The notes below the pieces were generated by a model. That model was not told the origin of the DNA and searched no databases. It saw nothing but the letters and a program-made list of their open reading frames with translations. Shown here piece by piece: positions 1-45,415 of a DNA stretch of 45,415 nucleotides. The position numbers were made by a program, and so were the translations under genes. Source of the stretch: Thermoleophilaceae bacterium (lineage in GTDB: Bacteria; Actinomycetota; Thermoleophilia; Solirubrobacterales; Thermoleophilaceae); the NCBI GenBank assembly GCA_030447905.1, contig JAUJNZ010000010.1, positions 1-45,415 on the forward strand, given 5' to 3'. How positions within the stretch are numbered: position 1 is the stretch's first letter; each line of letters begins with the position of its first letter.

Positions 1-2
1 GC

Positions 3-542
3 TCGTGGCAGCTCGGCACCGTCCAGCTCGACTACTCGATGCCCGAGCGCTTCGAGCTCGCCTACACGGGCGCCGACAACTCAGAGCACCGCCCGGTGAT
101 GATCCACCGCGCGCTGCTCGGCTCCTTCGAGCGCTTCGTCGGGATCCTCATCGAGCATTACGCCGGCGAGTTCCCGCTCTGGCTGGCGCCCGTCCAGGCT
201 GTCGTCCTGCCGATCGCCGACCGCCACGTCGAGTACGCCCGCCGGGTGAGCGCCGAGCTGGGCGGCGCGGGGGTACGTTGCGAAGTCGACGAGCGGGCCG
301 AGTCGGTCGGGCGCAAGATCCGCGACGCCGAGCTGCGCAAGGTGCCCTACATGCTCGTGGCCGGCGACCAGGAGGAGGCCGAGGACACCGTGTCGCTGCG
401 CCGACGGGGGAAAGGGGACCTCGGTCGCCAGGCGGTCGCCGAGCTCGCCGCGAGCGCCCGGGGGGAGATCGAGTCCCGGGTAGGGGGCGGTCCGCGCGCC
501 CCCGCGGCGACCGACGCCGGGGGCGAGGAACCGGCGAGTTGA
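3..542 (+). CDS. thrS: Threonine-tRNA ligase, C-terminal part (5' truncated by window)
   Basis: The open frame enters from the left edge and ends at TGA 540-542, giving about 179 residues. The visible part starts in the end of the class II catalytic core (motif 3 region, WQLGTVQLDYSMPERF, then a GADN/HRPVMIHRA stretch) and continues into the anticodon-binding domain (QAVVLPIADRHVEYA, then RAESVGRKIRDAEL and KVPYMLVAGDQE). This is the usual end of ThrRS, which charges tRNA-Thr in the cytoplasm. After the domain there is a short Gly/Ala/Pro-rich tail of about 30 residues, longer than in many ThrRS. The gene precedes infC, a common bacterial order. Identification is firm; the N-terminal editing and TGS domains lie outside the window. 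Confidence 0.95.
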   Translation, partial: SWQLGTVQLDYSMPERFELAYTGADNSEHRPVMIHRALLGSFERFVGILIEHYAGEFPLWLAPVQAVVLPIADRHVEYARRVSAELGGAGVRCEVDERAESVGRKIRDAELRKVPYMLVAGDQEEAEDTVSLRRRGKGDLGRQAVAELAASARGEIESRVGGGPRAPAATDAGGEEPAS

Positions 543-714
543 CCGCACGGGGACGCGGATGCCGAGGGCGCTCGCGGACGTCAGGCGCACCTGGTGGGCG
601 AGCCCGACGTCGACAGGGCGCGGCCCTCATGCGCCCGCGCTCAAGGCGGACGGAAAAGATGGCCCGCCGCTGATCGTTGCCACGGGAGCGCCATGCCCTC
701 CGCGGACTCGGCGC

Positions 715-720
715 TATACT
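715..720 (+). promoter_or_regulatory. -10 element (TATACT) of the infC leader
   Basis: TATACT is the best -10 match in the thrS-infC gap. No good -35 sits 16-18 bases upstream. It lies 8 bases before ATG 729, the spacing seen at several other starts in this window where the transcript would begin at or next to the start codon. It would place the start of an infC mRNA near 727-729. Confidence 0.55.
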
Positions 721-728
721 CCGCGCCG

Positions 729-764
729 ATGAAGGGGACTCACACCACGCGCCGCCACCCATAA
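729..764 (+). CDS. Possible 11-codon leader peptide upstream of infC
   Basis: ATG 729 to TAA 762-764 encodes MKGTHTTRRHP. The ATG sits 8 bases after a strong TATACT hexamer, so it would be the first codon of a leaderless mRNA. It contains three Thr, two His and two Arg in eleven residues. The stop is followed by 72 bases of pyrimidine-rich sequence before the infC GTG. This could be a translated leader that tunes infC expression, or simply a chance ORF; the evidence is position and spacing only. No convincing terminator/antiterminator pair was seen in 765-836. Confidence 0.35.
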   Translation: MKGTHTTRRHP

Positions 765-836
765 CGCGCAGTGCCCTTCCCGTCTCGCTCGCCGCTCCCT
801 CTCGCCTTTGCCGTCTAGTCCCGCCCTCTCTGCCTA

Positions 837-1604
837 GTGCCGATCCCGCGTAGGTTCGATCGGCGCCCGCCCGAACGGGACCAGACCCGCGTCAACGAAC
901 GGATCGGGGTCCCGGAGGTCCGGCTCATCGGCGAGGACGGCCAGCAGGTCGGGGTGGTGGAGCGCGACGAGGCGCTCCAGTACGCCCGCGACCGCGACCT
1001 CGACCTCGTCGAGGTGGCTCCGCAGGCCCGCCCGCCCGTGTGCCGGGTGCTCGACTACTCGAAGTACAAGTACGAGCAGGAGCAGAAGGCCAAGGCCGCG
1101 CGCCGCCACCAGAAGTCGATCACTGTTCGCGAGATCAAGCTGCGCCCGAAGATCGCCGCCAACGACTACGAGACCAAGAAGGGCCACGTCGAGCGCTTCC
1201 TGCGCCACCAGGACAAGGTCAAGGTGACGATCATGTTCCGCGGGCGCGAGACAACCCACCCGGAGCGTGGCGAGCGGCTGCTCATGCAGCTCGCGGACGA
1301 GCTCTCCGAGCTCGGGACGATCGAGCAGCGCCCGAACCTCGACGGGCGCAACATGACGATGATGATGGCGCCGGTGCGGCCGAAGGCCGATGCCGGCGCG
1401 GGTGACGGCGAGAACGGACGGAGGGGCGAGAACGGCTCCGACGGCCACGCCTCCGGCGAGCGCACGGCCGAGCCGGTCCCAATCGACGCGGCCCGCGTCG
1501 CCGACGGGGCAGCCGTGACAGACGGCGAGCTCGCAGCCGCTGACGCCGAGGTCGAGTCACCGGCTCCGGCGGTCGCCGATCGCGCGCCCGTCCCGGAGCC
1601 CTAG
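837..1604 (+). CDS. infC: Translation initiation factor IF-3
   Basis: 255 residues. The IF-3 N domain starts at about residue 18 ([15 protein letters not shown]) and the C domain holds the characteristic [12 protein letters not shown] near residue 132. IF-3 binds the 30S subunit, checks start codon-anticodon pairing and prevents premature 50S joining. The last ~75 residues are an Ala/Glu/Asp-rich tail without recognisable fold; core IF-3 is about 170-180 residues, so this is an extended form. GTG 837 is the first usable start after the in-frame TAG at 816-818. No Shine-Dalgarno sequence is visible, which fits the atypical initiation often seen for infC. The usual partners rpmI and rplT come 1.66 kb downstream, after an unrelated gene. 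Confidence 0.95.
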
Positions 1605-1861
1605 GGGGCGACTCCGAACCCGGAGCCGCTTATGGGGCTCTCGACATCTCCCCGGCGACGCGGCATCGCGGGGACCCAATGCGAGGGACCCCGCCCCGCA
1701 GGTAGGGATATCCGCACCAGGGGACGCCTGTCGTCCGTACAGCGGAGCACTCTCCCAGGCGCGAGGGTGCTGCAAATGCCGACCGACGACAGGTGGATGG
1801 CCCCATCGGCGGATCCGGCGAACGGACGGAAGGGTCGTACTGATCCTTCGCAGGGGACGTC
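1605..1861 (+). other. infC downstream intergenic region
   Basis: 257 bases without a convincing gene. One open frame spans most of it, but it has no recognisable protein features. GC-rich inverted segments occur near 1650-1670, none with a T-run, so no terminator is called. A Shine-Dalgarno AGGGG lies just before GTG 1862. Confidence 0.4.
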
Positions 1862-3175
1862 GTGACGGCACAGAGCGACTCGACCGCATCTCAGGGCTCC
1901 CAAGCCGGGAGCCTCGACCTCGGTCCGGGTGACACCGCCGCCACTCCGACCGCGCCACCGGCCGAGTGCCTGGCTTTTCGCCGGGCGATCGAAAACCACC
2001 AGGTCACCTTCCACCAGGTCGCCCGAGCGTGGTTTCAGTCCTCCCCGAAGTTCAACCCCTGCGCCGAGGACAGGCCGTTCTACGCAGAGGTCTTTCCCGA
2101 GCTGCTCGATGAGTTCGGGCGCCCGCGCGGGGGGATCGAGACCGGATACTTCTGCGAGAACATCCGCGTCGCCGCGGTGCTGACGAACATCCGGATAGCC
2201 GCCGAGCTGACCGAGGGGCCACGGGTGGCCGACCTCGTCTCCAACGACCAAGCGGACGGGGCCAGCGCCTCGGCGGCGTCTCTCCCCGGTGTGGCCCGCG
2301 GCTCCGCGCCACCGAACGGCCAAGCGCGTTGGAAGAGGAGGTCGAAGAGCGAGCGCCGCTCGGCGTCGAGCTCGGCCATCCACCTCGAGCCTGCCTTTGG
2401 CGATCCTGAGAGCTGGAAGGCCAAGGCCATACTCTTCCGCTGTCTGGAGCTGCATTACCGCGCGATCGAGTTCCTCAAGCCAAAACCGCGCAAGATCGCG
2501 ATGCGGATGGTCTTCAGCGTGATCGCCGCACTCCTCGGGAGCCTCGACGCCCGCGCGGCGCGCGGCGAGGGCGCAAAGGACTTCGGCGAGGATCCCAAGG
2601 AGCTCGAAGCCGTCGAGGGGGAGCTCGCCCGTGCGGAGCGCTACTACGTTCGCTCAGCCCAGCGGGCGGCACAGATCGAGTACTTCCTCGGGATGCTGGG
2701 CGGCCTGGCGGTGCTCCTAGGCGTCGCGGGGGGCCTCGCCGCCGGGCTTCGGATGAGCGGTGATCTCGAGCTGCTCCTCGTGAGCCTGCTCTCCGGGGGA
2801 TGCGGCGGCCTGCTCAGCGTCATGTCCCGGATGAGCGCCGGTAAGCTCGCGCTCAATCACGAGTCCGGAAAGGGCATCATCCGTTTGCTCGGCGGCATGC
2901 GACCGCTCATCGGTGCGGTGTTCGGCGTGGCCCTCTACGTCCTCCTCGAGGGCGGGCTGCTCTCGCTCGCCCCTGCGGACGGTGCGGACCGGGTCTACTT
3001 CTACGCGGGCGTCGCCTTCGTGGCCGGCTTCAGCGAGCGCTTCGCTCAGGACGCGGTCGCGGGCGTCGGCCGTAGCTTCGGTGCAGGTGACCCCGAGCAC
3101 CCGGCGGACGCAGTTTCCGAGCCGGCGAGCGGAGGGGCGCCCGGCAGCCGGCTGCTCGCGCGGGCGCGGCGGTAG
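1862..3175 (+). CDS. Membrane protein of unknown function, four C-terminal TM helices
   Basis: 437 residues. The first ~265 residues are soluble and of mixed composition, with no motif I can name. Then come four hydrophobic segments at about 271-293, 300-322, 345-370 and 376-393. The last ends in GFSERFAQD, a signature I associate with a widespread uncharacterised bacterial C-terminal membrane module. The GTG start is supported by AGGGG 8 bases upstream. An alternating Lys/Arg/Ser-rich stretch around residues 155-170 may be a linker. The gene sits between infC and rpmI, which are normally adjacent, and is less GC-saturated than its neighbours. Function is unknown. Either a lineage-specific insertion or a membrane sensor is possible; nothing in the sequence decides this. 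Confidence 0.75.
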   Translation: MTAQSDSTASQGSQAGSLDLGPGDTAATPTAPPAECLAFRRAIENHQVTFHQVARAWFQSSPKFNPCAEDRPFYAEVFPELLDEFGRPRGGIETGYFCENIRVAAVLTNIRIAAELTEGPRVADLVSNDQADGASASAASLPGVARGSAPPNGQARWKRRSKSERRSASSSAIHLEPAFGDPESWKAKAILFRCLELHYRAIEFLKPKPRKIAMRMVFSVIAALLGSLDARAARGEGAKDFGEDPKELEAVEGELARAERYYVRSAQRAAQIEYFLGMLGGLAVLLGVAGGLAAGLRMSGDLELLLVSLLSGGCGGLLSVMSRMSAGKLALNHESGKGIIRLLGGMRPLIGAVFGVALYVLLEGGLLSLAPADGADRVYFYAGVAFVAGFSERFAQDAVAGVGRSFGAGDPEHPADAVSEPASGGAPGSRLLARARR

Positions 3176-3266
3176 GGCGGGGCGATCTGCCCTGGCGACC
3201 CGTGCCGCGGCGGTGGACGCCGCCGCTACTACAGCGTGATCGGCGTGTGCTTCAATGACCGGTTCT

Positions 3267-3461
3267 ATGCCGAAGATGAAGTCCCACTCCGGTGCGAAGA
3301 AGCGCTTCAAGGTCACCGCAGGCGGCAAGCTCCGCGGCCGTCACGGCATGACGAGCCACATCCGCGTCAAGAAGAACGCCAAGCGCCAGCGCCGGCTCTC
3401 GGACGACCTCGTGGTCTCCAAGGCGGACGAGCCGCGGGTCGAGCGGCTGCTCGGGCGATGA
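3267..3461 (+). CDS. rpmI: Large ribosomal subunit protein bL35
   Basis: 64 residues, very basic, beginning [17 protein letters not shown] as in the bL35 family and ending RVERLLGR. bL35 is a late-assembling 50S protein. I chose ATG 3267 because family members start MPKMK; an upstream in-frame ATG at 3255 would add four residues (MTGS). No Shine-Dalgarno is visible before either. The stop TGA overlaps the rplT start (ATGA, 3458-3461), so translation of the two ribosomal proteins is coupled. Confidence 0.95.
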
Positions 3462-3817
3462 GCCGCGTCAGGCGCTCGGTCCATGCGCGCAAGAAGCGCC
3501 GCGCCACCCTGGCCCGGGCCAAGGGCTATCGGGGCGAGGCCCACAAGAGCTACCGCCGGGCGAAGGAGGCCCTGCTCAAGGCCGACACCTACGCCTACCG
3601 CGACCGGCGTAACCGCAAGCGCGACTTCCGCCGGCTGTGGATCACCCGGATCAACGCCGCCGCTCGGCGCGAGGGGGTCACCTACGGTCAGTTCATGCAC
3701 GGACTCAAGCTCGCCGAGGTCGAGGTAGACCGCAAGATGCTGGCCGACATAGCCGTGCGCGACCCCGAGACCTTCCGACGCTTTGTCGAGCGCGCCCGCG
3801 AGGCGGCCGCTGCCTGA
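3458..3817 (+). CDS. rplT: Large ribosomal subunit protein bL20
   Basis: 119 residues, the usual length. The N-terminal basic arm ([29 protein letters not shown]) and the globular part ([36 protein letters not shown]) are typical of bL20, which binds 23S rRNA early in 50S assembly and often autoregulates the infC-rpmI-rplT unit in other bacteria. The start overlaps the rpmI stop. A strong intrinsic terminator follows 28 bases after the stop codon. Confidence 0.97.
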
Positions 3818-3845
3818 CCCCGGAGGTCAGCTCGGCTCGACTCTC

Positions 3846-3871
3846 GGGGCGCCCGTCGGGGCGCCCCTTTT
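3846..3871 (+). terminator. Rho-independent terminator after rplT
   Basis: GGGGCGCC (3846-3853) pairs perfectly with GGCGCCCC (3860-3867) across a six-base loop, and TTTT follows immediately (3868-3871). It is the clearest intrinsic terminator in the window and ends the ribosomal-protein unit before the methyltransferase gene. Confidence 0.85.
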
Positions 3872-3888
3872 CGTTCCCGGCGCCGACC

Positions 3889-4620
3889 GTGATCACCTCA
3901 CCTGACAACGACAAGCTCAAGCTCATCCGCCGCCTTCGCGGCGCCAGGGCGCGGCGGCGGACCGGTCTGTTTGTGGCCGAGGGCGAGGACCTGATCGAGG
4001 CGGCCGCGGCGGCGGGGCTCGAACCGGAGGCGCTGCTCGTCGCCGGCGTCGACGTCGAGGCGAGGCTGCTCGCAGAGGTGAGCGCGCTCGGGTCGGGGAC
4101 GCGCGTCGCCGGCGTCTTCGCCCAGCGGTTCGCCGAGCCGGGAGGGGAGGTGTCGGTGTACCTGCACGGGGTCGGCGACCCCGCCAACGTGGGCGCGACC
4201 ATTCGAGCCGCACACGCGCTGTGCGACGGACCCGTGATCCTCGGCCCGGGTTGCGCCGACGCCTACGGGCCCAAGGCGGTACGCGCGAGCATGGGCTCGC
4301 TCTTCGCGCGTCCGCCCGCACGGGCCGAGTCCGAGCAGCTCGAGGGCACGCTGCTCGCGCTCGAGCGCGGCGCCGGACGGTCGCTCGCCGAGCTCGAGGA
4401 CTCAGAGCTCGAGCCGCCGGTCACGGTTTGCCTCGGCGCCGAGCGCGAGGGCCTCCCGGCGGTGGTGCGCGAGCGCGCCGGCTTGCGCGCCGAGATACCG
4501 CTGCGTCGCGACGGCCCGGACTCACTCAACGTGGCAATGGCGGCCACCGTGGCGCTCTACGAGCTCGGGCGCCGCGAGGTGCTCGCCGCCGCCGGGACTA
4601 GGATGGCCCGTCATGGCTGA
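3889..4620 (+). CDS. SpoU/TrmH-family RNA 2'-O-ribose methyltransferase
   Basis: 243 residues. The N-terminal part (ITSPDNDKLKLIRRL, then FVAEGEDLI) resembles the substrate-binding domain of 23S rRNA 2'-O-methyltransferases. The SPOUT knot motifs are present: motif 1 GVGDPANVGATIRAA near residue 93, motif 2 LGAEREGLP near 181, motif 3 SLNVAMAATVALYE near 212. Motif 1 has GDPANVG instead of the more common NPGNVG. The enzyme should use S-adenosylmethionine to methylate a ribose in rRNA or tRNA; the target nucleotide cannot be read from the sequence. GTG 3889 is the first start after the terminator. The 3' end overlaps pheS by 8 bases, and the gene sits between rplT and pheS as in many bacteria. 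Confidence 0.88.
   Translation: MITSPDNDKLKLIRRLRGARARRRTGLFVAEGEDLIEAAAAAGLEPEALLVAGVDVEARLLAEVSALGSGTRVAGVFAQRFAEPGGEVSVYLHGVGDPANVGATIRAAHALCDGPVILGPGCADAYGPKAVRASMGSLFARPPARAESEQLEGTLLALERGAGRSLAELEDSELEPPVTVCLGAEREGLPAVVRERAGLRAEIPLRRDGPDSLNVAMAATVALYELGRREVLAAAGTRMARHG
4599..4604 (+). promoter_or_regulatory. -10 element (TAGGAT) for pheS
   Basis: TAGGAT lies inside the 3' end of the methyltransferase gene, 8 bases before the pheS ATG at 4613. The spacing predicts a leaderless pheST transcript in addition to read-through from upstream. Confidence 0.5.
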
Positions 4621-5683
4621 GCCGTCCGCCAAGCGCCGCCTCGAGGAGCTCGGGTCGGAGGCCGAGGCCGCCGTGGTCGCCGCCGGCGCGGTCTCCGAGC
4701 TCGAGGACGTGAGGGTGCGCTATCTCGGCCGCCGAGCGGAGCTGACCGCCACGCTGCGCTCGATCCGCGACCTCCCCGCCGAGGAGCGCGGGGCGGTTGG
4801 AAAGGCGGCGAACGCCGTGCGCATGCGCCTCGAGGAGATGATCGCCGCACGCGGCGCCGCCCTCGAGGCGGCCGAGCTCGAGCACCGGCTCGAGCAGGAT
4901 CGCCTCGACGTCACTTTGCCCGGTGACCCGCCCTTTTCCACCGGCCACCTGCACCTCGTCTCAGCGATCCGGCGCGAGCTGGAGGACGTGTTCGTCGGGC
5001 TCGGGTTCGCCGTGCTCGAGGGCCCTGAGGTCGAGTACGAGTACTACAACTTCACGGCCCTCAACCATCCGCCCTCTCACCCCGCGCGGCTGCCCCAGGA
5101 CACCTTCTACCTCTCCGACCGGGTGCTGCTGCGCACCCACACCTCGCCGATGCAGGTCCGCGCGATGGAGGCCGGGGAGCCGCCGATCTACGTGGTCGTC
5201 CCGGGCCGGGTCTACCGCCCCGACACTCCGGACGCCACCCACGTGCCGATGTTCCACCAGCTCGAGGGCCTCGCGATCGACGAGGACATCACGCTCGCCG
5301 ACCTGCGCGGCGTCCTGCTCGAGTTCGCGCGTGCGGTTTTCGGGGCGAGCCGGGAGGTGCGGCTGCGGCCCGGTTACTTCCCGTTCACCGAGCCGAGCGT
5401 CGAGGTCGACGTCTCGTGCTTCGTCTGCGACGGCACGGGTGCGGCCGGCTCCGAACGCTGCCCGACCTGCAAGGGGGAGGCGTGGATCGAGATCCTCGGC
5501 GCCGGGATGGTCGATCCCAACGTGCTCGGCTACGTCGCCGACTCGGGCTACGACCCCGAGCGCGTCCAGGGCTTTGCCTTCGGAATGGGGATCGAGCGGA
5601 TCGCCATGCTCAAGTACGGAATCCCCGACCTGCGCATGCTCTGGGAGAACGACGTCCGGCTGCTGGAGCAGTTCGGAGCATGA
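4613..5683 (+). CDS. pheS: Phenylalanine-tRNA ligase alpha subunit
   Basis: 356 residues, the usual size. An N-terminal coiled-coil arm (about 1-85) precedes the class II catalytic core: the motif-2 region LLRTHTSPMQVRAM near 168, FHQLEGLAID, then GYFPFTEPSVEVDVSC, the zinc-like CxxC pairs (CFVCDGTG and CPTCKGEAW), ILGAGMVDPNVL and the motif-3 helix GFAFGMGIERIAML. PheS carries the active site of the (alpha-beta)2 enzyme. The spacer between the two CxxC pairs is a few residues longer than usual. The stop overlaps the pheT start (ATGA), giving coupled synthesis of the two subunits. Confidence 0.97.
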   Translation: MAEPSAKRRLEELGSEAEAAVVAAGAVSELEDVRVRYLGRRAELTATLRSIRDLPAEERGAVGKAANAVRMRLEEMIAARGAALEAAELEHRLEQDRLDVTLPGDPPFSTGHLHLVSAIRRELEDVFVGLGFAVLEGPEVEYEYYNFTALNHPPSHPARLPQDTFYLSDRVLLRTHTSPMQVRAMEAGEPPIYVVVPGRVYRPDTPDATHVPMFHQLEGLAIDEDITLADLRGVLLEFARAVFGASREVRLRPGYFPFTEPSVEVDVSCFVCDGTGAAGSERCPTCKGEAWIEILGAGMVDPNVLGYVADSGYDPERVQGFAFGMGIERIAMLKYGIPDLRMLWENDVRLLEQFGA

Positions 5684-8151
5684 GGGTCCCGGTCGCCTGG
5701 CTGCGCTCCTACTGCGACCCGGGGTTGAGCGCCTCGCAGATCGCTGACGTTCTCACCATGTCCGGGATCAAGGTCGAGCGCCTGCATCGGGTGGGGGTGG
5801 GCGATCCCGCGGCGTTCGTGGTCGGCCGGGTGCTCGAGGCCGAACGCCACCCCAACGCGGATCGGCTGTCGGTGTGCCGGGTCGACGACGGCGGCGAACA
5901 GCCACGGACGATCGTGTGCGGAGCGCCGAACGTGGCCGGGGGACAGATGGTGGCGGTGGCGCGGCCGGGCGCCGTGATGCCCGACGGGACGCACCTCGGG
6001 GAGCCGAAGCTGCGCGGTGTGCGCTCGAGCGGCATGATCCTGGCCGAGGACGAGCTCGGGGTCGGCGAGGACCACACCGGGATCCTCGTCCTCGAGGACG
6101 ACGGCCTGGCTCCGGGGACGCCGCTCGCCGAGGCGCTGCCCATCGCCGACGAGGTGATCGAGATCGAGATCACCCCCAACCGTCCCGACGCCATGGGTGT
6201 CTACGGCGTGGCGCGCGACGTCCACGCGGTCACCGGCACCCCGCTCGTCGAGGACCCGACCGCGCCCGACCCAGAGCCCGCCGGGGCCGACCGCGCCGAG
6301 GAGCACGCGCACGTCGAGATCGCCGATCCCGAGATCTGCCTGCGCTTCACCGCGCGGGTGTTCGAGGACGTGAAGGTCGGGCCCTCGCCGGCGTGGCTCA
6401 AGCAGCGCCTCATGGCCGCGGGCCAGCGGCCGATCTCGAACGTGGTCGACATCACCAACTACGTCATGCTCATCTCCGCCCAGCCCCTGCACGCCTTCGA
6501 CCTCGACCAGGTCCGCGGCTCCCGGATCGTGGTCCGGCGGGCACACGAGGGCGAGGCCCTGACCACCCTCGACGGGGTCGAGCGCCGCCTCTCCTCCGAG
6601 GTCGCCCTCGTGTGCGACGCCGAGGGACCGAGCGGGATCGCGGGCGTCATGGGCGGCCAGGTCTCCGAGGTCTCCGCAAAGACCACGCGCGTGCTGATGG
6701 AGGCGGCGACCTGGGTTGGTCCGAACATCATGCGGACCTCGCGCGGGCTAGGCCTGCGCACCGAGGCCTCGGCCCGCTTCGAGAAGGGCTTGCATCCCGA
6801 GCTCGCCATGGCCGGCCAGAGGCTCGCGACCAGGCTGATGATCGACCTGTGCGGCGCGCGGCTCGTGCCCGGGACGCTCGACGCCTATCCGAAGCCGGTC
6901 GGGCGGCGCCGGGTGGGTCTGCGCCTCGGGCGGATCGGCGCGCTGGTCGGCGAGGCGGTTCCCGAGGACGAGGTCCACACCGTGCTGGAGCGGCTCGGGT
7001 TCGAGGTAGCCCACGGCGGCACCGGCCAGCTCGAGGCGGTCGTCCCGCCGTCTCGCGACGGCGACGTCCAGCGGGAGGCCGATCTGATCGAGGAGGTCGC
7101 ACGCATCCACGGGCTCGACCGCCTTCCGGCCACCCTGCCCGCGCGGCGCCGCGCGGTTGGGCGCATGGGGCCCGCCCAGCGGCTGCGCCGCCGCCTCGAG
7201 GACGCGCTGCGCGACCGCGGAGCCTCCGAGGTCGTCGCCTACAGCTTCACCTCCCCGTCGGCGCTCGAGCGGCTGGGGGTCGACCCGGCCGAGGCGCTGG
7301 CCATCCGCAACCCGCTGAGCGAAGAGGGGAGCGTGATGCGCCCGCTGCTGCTGCCGGGCCTGCTCGAGGCGCTGGGTCACAATGCGGCCCACGGTCGGCC
7401 GGGGCTCGCCCTGTTCGAGTCGGCGCACGTGTACGCGGCGGTCACCGGCGACGAGGAAGGCGACGGCTCCGATCCGGTGCGGGCGGCCGAGGAGGCGCCG
7501 GCGGGCGCCCGCCCCGCCCGGGAGAGCCACCACTTGGCCGCGCTCCTCACCGAGGCCGTGCCGCCGACCTGGCGCGCGCAAGCCCGGGTCGCGGACTTCT
7601 ACGCCGCCAAGGGGCTGGTAGAGGCCCTGCTCGTGATCGCGGGGATCGAGTGGCGGATCGAGCCGGGCGCCCGGCCGTTCCTCCATCCCGGACGCGCGGC
7701 GACCGTCCGCGGCGCGGCCGATGGCCGCGAGCTCGGGTGGATCGGGGAGCTCCACCCGCTCGTCGAACGCGCATGGGAGGTGCCTCCGGCCGCCGCCTTC
7801 GAGCTCGACGCCGACGCGATCGCCGAGCTCGCGCCCGCCCGCGGCCACGACGGCTATCGGGACCTGACGAGCTTCCCCGCGGTGGTCCAGGACGTCGCGG
7901 TCGTCGTCGACGAGGACTTGAGCGCCGCGCGCGTCGAGGCAGCGGTGCGTGCCGGCGCCGGCGAACTGCTGCGCTCGATCCGCATCTTCGACCTCTACCG
8001 CGGCGAGCAGCTCGGCGCCGGGCGCAAGTCGCTCGCGCTGCGGCTCGAGTTCCGCGCCCCCGATCGCACCCTCACCGACGCCGAGGTTGCCGAGCGGCGC
8101 TCCGAGATCGAAGGCGCGCTCGCCGAGATCGGAGGGGGGCTGCGTGCCTAG
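5680..8151 (+). CDS. pheT: Phenylalanine-tRNA ligase beta subunit
   Basis: 823 residues. Domain order is as expected: short N-terminal B1 segment, tRNA-binding OB fold from about residue 40 (VVGRVLEAERHPNADRL), the B3/B4 editing region (SNVVDITNYVM and QPLHAFDLDQV), the B5 domain (RIGALVGEAVPEDEVHTVL), the catalytic-like domain, and the C-terminal ferredoxin-fold anticodon-binding domain (YRDLTSFPAVVQDVAVVVDE through RTLTDAEV). The beta subunit binds the anticodon and edits mischarged Tyr-tRNA. Start ATG 5680 overlaps the pheS stop. Its 3' end overlaps argC by 8 bases, so the arginine genes may be partly co-transcribed with pheST. Confidence 0.97.
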   Translation: MRVPVAWLRSYCDPGLSASQIADVLTMSGIKVERLHRVGVGDPAAFVVGRVLEAERHPNADRLSVCRVDDGGEQPRTIVCGAPNVAGGQMVAVARPGAVMPDGTHLGEPKLRGVRSSGMILAEDELGVGEDHTGILVLEDDGLAPGTPLAEALPIADEVIEIEITPNRPDAMGVYGVARDVHAVTGTPLVEDPTAPDPEPAGADRAEEHAHVEIADPEICLRFTARVFEDVKVGPSPAWLKQRLMAAGQRPISNVVDITNYVMLISAQPLHAFDLDQVRGSRIVVRRAHEGEALTTLDGVERRLSSEVALVCDAEGPSGIAGVMGGQVSEVSAKTTRVLMEAATWVGPNIMRTSRGLGLRTEASARFEKGLHPELAMAGQRLATRLMIDLCGARLVPGTLDAYPKPVGRRRVGLRLGRIGALVGEAVPEDEVHTVLERLGFEVAHGGTGQLEAVVPPSRDGDVQREADLIEEVARIHGLDRLPATLPARRRAVGRMGPAQRLRRRLEDALRDRGASEVVAYSFTSPSALERLGVDPAEALAIRNPLSEEGSVMRPLLLPGLLEALGHNAAHGRPGLALFESAHVYAAVTGDEEGDGSDPVRAAEEAPAGARPARESHHLAALLTEAVPPTWRAQARVADFYAAKGLVEALLVIAGIEWRIEPGARPFLHPGRAATVRGAADGRELGWIGELHPLVERAWEVPPAAAFELDADAIAELAPARGHDGYRDLTSFPAVVQDVAVVVDEDLSAARVEAAVRAGAGELLRSIRIFDLYRGEQLGAGRKSLALRLEFRAPDRTLTDAEVAERRSEIEGALAEIGGGLRA

Positions 8152-9196
8152 GATCGCGGTCGTCGGGGCCGCCGGGTTCGGGGGCGCGCTGTGCGCCGCG
8201 ATCGTCGAGCGCCACCCTTCCCTCGAGCTCGTGGCCGTGACCGCCCGCTCTGACGCCGGCCTGCGACTCGACCAGATCTACCCGCGCCACCGCGTGCGCC
8301 TCGAGCTCGAACCCTTCGACGCCGACCGCGTGGCCGATCGGGCCGACGCGGCGCTCGTGGCCTACCCCCATGGGGCCGCCGCGCCGGTCGTGGCGCAGCT
8401 ACGCGAGCGCGGCCTGAAGGTCGTCGACCTGTCGGCCGACTTTCGGCTCGAGCGCGTCCGCTACGAGGCCACCTACGGCCCGCACGCCGCCCCCACCCTG
8501 CTCGGCGCTTCCGTCTACGGCCTGCCCGAGATCGGCTACCGGGAGGCGATCCGCCAGGCAGGGCTCGTCGCCGGGCCCGGGTGCTATGCGACGGCGGCCC
8601 TGCTCGCCCTGTGGCCGCTGCGCGAGCTAGCCGCGGACGCGATCGTCGACGCCAAGTCCGGCGTCTCGGGCGCCGGTCGCGAGGCCACCGGGACGACCCA
8701 CTTCGTGTCGGTGGCCGAGAACGTGAACGCCTACAAGGTCGAGGGCCACCGCCACCGCTCAGAGCTCGAGCAGGAGCTCGCGGGCGCCGGCTTCCCGATC
8801 ACGTTCACCCCGCACCTGCTGCCGATCGACCAGGGCCTGCTCGCCTCGTGCTACGTGAGCCCGGTGCGCGAGCTCTCTGCCGCTGACGTGCGCCAGCTCT
8901 TCCTCGACGCCTACGCCGGCGAGCCCTTCGTCGAGCTCGCCGAAGCACCGCCCGGTGTCCGGGACGTCCGCGAGACCAACCTGTGCCGGGTGCACGCCAC
9001 CGTCGAGCCCGCGACGGGGCGCGTGCTCGTTTTCGCGGCGATCGACAACCTCTGGAAGGGGGCGGCCTCCCAGGCCGTCCAGGACCTGAACCTCATGCTC
9101 GGCCTGCCCGAGGCGGAGGGGCTCGGGGCGATCGCCGCCTCGGCGGCCGCGCCGGCCCCGGTCTCCGCCGCGCGCACCGAGGAGGTCCCGTCTTGA
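8144..9196 (+). CDS. argC: N-acetyl-gamma-glutamyl-phosphate reductase
   Basis: 350 residues. The N-terminal NADP-binding fold starts RIAVVGAAGFGGALCAAI. The catalytic Cys147 is in GPGCYATAALLAL, and the conserved SGVSGAGR and EGHRHRSE segments follow. It reduces N-acetylglutamyl phosphate to the semialdehyde, the third step of arginine synthesis. Start GTG 8144 lies within the end of pheT and has GGAGG 8 bases upstream. A Pro/Ala-rich tail of about 25 residues follows the fold. It is the first gene of the argCJBD run. Confidence 0.96.
   Translation: MPRIAVVGAAGFGGALCAAIVERHPSLELVAVTARSDAGLRLDQIYPRHRVRLELEPFDADRVADRADAALVAYPHGAAAPVVAQLRERGLKVVDLSADFRLERVRYEATYGPHAAPTLLGASVYGLPEIGYREAIRQAGLVAGPGCYATAALLALWPLRELAADAIVDAKSGVSGAGREATGTTHFVSVAENVNAYKVEGHRHRSELEQELAGAGFPITFTPHLLPIDQGLLASCYVSPVRELSAADVRQLFLDAYAGEPFVELAEAPPGVRDVRETNLCRVHATVEPATGRVLVFAAIDNLWKGAASQAVQDLNLMLGLPEAEGLGAIAASAAAPAPVSAARTEEVPS
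9180..9186 (+). promoter_or_regulatory. Shine-Dalgarno AGGAGGT that fixes the argJ TTG start
   Basis: A perfect anti-Shine-Dalgarno match is placed 6 bases before TTG 9193. It is the strongest ribosome-binding site seen among the arg genes and is the reason for choosing the TTG overlapping the argC stop as the argJ start. Confidence 0.8.
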
Positions 9197-10464
9197 GCGG
9201 GGCCTCAGCGCCGCCCTCCGCCGCGCCGGCGAGCTTCTTTCGCTCGCGCTGGGTCGAGCGCCCCGCCCACGTCAGCGAGCTCGAGCCGACCGCGCTGCCG
9301 GCGGGCTTTCGCGCGGCCGGCGTGGCGGCGGGGCTGAAGTCCGGAGGGCTCGACGTCGGCGTGCTCGCCTCCGACGAGCCCGCGACCCGCTCGGCGGCGC
9401 GCTTCACCTCGAACGCGCTGGTCGGCGCGCCCGTGGCGGTGTCCGCGGAGGGCGCGCTCGACCGGCTGCGTGCGGTCGTCGCCAACTCGGCCTACGCCAA
9501 CGTCTCCGACGGCGAGCGCGGCCTCGCGACCGCGCGCGAGGCGCAGGCCGTCGCGGCCGACCTGCTCGACGTTCCCGCGGAGCAGATCGGCCTCGCGAGC
9601 ACCGGAATGATCGGCGTCGAGCTGCCGCAGGAGCCCCTGATCGAGGGCGTGGCGACCGCCGTGGCGAACCTGGGCGACGATGCGCTCGGCTTCTCCGAGG
9701 CCATCCTGACCACCGACCGGGGCCCCAAGCGTGCGTCGCTCGAGGTAACGCTGCCGGCCGGGACGGTGCGTATCGCCGCGCAGGCGAAGGGCGCGGGGAT
9801 GATCTCGCCGCGGTTCGCCACCATGCTCTGCTTCGTCGAGACCGACGCCGCGCTCGATGCCGAGACGGTCGATCTCCTGACCGGCGTCTGTGTCAAGCGG
9901 TCCTTTGACCGTCTCTCGGTCGACGGGCAGCTCTCGACGAGCGACACCGTCTACGTCCTCGCGAGCGGTGCGGCCGGGGTACGCGTGCAGCCGCAGACCG
10001 ACGACGAGCTGCGCTTCGGCGAGGCGCTCGACGCGCTGCTGCGCCAGCTCGCGCTCGAGATCGTCGCCGACGGGGAGGGCGCCACGCGCGTGGGGCGTGT
10101 GGTGGTGTCCGGCGCCGGCGAGCTCGTCGAGCCGGTCGCCCGGGCGGTCGCCGACTCCCCGCTCGTGAAGACCGCGCTGCTCGGAGCCGACCCCAACTTC
10201 GGCCGCATCCTCCAAGCCGCCGGGCAGGCCCTCGCCGGGCGCGCGCCGTTCGTGGTCGACCTCGAGATCGAGGGTCATCGAGTGGCCTCGGCCGGGCAGG
10301 AGCTCGAGCTCTCGGGCGAGGAATGGCGCGCACTGGAGCAGGCCGTCGCCGCGCCCGAGGTGGAGATCGAGCTGACCGTCCCCGGGTCGGGCGCCGAGAC
10401 CGAGGTCTTCTTCTCGGACCTGACCCACGAGTACGTGAGCATCAACGCCGACTACTCCACGTGA
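9193..10464 (+). CDS. argJ: Glutamate N-acetyltransferase / ornithine acetyltransferase
   Basis: 423 residues from TTG 9193, which overlaps the argC stop (TTGA). The ArgJ autocleavage site is visible as KGAGMISPRFATML, with the nucleophile Thr210. Upstream are FTSNALVGAPV and STGMIG, downstream the usual DPNFGRIL and SINADYST at the C terminus. ArgJ recycles the acetyl group from acetylornithine to glutamate; some members also use acetyl-CoA. It is a self-processing Ntn-type enzyme, so the product should be an alpha/beta heterotetramer. The first ~30 residues before the family core are Ala/Pro-rich and may be dispensable. Confidence 0.95.
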   Translation: MSGASAPPSAAPASFFRSRWVERPAHVSELEPTALPAGFRAAGVAAGLKSGGLDVGVLASDEPATRSAARFTSNALVGAPVAVSAEGALDRLRAVVANSAYANVSDGERGLATAREAQAVAADLLDVPAEQIGLASTGMIGVELPQEPLIEGVATAVANLGDDALGFSEAILTTDRGPKRASLEVTLPAGTVRIAAQAKGAGMISPRFATMLCFVETDAALDAETVDLLTGVCVKRSFDRLSVDGQLSTSDTVYVLASGAAGVRVQPQTDDELRFGEALDALLRQLALEIVADGEGATRVGRVVVSGAGELVEPVARAVADSPLVKTALLGADPNFGRILQAAGQALAGRAPFVVDLEIEGHRVASAGQELELSGEEWRALEQAVAAPEVEIELTVPGSGAETEVFFSDLTHEYVSINADYST

Positions 10465-11336
10465 GCGCCGAGGCCGGCCCCCCCGGGGATCTGCGTCCGC
10501 GCGAGGTCGCGACCCTGCTCGAGGCCCTGCCCTACATCCGTGACTTCCACGGGCGCACGGTCGTCATCAAGTACGGCGGCGCGGCCATGAGCGACCCTGG
10601 CCTGCGCGAGGACTTCGCGCGCGACGTCGTCCTGCTCAAGTACGTCGGCATGATCCCGGTCGTCGTCCACGGCGGCGGTCCGGACATCACCCGCTACATG
10701 GAGCGCCTCGGCATGAAGGTCGAGTTCGTCGAGGGTCTGCGGGTCTCCGACGAGGAGACCGTCGAGGTGGCGAAGATGGTCCTCGTCGGCAAGCAGAACA
10801 AGGACATCGTGTTGCGGATCGGCCGCCACGGCCAGGCGGCGATCGGCCTCTGCGGCGACGACGGGTCGCTCTTTCGGGTGCGTAAGGCGGTCGTGGGCGA
10901 CCGCGACCTCGGCTTCGTCGGGGACATCGAGCGCGTCGACGTCGGCGTGCTCAACCACGTAGCCGCCGATTACATCCCGGTGATCGCCTCGGTCGGAGCC
11001 GATGGCGAGGGCTACTCCTACAACGTCAACGCCGACACGGCGGCGGGCGCGGTGGCCGAGGCCCTCCGCGCCCACAAGGTCGTGTTCCTGACCGACGTCG
11101 AGGGGTGGCTGGCAGAGCCCCCCGATCCCGCCACGCTGATCTCAGAGACGAGCGCCGAGGAGCTCGACACCGCGCTCGGGACGGTCGCGGGAGGCATGCG
11201 GCCGAAGCTCGAGGCCTGCCGCCACGCGGTGCGGGGCGGGGTGTCGAGCGCCCACATCGTCGACGGAAGAGTCGCGCACTCGCTGCTGCTCGAGCTCTTC
11301 ACAGACGTAGGCATCGGCACCAAGGTCTGCCCGTGA
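10461..11336 (+). CDS. argB: Acetylglutamate kinase
   Basis: 291 residues. The amino-acid kinase fold begins VVIKYGGAAMSD with the catalytic Lys37, followed by VVVHGGGPDI and, near the C-terminus, GGMRPKLEAC and SAHIVDGR. It phosphorylates N-acetylglutamate. About 28 residues lie ahead of the core and look helical (REVATLLEALPYIRDFHG); such an N-terminal helix marks arginine-inhibitable hexameric kinases, so feedback inhibition by arginine is a reasonable inference. GTG start overlaps the argJ stop (GTGA). Confidence 0.96.
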   Translation: MSAEAGPPGDLRPREVATLLEALPYIRDFHGRTVVIKYGGAAMSDPGLREDFARDVVLLKYVGMIPVVVHGGGPDITRYMERLGMKVEFVEGLRVSDEETVEVAKMVLVGKQNKDIVLRIGRHGQAAIGLCGDDGSLFRVRKAVVGDRDLGFVGDIERVDVGVLNHVAADYIPVIASVGADGEGYSYNVNADTAAGAVAEALRAHKVVFLTDVEGWLAEPPDPATLISETSAEELDTALGTVAGGMRPKLEACRHAVRGGVSSAHIVDGRVAHSLLLELFTDVGIGTKVCP

Positions 11337-12511
11337 GCACGCGACCGGCGGCGAGCACCGCCGAGCTCGAGGCCCTCGAGCGCGACCACCTGATGCCGAC
11401 CTACGCGCGCCTGCCCGTGGCCTTCGTGCGCGGCGAGGGCTCGTGGCTCCGGGACGCCGAGGGCACCGCCTACCTCGACTTCCTGACCGGCATCTCCGTC
11501 TCCCAGATCGGCCACTCCCATCCCGCCCTGGTCGAAGCGGTGCAGGAGCAGGCCGCGCGGTTGATCCATGTCCCGAATCTCTTCTACAGCGAGCCGGGGA
11601 TCCGGCTCGCGCAGCGGCTGACCGAGCGCTCGCTCGGCGGCCGGGCCTTCTTCTGCAACTCGGGCGCCGAGGCCAACGAGTGCGCGATCAAGCTCGCGCG
11701 CCGCCACCGCCCGCGGGGGGAGATCGTCGTGCTCGAGCACGCCTTCCACGGACGCACCCTGGGCGCGCTATCGGCCACTCCCGCGCCGGACAAGCAGAGG
11801 CCCTTCGAGCCGCTCGTACCGGGCTTTCGGGTCGTGCCGCGTGACGACCCGGGCGCGCTCTCCGCCGCGGTCGGGGAGGGGACCGCGGCGGTCTTCGTCG
11901 AGCCGATCCAGGGCGAGTCGGGAATTCACCCGATCTCGCACGAGGTCCTGCTCGCCGCCCGCGAGGCGTGCGACCGCACGGGAGCCGTGCTCGTGTTCGA
12001 CGAAATCCAGTGCGGCATGGGACGCACCGGCACGCTCTGGGCCTACGAGGGACCCCGGGTCCGTCCCGACGTGATGACCGCGGCGAAGGGGCTCGGCGGA
12101 GGCTTGCCGATCGGTGCGTGTCTGACCACTCCCCAGCTCGCCGACGTCTTTTCCCCGGGCGACCACGGCTCCACCTTCGCGGGAGGGCCGCTCGCCGCCG
12201 CCGCGGCCTCGGCGGTGCTCGAGGTCGTCGACGACGAGGCCTTCCTGGGCGAGGTCGCCGCCAAGGGCGAGCGGCTCGCGGCCGGTCTGCGCGCGCTCGG
12301 GTTGAGCGCGGTGCGGGGGCGGGGACTGATGCTCGCCTTCGCCGTGGCCGACGCGCCCGCGCTCGTCCGCCGGGCTCTGCTCGAGCACCACCTCGTCCTC
12401 AACGCGACCGGCCCCGACTCGGTGCGGTTGCTGCCCCCGCTGACCGTCACGGCCGAGGAGATCGACGAGGCGCTCGAGCGCCTCGAGGCGGCCGTCGAAG
12501 GCTCGCGGTGA
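11333..12511 (+). CDS. argD: Acetylornithine aminotransferase
   Basis: 392 residues, class III PLP aminotransferase. Visible motifs: the GxEANE region (NSGAEANECAIKLAR), HAFHGRTLGALSAT, VEPIQGESGI, VFDEIQCGMGRTG and the PLP lysine Lys252 in TAAKGLGGGLPIGA, then HGSTFAGGPLA. It makes N-acetylornithine from the semialdehyde using glutamate and may also act on succinyldiaminopimelate in lysine synthesis. GTG start overlaps the argB stop. The next gene in the run is a methyltransferase, not argF. Confidence 0.95.
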   Translation: MSTRPAASTAELEALERDHLMPTYARLPVAFVRGEGSWLRDAEGTAYLDFLTGISVSQIGHSHPALVEAVQEQAARLIHVPNLFYSEPGIRLAQRLTERSLGGRAFFCNSGAEANECAIKLARRHRPRGEIVVLEHAFHGRTLGALSATPAPDKQRPFEPLVPGFRVVPRDDPGALSAAVGEGTAAVFVEPIQGESGIHPISHEVLLAAREACDRTGAVLVFDEIQCGMGRTGTLWAYEGPRVRPDVMTAAKGLGGGLPIGACLTTPQLADVFSPGDHGSTFAGGPLAAAAASAVLEVVDDEAFLGEVAAKGERLAAGLRALGLSAVRGRGLMLAFAVADAPALVRRALLEHHLVLNATGPDSVRLLPPLTVTAEEIDEALERLEAAVEGSR

Positions 12512-13149
12512 GCGCCCGGGGCGCGGTCCACCATCCCCTCTTCGCGCGGCTCTACGATCGGGTCAGCGCCTTGGCCGAGAACACGGGTCAGCGCGAGCAC
12601 CGCCGCGAGCTGCTCGCCGGGCTCTCGGGTCGGGTCGTCGAGGTCGGGGCGGGCAACGGCCTCAACTTCCCTCATTACCCGCCGGAGGTCGAGGAGGTCG
12701 TCGCCGTCGAGCCGGAGGCCTACCTGGGTGAGCGATCGCGAAAGGCCGCGGCCGGGGCGGCGGTGTCGGTGCGAGTGGTCGACGGCCTCGCCGAGGAGCT
12801 GCCGCTCGAGGATGGGTCGGTCGACGCGGGAGTCTGCTCGCTCGTGCTGTGCTCGGTCCCGAGCCAGGCGGTTGCGCTCGCCGAGCTGCGCCGGGTGGTG
12901 CGCCCGGGCGGCGAGCTGCGCTTTTACGAGCACGTCCGCGGCGAAGGAGCCGCCCTCGCCCGCGTTCAGCGCGCCGCCGACCTCGTCTGGCCGTGCATCG
13001 CCGGCGGCTGCCACACCCATCGGGACACCCCGCGCGTGATCGAGGGTGCGGGCTTTGCGATCGAGGCCTGCCGACGCTTCTCCTTTCGCCCTTGCTCTGT
13101 GCTCGCGCCGATCGCGCCCCACGTGCTCGGGCGAGCCCGGCGCGTCTGA
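12508..13149 (+). CDS. Class I SAM-dependent methyltransferase
   Basis: 213 residues. The SAM-binding glycine motif VEVGAGNGLNF is at about residue 44, followed by the acidic end of the second strand (VVAVEPE) and the motif-4 region (VDAGVCSLVLCSVP, then LRRVVRPGGELRFYEHV). It resembles phosphatidylethanolamine/METTL7-type small methyltransferases; the substrate is not deducible. GTG start overlaps the argD stop, so it is translated as part of the arginine operon even though no link to arginine is known. It is followed directly by a truncated histidine-phosphatase reading frame. Confidence 0.85.
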   Translation: MSARGAVHHPLFARLYDRVSALAENTGQREHRRELLAGLSGRVVEVGAGNGLNFPHYPPEVEEVVAVEPEAYLGERSRKAAAGAAVSVRVVDGLAEELPLEDGSVDAGVCSLVLCSVPSQAVALAELRRVVRPGGELRFYEHVRGEGAALARVQRAADLVWPCIAGGCHTHRDTPRVIEGAGFAIEACRRFSFRPCSVLAPIAPHVLGRARRV

Positions 13150-13489
13150 CCGCCCCGGGACGGGGAAGAAGGTCGAGCGCGGTCTGCGCTCCGAGGTCGA
13201 GGATCGCTGGCGCGAGGCCTACAGGAGGGCCGGCAGCGGAGAGCTCGAGGCGCTCGAGGCCGCCGACCCGGAGCTCGTCGCCCAGGATGGCGCGACCCTC
13301 GCGGAAGGATTGAAGCGAGTAATCTCGCGCCTGCCGGAGGGCGGTCGCGCGCTCGCCGTGGGCCACAGCCCGACCAACGAGGCCGCCGTCTACGGCCTGA
13401 CCGGCGAGCGCATCGCGCCGATCGGGAAGGGCGAGGGCGTGCTCGTCGTCGCCGAGGGCGAGCGGTACCGCGTCGATCCGCTCGGCTAG
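13150..13489 (+). pseudogene. Histidine phosphatase family remnant, 5' half missing
   Basis: About 112 residues of an open frame match only the C-terminal half of a phosphoglycerate-mutase-like histidine phosphatase: WREAYRRAGSGELEALEAAD, then LPEGGRALAVGHSPTNEAAV with the second catalytic His, GLTGE and KGEGVLVV. The N-terminal RHG motif with the phospho-accepting histidine is absent. Upstream in this frame lies only the methyltransferase gene in another frame, and no ATG, GTG or TTG occurs before about 13309. I read it as a 5'-deleted pseudogene. A non-standard CTG start near 13186 would give a protein that still lacks the catalytic histidine. Confidence 0.7.
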
Positions 13490-13513
13490 GGCCGGCGTCG
13501 AGGCCGACCGCTA

Positions 13514-13519
13514 TAGGCT
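13514..13519 (+). promoter_or_regulatory. -10 element (TAGGCT) for argG
   Basis: TAGGCT, within TATAGGCT, ends 10 bases before the argG ATG at 13530. It fits a separate, nearly leaderless argG transcript. Confidence 0.5.
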
Positions 13520-13529
13520 GCGCCCCTCG

Positions 13530-14819
13530 ATGGCCGCCTCTCCCGATTCCAGCCGGCGCGCCCCCCTGACCAAGACGGCGTCCTATGAGGCCGAGCCCCA
13601 CGAGGTCGCCCGCGTCCTGCTGCTCTACTCCGGCGGGCTCGACACGAGCGTCATGCTCAAGTGGATCCAGGACGAGTACGGCGCCGAGGTCGTGGCCCTG
13701 ACCGTCAACCTCGGCCAACCCGGCGAGGACTACGACGTCGTGCGCGGCAAGGCGCTCGACCTCGGCGCGCTCGACTGCCGGGTGGTCGACGCGCGCGAGG
13801 AGTTCGCCCGCGAGTACGTGCTGCCGGCGATCAAGGCCAACGCCCTCTACGGAGGCAGCTATCCGCTCTTCACCGCGCTCGGCCGCCCGCTGATCGCCAA
13901 GCTCGCCGTCGAGGCCGCGCGCGACACCGGCTGCGACACGATCGCCCACGGCAGCACCGGCAAGGGCAACGACCAGGTGCGGATCGAGGCCACCGTGGCT
14001 GCGCTTGCCCCCGAGCTGCGGATCATCGCGCCCGTCCGCGGCTGGCAGATGGGCCGGGAGGAGGAGATCGCTTACGCGCGCGAGCACGGCATACCGGTCA
14101 AGGGCGGGACCGAGGCACCTCCCTACTCGATCGACGACAACCTGTGGGGTCGCTCGTCGGAGGGCGGGCCGATCGAGGACCTCTCCGAGCCTCCGCGGCC
14201 CGACGTGTTCCAGCTCGTGACGCGTCCCGAGGAGGCGCCCGACGAACCGCGGCTCGTCGCCGTCGAGTTCGAGCGGGGCTGCCCGGTTGCCCTCGACGGC
14301 GAGCGTCTCGGCCTGGTCGAGCTGCTCGAGCGGGCGGGCGAGCTCGGCGCCCGCCACGGGTGCGGGATCGTCGACCACATCGAGGATCGGATCGTCGGCC
14401 TCAAGGTCCGCGACCTCTACGAGACCCCGGCGGCGGCGATCCTCCTCACCGCCCACCAAGAGCTCGAGAAGCTCGTCGGCACGATCCACCAGAACAACTT
14501 CAAGCCCGGCCTCGACCGCCAGTGGGCCTTTCTCGTCTACGCCGGGCTGTGGCAGGAGCCGCTGCTCGACGACCTGAACGCCTTCATGGACCGGGTCAAC
14601 GAACAGGTCACGGGCACGGTGACCATCAAGCTGTTCAAGGGCAGTACGGCGGCGGTGGCGCGCTCCTCGCCGAACGCCCTCTACGATCCGGCGCTCGCCG
14701 GCTTCGGCGAGTCCGGCGGGATGTTCTCGCAGGCGGCCTCCCCGGGATTCATCGAGCTGTGGAGCCTTCAGTCACGGATGGCCTACGGACTCAGGCGCAG
14801 AGGGGAGGGAGAACCATGA
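13530..14819 (+). CDS. argG: Argininosuccinate synthase
   Basis: 429 residues. The ATP-binding P-loop YSGGLDTSVMLKWI is near residue 32; AHGSTGKGNDQVRIE and the citrulline/aspartate-binding segments (YSIDDNLWGRSSEGGPIED) are intact. It joins citrulline and aspartate to argininosuccinate. About 20 extra residues precede the conserved core, consistent with a start at ATG 13530 that is also supported by the -10 hexamer ten bases upstream. The stop overlaps the ATG of a downstream small reading frame. The argH partner is not in this window. Confidence 0.97.
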   Translation: MAASPDSSRRAPLTKTASYEAEPHEVARVLLLYSGGLDTSVMLKWIQDEYGAEVVALTVNLGQPGEDYDVVRGKALDLGALDCRVVDAREEFAREYVLPAIKANALYGGSYPLFTALGRPLIAKLAVEAARDTGCDTIAHGSTGKGNDQVRIEATVAALAPELRIIAPVRGWQMGREEEIAYAREHGIPVKGGTEAPPYSIDDNLWGRSSEGGPIEDLSEPPRPDVFQLVTRPEEAPDEPRLVAVEFERGCPVALDGERLGLVELLERAGELGARHGCGIVDHIEDRIVGLKVRDLYETPAAAILLTAHQELEKLVGTIHQNNFKPGLDRQWAFLVYAGLWQEPLLDDLNAFMDRVNEQVTGTVTIKLFKGSTAAVARSSPNALYDPALAGFGESGGMFSQAASPGFIELWSLQSRMAYGLRRRGEGEP

Positions 14820-14983
14820 GCAGACCGGGGTATACGTTGCTGGGCTGAATCGTCTGGCAGATCGGCCGTCGCGTGGCGCGGCGCAAGCTCGCCACCACCC
14901 GCGTCAAGCTCGGCCTGGCCGCCGCGGTTTCGATTGCACTCGCTGCGGCGATCGCGGCCGCGCGCGCGGCCGCCCACGAGTAG
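14816..14983 (+). pseudogene. Small membrane protein gene interrupted by in-frame TGA
   Basis: ATG 14816 (overlapping the argG stop, with GGAGGG upstream) reads ten codons, MSRPGYTLLG, then TGA at 14846-14848, then the same frame stays open for 44 more codons to TAG 14981-14983. The second part begins IVWQIGRRVARRKLA and ends in a hydrophobic helix (LAAAVSIALAAAIAAARAA). The joined 54-residue product looks like one coherent basic, single-helix small protein, of the type written with Trp at the interrupted position in related small proteins I recall. A TGG-to-TGA change is the simplest explanation. Re-initiation at GTG 14873 could still make the C-terminal part. Confidence 0.6.
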
Positions 14984-15073
14984 TCAAGGCGCGGCGCCGG
15001 GCTGCCGATGGTAGTCACCATCCCGTCACGGTTGCGCCAATCGGATGCCTACCCTGGGGACCCCCGAAACACC

Positions 15074-15472
15074 ATGAACGTCGCCACCCGTCTGCCCCAC
15101 GAGCCCGCCTCGATAGCCGAGGCGCGCGCCGCACTCGAGCCGCTGGAGCCCGCCGTCGATCGCGTGACCATCGGCACCCTGCGCCTGCTCGTCTCGGAGC
15201 TCGTGACCAACAGCGTTCGCCACGGCCGGCCCGAGCGCTCCGCTGGGGATATCGAGCTGTCGGTCTCCAAGTCTCGGCGGACCGTGCGGGTCGAGGTCGC
15301 CGACGCGGGCCGCGGCTTCGTCACGCGCCCGCGGGTCGCCGGTCAGGACGCGGGCTCGGGCTGGGGCCTGTACCTGGTCGACGCCCTGAGCGACCGCTGG
15401 GGCACCGAGCGCGACGGCCGGATGCGGATCTGGTTCGAGATCGACTGCGGCCCGGCGGCCGCGGCCGCCTAG
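15074..15472 (+). CDS. Anti-sigma-factor-type histidine kinase-like ATPase (HATPase_c_2)
   Basis: 132 residues of a GHKL ATPase fold: N-box LLVSELVTNSVRHG near residue 38, G1 box VADAGRGF near 75, G2-type GSGWGLYLVDALSDRWG near 94. It has no dimerisation domain, transmembrane segment or receiver, so it resembles the RsbW/SpoIIAB group that bind a sigma factor or an anti-sigma antagonist in the cytoplasm. ATG 15074 is preferred because the core starts soon after; an ATG at 15008 would add 22 residues of no clear origin. TACCCT at 15050-15055 is a possible -10. No sigma factor or antagonist gene is nearby, so the partner is unknown. It converges with dnaE 18 bases downstream. Confidence 0.8.
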   Translation: MNVATRLPHEPASIAEARAALEPLEPAVDRVTIGTLRLLVSELVTNSVRHGRPERSAGDIELSVSKSRRTVRVEVADAGRGFVTRPRVAGQDAGSGWGLYLVDALSDRWGTERDGRMRIWFEIDCGPAAAAA

Positions 15473-15490
15473 CCGGAGCCTCCGCGCCGG

Positions 15491-18400
15491 TCAGGCCACG
15501 CTGACGCCGCCACCGGCCAGCGAGGTCAGGTCGGCGCGAAAGGCGCTCGAGTCGGCGACGCAAAATCCCGGCCCGAGCACGAGCGTGCGCTCTCCCACGC
15601 ACAGGACGAGCTCGTGCCGGCCGGGAAAGTGGCTGACGACCTCCTTGAGGTCGTCGAGGAAGGCGGCGGGGACGGTGGTCTCCAGCTGGAGGCGCAGGCG
15701 CGGAGGCGGCGCGGCCGCCCGCTCCACCTCCTCCGCCGCCGCCCGCTCGATCTCCTCGGAGGTCGGCTCGAAGGGCTCGACCTCCTGGACGACGAGCTTG
15801 GTCTCCCCCTGCTCCTTGTGGTCGACACGCCCGCGTACGAGGATCACCGAGTCGACGTCGAGCTTGTCGGCGTTCTGGGCGTAGGCGGAGTTGAAGACGA
15901 GGATCTCGACCTGGCCCTCGAGGTCGTCGAGGGTGGCGAACATCATCGGCTCGCCCTTGCGCGTGCGGATGCGCTTGGCCTCGGCGATCACCCCTCCGAC
16001 GGTCACCCAGTCGCCGTCCCGGCGCTCGGCGAGCTCGGAGAGTCCGCAGTCGACGCGCGACCGCAGCGCCGGCCGGAGCTCCTTGAGGGGATGACTCGAG
16101 AGAAACAGGCCGAGCGTCTCCTTCTCCCAGAGGTTGAGATCCTGGCGCCCGTCGGGGAGCGTTGGAACCGGGAGCTCCCGCTCAAAGCCGCTTGCTCCCG
16201 AGCCGGCGTCCCCGCCCTCGGGCTCGCCGAAGTCGAAGATCGAGCCCTGCCCGAGCATGGCGTCCTGCTGGGCCTTCTGGCCGGCGCCCTGGGCCTGCTC
16301 GAGCACCGACAACATTCCCGTCCGCGTCGCCCCCGTGGAGGCGAGCGCCCCGCAGCGCACGAGCGACTCGATCGCCCGCTTGTTGACCGCCCGCGCGTCG
16401 ACACGCTCGCAGAAGTCCCAGATCGAGCGGAACGGGCCTCCCTCGGCCCGGGCGGCGAGTACGGCGTCGACCGCCGCTTCGCCCACGTTCTTGACCGCGT
16501 CGAGGCCGAAGCGGATCTTCGCCCGCCCGCCGTCGCGCTCGCCCTCCTGGCGCAGGACGACGAAGTCGTGCCCGGACTCGTTGACGTCGGGGGGCAGCAC
16601 ATCGATCCCCATCTCCTCGCAACGCGAGACGAAGAACGGCACCTTGTCCTTGGTCTGCATGACCGATGAGATCAGCGCGGCCATGTACTCGGCCGGGTGG
16701 TTGGCCCGCAGCCACGCCGTCCGGTAGGCGATCAGGGCATAGCACGCCGCATGGGCCTTGTTGAAGCTGTAGTCGGCCGCGGCCTCGTTGGCCGCCCACA
16801 GCTCGTCGATAACCCGCTGCGGCGTGCCGGTGGCGCGCGCACCCTCCACGAAGCGCTCGCGCAGCGAGGCCATCTTTTCGCGCAGTTTCTTGCCGATCGC
16901 CTTGCGCAGGTCGTCGGCCTCGGGACCTGAGAAGCCGGCGATCTCCTTGGCGATCTGCATCGACTGCTCCTGATAGAGGATCACCGAGTAGGTCGACTCG
17001 GTGATCGGGCGCAGGCGCTCGTCGACGTAGGTCGCGCGCTCTGGGTCGCGCTTGTTGCGCGCGTAGGTGTCGATGTGGCGCATCGCCCCCGGGCGGTAGA
17101 GGGCGACGAGCGCGACGAGGTCCTCGAACTCGGTCGGCCTGACCTTGCGCAGCGCCTCGCGCATGCCGTCGGACTCGAACTGGAAGACGCCGATCGAGTC
17201 TCCGCGGGCGAGCATGGCGTAGGTCTTCTCGTCGTCGAGCCTCAACGCCCCCATGTCGGGTCGCTCGCCGGTCGAGCGCTCGATGATGTCGAGCGCCGAC
17301 TCGATCACGTCGAGGTTGCGCAGCCCCAGGAAGTCCATCTTGAGCAGGCCGATGTCCTCGATCGGGCCCATGGCGTACTGGGTGATCGTGCGGTGGATGC
17401 GGTTGCCGTCCTCGTCGGTGTCCTCGGCGACCTGAAGCGGCACGATGTCGGTCAGCGGGCGGTCGGCGATGACCACGCCGGCGGCGTGGATCGTCGAGTT
17501 GCGCGCGATCCCCTCGAGGCCGCGGGCGATGTCGACGACCTGGCGCGCCTGGGGGTCCTGGGCGCAGGCCTGGGCGAGCTCCTCGCCCTCGCGCAGGCAG
17601 TCGGCGAACGAGGGAGCACGGCCCATGATCGGCTCGGGGATGAGCTTGGCCAGCCGGTCGCCGGTCGCATAGTCGAGGCCGAGCACGCGCGCCGCGTCGC
17701 GGGTGGCGTTGCGCGGGTACATGCGCCCGTACGCCGCGATCTGGGCGACCGAGTCGGGGCCGAAGCGCTCGGCGACATACCGGAGCACGCGCTCGCGGCC
17801 CTTGACCGAGAAGTCGATGTCGAAGTCGGGCATCGAGACGCGCTCGGAGTTCAGGAAGCGCTCGAACAGCAGGCCGTGGGCGAGCGGGTCGACGTCGGTG
17901 ATCCGCAGCGCGTAGGAGACGATCGAGCCCGCCGCCGAGCCGCGCCCCGGCCCGACCGCGATCCCGTTGTCCTTGGCGAAGGTGACGAAGTCCCAGACGA
18001 TCAGGAAGTAGGCGGCGAAGCCCATCCGCTCGATCACCGCGAGCTCCATGTCGAGCCGCTCGCGCGCCGCGGCTGCCGGCGGATCGCCGTAGCGGCGCCG
18101 CAGGCCCTGCTCGGCGAGGTGGCGCAGGTACTCGGCCTCGGGTTGGCCGTCGGGCGTTGGGTAGCGAGGCAGGAGCAGCTTGCCGACCTCGAGCTCGACA
18201 CGACAGCGCTCGGCGATCTCGAGCGTGGTCGGCACCGCCTCCGGCCACGCGGCGAACGCCTCGGCCATCTCCTCCGAGCTCTTGAGGTAGAACTCGTTGG
18301 CGTCGAAGGACAGCTTCGGCTGCTCGAGCGTCGACTTCGTCTGCACGCAGAGCAGGGCGCGGTGGTGATCGAAGTCCTCGCGCCTCAGGTAGTGGACGTC

Positions 18401-19012
18401 GCCGGTGGCGACCACCGGGCGTCCGACCTCGGCGGCGATCCGCGCGATGCCCTCGTTGGCCTTGTCCTGGTCGGCGATCCCGTTGCGCTGAAGCTCGAAG
18501 TAGACGTCCTCGGGGCCGAAGACCTGGAGGAGGTCGTCGGCGTGGGCGCGCGCCTCGGCCGGGTTGTCGTCGACCAGCCGCCGGCAGAAGCGCGACTGCA
18601 GGCACCCGGTGAGGGCGATCACCCCGTCGGCGTGGGCGGAGAGCAGCTCGATGTCGACGTTGGCCTTGCCGCGGCGATAGCCCTCGAGGAAGCCGGCCGA
18701 GCTCAGCTTGACCAGGTTGCGAAAGCCCGCGTCGCTTGAGGCCAGCAGGGTGAGGTGGTTGCGCTCGTAGCGGACGGCCTCGGAGCGGCGGTCGTCGACG
18801 AGGTAGGCCTCGAGGCCGAGGATGGGCTTTACCCCGTGCTTCGAGCACGCCTTGTAGAACTCGAGCGCGCCGCTCATCACTCCGTGGTCGGTCAGTCCGA
18901 GGGCCGGCTGGCCGAGCTCGGCGGCGCGCTGGGCGAGCGCCTCGATGCGGCACGCCCCGTCGAGCAGGGAGTAGTCGGAGTGGACGTGGAGGTGGGCGCA
19001 GGCGGGCGTCAC
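15491..19012 (-). CDS. dnaE: DNA polymerase III alpha subunit
   Basis: 1173 residues. The N-terminal PHP domain has HLHVHSDYSLLDGA (residues 7-20) and TDHGVMSGALEF. The C-family polymerase core carries the catalytic aspartates Asp398 and Asp400 in PDFDIDF (residues 395-401) and the third acidic site region KMDFLGLRNLD. Fingers, helix-hairpin-helix and a C-terminal OB fold (VTVGGVIAEAKRIRT, then FATLDDLEGQVEILVF) follow. This is the replicative polymerase of the DnaE1 type. The GTG start at 19012 lies 7 bases after a TAGACT hexamer, implying a leaderless mRNA. It points away from the VOC gene and converges with the HATPase gene. Confidence 0.97.
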   Translation of the reverse strand: MTPACAHLHVHSDYSLLDGACRIEALAQRAAELGQPALGLTDHGVMSGALEFYKACSKHGVKPILGLEAYLVDDRRSEAVRYERNHLTLLASSDAGFRNLVKLSSAGFLEGYRRGKANVDIELLSAHADGVIALTGCLQSRFCRRLVDDNPAEARAHADDLLQVFGPEDVYFELQRNGIADQDKANEGIARIAAEVGRPVVATGDVHYLRREDFDHHRALLCVQTKSTLEQPKLSFDANEFYLKSSEEMAEAFAAWPEAVPTTLEIAERCRVELEVGKLLLPRYPTPDGQPEAEYLRHLAEQGLRRRYGDPPAAAARERLDMELAVIERMGFAAYFLIVWDFVTFAKDNGIAVGPGRGSAAGSIVSYALRITDVDPLAHGLLFERFLNSERVSMPDFDIDFSVKGRERVLRYVAERFGPDSVAQIAAYGRMYPRNATRDAARVLGLDYATGDRLAKLIPEPIMGRAPSFADCLREGEELAQACAQDPQARQVVDIARGLEGIARNSTIHAAGVVIADRPLTDIVPLQVAEDTDEDGNRIHRTITQYAMGPIEDIGLLKMDFLGLRNLDVIESALDIIERSTGERPDMGALRLDDEKTYAMLARGDSIGVFQFESDGMREALRKVRPTEFEDLVALVALYRPGAMRHIDTYARNKRDPERATYVDERLRPITESTYSVILYQEQSMQIAKEIAGFSGPEADDLRKAIGKKLREKMASLRERFVEGARATGTPQRVIDELWAANEAAADYSFNKAHAACYALIAYRTAWLRANHPAEYMAALISSVMQTKDKVPFFVSRCEEMGIDVLPPDVNESGHDFVVLRQEGERDGGRAKIRFGLDAVKNVGEAAVDAVLAARAEGGPFRSIWDFCERVDARAVNKRAIESLVRCGALASTGATRTGMLSVLEQAQGAGQKAQQDAMLGQGSIFDFGEPEGGDAGSGASGFERELPVPTLPDGRQDLNLWEKETLGLFLSSHPLKELRPALRSRVDCGLSELAERRDGDWVTVGGVIAEAKRIRTRKGEPMMFATLDDLEGQVEILVFNSAYAQNADKLDVDSVILVRGRVDHKEQGETKLVVQEVEPFEPTSEEIERAAAEEVERAAAPPPRLRLQLETTVPAAFLDDLKEVVSHFPGRHELVLCVGERTLVLGPGFCVADSSAFRADLTSLAGGGVSVA

Positions 19013-19019
19013 GCGGGGC

Positions 19020-19025
19020 AGTCTA
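19020..19025 (-). promoter_or_regulatory. -10 element (TAGACT) for dnaE
   Basis: On the minus strand TAGACT is separated by 7 bases from the dnaE GTG, the leaderless spacing repeated across the window. Confidence 0.55.
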
Positions 19026-19121
19026 GGGTCGGCGTCCGACGGCTCTCCTCGCCCCAGGGGCCGGCCCTCGGAGTGCCCTCCGCGCTACGGTCGTCGCGTT
19101 CGACACGAACGAAGGCCAGCG

Positions 19122-19892
19122 ATGGGCGAACGCACGAGCTATCCGCCGGGGACCTTCTCCTGGGTCGATCTCGCCACGACCGACGCCGTGGCGGCGAAGG
19201 CCTTCTACGGCGGCCTCTTCGGCTGGGAGGGCGAGGACATGCCGGCCGGTGACGCCGGCACCTACACCATGCTGCGCAAGGGCGGTCGCGAGGTCGCCGG
19301 ACTCTACGAGCTCGGGGCCGAGATGCGCGACCGGGGCGTCCCGCCGCACTGGACCTCGTACGTCACCGTGGCGGACGTCGACGCGAGGGCGGCCCGCGCC
19401 GAGGAGCTCGGCGGGACGGTTGTGGCCGGCCCCTTCGACGTCATGGAGGCCGGGCGCATGGCGAGCTTGCAGGACCGCTGGGGGCGGTTATCGCGCTCTG
19501 GCAGCCCGGGCCCACCCGGGCGCGGGGAGCGTCAACGAGCCGGGAGCGCTCTCCTGGAACGACCTGATGACTCCCGATCCCGAGGCCTCCCGGCGCTTCT
19601 ACTCAGAGCTCTTCGGGTGGAGGATCGAGGAGGCGCCCGGCTCGGGCGGCTACTACTGGTCGATCCACCACGGCGAGGCGGCCAACGGGGCCTGCTGCCG
19701 CTCGACGGAGTCTCGCCGGCGTGGAATGCCTACTTCGCCACCGACGACCTCGATGCCGCGATCGCGGCGGTAACCGACGCCGGCGGCGCCGTGCTGATGG
19801 CGCCGCGCGAGGTGCCGGCGGGGCGCTTCGGCGCCGTACGAGATCCGCAGGGAGCGGCGTTCTCGCTGTTCGAGGGACAGCTCGACCCGTAG
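19122..19892 (+). pseudogene. Two-domain VOC (glyoxalase-like) gene with three single-base deletions
   Basis: The first ~120 codons encode a normal VOC domain (FSWVDLATTDAVAAKAFYGG, LFGWEGEDMP, then VTVADVDARAARAEELGG). After LQDRWG the frame becomes nonsense. The missing parts are found by shifting frame: AVIALWQPG, then NEPGALSWNDLMTPDP and FYSELFGWRIEE in a second frame, and the last domain (NAYFATDDLDAAI, AFSLFEGQLDP) back in the first. The shifts map near 19480-19484, 19505-19524 and 19687-19690 and each equals one lost base, so the total is -3 and the outer frame stays open. Intact homologues of this two-domain type are about 260 residues. Either a decaying gene or a set of sequencing errors; the product as written would have a scrambled middle third. 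Confidence 0.75.
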
Positions 19893-19919
19893 GGCGAGCG
19901 CCGAGCCGATCCCCCCGAT

Positions 19920-20324
19920 TCAGCCCTGCCGGCGCGTTTCGCGCGCGGACGCTCGTCCGGCCCCCGTCGCCTGCCAGACCCAGGCGATGAGGGCGGCCTG
20001 CAGCGGCAGGCGCAGCCACAGCAGCGCCGGCGGCACGCTCGGACCGGGGATGACCTCCGGGGAGATCGCCATGTGGACGTTCGACGGGAACACCGCGACC
20101 AGGACGGCGACGAGCCACCAGCGCGCCCACGGCCGGGCCTGCTCGGAGAGCACCCCGAGCCCACCGACGATCTCGGCCGCCCCGCTGGTCCACACGATCT
20201 CGCGCGGATAGGGGAGCGCCGGCGGGACCACCGCCTCGTAGCCGTCGGGCTTCAGGAAGTGCAGCGTGCCGGCGCCGACGAAGAAGGTGGCCAGCACCGC
20301 GCGCGACGCTCTTTGGCGGTCCAT
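19920..20324 (-). CDS. DoxX-family membrane protein
   Basis: 134 residues with four hydrophobic segments: VLATFFVGAGTLHFLKP, IVWTSGAAEIVGGLGVL, WWLVAVLVAVFPSNVHMA and LQAALIAWVWQA. The HFLKPDGYEAVVPPALP and NVHMAI motifs are typical of the DoxX-like group found in actinobacteria; some members take part in thiol or quinone redox in the membrane, but this one cannot be assigned further. ATG 20324 is chosen because the first helix follows directly. TACGGT on the minus strand (20339-20344) lies 14 bases upstream as a likely -10. It is divergent from the cysteine-rich gene. Confidence 0.75.
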   Translation of the reverse strand: MDRQRASRAVLATFFVGAGTLHFLKPDGYEAVVPPALPYPREIVWTSGAAEIVGGLGVLSEQARPWARWWLVAVLVAVFPSNVHMAISPEVIPGPSVPPALLWLRLPLQAALIAWVWQATGAGRASARETRRQG

Positions 20325-20376
20325 GGCCACTGGCGCTGACCGTAGCCGAGCGAGCCCTGCGCGCCCCTGCCCCGAG

Positions 20377-20382
20377 TACACT
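20377..20382 (+). promoter_or_regulatory. -10 element (TACACT) for the cysteine-rich protein gene
   Basis: TACACT ends 6 bases before GTG 20389. This fixes the start and predicts a leaderless mRNA. Confidence 0.55.
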
Positions 20383-20388
20383 GGCCGG

Positions 20389-20784
20389 GTGAGCGGCCAC
20401 GCCAAGCTCGTCCAGAGCCAGCAGTGTCGGCAGTGCTGCACGTTCTGCGATCGGGTCGTGCACCCCGCGGGATGCGTCGAGTCGTCCTGTCCCTACCTCT
20501 ACCTCTACGACGACGAGGCCTCGGGGCGCCGCTACATGGGCTGCCTCGGCAACGTGTTCCGGGTCGAGATCGACGTCGAGGTATTCGAGGAGGCCGAGCG
20601 CACGCGTCAGCGCTTCGGCGGGGTGAAGATCACCGGTCGGCCGACCCCGCGCTGCCGGACTTCGGTCGAGCGGGCCTACGAGGGCCGGGGAGAGCCCTTC
20701 GACTGCGTCAACCCGGGCTTCTTCGAGCCGCCGGAGACCGGGCCGGACCCGGCCGAGGCGCTCGACCTGCGCGACCGGCTCTAG
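20389..20784 (+). CDS. Cysteine-rich protein of unknown function
   Basis: 131 residues with nine cysteines at positions 13, 16, 17, 20, 29, 34, 52, 89 and 106. The first four form CxxCCxxC, followed by GC, SCPYLYLYDD, YMGCLGNVF and two isolated later cysteines. No signal peptide or membrane segment is visible, so it should be cytoplasmic and is likely to bind metal (zinc or an iron-sulfur cluster); this is inference from the cysteine pattern. GTG 20389 is fixed by the TACACT hexamer 6 bases upstream. I do not recognise a named family. It converges with the ABC permease gene 9 bases away and is divergent from doxX. Confidence 0.75.
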   Translation: MSGHAKLVQSQQCRQCCTFCDRVVHPAGCVESSCPYLYLYDDEASGRRYMGCLGNVFRVEIDVEVFEEAERTRQRFGGVKITGRPTPRCRTSVERAYEGRGEPFDCVNPGFFEPPETGPDPAEALDLRDRL

Positions 20785-20793
20785 GGGCGACCC

Positions 20794-21612
20794 TCAGTCG
20801 ATCAGGCGCAGCCGCAGGCGCCAGATCGCCAGCCGCCACATGAGCACGCCGAAGACCACGAGCACGGCCACGTGCGCCAGGTCGGCCACAGGCTGAAGCC
20901 CGAACACCGCGTGGCGCACCAGCTCGACGCAGTGGTGGAGGGGGTTGACCTGGGCCAGCGTCGAGGCCCAGCCGGGCAGCGCGTCGATCGGGAAGAACGT
21001 GCCCGCCACCAAAAACAGCGGCGTGATCACGCTGCTCGTCACGTAGTTGAAGTTGTCGATGGCCTTGGCGATCGCCGAGATCAGGACCCCGAACGCGGCG
21101 AAGCCAAAGCCGGTCAAAAAGCCGATGAAGGGCACGAGCGCCATGCCCGGGGAGGGATCGAGGCCGAAGAGCATGGCCACCAGGAGCGGCGCCATCCCGT
21201 AGACGCCGGCCCGCAACGCAAGCCACACCACCTCGGCGGTCACGAGCTCCTCGACGTCGATCGGGGCGGCGAGGAGCGCGTCGTAGGTGCGCTGGAAGCG
21301 GCGCTTGATGAACGTCGAGAAGAGACCGGGGAAGACCGAGGAGAACAGCACGGCGGTGGCGACGATGCCCGTGCCCACGAACTCGACGTAGTCGTAGCCC
21401 GCCACCCGGGAGACGAGCGCGCCGAAGCCGAAGCCGAAGGCGAGCAGGAAGATCGTCGGCTCGACGATCGAGGAGAAAGTGGTCGAGCGCCAGTACCGGC
21501 GGAAGACGGCGAGCTCGCGGGAGAGCACGGCGCCGATGGCCACCGGCTCGAGCCGGCGCACGCGCACCGCCGGACCCATCCGTCCTGAGCTCGTGGCCGG
21601 CGGGGAGCTCAC
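20794..21612 (-). CDS. ABC-2 type transporter permease (NodJ/DrrB-like)
   Basis: 272 residues with six predicted membrane helices, starting near IVEPTIFLLAFGFGFGALV. The region SSVFPGLFSTFIKRRFQRTY then DALLAAPIDVEELV and the C-terminal NPLHHCVELVRHAVFG are characteristic of ABC-2 exporters such as NodJ and DrrB. It would pair with the ATPase encoded just upstream to export a small molecule, drug or glycolipid; the substrate is unknown. The GTG start overlaps the ATPase stop (GTGA), so the two subunits are translationally coupled. Confidence 0.9.
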   Translation of the reverse strand: MSSPPATSSGRMGPAVRVRRLEPVAIGAVLSRELAVFRRYWRSTTFSSIVEPTIFLLAFGFGFGALVSRVAGYDYVEFVGTGIVATAVLFSSVFPGLFSTFIKRRFQRTYDALLAAPIDVEELVTAEVVWLALRAGVYGMAPLLVAMLFGLDPSPGMALVPFIGFLTGFGFAAFGVLISAIAKAIDNFNYVTSSVITPLFLVAGTFFPIDALPGWASTLAQVNPLHHCVELVRHAVFGLQPVADLAHVAVLVVFGVLMWRLAIWRLRLRLID

Positions 21613-22508
21613 TCGACCTCCGCTCCGGTGAGGAGCACGAAGGCGTCTTCCAGGTTGGCCGGGCGCGGGTGTCCGCCGGGGAGCGACCCGTTCTCCGATC
21701 CCTCCGTGCCGAGGACGGCGAGCGCCGGTCCCGACCGCCGCGTCGGCAAGCCGCCGGTCAGGGCGCGCTCCTCGACCTCCTGCAGCTCGGCGGGCGGGCC
21801 GTAGACCTCGACCGCCTCCCGCCCGACGTGCTCGGCTACGAGCTCGGCCGGGCGCCCGCGCGCCACGATCCGGCCGCCCGACATGATCGCCACCTCGTCG
21901 GCAAGCCGCTCGGCCTCCTCGATGTAGTGGGTCGACATGAGGATGGTCACCCCCTCCGAGCGCAGCGTGTCGATGAGCGACCACAGCTCGGTGCGAACCT
22001 GCGGGTCGAGCCCGACCGTCGGCTCGTCGAGGAGCAGCAGCTCGGGGCGGTGCACGAGCCCGCGCGCGAGCAGCAGCCGCCGGCGCATGCCGCCCGACAG
22101 CTCGTCGACCACGCCGTCGGCCCGCGCCGTGAGGTTGGCGGTCTCGAGCGCCCGGTCCACGGCTTCGCGTCGTTTCGGACGCGGAATCCGGTAGAGGCGG
22201 GCGAAGACCTCGAGGTTCTCGCGGGCGGTCAGCTCGTAGTCGAGGTTGTCGATCTGGGGCACGACTCCGCAACGGGCCCGGGCGGCCTTCGACTCCTCGG
22301 GCAGGCGGTGGCCGAGCACCTCGATCTCGCCGGCGTCGGCGATCGCCTGGGCGGTCAGCAGTCGCATCGTGGTCGACTTGCCGGCGCCGTTTGGGCCGAG
22401 CAGGCCGAGGCAGGTGCCGGCCGGCACGTCGAGGTCGACCCCCGCGACCGCGGTGATCGGCCCGAACGCCTTGCGGGCACCGCGGAGGACGATGGCGTGG
22501 GCGGCCAT
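21609..22508 (-). CDS. ABC transporter ATP-binding protein (NodI/DrrA-like)
   Basis: 299 residues. Walker A GPNGAGKST (38-46), Q-loop VVPQID (about 82-87), signature LSGGM (137-141), Walker B LLLLDEP (157-163) and the H-loop MSTH (191-194) are all intact. The signature lacks the usual Gln after LSGG, having Met, as in many NodI/DrrA proteins. After the ATPase core is a ~90-residue C-terminal extension including ANLEDAFVLLTG, typical of this subclass. It energises the permease encoded directly downstream. ATG 22508 follows the weak hexamer CATGCT by 8 bases. Confidence 0.92.
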   Translation of the reverse strand: MAAHAIVLRGARKAFGPITAVAGVDLDVPAGTCLGLLGPNGAGKSTTMRLLTAQAIADAGEIEVLGHRLPEESKAARARCGVVPQIDNLDYELTARENLEVFARLYRIPRPKRREAVDRALETANLTARADGVVDELSGGMRRRLLLARGLVHRPELLLLDEPTVGLDPQVRTELWSLIDTLRSEGVTILMSTHYIEEAERLADEVAIMSGGRIVARGRPAELVAEHVGREAVEVYGPPAELQEVEERALTGGLPTRRSGPALAVLGTEGSENGSLPGGHPRPANLEDAFVLLTGAEVE

Positions 22509-22582
22509 GCGCCTTCAGCATGACGCACGCGGGATCGGCGGCCCGCGACGGCGCTCTTCGCCTTCGCACCCGTCGCCAGGGA

Positions 22583-23449
22583 TCAGGCCCGCGCGGCGGC
22601 GCCCTCTTCCCGCAGCTCGCGCGCGCACGCGATCTGGGAGGCGTCGGGGCCCTTGCCGGCGGGCCCCGAGACCTCGAGCAGGGCGGGCAGGCCCTCGAAG
22701 CGCGGCTCGGACAGGAACGCGGCGAGCCCCGCCCGCCCGAGCTCGCCGTCGGGGAGGTCGGCGTGGCGATCGCGGTTCGAGCCGAGCGGTGTCTGGGAGT
22801 CGTTTACGTGCAGGCAGCGCAGCCGGTCGAGGCCGACGACCGAGTCGAAGTCGTCGACGACCGCGGCGAGCCGCTCGGCGTCGCGGACGTCGTAGCCGCT
22901 GGCGAGCAGATGGCAGCAGTCGAGGCAGACCCCGAGGCGGTCGCGTGCTCCGGCGCCCACGCCGTCGATCAGCTCGGCGAGCTCCTCGAAGGTGCGCCCG
23001 ATGGTCTCGCCCGCGCCGGCGGTGTCCTCGAGCAGCAGCGGGCAGCGCTCCGACGCCCCGAGAGCTTCCTCGACGGCCTCGACGATCCGCCCCATCGCCT
23101 CGCCCTTGGGCTCACCGACTGCCGAGCCCGGGTGCAGGACCACGCCGGCGGCGCCGATGGAGTCGCCGGTCTGAAGGGCGTGGGTCATCGAGGTGAGCGA
23201 CTTGGCGCGGATCTCGGGGTCCTTGTTGGCGGCGTTGATCAGGTAGACGGCGTGGATGACCACCGCGCGCACGCCGCCTTCGTCGAGACGCTCGCGGAAG
23301 GCCGCCACGTCGTCCTCGCGGTAGCGGGTCGGGCGCCACATGCGGGGCGACTGGTTGAAGATCTGAATCGCGTCACAGCCGCGCTCGGCGCCTCGCTCGT
23401 GGGCCTTGACGAGGCCGCCCGCGGCCGACACGTGGGCGCCGATTAGCAT
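22583..23449 (-). CDS. nfo: Endonuclease IV (AP endonuclease)
   Basis: 288 residues. Starts MLIGAHVSAAGGL, the family signature. Metal-binding motifs are present: the IHAVYLIN region, LLLEDTAGAGETIG, LGVCLDCCHLLASGYD and HVNDSQTPLGSNRDRH followed by HADLPDGELG. It cleaves abasic sites in DNA during base excision repair using a tri-zinc centre. ATG 23449 is chosen because family members begin at this MLIGAH; an upstream frame extension has no family similarity. It is head to head with gltX with only 26 bases between starts. Confidence 0.95.
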   Translation of the reverse strand: MLIGAHVSAAGGLVKAHERGAERGCDAIQIFNQSPRMWRPTRYREDDVAAFRERLDEGGVRAVVIHAVYLINAANKDPEIRAKSLTSMTHALQTGDSIGAAGVVLHPGSAVGEPKGEAMGRIVEAVEEALGASERCPLLLEDTAGAGETIGRTFEELAELIDGVGAGARDRLGVCLDCCHLLASGYDVRDAERLAAVVDDFDSVVGLDRLRCLHVNDSQTPLGSNRDRHADLPDGELGRAGLAAFLSEPRFEGLPALLEVSGPAGKGPDASQIACARELREEGAAARA

Positions 23450-23475
23450 CTTCGCGACATGACCTCGACCCCTCC

Positions 23476-24735
23476 ATGAAGGTCCGCTTCGCGCCGTCGC
23501 CCACGGGCGCCCTCCACATCGGCGGCGCGCGCACGGCACTCTACAACTGGCTTGTCGCGCGCGGCTCGGGCGGCTCGCTTGTGCTTCGCATCGAGGACAC
23601 AGACCGCGAGCGCTCGACGCCGGAGAACGTCGCCCAGATCATCGACGCGCTCGAGTGGCTAGGGCTCGACTGGGACGAGGGACCGATCTCCCAGGCCGAG
23701 CGGGGCGAGCGCCACCGCGCCGAGATCGCCCGCCTCGTCGACGAGGGCCACGCTTACGAGGACGAGGGCGCGGTCAGGCTGCGCGTCCCCGGAGAGGGCG
23801 CCACGGTGGTCGACGACGTGATCCGGGGAGAAGTCCGCTTCGCGCACGCGGCGATCGACGACTTCGTGATCGCGCGCTCGGACGGCAGCCCGCTCTACAA
23901 CCTCGCGGTCGCGGTGGACGACCGCGACATGGACATCACGCACGTGGTCCGCGGCGAGGATCATCTCTCGAACACGCCGCGCCAACTCATGGTCCTCAAG
24001 GCCCTCGGCGCCGAGCCGCCGACCTACGCTCACCTGCCCCTCCTGCACGGGCCCGACGGGAAGAAGCTCTCGAAGCGCCATGGCGCCGCGTCGGTGGGGG
24101 AGCTGCGCGCGGCCGGCTACCTGCCCGAGGCCGTGCGCAACTACCTGGCGCTGCTCGGGTGGGGGGCCGACGCCACGACCACCTTCTTCACCACCGAAGA
24201 CCTGATCGAGCGGTTCTCGCTCGAGCGGGTGTCGCGCAACCCCGCGGTCTTCGACGAGCAGAAGCTGCGCTGGATGAACGGCCGTTACCTGCGGGAGCTC
24301 GAGCCGGGCGAGCTCGCGCGCCGGCTCGCTCAGCTCCACGGCGATCGGCCCGGGCTCGTCGAGGCGGCCGGGGCGGCACAGGAGAAGCTCCAGACGCTCG
24401 CCGACTTCTGGCCGCTCGCCGGCTTCCTGGTCGAGCGCCCCCGCGAGATCGATCAGCGCGCCTGGCAGAAGGTCATGGGCGACGGGGCGCTCGACCGCCT
24501 CGCCGAGGCCCGGGCGGCGCTCGCCGCGGTCGACCCCTTCGAACGGGAAGAGGTCGAGACGGCGCTGCGCGGCGTCGTCGACCGTCTGGAGGTCAAGCCG
24601 AAGGATGTCTTCCAGCCGATCCGCGTGGCCATCGCGGGGACGACGGTGTCGCCCGGCATCTTCGAGTCGGTCGCGGCGCTCGGACGCGACGAGGTCCTGG
24701 CGCGGATCGACGCGGCCCTCGCGCAGCGCCCGTAG
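23476..24735 (+). CDS. gltX: Glutamate-tRNA ligase, shortened form
   Basis: 419 residues, shorter than the usual 460-500. The class I signatures are clear: RFAPSPTGALHIGGART (HIGH-type) at the N-terminus and GKKLSKRHGAAS (KMSKS-type). Between DEGHAYEDEG and AVRLRVPGEG the zinc-binding insertion (CxC...C) and about 45 residues found in typical GluRS are missing. The C-terminal anticodon-binding region (NPAVFDEQKLRWMNG, then DVFQPIRVAIAG) is present. Because gatCAB is encoded 16 kb away, this may be a non-discriminating GluRS that also charges tRNA-Gln; the sequence alone does not prove it. Start ATG 23476 gives the canonical MKVRFAPSPTG. Confidence 0.93.
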   Translation: MKVRFAPSPTGALHIGGARTALYNWLVARGSGGSLVLRIEDTDRERSTPENVAQIIDALEWLGLDWDEGPISQAERGERHRAEIARLVDEGHAYEDEGAVRLRVPGEGATVVDDVIRGEVRFAHAAIDDFVIARSDGSPLYNLAVAVDDRDMDITHVVRGEDHLSNTPRQLMVLKALGAEPPTYAHLPLLHGPDGKKLSKRHGAASVGELRAAGYLPEAVRNYLALLGWGADATTTFFTTEDLIERFSLERVSRNPAVFDEQKLRWMNGRYLRELEPGELARRLAQLHGDRPGLVEAAGAAQEKLQTLADFWPLAGFLVERPREIDQRAWQKVMGDGALDRLAEARAALAAVDPFEREEVETALRGVVDRLEVKPKDVFQPIRVAIAGTTVSPGIFESVAALGRDEVLARIDAALAQRP

Positions 24736-24847
24736 GCGCCGCTCGGGGCTTCCCGCCCACCTGCCCGGCAATCCTCAACTTTCCCGCTCCGCGTGCCGAT
24801 ACTGCACCGGCAGCCCCAATTTGGCGACGAACGGAGGCAGGGACAAG

Positions 24848-25921
24848 ATGGAGGCGGCGATACGGCTGGGGAGCGCTCGGGCAGAGACCTCGAGCCGGCC
24901 CGTCGGCGAGGGCCACGGTCGCAGGTTGACGCGGGCGCTGGAGGCCCTCGAGGTCTTTCCCGCGCTCGCCGAGTCGCGCGACCGGCTCCTGCGCCTCGTC
25001 GACGAGAGTCAGCCCTCGATCGGAGACATGGTGGGCGCGGTCGAGTCCGACCCCGCCCTCGCGATCTCGGTCCTGCGCCTCGCGAACCGCCACTCAGGCC
25101 GGGGTGGGGGCAAGGCCCACAGCATCCGGGCCGCAGTCGAGCATCTCGGTCCGGCCGCGGTCCACGCATTCGCCGAGCGGGTCGACGTATTCGACTTCTT
25201 CGAGCGCACGCCGACCTGGGACGTGGCGCCCGAGCGCTTTCGCCTGCATGCCGTGGCCGTGCAGCGTGCCGCCGACCGGATCGTCCGCGAGGTCGACCAC
25301 GCCGACCGCGACGAGGTCCTCGTCGCCGCCCTTCTCCACGACATCGGCAAGCTCGTGCTCGTGCAGGCCTATCCGGGCTACCCGGATCAGGTGCACGGCG
25401 ATGCCCGCACGCCGGAGGCGCGCCTGCGAGCCGAGCGGCGAGAGCTCGGCGTCGACCACGCGCTCGTCGGCGGCGTGCTCGCCCGTCGCTGGGAGTTGCC
25501 GAGCCGCCTCGCGAGCACCATCGAGCGCCACCACGCCGACGAGGCCTTCGGCGAGACCGCCGTGGTGCGACTGGCCGACATGCTCGCCCACTACGTCAAC
25601 GACCAGCCGGTCGATCCCAGCCAGCTTCTGCGCGCCGCGCGCGCCGTCGGGCTCGACGGGCAGGGCCTGCGCTCGATCCTCTACGAGCTCCCTTTCGGCA
25701 CGGCGACCGAGCGTCGCTACGTCGATCCCTGTCCCCTCTCGGGCCGGGAGCTCGAGATCCTCAAGCGCCTCGCCGAGGGCAAGGTCTACAAGCAGATCGC
25801 CAGCGATCTGAGCCTCTCGACGAGCACCGTGCGCACCCACCTGCACAACACCTACGCGAAGCTCGGCGCGGTCGACCGCGCCCAGGCCGTGCTCCTGGCC
25901 ACCCAGCGCGGCTGGCTCTAG
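24848..25921 (+). CDS. HDOD-domain regulator with C-terminal LuxR-type helix-turn-helix
   Basis: 357 residues. Residues ~45-270 form an HDOD domain (FPALAESRDRLLRLVDESQP, VESDPALAISVLRLANR, and the HD motif LLHDIGK near 162, then VGGVLARRWELP). Residues ~296-357 are a LuxR-type DNA-binding domain (LSGRELEILKRLAEGKVYKQ, SLSTSTVRTHLHNTYAKLGA). HDOD proteins act in signalling, often with cyclic-di-nucleotide or stress responses; direct fusion to a LuxR HTH would make a one-component transcription regulator. ATG 24848 is supported by AGGGA about 6 bases upstream. The stop overlaps the convergent VanZ gene. Confidence 0.85.
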   Translation: MEAAIRLGSARAETSSRPVGEGHGRRLTRALEALEVFPALAESRDRLLRLVDESQPSIGDMVGAVESDPALAISVLRLANRHSGRGGGKAHSIRAAVEHLGPAAVHAFAERVDVFDFFERTPTWDVAPERFRLHAVAVQRAADRIVREVDHADRDEVLVAALLHDIGKLVLVQAYPGYPDQVHGDARTPEARLRAERRELGVDHALVGGVLARRWELPSRLASTIERHHADEAFGETAVVRLADMLAHYVNDQPVDPSQLLRAARAVGLDGQGLRSILYELPFGTATERRYVDPCPLSGRELEILKRLAEGKVYKQIASDLSLSTSTVRTHLHNTYAKLGAVDRAQAVLLATQRGWL

Positions 25922-26343
25922 GCGAGCCTGCGACGGGGCGAGGACTCGGAGTCGGCTGGGCGACCACCCGCCGGCGCTCGCCTGGCCAGCCGCCGGCGGA
26001 TCGCGATCGCGGCGAGCGCTGCGCCCAGGGTGTCGATGACCACGTCGACCGGCGAGCCGGTGCGGCCGGGTACGAGGCTCTGGTGGAGCTCGTCGGTCGC
26101 GGCGTAGGCGACGGCGATGGCGAACGCGCCGGTGAGCGCGGCGCGCGGACAGGCGACCGTGCGCAGCGCCCGCCACCACAGCCCACACAGGAGTGCGTAC
26201 TCGCCCGCGTGGACGAGCTTTCGCCCGACGAGGTCGATGACCCCGAGGCCCGAGGAGAGGTCGGGTTGGGCCGATAGGAAGAAGATGACCGCCATCAGGA
26301 CCAGCGGCGCAAGCCACCGGGAGAGCCGGATCAGCGCGGGCAC
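25918..26343 (-). CDS. VanZ-like membrane protein
   Basis: 141 residues from GTG 26343. Four hydrophobic segments are visible, with the family features FFLSAQPDL, KLVHAGEYALLCGLW and YAATDELHQSLVPGRTGSPVD followed by DTLGAALA. VanZ-type proteins are small membrane proteins, one of which gives low-level teicoplanin resistance; the cellular role of most is unknown. The GTG is preferred over the longer upstream frame because TACCGT (minus strand, 26351-26356) lies 7 bases before it. The 3' end overlaps the HDOD gene. Confidence 0.8.
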   Translation of the reverse strand: MPALIRLSRWLAPLVLMAVIFFLSAQPDLSSGLGVIDLVGRKLVHAGEYALLCGLWWRALRTVACPRAALTGAFAIAVAYAATDELHQSLVPGRTGSPVDVVIDTLGAALAAIAIRRRLARRAPAGGRPADSESSPRRRLA

Positions 26344-26350
26344 GCGGGGT

Positions 26351-26356
26351 ACGGTA
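26351..26356 (-). promoter_or_regulatory. -10 element (TACCGT) for the VanZ-like gene
   Basis: Minus-strand TACCGT, 7 bases before GTG 26343. It lies back to back with the rrf2 promoter, so one regulator could affect both genes. Confidence 0.5.
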
Positions 26357-26369
26357 GGGACCGCCTCCC

Positions 26370-26375
26370 TAGACT
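26370..26375 (+). promoter_or_regulatory. -10 element (TAGACT) for the Rrf2 gene
   Basis: TAGACT ends 11 bases before TTG 26387. A GGGAGG lies between (26376-26381), so the transcript may carry a very short leader. Confidence 0.5.
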
Positions 26376-26386
26376 GGGAGGCCGCC

Positions 26387-26788
26387 TTGCTCGCCATCAC
26401 CTCCAAGTCGCCCTACGCCCTGCGCGCCCTGGTCGAGCTGGCACGCGTGGGCGGCGCGGACCCGGTCCCGCTCGGAGAGATCGCCCGCCGGCGCGACGTG
26501 CCGGTGCAGTTCCTCGAGGGTCTCTTCGGGACCCTGCGACGGGCGGGAGTGCTCGTAAGCCAGCGTGGGGTCAAGGGGGGTTACTCGTTCGCCCGCCCGC
26601 CCCAAGAGGTCACCGTGCTCGAGATCGTCGAGCTGCTCGAGGGAGAGGTCGGAGTCGAGGCACGCGTCGCCGGAGGCGTGTGGGCAGAGGCGGCCGACGC
26701 CCTGCGCTCCGTCCTCGGCGGTGCGACGATCGCCGAGGTGGCCGAGCGAGAGGCCGAAGCCGCGGCGGCGCCGATGTACTACATCTAG
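26387..26788 (+). CDS. Rrf2-family transcription regulator without Fe-S cysteines
   Basis: 133 residues from TTG 26387, which has GGGAGG 5 bases upstream. The winged HTH (SKSPYALRALVELARVGG, then PLGEIARRRDVPVQFLEGLF and GVKGGYSFARPPQEVTVLEI) is typical Rrf2. The loop that holds three cysteines in IscR and NsrR (around GVWAEAADAL) has none; there is no cysteine in the whole protein. Such members (CymR type) sense cysteine metabolism through CysK in firmicutes. The cysK operon is 2.5 kb downstream, which makes a similar role plausible but unproven. The C-terminus MYYI is a feature I have seen in actinobacterial members. Confidence 0.85.
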   Translation: MLAITSKSPYALRALVELARVGGADPVPLGEIARRRDVPVQFLEGLFGTLRRAGVLVSQRGVKGGYSFARPPQEVTVLEIVELLEGEVGVEARVAGGVWAEAADALRSVLGGATIAEVAEREAEAAAAPMYYI

Positions 26789-26837
26789 GAGGCAGTACCG
26801 GTCGAGAGCGGGGTTTGGGGCTCGGGAGCGGAGGTCC

Positions 26838-27110
26838 TTATCTCTCAGCTGCCCTGGCCTTGAGGGCGAAGAACAGCATGACCCCGACAAAGAGGCTTGC
26901 TGCCCCAGCTGTGCTTGGGTCTAAGGCCGGGAAGCCAAGGATCGCCGTGCAGTTGTGGCCACCAGCTCGACTGATCGGATTTCGGCATGCCTCATAGATG
27001 TTGACAACGCCCGGCTGAGCACAGGGCTCACAGAACAAGTTGGCTGATACGAGAAAGAATGCGATGGCGCCCAAGCCTGCGAGCACCATCTCCCTTCGCG
27101 TCACCCCCAT
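26838..27110 (-). CDS. Small two-helix membrane protein, hypothetical
   Basis: 90 residues from ATG 27110, which has AGGAG just upstream; the adjacent GTG 27113 is an alternative start. Two hydrophobic segments flank a cysteine-containing loop: MVLAGLGAIAFFLVSANLF and GAASLFVGVMLFFALKA, with CEPCAQPG, EACRNP and NCTAILG between them. Four loop cysteines could form extracytoplasmic disulfides. The local GC content looks clearly lower than in the flanking genes, suggesting recent acquisition. No family recognised. Confidence 0.6.
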   Translation of the reverse strand: MGVTRREMVLAGLGAIAFFLVSANLFCEPCAQPGVVNIYEACRNPISRAGGHNCTAILGFPALDPSTAGAASLFVGVMLFFALKARAAER

Positions 27111-27171
27111 CACTCTCCTGCCCCTCTCCCCTGACTGGGAGCGTTAGGTGCCGTAGAGCTCACGGCCCTGG

Positions 27172-27495
27172 CTAGGACCGGTCGCGACGCGCGAGCTTCC
27201 CGTTGGCGAAGCAGAGCTGCCACGAGTCGAAGTCCTCGTCGTCGTAGTACAAACACTTCTCTTCAACACCGGTCCCGTCGCCTCCCTCGGACGCGAATTC
27301 CCCTTCGTCGCTTGGCTTTCCGAGCTTCGAGCGTACGGTCTTCTCGCTCGAGCCTAGAGGGATCGAGCGGATCGTGCTGGCGCTGTTCGGGTGGCTTATC
27401 TCCTCTGGCGGAGGAGAGTTCGAGCAGGCGGCCTGTCCCATCAGCAGGCCCCCAAAGCCGATCGCTGCAATGACACCCAGCACTCGTCGCTTCAT
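27172..27495 (-). CDS. Putative lipoprotein with BamE/SmpA-like domain
   Basis: 107 residues. Starts with a basic MKRR, a hydrophobic run (VLGVIAAIGFGGLLMGQ) and AAC at the likely lipobox (Cys24), with Gln at -3 being unusual. The mature part contains SIPLGSSEKTVRSKLGKP, the repeat form of BamE-like lipoproteins, then a WQLCFANGKL strand. It should be anchored on the outside of the membrane. A similar LGxSxxxVxxxLGxP segment occurs at the C-terminus of the DUF3152 protein at 35045-36079. Local GC is lower than average. Confidence 0.65.
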   Translation of the reverse strand: MKRRVLGVIAAIGFGGLLMGQAACSNSPPPEEISHPNSASTIRSIPLGSSEKTVRSKLGKPSDEGEFASEGGDGTGVEEKCLYYDDEDFDSWQLCFANGKLARRDRS

Positions 27496-27734
27496 GTCTT
27501 AGGGGCCGGGTCGCTCTTCGAGACGGTGACCAGAGTGCCTGCGGATGCCGCTACCTGGGCCAGCTTGTTCGCCCTCAGCCGGGGGAATCGCCTGCCCGCT
27601 TTCATCGAGGGATACAACCTCGGGAGGCCCTCCGACGCCATCTCGCTCGTATTCAAGCAGGGGAAAGGCCGCTGCTGCGGAGCACGATCCGCTACCGCTG
27701 AGAGACCCTCATCCGCGCCCGAGCACCCCGGGCG
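27496..27734. other. Intergenic stretch with a doubtful open frame
   Basis: About 240 bases. One plus-strand frame is open through it (reading roughly FALSRGNRLPAFIEGYNLGR in the middle), but it begins inside the lipoprotein gene, has no ribosome-binding site, and matches no family I know. It could be a remnant of a lost gene. No terminator seen. Confidence 0.3.
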
Positions 27735-28283
27735 CTAGCGTCGGTTGTTGTTGCTCGTCAGGGCGTCGCGCGCCTTCTCGAGCGGTCCCCGGTTGGGGTC
27801 GGGCAGGCGCTCGGTGAGGCGCTCGACCTCGCCCTTGATGCCGGCGACGGTCTCGTGCAGGTCTCGGAGGTCGCCGGCCAGCTCGCCCACCGTCTCGTTG
27901 AGATACGAGTCCTTGCCCTCTAGCGCGGTGACGACCGCCTGGAGCGAGTCGATCCGCTCCCCGAGGCTCTTCTCGACGCCCTCCACGGCGGAGAGAAGCT
28001 GGGGAAGCAGCTTGGTCTGTCTGCTGATGCGCTCCACCACCGAGAGGATCTCGGGGACCCGCTGGGTGTGCTCGAGTATCTGCTCGAGCGCGGGCATCAG
28101 GCCGGCCACCGGCTCCGTCTGCTCGCGGACGCGTGTGAGCTCGGCGCGCATCGGTCCCACCTCGCGCGCCGCCTCGGCCAGCGACTCGAGCATGTCGATG
28201 ACACGGTCGGGGATGCGAAAGGGGGCGAGCAGCGTCTCCAGCACGCTCCCGCCGCCACTGCCGGATGTCTCCACCGGTGCCAT
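27735..28283 (-). CDS. Coiled-coil protein of unknown function
   Basis: 182 residues from ATG 28283. Almost the whole protein is predicted amphipathic helix with heptad-like spacing (VLETLLAPFRIPDRVIDMLE, then EPVAGLMPALEQILEHTQRV, LPQLLSAVEGVEKSLGERID, LRDLHETVAGIKGEVERLTE). There is no signal peptide or membrane span. Similar helical repeat proteins occur in actinobacteria next to unrelated genes; function unknown. TATGGT on the minus strand near 28327 is a possible -10. A start 24 codons upstream is open but less likely. Confidence 0.6.
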   Translation of the reverse strand: MAPVETSGSGGGSVLETLLAPFRIPDRVIDMLESLAEAAREVGPMRAELTRVREQTEPVAGLMPALEQILEHTQRVPEILSVVERISRQTKLLPQLLSAVEGVEKSLGERIDSLQAVVTALEGKDSYLNETVGELAGDLRDLHETVAGIKGEVERLTERLPDPNRGPLEKARDALTSNNNRR

Positions 28284-28376
28284 GCTAAACACGAACCTCG
28301 CCGGGAGCCCCCAGTCCACGTACCACCATACGCTGCGGGGCGGGGCGCGGATCACAAGGCGATCCGCACCCTGCGC

Positions 28377-29213
28377 CTAGCCGTCGCCGTCGAAGCGCAG
28401 CTGGGCCGCGTAGGGCCCCCGGCCGGTCAGGCACGCGGCTCCGCAGCGCGAGGCGAGCTCGATCGCCGCTTCGACGGGACGCCCCTCGCCCAGCCCGAAG
28501 GTGAGCCCGGCTGCGAACGCGTCGCCCGCGCCGTACACGTCCTCCACCGGCCCCGGCGGAGCGGCGGCCTCCCACGAGCCCTCGAGATCGTCGGCGCCCG
28601 CGTAGGTCCCCCCCTCCGAGCCGCTGGTCGAGACCAAGAGCCGCGGTTGCGGATCGAGCGCGTCCGGCGGGAGATGCTCGCCGGGGTCCTCGGCGCTGCC
28701 GACCAGGGCGTCGAGGGCCACCCCGGCCTCGACGAGCGTCTGCTCCCCGGTTCGAGGGGTCGCGACCAGCACGCGGGCCCGGCGGGCCGCGCGCACGGCA
28801 CCGGCGTCGCCGCCGGTGACATACACCGCGTCGACCCCATCGAGGCGCTCCCACGGCAGCGGGTCGTCCTCCTGCGGAACGAGCCTGCGCCCGATCACGG
28901 TGATCGTGCGCTCGCCGTCGTCGTCCAAGAACGTGAAGGCCCGGCGCTGGGGCTCGGGCCGGTCGAGCGCGTGCACGCGCAGGCCGAGCGCCGTCAGCTC
29001 CTCGCGGGCCCGCCGCCCGAGCTCATCGTCGCCGAAGGCGGTGAATAGCTCGGCCGCGCCCGCCAGCCGGGCGAGCTGGACGGCGGTCACCGCACCGCCG
29101 CCTGCGGGCTCCTCCCAGTGGTCGCCGGCGTGGACGATCTCCCCGGGCGACGGGACCCGCTCCACGCGCGCGAACTGGACCCATTCGACATGGCCGACGA
29201 CCGCGACGCGCAT
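28377..29213 (-). CDS. PfkB-family carbohydrate/nucleoside kinase
   Basis: 278 residues of the ribokinase-like fold: N-terminal RVAVVGHVEWVQFARVERVP, the GGGAVTAVQLARL region, and the catalytic signature VYGAGDAFAAGLTFGLG with the base Asp231. The family phosphorylates sugars, adenosine or similar compounds; this subgroup's substrate is unknown. ATG 29213 follows the sequence GACACT by 6 bases, an imperfect -10 with the same spacing used by other leaderless starts here. It is divergent from cysK. Confidence 0.85.
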   Translation of the reverse strand: MRVAVVGHVEWVQFARVERVPSPGEIVHAGDHWEEPAGGGAVTAVQLARLAGAAELFTAFGDDELGRRAREELTALGLRVHALDRPEPQRRAFTFLDDDGERTITVIGRRLVPQEDDPLPWERLDGVDAVYVTGGDAGAVRAARRARVLVATPRTGEQTLVEAGVALDALVGSAEDPGEHLPPDALDPQPRLLVSTSGSEGGTYAGADDLEGSWEAAAPPGPVEDVYGAGDAFAAGLTFGLGEGRPVEAAIELASRCGAACLTGRGPYAAQLRFDGDG

Positions 29214-29320
29214 CGGCGCAGTGTCACACGCCGGCCGCGCCGGCGACCAGCCGTCCGCCGACGCCCGCCCGCGTGCTCGTTCACGGCGCACCTCGCTGGT
29301 CCCAGGGCATCTCGCGGCGC

Positions 29321-29326
29321 TACGGT
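29321..29326 (+). promoter_or_regulatory. -10 element (TACGGT) for the cysteine operon
   Basis: TACGGT ends 10 bases before the cysK GTG at 29337. AAGGG in the gap could act as a weak ribosome-binding site. Confidence 0.5.
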
Positions 29327-29336
29327 AAGGGACACG

Positions 29337-30320
29337 GTGAGCACGGTCGGCGTGGAACCAGGGACACCGCGGACGTCTTCGCGCCCCATCCCCGAAGCCG
29401 TCGCCGCGAACCTCGCCGCACGCACGGGCAACACCCCGCTCGTCCGGCTCTCCCGCCTGGCTCCCGAGTGCCGCGCCGAGCTCGTCGGCAAGCTCGAGCT
29501 CTACAACCCCGCGGGCTCGGTCAAAGACCGGATCGGCGTGGCCATGATCGAGGCCGCCGAGCGCGAGGGGCGGATCGAGCCCGGGCGCACGGCGGTCGTC
29601 GAGGCGACCTCCGGCAACACCGGCATCGCGCTCGCCTTCGTCTGCGCGGCCAAGGGGTACGAGCTGGTGCTGACCATGCCCCAGGGGATGAGCCGCGAGC
29701 GCGCCGGCCTCCTGCGCCTCTACGGGGCGGAGGTGACGATGGTCGAGTCGATGGGGGGCATGGACGAGGCCGTCAAGGCCGCGTGCCGGATCGCCGGCGA
29801 CCGCGGCGACTGCTTTCGCCCCGACCAGTTCACCAACCCCGCCAACCCGGAGATCCACCGCCGCGACACCGCCGAGGAGATCTGGCGCGACACCGCGGGG
29901 CGGGTGGACGGCCTCGTCTGCGGGGTCGGCACCGGAGGCACGATCACCGGTGCCGGCGAGCGGCTCAAGGAGCGCAATCCCGACCTGCATGTGGTCGGCG
30001 TCGAGCCGGCGAGCTCGGCGGTGCTCTCGGGCCGCCCGCCCGGGCCGCACCGGATCCAGGGGATCGGGGCGGGCTTCGTCCCCGCCGTCCTCAACCGCGA
30101 GGTGATCGACGAGGTGATCGCGGTGACCGACGAGGACGCGGTCGAGACCGCCCGCCGCTGCGCCCGCACGGAGGGCGTGCTGGCCGGCATATCCTGCGGG
30201 GCGGCCCTGTGGGCGGCGATCGAGGTAGGTCGCCGGTCCGAGTGGGAGGGGCGGCGGATCGTCGTCGTCCTGCCCGACTCGGGCGAGCGCTACGTGTCGG
30301 CGCCGTTCTTCGCGCCGTGA
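29337..30320 (+). CDS. cysK: Cysteine synthase (O-acetylserine sulfhydrylase family)
   Basis: 327 residues, fold-type II PLP enzyme. PLP lysine Lys63 is in NPAGSVKDRIG; TSGNTGIALAF binds the substrate carboxylate; GVGTGGTITGAG binds the PLP phosphate; GISCGAALWAA is near the C-terminus. It replaces the acetyl group of O-acetylserine with sulfide, or with a protein thiocarboxylate in CysM-type members. GTG 29337 is fixed by the promoter hexamer and gives 25 residues before the conserved NTPLVRLSRL. It heads an operon with a TusA-like carrier, a MoeB-like enzyme and cysE. Confidence 0.92.
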   Translation: MSTVGVEPGTPRTSSRPIPEAVAANLAARTGNTPLVRLSRLAPECRAELVGKLELYNPAGSVKDRIGVAMIEAAEREGRIEPGRTAVVEATSGNTGIALAFVCAAKGYELVLTMPQGMSRERAGLLRLYGAEVTMVESMGGMDEAVKAACRIAGDRGDCFRPDQFTNPANPEIHRRDTAEEIWRDTAGRVDGLVCGVGTGGTITGAGERLKERNPDLHVVGVEPASSAVLSGRPPGPHRIQGIGAGFVPAVLNREVIDEVIAVTDEDAVETARRCARTEGVLAGISCGAALWAAIEVGRRSEWEGRRIVVVLPDSGERYVSAPFFAP

Positions 30321-30550
30321 GTGGCCGCGCGAGCTCTCCGCCGGCTCGCCGGGAGCTCGACCTGGCGGGCGTGCCGTGCCCGCTCAACTGGGTCAGGACC
30401 CGGCTCGCCCTGGAGGCCATGCAGCCCGGCGAGGAGCTCACCGTGCGCCTCGATCCCGGGGAGCCGCGCGAGTCGGTTCCGCGATCGGCGCGTGAGGACG
30501 GTCACCTGGTGCGCGAGGACGCCGAGCTCGTGAGGATCGTGCGCCGATGA
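30317..30550 (+). CDS. TusA/SirA-like sulfur carrier protein
   Basis: 77 residues. The family pattern is present: LDLAGVPCPLNWVRTRLALE with the active cysteine, then MQPGEELTVRLDPGEPRESV and GHLVREDAELVRI. The motif is CPxN rather than the CPxP of classical TusA, a variant found in some actinobacterial and sulfur-oxidiser proteins. Classical TusA carries persulfide sulfur for tRNA thiolation or biosynthesis; here the location between cysK and a MoeB-like gene suggests a role in delivering sulfur for cysteine synthesis. GTG overlaps the cysK stop; its stop overlaps the next ATG (ATGA). Confidence 0.85.
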   Translation: MSGRASSPPARRELDLAGVPCPLNWVRTRLALEAMQPGEELTVRLDPGEPRESVPRSAREDGHLVREDAELVRIVRR

Positions 30551-31341
30551 CCCTCACCGACGCGGAGCTCGAGCGCTACTCGCGCCAGCTCGTGATGCCC
30601 GAGTGGAGCGGCGCCGCCCAGCAGCGCCTGCGCTCTGCCAGCGCGATCGTGATCGGGGCGGGCGCGCTCGGCTGCCCCGCCGCGACCTACCTCGTCGCGG
30701 CCGGGATCGGCCGCATCGGGATCGTCGACGAGGACGAGGTGGAGATGTCGAACCTGCACCGCCAGCCGCTGCATCTCACCCCCGACATCGGCGCACGCAA
30801 GGCCGACAACGCCATGGTCAAGCTCGGCTTCCTCAACCCGGAGGTCGTCATCGAGCCCTTCCCCGCCCGGCTCGAGGGCTTCAACGCCGAGGCCCTGCTC
30901 GCCGGCGCGGACGTGGTCGTCGACTGCTCCGACTCGTTCGCCACCCGGTATCTGGTCAACGACGTCGCCTGCGCGCTCGGGATCCCGCTCGTCGAGGCGG
31001 GCGTGCTCGGGCTGTCCGGGCTCGTGATGTCGATCCGCCCTCGCGAGTCGGCCTGCTACCGCTGCGCCTTCCCGGTCGAGCCGGCGCCCGGCTCGCTTCC
31101 CTCCTGTCGCGAGGGCGGTGTGCTCGGGGCCATCGCAGGAGTCCTCGGCTCGCTGCAGGCTCTGGAGGCCATCAAGCTCGTGACCGGGGTCGGGGAGCCA
31201 CTGCGCGATCGCATCCTGCAGTTCGAGGGCGCGCTCGCGTCGCCCACGGTGATCGCCACCCGCCGGCGTGCCGACTGCGCGGCATGCGGGGACCCGGCAC
31301 ACCCGGTGCCCGAACCGGCGGCCACGCCCGAGCGCGTCTAG
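30547..31341 (+). CDS. MoeB/ThiF-family adenylyltransferase (E1-like)
   Basis: 264 residues. Nucleotide-binding GAGALGCPAATYLVAAGIG, then GIVDEDEVEMSNLHRQ, the zinc cysteine pairs CYRC and CAAC, and the SCREGGVLG segment with the conserved cysteine are all visible. There is no rhodanese domain, unlike MoeZ. E1-like enzymes adenylate the C-terminal glycine of ubiquitin-like sulfur carriers (ThiS, MoaD, CysO). No such GG-ending carrier is encoded nearby; the adjacent carrier is TusA-like, which is activated differently. Its substrate protein may be encoded elsewhere. Confidence 0.88.
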   Translation: MTLTDAELERYSRQLVMPEWSGAAQQRLRSASAIVIGAGALGCPAATYLVAAGIGRIGIVDEDEVEMSNLHRQPLHLTPDIGARKADNAMVKLGFLNPEVVIEPFPARLEGFNAEALLAGADVVVDCSDSFATRYLVNDVACALGIPLVEAGVLGLSGLVMSIRPRESACYRCAFPVEPAPGSLPSCREGGVLGAIAGVLGSLQALEAIKLVTGVGEPLRDRILQFEGALASPTVIATRRRADCAACGDPAHPVPEPAATPERV

Positions 31342-31343
31342 GC

Positions 31344-32084
31344 ATGCTGGGCCTCGGCACTCTGTCCCGCGTCGCCCGCGAGCTGCGCGAGGACCTCGGC
31401 GCCGCCCGCCAGCGCGACCCGGCGGCGCGCCGCGTGCGCAGCATGGAGGTGCTGCTGACCTATCCCGGCGTCCACGCCCTGCTCGCCCACCGCGTCGCCC
31501 ACGGCCTCTTCGATCTGCACGTGCCGATCGCCCCGCGCGCGGTCGCCTACCTGAGCCGAGCGCTGACCGGCGTGGAGATCCATCCCGCCGCCCGCATCGG
31601 GCGTGCGCTCCTGATCGACCACGGCGGCGGCGTGGTGATCGGGGAGACCGCCGAGATCGGCGATCAGGTGACGCTCTACCAGGGCGTGACGCTCGGCGGG
31701 ACCGGCTTCGCCCGCGGCAAGCGCCACCCGACCGTCGAGGACGAGGTCGTGATCGGGTCGGGGGCCAAGCTGCTCGGACCGATCCACGTGGGGCGGGCGG
31801 CAAAGGTGGGTGCGAACTCGGTGGTGATTCACGATGTGCCGGCGCACTCGACCGTGGTGGGAAACCCCGGGCGGCCGGTGCGCGTGGGCGGGCGACGACC
31901 CGAGGGCCCGGACGCCGACTGGGCTCACCTGCCTGACCCCGTGGCCGACGCCATCCGCGCCCTCTCGGCCCGCGTCGCCGAGCTCGAGGGCGCCCTCGAG
32001 GAGGCGACCGGGCGCAAGGTCGAGCCCGGTGGGCAGGTGACCCCGCTGCGGCGGTCGGGGGGCTCGGACCCGGCGGCGGGGTAG
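31344..32084 (+). CDS. cysE: Serine O-acetyltransferase
   Basis: 246 residues. A short N-terminal helical part (GLGTLSRVARELREDLG, then YPGVHALLAHRVAH) is followed by the left-handed beta-helix hexapeptide domain: GVEIHPAARIGRALLIDHGG, GVVIGETAEIGDQVTLYQGV, TLGGTGFARGKRHPTVED, GSGAKLLGPIHVG and VVGNPGRPV. It makes O-acetylserine, the CysK substrate, from serine and acetyl-CoA. ATG 31344 lies two bases after the MoeB-like stop, so it is the last gene of the operon. The C-terminal ~60 residues after the beta-helix are Glu/Arg/Gly-rich and look poorly structured. Confidence 0.93.
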   Translation: MLGLGTLSRVARELREDLGAARQRDPAARRVRSMEVLLTYPGVHALLAHRVAHGLFDLHVPIAPRAVAYLSRALTGVEIHPAARIGRALLIDHGGGVVIGETAEIGDQVTLYQGVTLGGTGFARGKRHPTVEDEVVIGSGAKLLGPIHVGRAAKVGANSVVIHDVPAHSTVVGNPGRPVRVGGRRPEGPDADWAHLPDPVADAIRALSARVAELEGALEEATGRKVEPGGQVTPLRRSGGSDPAAG

Positions 32085-32123
32085 GGGCGCGCCGCCCGCC
32101 TTGCGGCCCCGGGCCGATCGTCG

Positions 32124-32129
32124 TATCCT
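32124..32129 (+). promoter_or_regulatory. -10 element (TATCCT) upstream of the response-regulator remnant
   Basis: TATCCT lies 44 bases before ATG 32174. A GGAGGG about 8 bases before the ATG is a good Shine-Dalgarno site, so this gene was expressed with a normal leader, unlike its leaderless neighbours. Confidence 0.45.
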
Positions 32130-32173
32130 GGCCTCCAGGTAGCGCTCGACGAGGCGGTCGGAGGGCTCGATCG

Positions 32174-32772
32174 ATGAGAAACGGCGCCCTCCGCGGGGGC
32201 GATGGGGCCTGCGGCCCCTACATCGTTGCGGTCGACGACGACCAGGACGCCCGCGAGCGCGTCGTCGGCGCCCTCGAGCGCCGCTACGGGATGGACTACC
32301 GGATCGTGGGCCACGCCTCGAGCGACCAGGCCCTCGACGCGCTCGGCCGCCTGCGGGACGACGGCGAGGAGGTTGCGCTGATCCTCGCGGACCAGTGGAT
32401 GCCTCAGATCACAGGAGCGGAGCTGCTGGCTCGGGCCAACGAGGGCCATCCGCTGGCCAAGCGCTGCCTGCTCATCGACTGGGGAGCGTGGGGCCACGAG
32501 CCGACCGCCGAGGCCATCCTCGGCGCCATGGGGCGGGGTGAGATCGACTATTACCTCCCCAAGCCCTGGGGGTCGCGCGACGAGTTATTTCACCGCGGTG
32601 ACGGAGTTCCTGCACGAGTGGTGCCGTCTCGGCGACGCGACGCCCCAGGAGCTGACGGTCGTCGGCCCGCGGCGCTCAGTCCGGGCACGCGAGCTGATCG
32701 ACCTGCTCGCCCGCAACGGCGTCCCGCACTCGTTCGTGCCGAGCGATTCGCCCGACGGCGGACGCCTGCTCG
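32174..32772 (+). pseudogene. Response regulator / thioredoxin-reductase-type fusion gene, frameshifted and 3'-truncated
   Basis: The first ~135 codons encode an atypical receiver domain: YIVAVDDDQDARERVVGALE, the phospho-acceptor region VALILADQWMPQITGAELL, and the conserved lysine in YYLPKPWGSRDE. Near 32585 two bases appear lost, and the reading moves to another frame (AVTEFLHEWCRLGDATPQEL, then VVGPRRSVRARELIDLLARN and GVPHSFVPSDSPDGGRLL). This arrangement matches actinobacterial proteins that fuse a receiver to a glutaredoxin-like/thioredoxin-reductase module. The large FAD-binding part expected next is missing; the sequence runs instead into a methyltransferase fragment. Confidence 0.7.
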
Positions 32773-33019
32773 ATGGTTGCCGACGAGCGGGTCGCCGACC
32801 GCTTCACCGCGCCGGCCGACAATCTCGAGCGCCTCTACTACGGCTCAGCATCCTCCACTGCCTGCCGGTGGGGATGGTCGGCGAGGGCGCAGCCGGAACC
32901 GGGACGGTGATGCGAGCGGACACCGTCCGCGGCTACGCACCGAGGAGGCCGGCTTCGGCCGCTTCGAGGTCCTGCCGATCGAGAACGACTTCTACCGCTT
33001 CTACCGATTGGCTGCCTGA
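32773..33019 (+). pseudogene. SAM methyltransferase fragment, 5'-truncated with two single-base deletions
   Basis: Reading across three frames recovers the C-terminus of a class I methyltransferase: VADERVADRFTAPADNLERL and YYG in one frame, SILHCLPVGMVGEGAAGTGT and VMRADTVRGY in the next (one base lost near 32845), and EEAGFGRFEVLPIENDFYRF plus YRLAA in the third (one base lost near 32938). The segments follow each other in the right order with no gaps, so the sequence decayed recently. The SAM-binding N-terminal domain is absent because the fragment is joined directly to the response-regulator remnant. Confidence 0.65.
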
Positions 33020-33109
33020 GATGAGCGGGCATAGCCACCTTCGCGCGGTCGTCGGGCACGGGACGGTCGGGCTCGCCATCGGCGTGCTGCTGGCTCTGGC
33101 CGGCGAGAG

Positions 33110-34657
33110 CTAGCGCGCGACCGCGGAGCTCGCGGGCGCGCACGCGGGCTCGTCGGCGGGGTGGCCGACGATGTTGCCGCCGGGGCAGTCTGTGGCGCGC
33201 ACGCGCCGGCGCGGGCCGCGGAGGCCCACGGCCGCGATGACGCCGGCGAGCGCGACCACGACGCCGCCCACGCCGACTCCGGTATGGAACGCGGCGACCG
33301 ACGACCGGGTTACCGCCGAGGCGACCGCCGATCGCTCGCCGGGCGGCACGCCGCCGAGGTCCGGCCTCCCCAGCGACCGCTCCCTGGCCTCCGTCACCGA
33401 GCGTTGCGCGGGAGGGCTCAGGTCGCGATCGGCCAGGCGGGCGTCGATGCCGGCGCCGAAGCGAGCGGTGACCACGACCCCGATCGCCGCGACCGCGACG
33501 AGCTCGGCCACGCGCGCGACCGCGTTGTTCACGCCGGATGCGACCCCGGCGCTGCGCTCCTCGACCCCGGCGAGCACCGCGGCCGTTAGCGGCGCCACCG
33601 TCATCGACAACCCGATCGAGAAGACGAGCAGGGCGGGCAGGAGCTCGGTGAGATAGTCGAACCGCGCGTCGATGCGCAGCAGAAGGGCAAGGCCCGCGGC
33701 AGCGATCAGCGGCCCGGCGACGAGGAACGGCCGCGGTCCGAACCGGTCGGCGAGCGTACCGAACCGCTGCGAGAGGACGAAGAGCACCACGGTCGTGGGC
33801 AGGCTCGCGAGCCCCGCCTCGAACGCCTCGTAGCCCGCCACCTGCTGGAGGAAGATCGTCAGGAAGAAGAACAGGGAGGCCATGCCGCCGTACATGGCGA
33901 GGGTCTCGAGGTTCCCGGCCGAGAAGTTGCGGCGGCGAAACAGACTCAGCGGGAGCATGGGGTGCGCGGTGCGCCGCTCCCAGGCGCCGAACGCGCCCAG
34001 GAGCACCACGCCCCCGACGAGCGGCCCGACCACGCCCGGGCTGGCCCATCCCAGGCGCGGCTGCTCGATCAGCGCGAACACGGGGCCCGCCAGCCCGAGC
34101 GCGGCGAGCGCGGCGCCCACAAGGTCGACGCGTCCCCGCCTGTCTCGTGCCGCCCCCCGGGGCATGGCGGTCAGGACCAGCGCGAGCGTGGCGCAGACGA
34201 GCGGCACGTTGATGGCGAAGATCCACCGCCACGAAGTCGCGTCGACGATCTGGCCGCCCACGAGCGGTCCCGCGACCGTCGCGATGCCCGTCCACGCCGT
34301 CCAGATCCCGATCGCGCGCCCGCGTTCCCCTTCACCGAAGGTGGCGACGATCACCGCGAGCGTGCTCGGCACGAGGACCGCGCCGGCGACGCCCTGGAGT
34401 GCCCGGGCGGCGATCAGGGCCTCTAGGGTGGGTGCGAGCGCGCACGCCACCGACATGACGCCGAAGCCGCCGACCCCGAGCGCGAACACCCGCCGCTCGC
34501 CGAACACGTCGCCGAGCGATCCGCCGACCAGGAGCAGCGAGGCGAGCGCCAGCAGGTAGGCATTCGAGACCCATTGCTGGCCGGCGAGGCCGCCGCCCAG
34601 GTCCCGCTGGATGGCGGGCAGGGCGACGTTGACCACGAACTCGTCGAGGAATACCAC
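33110..34657 (-). CDS. MFS drug exporter (DHA2, EmrB/QacA type), start uncertain
   Basis: 515 residues from GTG 34657. Typical DHA2 features: LDEFVVNVALPAIQRDLGG at the first helix, LLVGGSLGDVFGERRVF (motif A), GVAGAVLVPSTLAVI, the motif C area TGIATVAGPLVGGQIVD with WRWIFAINVP, and 13-14 helices. These exporters use the proton gradient to expel lipophilic drugs. The GTG falls inside the first helix; the same frame continues upstream with KRLVLVACIAG, which is needed for a full helix, but contains no ATG, GTG or TTG. See the finding at 34730-34744 for a GTC codon at the expected leaderless start. Confidence 0.85.
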   Translation of the reverse strand: MVFLDEFVVNVALPAIQRDLGGGLAGQQWVSNAYLLALASLLLVGGSLGDVFGERRVFALGVGGFGVMSVACALAPTLEALIAARALQGVAGAVLVPSTLAVIVATFGEGERGRAIGIWTAWTGIATVAGPLVGGQIVDATSWRWIFAINVPLVCATLALVLTAMPRGAARDRRGRVDLVGAALAALGLAGPVFALIEQPRLGWASPGVVGPLVGGVVLLGAFGAWERRTAHPMLPLSLFRRRNFSAGNLETLAMYGGMASLFFFLTIFLQQVAGYEAFEAGLASLPTTVVLFVLSQRFGTLADRFGPRPFLVAGPLIAAAGLALLLRIDARFDYLTELLPALLVFSIGLSMTVAPLTAAVLAGVEERSAGVASGVNNAVARVAELVAVAAIGVVVTARFGAGIDARLADRDLSPPAQRSVTEARERSLGRPDLGGVPPGERSAVASAVTRSSVAAFHTGVGVGGVVVALAGVIAAVGLRGPRRRVRATDCPGGNIVGHPADEPACAPASSAVAR

Positions 34658-34732
34658 GCTCGAGCCCGCGATGCAGGCGACGAGGACGAGGCGCTTGCGG
34701 GGAGCGGGGGAGGGGAAGGCGGCCGCTGCGAC

Positions 34733-35044
34733 GCCGCGACGATACCTTCCCGGAGCGGCCCCGCTCAGTACGGCGCGGCGGCGCGGCTCGACCAGAGGCC
34801 AGACGGTGAGCTCCGACCGGAACGCGCGCCGCGACGTAGTCGTCGTGGAGACGCAGGAGCTGCGGGATCATCTACCGCGTGTCAGCCGCGACGAACACCG
34901 CACGCGAGAGGCCCTGCGATCGACCCGGCGACGGCTCCTCCATGGTGTAAGTTGCTCGACTTCGGTCGACGGGACGCGGGAGCGCGCGGATGCGGCCACC
35001 GGCAACTACTACACAACCGCGTCCGCAGGAGGATCGGGACAACC
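34733..35044. other. Intergenic region between the MFS exporter and DUF3152 gene
   Basis: About 310 bases shared by two divergent genes. On the minus strand acgata (34739-34744) reads TATCGT, a -10 for the MFS gene. On the plus strand TAAGTT (34948-34953) is a weak -10 candidate for the DUF3152 gene, and AGGAGG at about 35027-35032 is a Shine-Dalgarno 12 bases before its ATG. Open frames here show no family features. Confidence 0.4.
34739..34744 (-). promoter_or_regulatory. -10 element (TATCGT) for the MFS exporter gene
   Basis: Minus-strand TATCGT is followed after 6 bases by an in-frame GTC codon (34730-34732) exactly where a leaderless GTG would be expected. Confidence 0.45.
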
Positions 35045-36079
35045 ATGTCGTTGCGACGTTCGTCGGTCAGTCACAGCGCCTTGCGCCGATCGCCTCGGTC
35101 AAGCTCGCGGACGGAGCGCCTTGGCGTTCGATCGGGCCGCCTCGTCCTCGTCCTCGTCTTCGCACTCGCCTGCGTGCTCTCGGCCGCCGGATCCGCCGAC
35201 GCCCGGCCGGCGACGATCAAGTACGAGGTCTCCCGTGCGGGCGCGACGAAGGCGAACTTCCACCAGTTCGGCTACACGGTCGATGCCGTGCTCAACGACC
35301 CGCGCGGGTGGTCGCTGTCGGGGGCGGTCCGGTTCACCCGCGTCTCACGCGGCGGGCGGTTCACCGTGCGGCTCGCCTCCCCTCGGGTGGTCGGCTCCTA
35401 CGGGGGTTGCAGCTCGTACTACAGCTGCCGCGTCGGCTTCTACGTGATGATCAACGACGATCGCTGGCGTTTCGCGACTCCGTCCTTCCGCGACCAACCG
35501 GTCCACCTCTACCGCCAGATGGTTGTCAACCACGAGGTCGGCCACGCGCTCGGGTTCGGTCACGCGACATGCGGGCGGGCCGGCTGGCGCGCACCTGTCA
35601 TGCAGCAGCAGTCGAAGGGGCTCGGGGGCTGCCGCCCCAATCCGTGGCCGCTGACGAGCGAGCGCCGCGCTCTGGCTCGGCGGCTCGGCGTGCAGATCGG
35701 ACCCACGCCTCCCGGGATCGAGGTCGGCGAGCGAATCGGGCCCGTCGATCTGGGGGCTTCCCGCGAGCAGGTGATCGGCCGGCTCGGAGTCCCCAGGCGC
35801 GAGTCTCGCACCGGCGGGGGCGCGCTGCTCGAGTACACACGCGAACGGCTCCGCGTCCTGGTCGCCAAGGAACGCGTCGCGGCCGTCTCAACACGTTCGG
35901 AGGCTTTTACGACTCGCAACGGAGCCAGGGTGGGCCTGACGAGCGGCGAGGTTCGGAGGCGCCTGCCCGCCGCGAGCTGCGACGCAACATCCTGCCTCAT
36001 CGAGGGGAGGGGAGTTCTGACCACCTTCCTGCTCGAGGGGGGAAGGGTGGCGAAAATCCGTATCGAGCGGCGAGACTAG
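35045..36079 (+). CDS. Secreted DUF3152 zinc-metalloprotease-like protein with BamE-like C-terminal repeats
   Basis: 344 residues. A signal-peptide-like hydrophobic segment (RLVLVLVFALACVLSAAGSA, about residues 30-50) follows a basic N-terminus. The DUF3152 domain has NHEVGHALGFGHATC with the zinc motif His163-Glu-Val-Gly-His167, then APVMQQQSKGL and CRPNPWPL. Residues ~225-344 hold two short repeats resembling BamE-type lipoprotein folds (VDLGASREQVIGRLGVP and VGLTSGEVRRRLP). Likely exported and possibly proteolytic; catalytic activity of DUF3152 is not established as far as I know. AGGAGG 12 bases upstream supports ATG 35045. A paralogue lies at 43337-44167. Confidence 0.8.
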   Translation: MSLRRSSVSHSALRRSPRSSSRTERLGVRSGRLVLVLVFALACVLSAAGSADARPATIKYEVSRAGATKANFHQFGYTVDAVLNDPRGWSLSGAVRFTRVSRGGRFTVRLASPRVVGSYGGCSSYYSCRVGFYVMINDDRWRFATPSFRDQPVHLYRQMVVNHEVGHALGFGHATCGRAGWRAPVMQQQSKGLGGCRPNPWPLTSERRALARRLGVQIGPTPPGIEVGERIGPVDLGASREQVIGRLGVPRRESRTGGGALLEYTRERLRVLVAKERVAAVSTRSEAFTTRNGARVGLTSGEVRRRLPAASCDATSCLIEGRGVLTTFLLEGGRVAKIRIERRD

Positions 36080-36091
36080 ACCGGGCACCCT

Positions 36092-36113
36092 CTCGCGCCA
36101 AAGGCGGCGCGAG
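36092..36113 (+). terminator. Hairpin after the DUF3152 gene
   Basis: CTCGCGCC (36092-36099) pairs with GGCGCGAG (36106-36113) around a six-base loop. There is no T-run, so it may act as a rho-dependent or imperfect terminator or only as an mRNA stabiliser. Confidence 0.4.
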
Positions 36114-36281
36114 CCTGGGAGAAACCCCGGTGAACTCGGCCTGCTCCGGCGCGGGTGCCGAAGCGCCGCGGATCAACTCTCCGTCGCGACGCAGACCGCG
36201 GCGGCAGTGCGGCCCTCTTTAGGTGCTCGTCGGCGCCGCGGACGGCGCGCCGTCCGCCTCCGAGGGCGCCGGTCGCGCGTC

Positions 36282-36287
36282 TATTCT
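36282..36287 (+). promoter_or_regulatory. -10 element (TATTCT) for the UvrD/PcrA helicase gene
   Basis: TATTCT ends 7 bases before GTG 36295. This moves the helicase start 24 codons downstream of the first in-frame candidate at 36223. Confidence 0.6.
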
Positions 36288-36294
36288 CGACCGA

Positions 36295-38493
<2,199 letters not shown>

Positions 38494-38498
38494 GGGTC

Positions 38499-39401
38499 GT
38501 GGCGGGCGGGACGCGCGTATCGTCGGCGGCGCCGGCTGCCGGCTCGGCCGAAGTCATCGACGGGCGGGCGGTCGCCGCCGCGGTGCGCGAGCGTGTGCGC
38601 CGGAAGGTCACCGCCCTGCGCGCCGAGCGCGGGATCGAGCCGGGCCTAGCCACGGTCCTCGTGGGCGACGACCCCGGCTCGGAGATCTACGTCCGGCGCA
38701 AGCGCGAAGCCTGCGCCGAGGCCGGCATACGCTCGTTTCACCATCCGCTTCCGGCCCCGACGCCCGCGATCGAGCTCGCCGCCCTCCTCGACGCGCTGAA
38801 CGACGACCGCGCCGTCCACGGCATCCTGCTCCAGCTCCCGCTGCCGGCGGGCCTCGACGCCGCGGCCATGACCCGGCGGATCGATCCGGCCAAGGACGTC
38901 GACGGACTCCACCCGCTGAACGCCGGCCTGCTCGCCCAGGGGGCGGTCGATGCGGTCGTGCCCTGCACCCCGGCGGGGGTGATGGAGCTGCTGGGCGCCG
39001 CGGGCGCCGAGCTCGCCGGGGCGCCCGCCGTGGTGATCGGCCGCTCTACCCTCGTCGGGCGCCCGCTCGCGAGCCTCCTGCTCGGGGCCGACGCGACCGT
39101 GACCCACTGTCACTCGCGCACCCGCGACCTCGCGGCGGTCTGTCGCGACGCGGAGGTGGTGGTCGCCGCGGCGGGGGTGCCGCGGCTCGTGACCGCCGAC
39201 ATGGTGAGCCCGGGGGCGACGGTGATCGACGTCGGGACCAACCGCACCGACGCGGGCCTCACCGGCGACGTCGACTTCGACGGCGTCCGGCGGGTCGCGC
39301 GGGCGATCACGCCCGTACCGGGCGGCGTCGGTCCGATGACCATCGCCATGCTGCTCGACAACACAGTGCGGCTCGCGAGGCGGGCGAGCAACGGCGAGTA
39401 G
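38499..39401 (+). CDS. folD: Bifunctional methylenetetrahydrofolate dehydrogenase/cyclohydrolase
   Basis: 300 residues. FolD motifs are complete: YVRRKREACAEAGI with the catalytic lysine, HGILLQLPLP, KDVDGLHPLNAG, PCTPAGVMELL, VIGRSTLVGRPLASLLL (NADP-binding), DVGTNR and PVPGGVGPMTIAMLL. It converts methylene-THF to formyl-THF in one-carbon metabolism. GTG 38499 lies 5 bases after the helicase stop, with GAGGG a few bases upstream, so the two are probably co-transcribed. Confidence 0.95.
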   Translation: MAGGTRVSSAAPAAGSAEVIDGRAVAAAVRERVRRKVTALRAERGIEPGLATVLVGDDPGSEIYVRRKREACAEAGIRSFHHPLPAPTPAIELAALLDALNDDRAVHGILLQLPLPAGLDAAAMTRRIDPAKDVDGLHPLNAGLLAQGAVDAVVPCTPAGVMELLGAAGAELAGAPAVVIGRSTLVGRPLASLLLGADATVTHCHSRTRDLAAVCRDAEVVVAAAGVPRLVTADMVSPGATVIDVGTNRTDAGLTGDVDFDGVRRVARAITPVPGGVGPMTIAMLLDNTVRLARRASNGE

Positions 39402-39441
39402 CGCCTGGGGTGGTCGCCTCGGCGCCTGTCCGCCACCCGGA

Positions 39442-39447
39442 TAGCCT
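39442..39447 (+). promoter_or_regulatory. -10 element (TAGCCT) for the membrane protein gene at 39455
   Basis: TAGCCT ends 7 bases before ATG 39455, the same leaderless spacing as at dnaE and pcrA. Confidence 0.5.
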
Positions 39448-39454
39448 CTCGGCC

Positions 39455-40003
39455 ATGGACAGGCGGCGAGCGCGAATCGGCGAATGGGTGAGCGGCGGCC
39501 TCGGCGCCTGCCTCGTCGTCTCGATCTTCCTGCCGTGGTACTGCTCGCCCTCCGCTCGATCCGGCTGCTCGGCCGGCGAGAAGGTACCCGGATGGGAGGC
39601 GTTTGCCGTCGTCGACCTCGTCCTGCTCGCCGCCGGAGCGACCGCCATGGCGGCGCTCGTCCTCACCCTGACCCAGCGCACCCCCGCCTTGCCGCTCGCG
39701 GTGACCTCGCTGGGCGTCTTCGTCGCCCTCGTCGCCGCGGTGCTGGCGGTCGTGCGGCTCGTGGCGGCGCCCGACCTCACGGGCCCCGGCGGCGAGGCGC
39801 CCATCCGGCTCCTCGGCGCCTGGCTCGGCGCGGGGGCGGCGCTCGGTCTGCTCGCCTCGCTGCTCGCCGCCGTTCGCGACGAGCGCATTCCGTCCGAGCG
39901 CCGGACGGCCGAGCAGCAGGCGGCCGGGGTGAGGACCATCTCGGTGTCGGGGGCGCCGGACCCGAAAGGCACCCGCGCGGGCACCCGAGGCTCGAGAGCG
40001 TGA
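39455..40003 (+). CDS. Four-helix membrane protein, hypothetical
   Basis: 182 residues. Four hydrophobic segments: GGLGACLVVSIFLPWYCSP, AFAVVDLVLLAAGATAMAAL, LAVTSLGVFVALVAAVLAVV and LLGAWLGAGAALGLLASLLA. The FLPWY motif after the first helix is a feature of many actinobacterial four-helix membrane proteins of unknown function. The C-terminal ~40 residues are cytoplasmic and basic/Ser-rich. ATG 39455 is fixed by the TAGCCT hexamer 7 bases upstream. Confidence 0.7.
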   Translation: MDRRRARIGEWVSGGLGACLVVSIFLPWYCSPSARSGCSAGEKVPGWEAFAVVDLVLLAAGATAMAALVLTLTQRTPALPLAVTSLGVFVALVAAVLAVVRLVAAPDLTGPGGEAPIRLLGAWLGAGAALGLLASLLAAVRDERIPSERRTAEQQAAGVRTISVSGAPDPKGTRAGTRGSRA

Positions 40004-40107
40004 GCCGAGCAGCGCGCGCGACGGCGGCGGTCGGGTGGTTCGGCGCGCTCGCCGTTCTCTACGGTCCCGAGCCCTCCGCCGAGGCGACCTACAATCGCGC
40101 GTCGTGA
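40000..40107 (+). CDS. Possible 35-residue small protein bridging to gatC
   Basis: GTG 40000 overlaps the stop of the membrane-protein gene (GTGA), and TGA 40105-40107 overlaps the gatC GTG at 40104. It would encode a short peptide with a hydrophobic centre (AAVGWFGALAVLYG). The gatC promoter lies inside it. The double overlap is suggestive, but the frame is short and has no ribosome-binding site of note; it may be chance. Confidence 0.25.
   Translation: MSRAARATAAVGWFGALAVLYGPEPSAEATYNRAS
40090..40095 (+). promoter_or_regulatory. -10 element (TACAAT) for gatCAB
   Basis: TACAAT ends 8 bases before GTG 40104 and decides the gatC start, since a longer frame is open upstream. Confidence 0.6.
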
Positions 40108-40406
40108 TCGACCGCGAGCAGGTCCTCCACGTGGCGCGCCTGGCGCGCCTCGAGCTCACCGACGCCGAGGTAGAGCGGATGGCGAGGGAGCTATCGGGAA
40201 TCCTCGACCACCTCGAGCGGATCGTGGAGCTGGATCTCGACCACGTCGAGCCGACCTCTCACGTCGTTGCCCTGGAGAACGTGCTCCGCCCCGACGAGCC
40301 GCGTCCGAGCCTCGCGCGCGAGCGGGCCCTCGCGGGCGCGCCGGACGCCACCGACTCGGGGTTTCGGGTCCCGAGCCCCGGCGCCGCCGCGGCGAACGGG
40401 TCGTGA
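40104..40406 (+). CDS. gatC: Aspartyl/glutamyl-tRNA amidotransferase subunit C
   Basis: 100 residues. Typical GatC: VLHVARLARLELTDAEVERM, then LSGILDHLERIVELDLDHVE and PTSHVVALENVLRPDEP. GatC stabilises GatA in the GatCAB complex that converts Glu-tRNA-Gln and Asp-tRNA-Asn to the amidated forms. GTG 40104 is chosen for the -10 hexamer 8 bases upstream and the family start; the upstream extension in the same frame has no similarity. Stop overlaps the gatA GTG. Confidence 0.95.
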   Translation: MIDREQVLHVARLARLELTDAEVERMARELSGILDHLERIVELDLDHVEPTSHVVALENVLRPDEPRPSLARERALAGAPDATDSGFRVPSPGAAAANGS

Positions 40407-41859
40407 GCGAGCTCCTCGAGCTGACGGCGGCGCGGGCCGCCGAGTGTGTGCGCGCCGGCGAGCTCTCGCCGGCCGAGATCTTCAGTGCCTACCGCGAGCG
40501 TGCCGAGGCCGATGACCTCGGCGCCTTCCTCTGGCTGCCCGAGGAGCCGCCGCGACCCGCGGCCGCCACGACCTCGGCCGACCCGCCGCTCGGCGGCGTG
40601 CCGCTCGCGGTCAAGGACATCTTCTGCGTCGAGGGCGCCCCGACGACCGCCGGCTCGCGCATCCTCGATGGTTATCGCCCGCCGTACACGGCCACCCCGG
40701 TCGAGCGCCTCGCCGCCGCGGGTGCGCCCATGCTCGGCAAGACCAACATGGACGAGTTCGCGATGGGCTCCTCGAACGAGAACTCCGCCTACATGCCCGT
40801 GCGCAACCCCTGGTCACCGGACAGGGTCCCCGGAGGGTCGAGCGGAGGCTCGGCCGCCGCCGTCGCGGCCGGCCTGGCCCCGTGGTCGATCGGCACCGAC
40901 ACGGGCGGATCGATCCGCCAGCCGGCCTCGCTGTGCGGGCTCGTCGGGCTCAAGCCGACCTACGGGGCGGTCTCGCGCTACGGGATGATCGCCTTTGCCT
41001 CGTCGCTCGACCAGTGTGGTCCGATCACCCGCGACGTCACCGACGCGGCGCTGCTGCTGCGCCACCTCGTCGCCGGCCGGCGCGATCCGTGTGACTCGAC
41101 GTCGGTCGACTTCCCGGAGGAGATCGAGCTGCCGAGCTCGCACGACCTCGGCGGCCTGCGCGTGGGCGTCGTGCCCGAGCTCTCCGAGGCGGCGACCATC
41201 GACGCCGGGGTCAAGGCCGTGTTCGACGCGGCCCTCGAGCGGATCGAGGAGCTCGGCGGCGGAGTCGAGGAGATCTCGCTGCCCCACTCAGAGCACGGCC
41301 TGTCGGCCTACTACGTGCTAGCGCCCGCAGAGGCGAGCGCGAACCTCTCTCGCTACGACGGCGTCCGCTTCGGCCTGCGCTCGGGCGACGGCGACCTGCT
41401 CTCCCTCTACGAGCGCACGCGCGCCGAGGGCTTCGGTGACGAGGTCAAGCGCCGCATCATGCTGGGGACGTACGCGCTCTCCTCGGGCTACTACGAGGCC
41501 TACTACGGCCGCGCCCAGCGCGTTCGCACCAAGATCGCCGAGGACTTCCGCGCCGCCTTCGAACGGGTCGACCTCGTCGTGACCCCCACGTCTCCCAGCG
41601 TGGCCTTCCGCCTCGGCGAGCGCACCGCCGATCCGATGGCCATGTACATGTCGGACTACTGCACGGTGCCGATGTCGCTCGCCGGCCTGCCCGCCGTCTC
41701 GATCCCCGCCGGGCTTTCCGAGGACCTTCCGGTCGGCCTGCAGATCACCGGCCCCGCCTTTACGGAGAACCGGATTCTTGCGGCCGCCCACGCCCTCGAG
41801 CGGGCGTTCGGGTTCGACTCCTCGCCCGCCCGGCGGCCCGCGGCGGCGGCGCCGGGACG

Positions 41860-41863
<4 letters not shown>
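40403..41863 (+). CDS. gatA: Aspartyl/glutamyl-tRNA amidotransferase subunit A
   Basis: 486 residues, amidase-signature enzyme. The Ser-cisSer-Lys triad is visible as Lys71 in VAVKDIF, Ser146 in [11 protein letters not shown] and Ser170 in [14 protein letters not shown]; the spacings (75 and 24) equal those of characterised GatA. It releases ammonia from glutamine for transfer through a tunnel to GatB. GTG overlaps the gatC stop; its own stop overlaps the gatB ATG (ATGA). Confidence 0.97.
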
Positions 41864-43314
<1,451 letters not shown>

Positions 43315-43316
43315 CG

Positions 43317-43334
43317 GCCCCGCCGACGCGGGGC
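43317..43334 (+). terminator. Hairpin between gatB and the second DUF3152 gene
   Basis: GCCCCGC (43317-43323) pairs with GCGGGGC (43328-43334) around a four-base loop, beginning two bases after the gatB stop. No T-run follows, so intrinsic termination is doubtful. Confidence 0.4.
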
Positions 43335-43336
43335 TC

Positions 43337-44167
43337 GTGAAGATGGACGATCGTCGTCGGAGCATGCGGGCCGAGCTGACGCCACCGTCGGTGCGCGGCC
43401 GGTCGACGGGCGCGGTGCACGTCCGCCGACGGCGGCGTGCGGCGGCGGTCGTCGCGGGCGCGGGGCTCGGCGGACTCGCGGGCGTCCTGGGGCTCGTCGG
43501 CGTCGTCGCGACCCTATCGTCGGGCGAGCAGCCCGACCGCCGGACGGTCGCCGAGCCGGCCCGCGGCGCCGCGCCCGGCCGGGCCGCAGAACGGCCGCAA
43601 CCGCCCTCGGACCCCTTGATGCCCCGCTCGATCCGCTCGACCGGGAGCCTCAAGACGGTCTCCGGCGAAAGCCCGGCCACCGACGCCCCCGCGCAGCTGT
43701 TCTCGGTCGAGGTCGAGCAAGGCGTCGCCGTCGATCCCGGCGCCTTTGCCAGTGCGGTCGAGCGCACGCTGCTCGACCGGCGAAGCTGGGCGGCGACCCG
43801 CGGCTTCGAGCTGCGGCGGGTCGGTGACTCCTCCGCACCGGTCAGCTTCCGGGTGACCCTGGCCAGTCCCGCCACCACCGACGAGCTCTGCGCACCGTTG
43901 CAGACGCAGCGCCTCTACTCCTGCCACCAGGGCGGCCGCGCCGTCCTCAACGCCGAGCGCTGGGCGCGTGGTGCCTCGGCCTACGGCCGCGACCTCACGG
44001 GTTATCGCCGTTACATGGTCAACCACGAGGTCGGCCACGCGCTGGGGCAGTCGCACACCCCGTGCCCCGGCTCGGGTCTTCCCGCGCCGGTGATGATGCA
44101 GCAGACCAAAGGCGTCGAGTCGTGTCGGCCGAACCCGTGGCCGCTCGAGGAAGCTGCGGGCGGGTAG
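43337..44167 (+). CDS. Membrane-anchored DUF3152 zinc-metalloprotease-like protein
   Basis: 276 residues from GTG 43337; ATG 43343 or ATG 43364 are alternatives. A basic N-terminus (RRRRRAAAVVAGAG) precedes a membrane segment (GLGGLAGVLGLVGVVATL) and a Pro/Arg-rich linker. The DUF3152 domain covers about residues 115-270 with MVNHEVGHALGQSHTPC (His230-Glu-Val-Gly-His234), APVMMQQTKGVESC and NPWPL. It lacks the C-terminal repeat region of the paralogue at 35045. The extracytoplasmic domain probably binds zinc; substrates are unknown. Confidence 0.8.
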   Translation: MKMDDRRRSMRAELTPPSVRGRSTGAVHVRRRRRAAAVVAGAGLGGLAGVLGLVGVVATLSSGEQPDRRTVAEPARGAAPGRAAERPQPPSDPLMPRSIRSTGSLKTVSGESPATDAPAQLFSVEVEQGVAVDPGAFASAVERTLLDRRSWAATRGFELRRVGDSSAPVSFRVTLASPATTDELCAPLQTQRLYSCHQGGRAVLNAERWARGASAYGRDLTGYRRYMVNHEVGHALGQSHTPCPGSGLPAPVMMQQTKGVESCRPNPWPLEEAAGG

Positions 44168-44178
44168 CCAGCCCGCGT

Positions 44179-44184
44179 TAGAAT
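44179..44184 (+). promoter_or_regulatory. -10 element (TAGAAT) upstream of the small conserved gene at 44216
   Basis: TAGAAT lies 31 bases before ATG 44216. A GGAGG (44206-44210) sits 5 bases before the ATG, so this transcript would have a conventional leader of about 25 bases. Confidence 0.5.
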
Positions 44185-44215
44185 GCGGGAAAGCCGCGTC
44201 GACGAGGAGGCTGCA

Positions 44216-44440
44216 ATGTCAAGGCTCATCCGCATGGACCACACCGGCCATTCGACGCTCGCCGAGTGGACCGGAAAGGGCGAGGCCGGCTTCGAGGCCG
44301 CGGTCGAGGCCTTCCGCCGCGAGCTCGACGCGGGCTACATCGGCGTCGTGCCCGAGGGCGAGGGCCACGCCACGCAGGTCACCGAGCTTCCCGCCGAAGC
44401 CGACCTGGTGATCATGCGCCGACCGATCGCCGGCGGGTAG
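44216..44440 (+). CDS. Small conserved protein of unknown function
   Basis: 74 residues, preceded by a strong GGAGG. Sequence features: SRLIRMDHTGHSTLAEWTGK, then FEAAVEAFRRELDAGYIGVV and DLVIMRRPIAGG at the C-terminus. I recall similar ~75-residue proteins in actinobacteria with this RMDHTGHxTLAEW opening, without known function. It is soluble with a compact alpha/beta pattern. A longer frame is open from ATG 44183 but that start falls within the -10 element. It is followed 8 bases later by another conserved hypothetical gene. Confidence 0.75.
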   Translation: MSRLIRMDHTGHSTLAEWTGKGEAGFEAAVEAFRRELDAGYIGVVPEGEGHATQVTELPAEADLVIMRRPIAGG

Positions 44441-44448
44441 TAAAGAGG

Positions 44449-45105
44449 GTGGCGACCGCCGCCGAGCCGAGCCTTCCCGAGCTCGGCGCAGTCCCGTGGC
44501 GCGAGCGCGCCACCGCGAGCTCGCTCGCGGCCTTCGGGCGCCTGTGGACGGCTTGGACGGCGCTCTCGGTCGTGACCTTCCTGGTTCCCGCGGCGGTCCT
44601 CTTGGTCCTCGAGCCGCTCACCTTCCCGGTCGGGCTCGGGTGCCTCGCCCACGCCTGGATCATCCCCGAGCTCTACGCGAACCGGGGCGTCGGCGTGGTG
44701 CGTGCCAAGGGTGCGCGCAACCGCCCCGCCGAGTCCGTGGCTCAGGGCCTGCTCGGCGACCTGCTCGCCCACGACCCGCGAGAGCTCCAGCGCCAGACCG
44801 GACTGGCCCTCGAGCGTGGCCGGCTCGGGGTGTGGCTCATCGGTGAGGCGGGGGCGCTGCTCCTGCCTCCGGGAGGGCGCCGCGTGCACTGCTTCTGCGT
44901 GGCGACTCGAGAGCGCGAGCTGCCGCCCTCAGACCGCGTCGCTCACCTGCTGCTCGCCCTGCGGACCGACGAGGAAGGGTTCGCGACGGTCGCCAACCGC
45001 GCATTCTCCGGCGCGGTCTGGCGTGTGCGGCGGCGCCTAGCGCCCGGACAGCGCCCAGCGCTGGCGGCAGGCGTCGAGCGCGCGCGAGGGCTACCGCGGG
45101 CCTGA
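44449..45105 (+). CDS. Membrane-associated hypothetical protein
   Basis: 218 residues from GTG 44449, with AGAGG just upstream. A central hydrophobic region (LSVVTFLVPAAVLLVLEPL and FPVGLGCLAHAWIIPELYA) forms one or two membrane helices; the rest (GVGVVRAKGARNRPAESVAQ, GLLGDLLAHDPRELQRQTGL, ALLLPPGGRRVHCFCVATR) is a soluble domain with many charged residues. No named family recognised. Its start 8 bases after the preceding stop suggests co-expression with the 74-residue protein. Confidence 0.65.
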   Translation: MATAAEPSLPELGAVPWRERATASSLAAFGRLWTAWTALSVVTFLVPAAVLLVLEPLTFPVGLGCLAHAWIIPELYANRGVGVVRAKGARNRPAESVAQGLLGDLLAHDPRELQRQTGLALERGRLGVWLIGEAGALLLPPGGRRVHCFCVATRERELPPSDRVAHLLLALRTDEEGFATVANRAFSGAVWRVRRRLAPGQRPALAAGVERARGLPRA

Positions 45106-45210
45106 GGGAGGAACGGCCTTGTCGCCCTCGGCGACCGGTGCACACATAGAACATCCGTCGAAATTCTCCTGCAAGCGCACCTAATCGCGCGTGCGTTGGT
45201 TTTACTTTCT

Positions 45211-45232
45211 CGACGCCAAACCGACGCCAAAC
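45211..45232 (+). repeat. Tandem 11-bp repeat CGACGCCAAAC x2
   Basis: Two perfect, directly adjacent copies (45211-45221 and 45222-45232) end 7 bases before ATG 45240. Two copies side by side at a promoter are compatible with an operator for a dimeric regulator. Confidence 0.6.
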
Positions 45233-45239
45233 CGCGTCT

Positions 45240-45415
45240 ATGCCTCTACGCCACCACTTCCTACGCCGAGCGCCGGTCCCTCTGGTCGCCTTCGGCCTGG
45301 TCTTCGCCGGGCTCGCCCCGAGCGCCCTGGCCGCGAATGTCGAGTCAGACGAATCGCCGGCATCCCGCGTGGAAGCCACGGACGCTCCGGCCGCGCGCGA
45401 GCCAACGGGGGTCGC
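45240..45415 (+). CDS. Secreted protein, N-terminal part (cut by window end)
   Basis: ATG 45240 opens a frame that runs off the right edge (58 codons visible). It starts with a basic segment, then the hydrophobic run VPLVAFGLVFAGLAPSALAA and a likely signal-peptidase site after ALA. The following residues (NVESDESPASRVEATDAPAA) look like a disordered secreted linker. The domain that would define its function is beyond the window. It is preceded by an AT-rich stretch with a TACTTT hexamer (45203-45208) and the tandem 11-bp repeat. Confidence 0.6.
   Translation, partial: MPLRHHFLRRAPVPLVAFGLVFAGLAPSALAANVESDESPASRVEATDAPAAREPTGV

What the first reader, a model, noticed from the sequence alone, without database searches (positions are those of the whole stretch)
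14816..14983. In-frame TGA inside a coherent 54-residue small protein
Ten codons, a TGA, then 44 codons with a basic segment and a transmembrane helix. The start overlaps the argG stop and has a good Shine-Dalgarno, so the gene looks designed to be translated. The codon at the TGA position is most simply an old TGG (Trp). Alternatives are stop-codon read-through or re-initiation at GTG 14873, which would separate a cytosolic decapeptide from a membrane peptide.
Basis: partly seen in the sequence, partly recalled or inferred. Interest (0 to 1): 0.55.

Follow-up and report, generated by a model that had tools for sequence, protein, structure and literature searches.

The report
Stop-interrupted conserved gene behind argG
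A small membrane-protein gene that relatives of this bacterium keep intact right after argG has, in this one genome alone, a stop codon where its nearest relatives have tryptophan, so it is most likely a recent mutation or a sequencing error rather than a special reading of the code.

Summary
In detail: ATG 14816 overlaps the argG stop, ten codons lead to TGA 14846-14848, then 44 open codons to TAG 14981-14983. The ORF is a real gene, of an unnamed family of about 55-residue membrane proteins encoded directly behind argG: 54 of 77 argG loci with at least 200 nt downstream carry it. Across 65 members, this one included, the TGA column holds Trp/TGG in 27, another sense codon in 37, and TGA only here. 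Residues after the TGA are conserved and undecayed. Recoding is not: TGA is the commonest terminator here (95 of 164), tRNA-Trp reads CCA, and there is no hairpin excess. A probable Sec UGA on the same contig shows the contrast. The GTG for re-initiation is not conserved. I cannot decide between a real recent nonsense mutation and an assembly error: the assembly has single-base deletions in ilvB and smc. Ordinary; low interest.

The parts
13530..14819 (+). argG, argininosuccinate synthase; stop TGA 14817-14819
   Evidence: ORF; NCBIfam TIGR00032 and NF001770 over cut-off
14804..14808 (+). GGAGG, Shine-Dalgarno-like, 7 nt before ATG
   Evidence: read
14816..14845 (+). codons 1-10 of the small membrane protein; start overlaps argG stop (ATGA), as in 22 of 27 Trp-bearing relatives
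14846..14848 (+). in-frame TGA at the Trp11 position; sense codon in all 64 other family members examined
14849..14980 (+). codons 12-55: rest of helix 1, basic segment, transmembrane helix 2; conserved with relatives
14873..14875 (+). GTG (residue 20) proposed for re-initiation; not conserved as a start codon
14981..14983 (+). TAG, normal end of the gene, near where relatives end

Best explanation
This is a genuine member of an uncharacterised family of about 55-residue membrane proteins whose start is coupled to the end of argG. In this genome (or in this assembly) it carries a private single-base change of the ancestral Trp11 codon TGG to TGA. Shown: membership, sense codon in all other members, no decay elsewhere, TGA used as an ordinary stop. 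Inferred: translation starts at 14816 and ends after MSRPGYTLLG, inside the first of two predicted helices, so that no membrane protein is made except by leakage. If the change is real it is a recent nonsense allele of a dispensable gene (I give about 0.5); if not, it is a base-calling or assembly error and the protein is normal (about 0.4). The likely job of the intact protein (inferred only from shape) is that of a small inner-membrane protein with a basic N-terminal helix at the membrane surface; its tie to arginine synthesis rests on gene order alone.
For: Family: 54 of 77 argG loci with at least 200 nt downstream carry a member; 65 distinct members in all. Column of the TGA: 27 TGG, 16 Phe, 7 Tyr, 14 other sense codons, 1 TGA. 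The only genus mate in which argG was found (G003) has TGG; the other two of three gave no argG match. After the TGA the copy keeps the frame for 44 codons, coding score 0.28 against at most 0.07 in other frames; over the whole protein it keeps 10 of 12 columns that are at least 80% conserved, and its terminal branch is short (0.09; 23rd longest of 28). TGA is the commonest terminator in 316 kb of this genome: 95 of 164 confident ORFs. tRNA-Trp has anticodon CCA. No internal stop within a true gene in 88,986 aligned bases, by my reading of the four stops listed, all at or beyond gene ends or in wrong-frame ORFs.
Against: No reads and no second isolate of the species were at hand, so the base itself is unverified. 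A real pseudogene should in time show further decay, and none is seen; that fits either a very recent mutation or an error. Conservation tests on 44 codons have little power.
Confidence: 0.9

Rival explanations
1. Assembly or base-calling error: the true base is G, the gene is intact and nothing is unusual. (A sub-case of the best explanation, given separately because it removes the feature.)
For: The assembly holds single-base deletions in genes that should be intact: two in ilvB (C20 about 49025 and 49779) and one in smc (C3 about 79275), by alignment with relatives. Two near-identical copies of one region of this genome differ by 2 substitutions and 4 indel events in about 12.8 kb. No decay around the TGA.
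Against: The errors seen are mostly deletions; no nonsense substitution was seen within true genes in 88,986 aligned bases. The duplicate regions may be real repeats or strain variants, so their differences need not be errors. Within the window I judged no aligned true gene to be frameshifted (one search lists splits at two window places, one in an ORF antisense to the real gene, one with short weak matches).
Confidence: 0.4
2. Leaky or regulated read-through of the UGA by tRNA-Trp, so that some full-length protein with Trp11 is still made.
For: The residue a near-cognate tRNA-Trp would insert is the ancestral one. The downstream frame is intact. That UGA is the leakiest stop in bacteria is recalled, not tested.
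Against: No other of 64 members has a stop at this place, so no read-through has been conserved; the stretch after the TGA folds no better than shuffles (z +1.48, +1.03, +0.06) and ranks 40th of 65 in stability among members.
Confidence: 0.05
3. Two products: a decapeptide and a membrane peptide re-initiated at GTG 14873.
For: The GTG is in frame and would leave a basic stretch plus the transmembrane helix.
Against: At that residue Trp-bearing relatives have GTG in 8 of 27 and GTC in 8 of 27, as expected of an ordinary Val; no Shine-Dalgarno-like run lies before it.
Confidence: 0.04
4. Selenocysteine at UGA: the organism has the machinery.
For: tRNA-Sec over cut-off and SelB over cut-off.
Against: Relatives have Trp, not Cys. 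The contrast case in the same genome, a MinD/CooC-type ATPase, keeps TGA in many relatives, has Cys in others, and carries an inverted repeat of at least 8 bp with a GU loop in 11 of 11 TGA copies folded and 0 of 3 Cys copies. Nothing of the kind here.
Confidence: 0.01
5. Genome-wide TGA = Trp code.
For: Only this codon.
Against: TGA terminates 95 of 164 confident ORFs, and argG itself ends in TGA; tRNA-Trp is CCA.
Confidence: 0.005
6. Chance ORF with no meaning.
For: Short ORFs are common in this 72% GC genome.
Against: 64 homologues in the same place after argG.
Confidence: 0.005

Closest known systems
Uncharacterised argG-3' small membrane protein family of Solirubrobacterales (no Pfam or NCBIfam model reached its cut-off)
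   Same: Place (start overlapping or shortly after the argG stop), length, YTxLGWxVWQ motif, basic segment, hydrophobic C-terminal helix
   Different: This copy alone has a stop at Trp11
Nonsense-mutated bacterial gene (young pseudogene) or its look-alike, a consensus error
   Same: Single private stop in an otherwise conserved frame
   Different: No further damage seen, so age or reality cannot be judged
Bacterial selenoprotein UGA with SECIS hairpin
   Same: In-frame UGA in a genome with tRNA-Sec and SelB
   Different: UGA not conserved, Trp rather than Cys in relatives, no hairpin excess
Pfam DUF6338 (PF19865)
   Same: Sub-threshold resemblance of three of seven members tested (14.3-16.1 bits against a cut-off of 26.5)
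   Different: Below cut-off; this copy itself had no match

Membership tests
argG-3' small membrane protein family | Located directly 3' of argG, same strand | tested here: met
   ATGA overlap; also in 22 of 27 Trp-bearing relatives
argG-3' small membrane protein family | Sequence match to the family profile | tested here: met
   E 1.7e-17, TGA masked as X
argG-3' small membrane protein family | Uninterrupted frame | tested here: not met
   TGA at codon 11, the only one of 65
argG-3' small membrane protein family | C-terminal hydrophobic helix | tested here: met
   KD 2.1 from residue 30; predicted helices 5-24 and 30-54 with the TGA read as Trp, mean pLDDT 69
Bacterial selenoprotein gene | UGA conserved, or replaced by Cys in homologues | tested here: not met
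   Trp in 27, Phe or Tyr in 23, others 14, no Cys
Bacterial selenoprotein gene | Stable hairpin just after the UGA | tested here: not met
   z-scores +1.48, +1.03, +0.06 on three spans that take in the TGA and the sequence after it; +1.12 on one that ends 22 nt after it
Bacterial selenoprotein gene | Sec machinery in the genome | tested here: met
   tRNA-Sec and SelB
TGA=Trp genetic code | tRNA-Trp(UCA), and TGA not used as stop | tested here: not met
   tRNA-Trp CCA; TGA ends 95 of 164 ORFs. Of 41 RF00005 hits the 30 best were fetched and their anticodons read; 11 were not fetched as loci of their own
Pseudogene by nonsense mutation | Stop present in the organism, not only in the assembly | not testable with these tools
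   No reads, no second isolate

The most novel reading that the evidence does not exclude
The TGA is real and fixed in the species, and the argG-coupled protein is made there only by UGA read-through with Trp, so that the amount of membrane protein depends on tRNA-Trp charging while a decapeptide is the main product: a lineage-specific switch born from a conserved constitutive gene.
Probability: 0.03. Interest if true: 0.55.

Novelty: new member of a known kind. Interest (0 to 1): 0.15.

Why it matters
As a recoding candidate it does not hold up, which is useful to know. What remains is an unnamed small membrane protein coupled to argG across an order, easily missed in annotation because of its length, and a clear same-genome contrast between a probably recoded UGA (a Sec-type ATPase further along the contig) and a private stop.

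Tried and rejected
Plasmid collection, distant mode: no match. Pfam and NCBIfam on seven members: nothing over cut-off. A sample of 296 genomes of the phylum with the 19-row profile found it in 2, this genome and one of the same order, so the family looks confined to the order at that sensitivity; the same cut misses members of other families of the order that one search finds behind argG. First attempts to measure broken genes were spoiled by long wrong-frame ORFs of the GC-rich relatives; one search used stricter codon-position filters, and I still judged the listed hits one by one. Rows dropped: of 91 distinct argG loci, 3 with under 200 nt after argG were left out; 23 of 88 had no family hit; one kept member (L084) has a weak best domain (0.075). 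L089's member ran past its stop in the alignment; this does not touch the TGA column. Papers: searches (listings); passages of PMC5424206, PMC5029168 (passages, section 21) and PMC1794560 (passages). None treats this family or a Sec-containing CooC-type ATPase in what I saw; the CooC hits in PMC5424206 were the words cooccurrence and cooccur.

Full report
What is there. The window is the start of contig C20 (100,892 bases) of a 2.58 Mb, 25-contig genome whose closest named relatives are Solirubrobacterales and Thermoleophilaceae MAGs. The upstream gene is argG by equivalog models. The described ORF is exactly as stated: start ATG 14816 inside ATGA with the argG stop, GGAGG seven bases upstream, ten codons, TGA 14846-14848, 44 codons, TAG.

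It is a real gene. A search of 101 genomes (this one and 100 relatives) with the ORF (X at the TGA) gave matches at E <= 1 in 71 of 101; the strong ones (E < 1e-7) lie in the same genus or family and none of them is interrupted apart from this genome's. To avoid the bias of searching with the ORF itself, I also took 80 loci found by their ArgG alone. Of the 77 with at least 200 nt after the argG stop, 54 carry a family member there by iterated HMM. All distinct members together, from both searches, number 65 of 88 loci examined. In the 27 with Trp at the position in question, 22 start in the same four-base overlap with argG.

The codon. The alignment column holding the TGA has TGG in 27, Phe in 16, Tyr in 7, Arg in 7, Ile, Met and Lys in 2 each, Leu in 1, and TGA in this genome alone. 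In an alignment of 19 close members, Trp is invariant in the 18 others by their own codons (the window copy was read there with TGA as Trp). The closest genome with an argG (G003, ArgG 90% identical) has TGG. In the other two genus mates no argG was found, both being incomplete and in hundreds of contigs.

After the stop. The 44 codons keep frame, codon usage and conserved residues: coding score 0.28 per codon against at most 0.07 in the five other frames, 10 of 12 columns conserved in at least 80% of relatives are kept (whole protein), and the copy sits on a short branch (support values are modest on 55 residues and the placement should not be trusted). The change is therefore recent, or not real.

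Not recoding. TGA ends 95 of 164 confident ORFs in 316 kb of this genome. The tRNA-Trp found has anticodon CCA; the only UCA anticodon among the loci scanned is tRNA-Sec (11 of 41 tRNA hits were not fetched as loci of their own). The mRNA after the TGA is, if anything, less structured than shuffles and ranks 40th of 65 among family members. The genome very probably decodes UGA as Sec elsewhere, having tRNA-Sec and SelB, and gives a contrast case: a MinD/CbiA-type ATPase (Pfam CbiA in relatives; 'CooC-like' is my recalled label) at C20:85101-85511 has TGA in a CxC-like motif; relatives keep TGA or have Cys, and all 11 TGA copies folded have the inverted repeat ACGCTACG-GTN-CGTAGCGT while 0 of 3 Cys copies do (in one of the 11, L197, the best fold uses only six of the pairs). 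The site in hand has none of these marks. Re-initiation at GTG 14873 is not supported: GTG and GTC are equally common there (8 and 8 of 27).

Real or error. In conserved genes of this genome I found single-base deletions: two in ilvB and one in smc (names on the relatives' genes). smc is normally essential or nearly so (recalled), so assembly errors are likely in this genome, though ilvB could be a spare copy. Two near-identical copies of a 12.8 kb region differ by 2 substitutions and 4 indel events. Against this, no nonsense substitution in a true gene turned up in 88,986 aligned bases. A separate intrinsic scan of 316 kb listed six stop-interrupted coding stretches; by reading, four look like ordinary gene junctions, one is the Sec-type ATPase, and one, a TAG in an alcohol-dehydrogenase-like gene at C3:123735, seems a damaged gene. 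I put a real nonsense allele at about 0.5 and an error at about 0.4.

How it works. The intact protein, by prediction with moderate confidence (mean pLDDT 69), is two helices, 5-24 and 30-54, the first basic towards its end (read from sequence), the second hydrophobic. With the TGA taken at face value, translation coupled to argG would stop inside helix 1 and yield a decapeptide. The function of the family is unknown to me; the argG link is gene order only, and the best guess is a small membrane-surface protein co-expressed with argG.

Noticed in passing
G000:C20:85101-85511 (outside the window; L198), second copy G000:C2:35318-35728 (L185): MinD/CbiA-type (CooC-like, recalled label) ATPase with in-frame TGA in a CxC-like motif, probably selenocysteine: TGA in 11 own or relative copies folded, Cys in 3, and an inverted repeat of at least 8 bp with a GU loop after every TGA and after no Cys codon. 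tRNA-Sec and SelB are present. Not in the top-20 selenoprotein table of PMC5029168; searches showed no report. It deserves its own study more than the present finding does.
   Followed up: partly
G000:C20 about 85520 and the C2 copy: The same ATPase loses its frame shortly after ILDTEASP in both copies of this genome, unlike the relatives shown.
   Followed up: partly
G000:C20 about 49025 and 49779; G000:C3 about 79275: Single-base deletions against relatives in ilvB (two) and smc (one), suggesting assembly errors.
   Followed up: partly
G000:C3:123735: TAG in an alcohol-dehydrogenase-like gene (label recalled) with loss of frame further on; damaged gene or errors.
   Followed up: no
G000:C2:33965-46802 against G000:C20:72097-86863: Near-identical inverted duplicate of about 12.8 kb reaching the end of C2, with about 2 kb present only in C20; repeat, strain variant or assembly duplicate.
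   Followed up: no
window 15008-15472: Next gene after the small ORF: anti-sigma-factor-like ATPase domain, below NCBIfam cut-offs.
   Followed up: no
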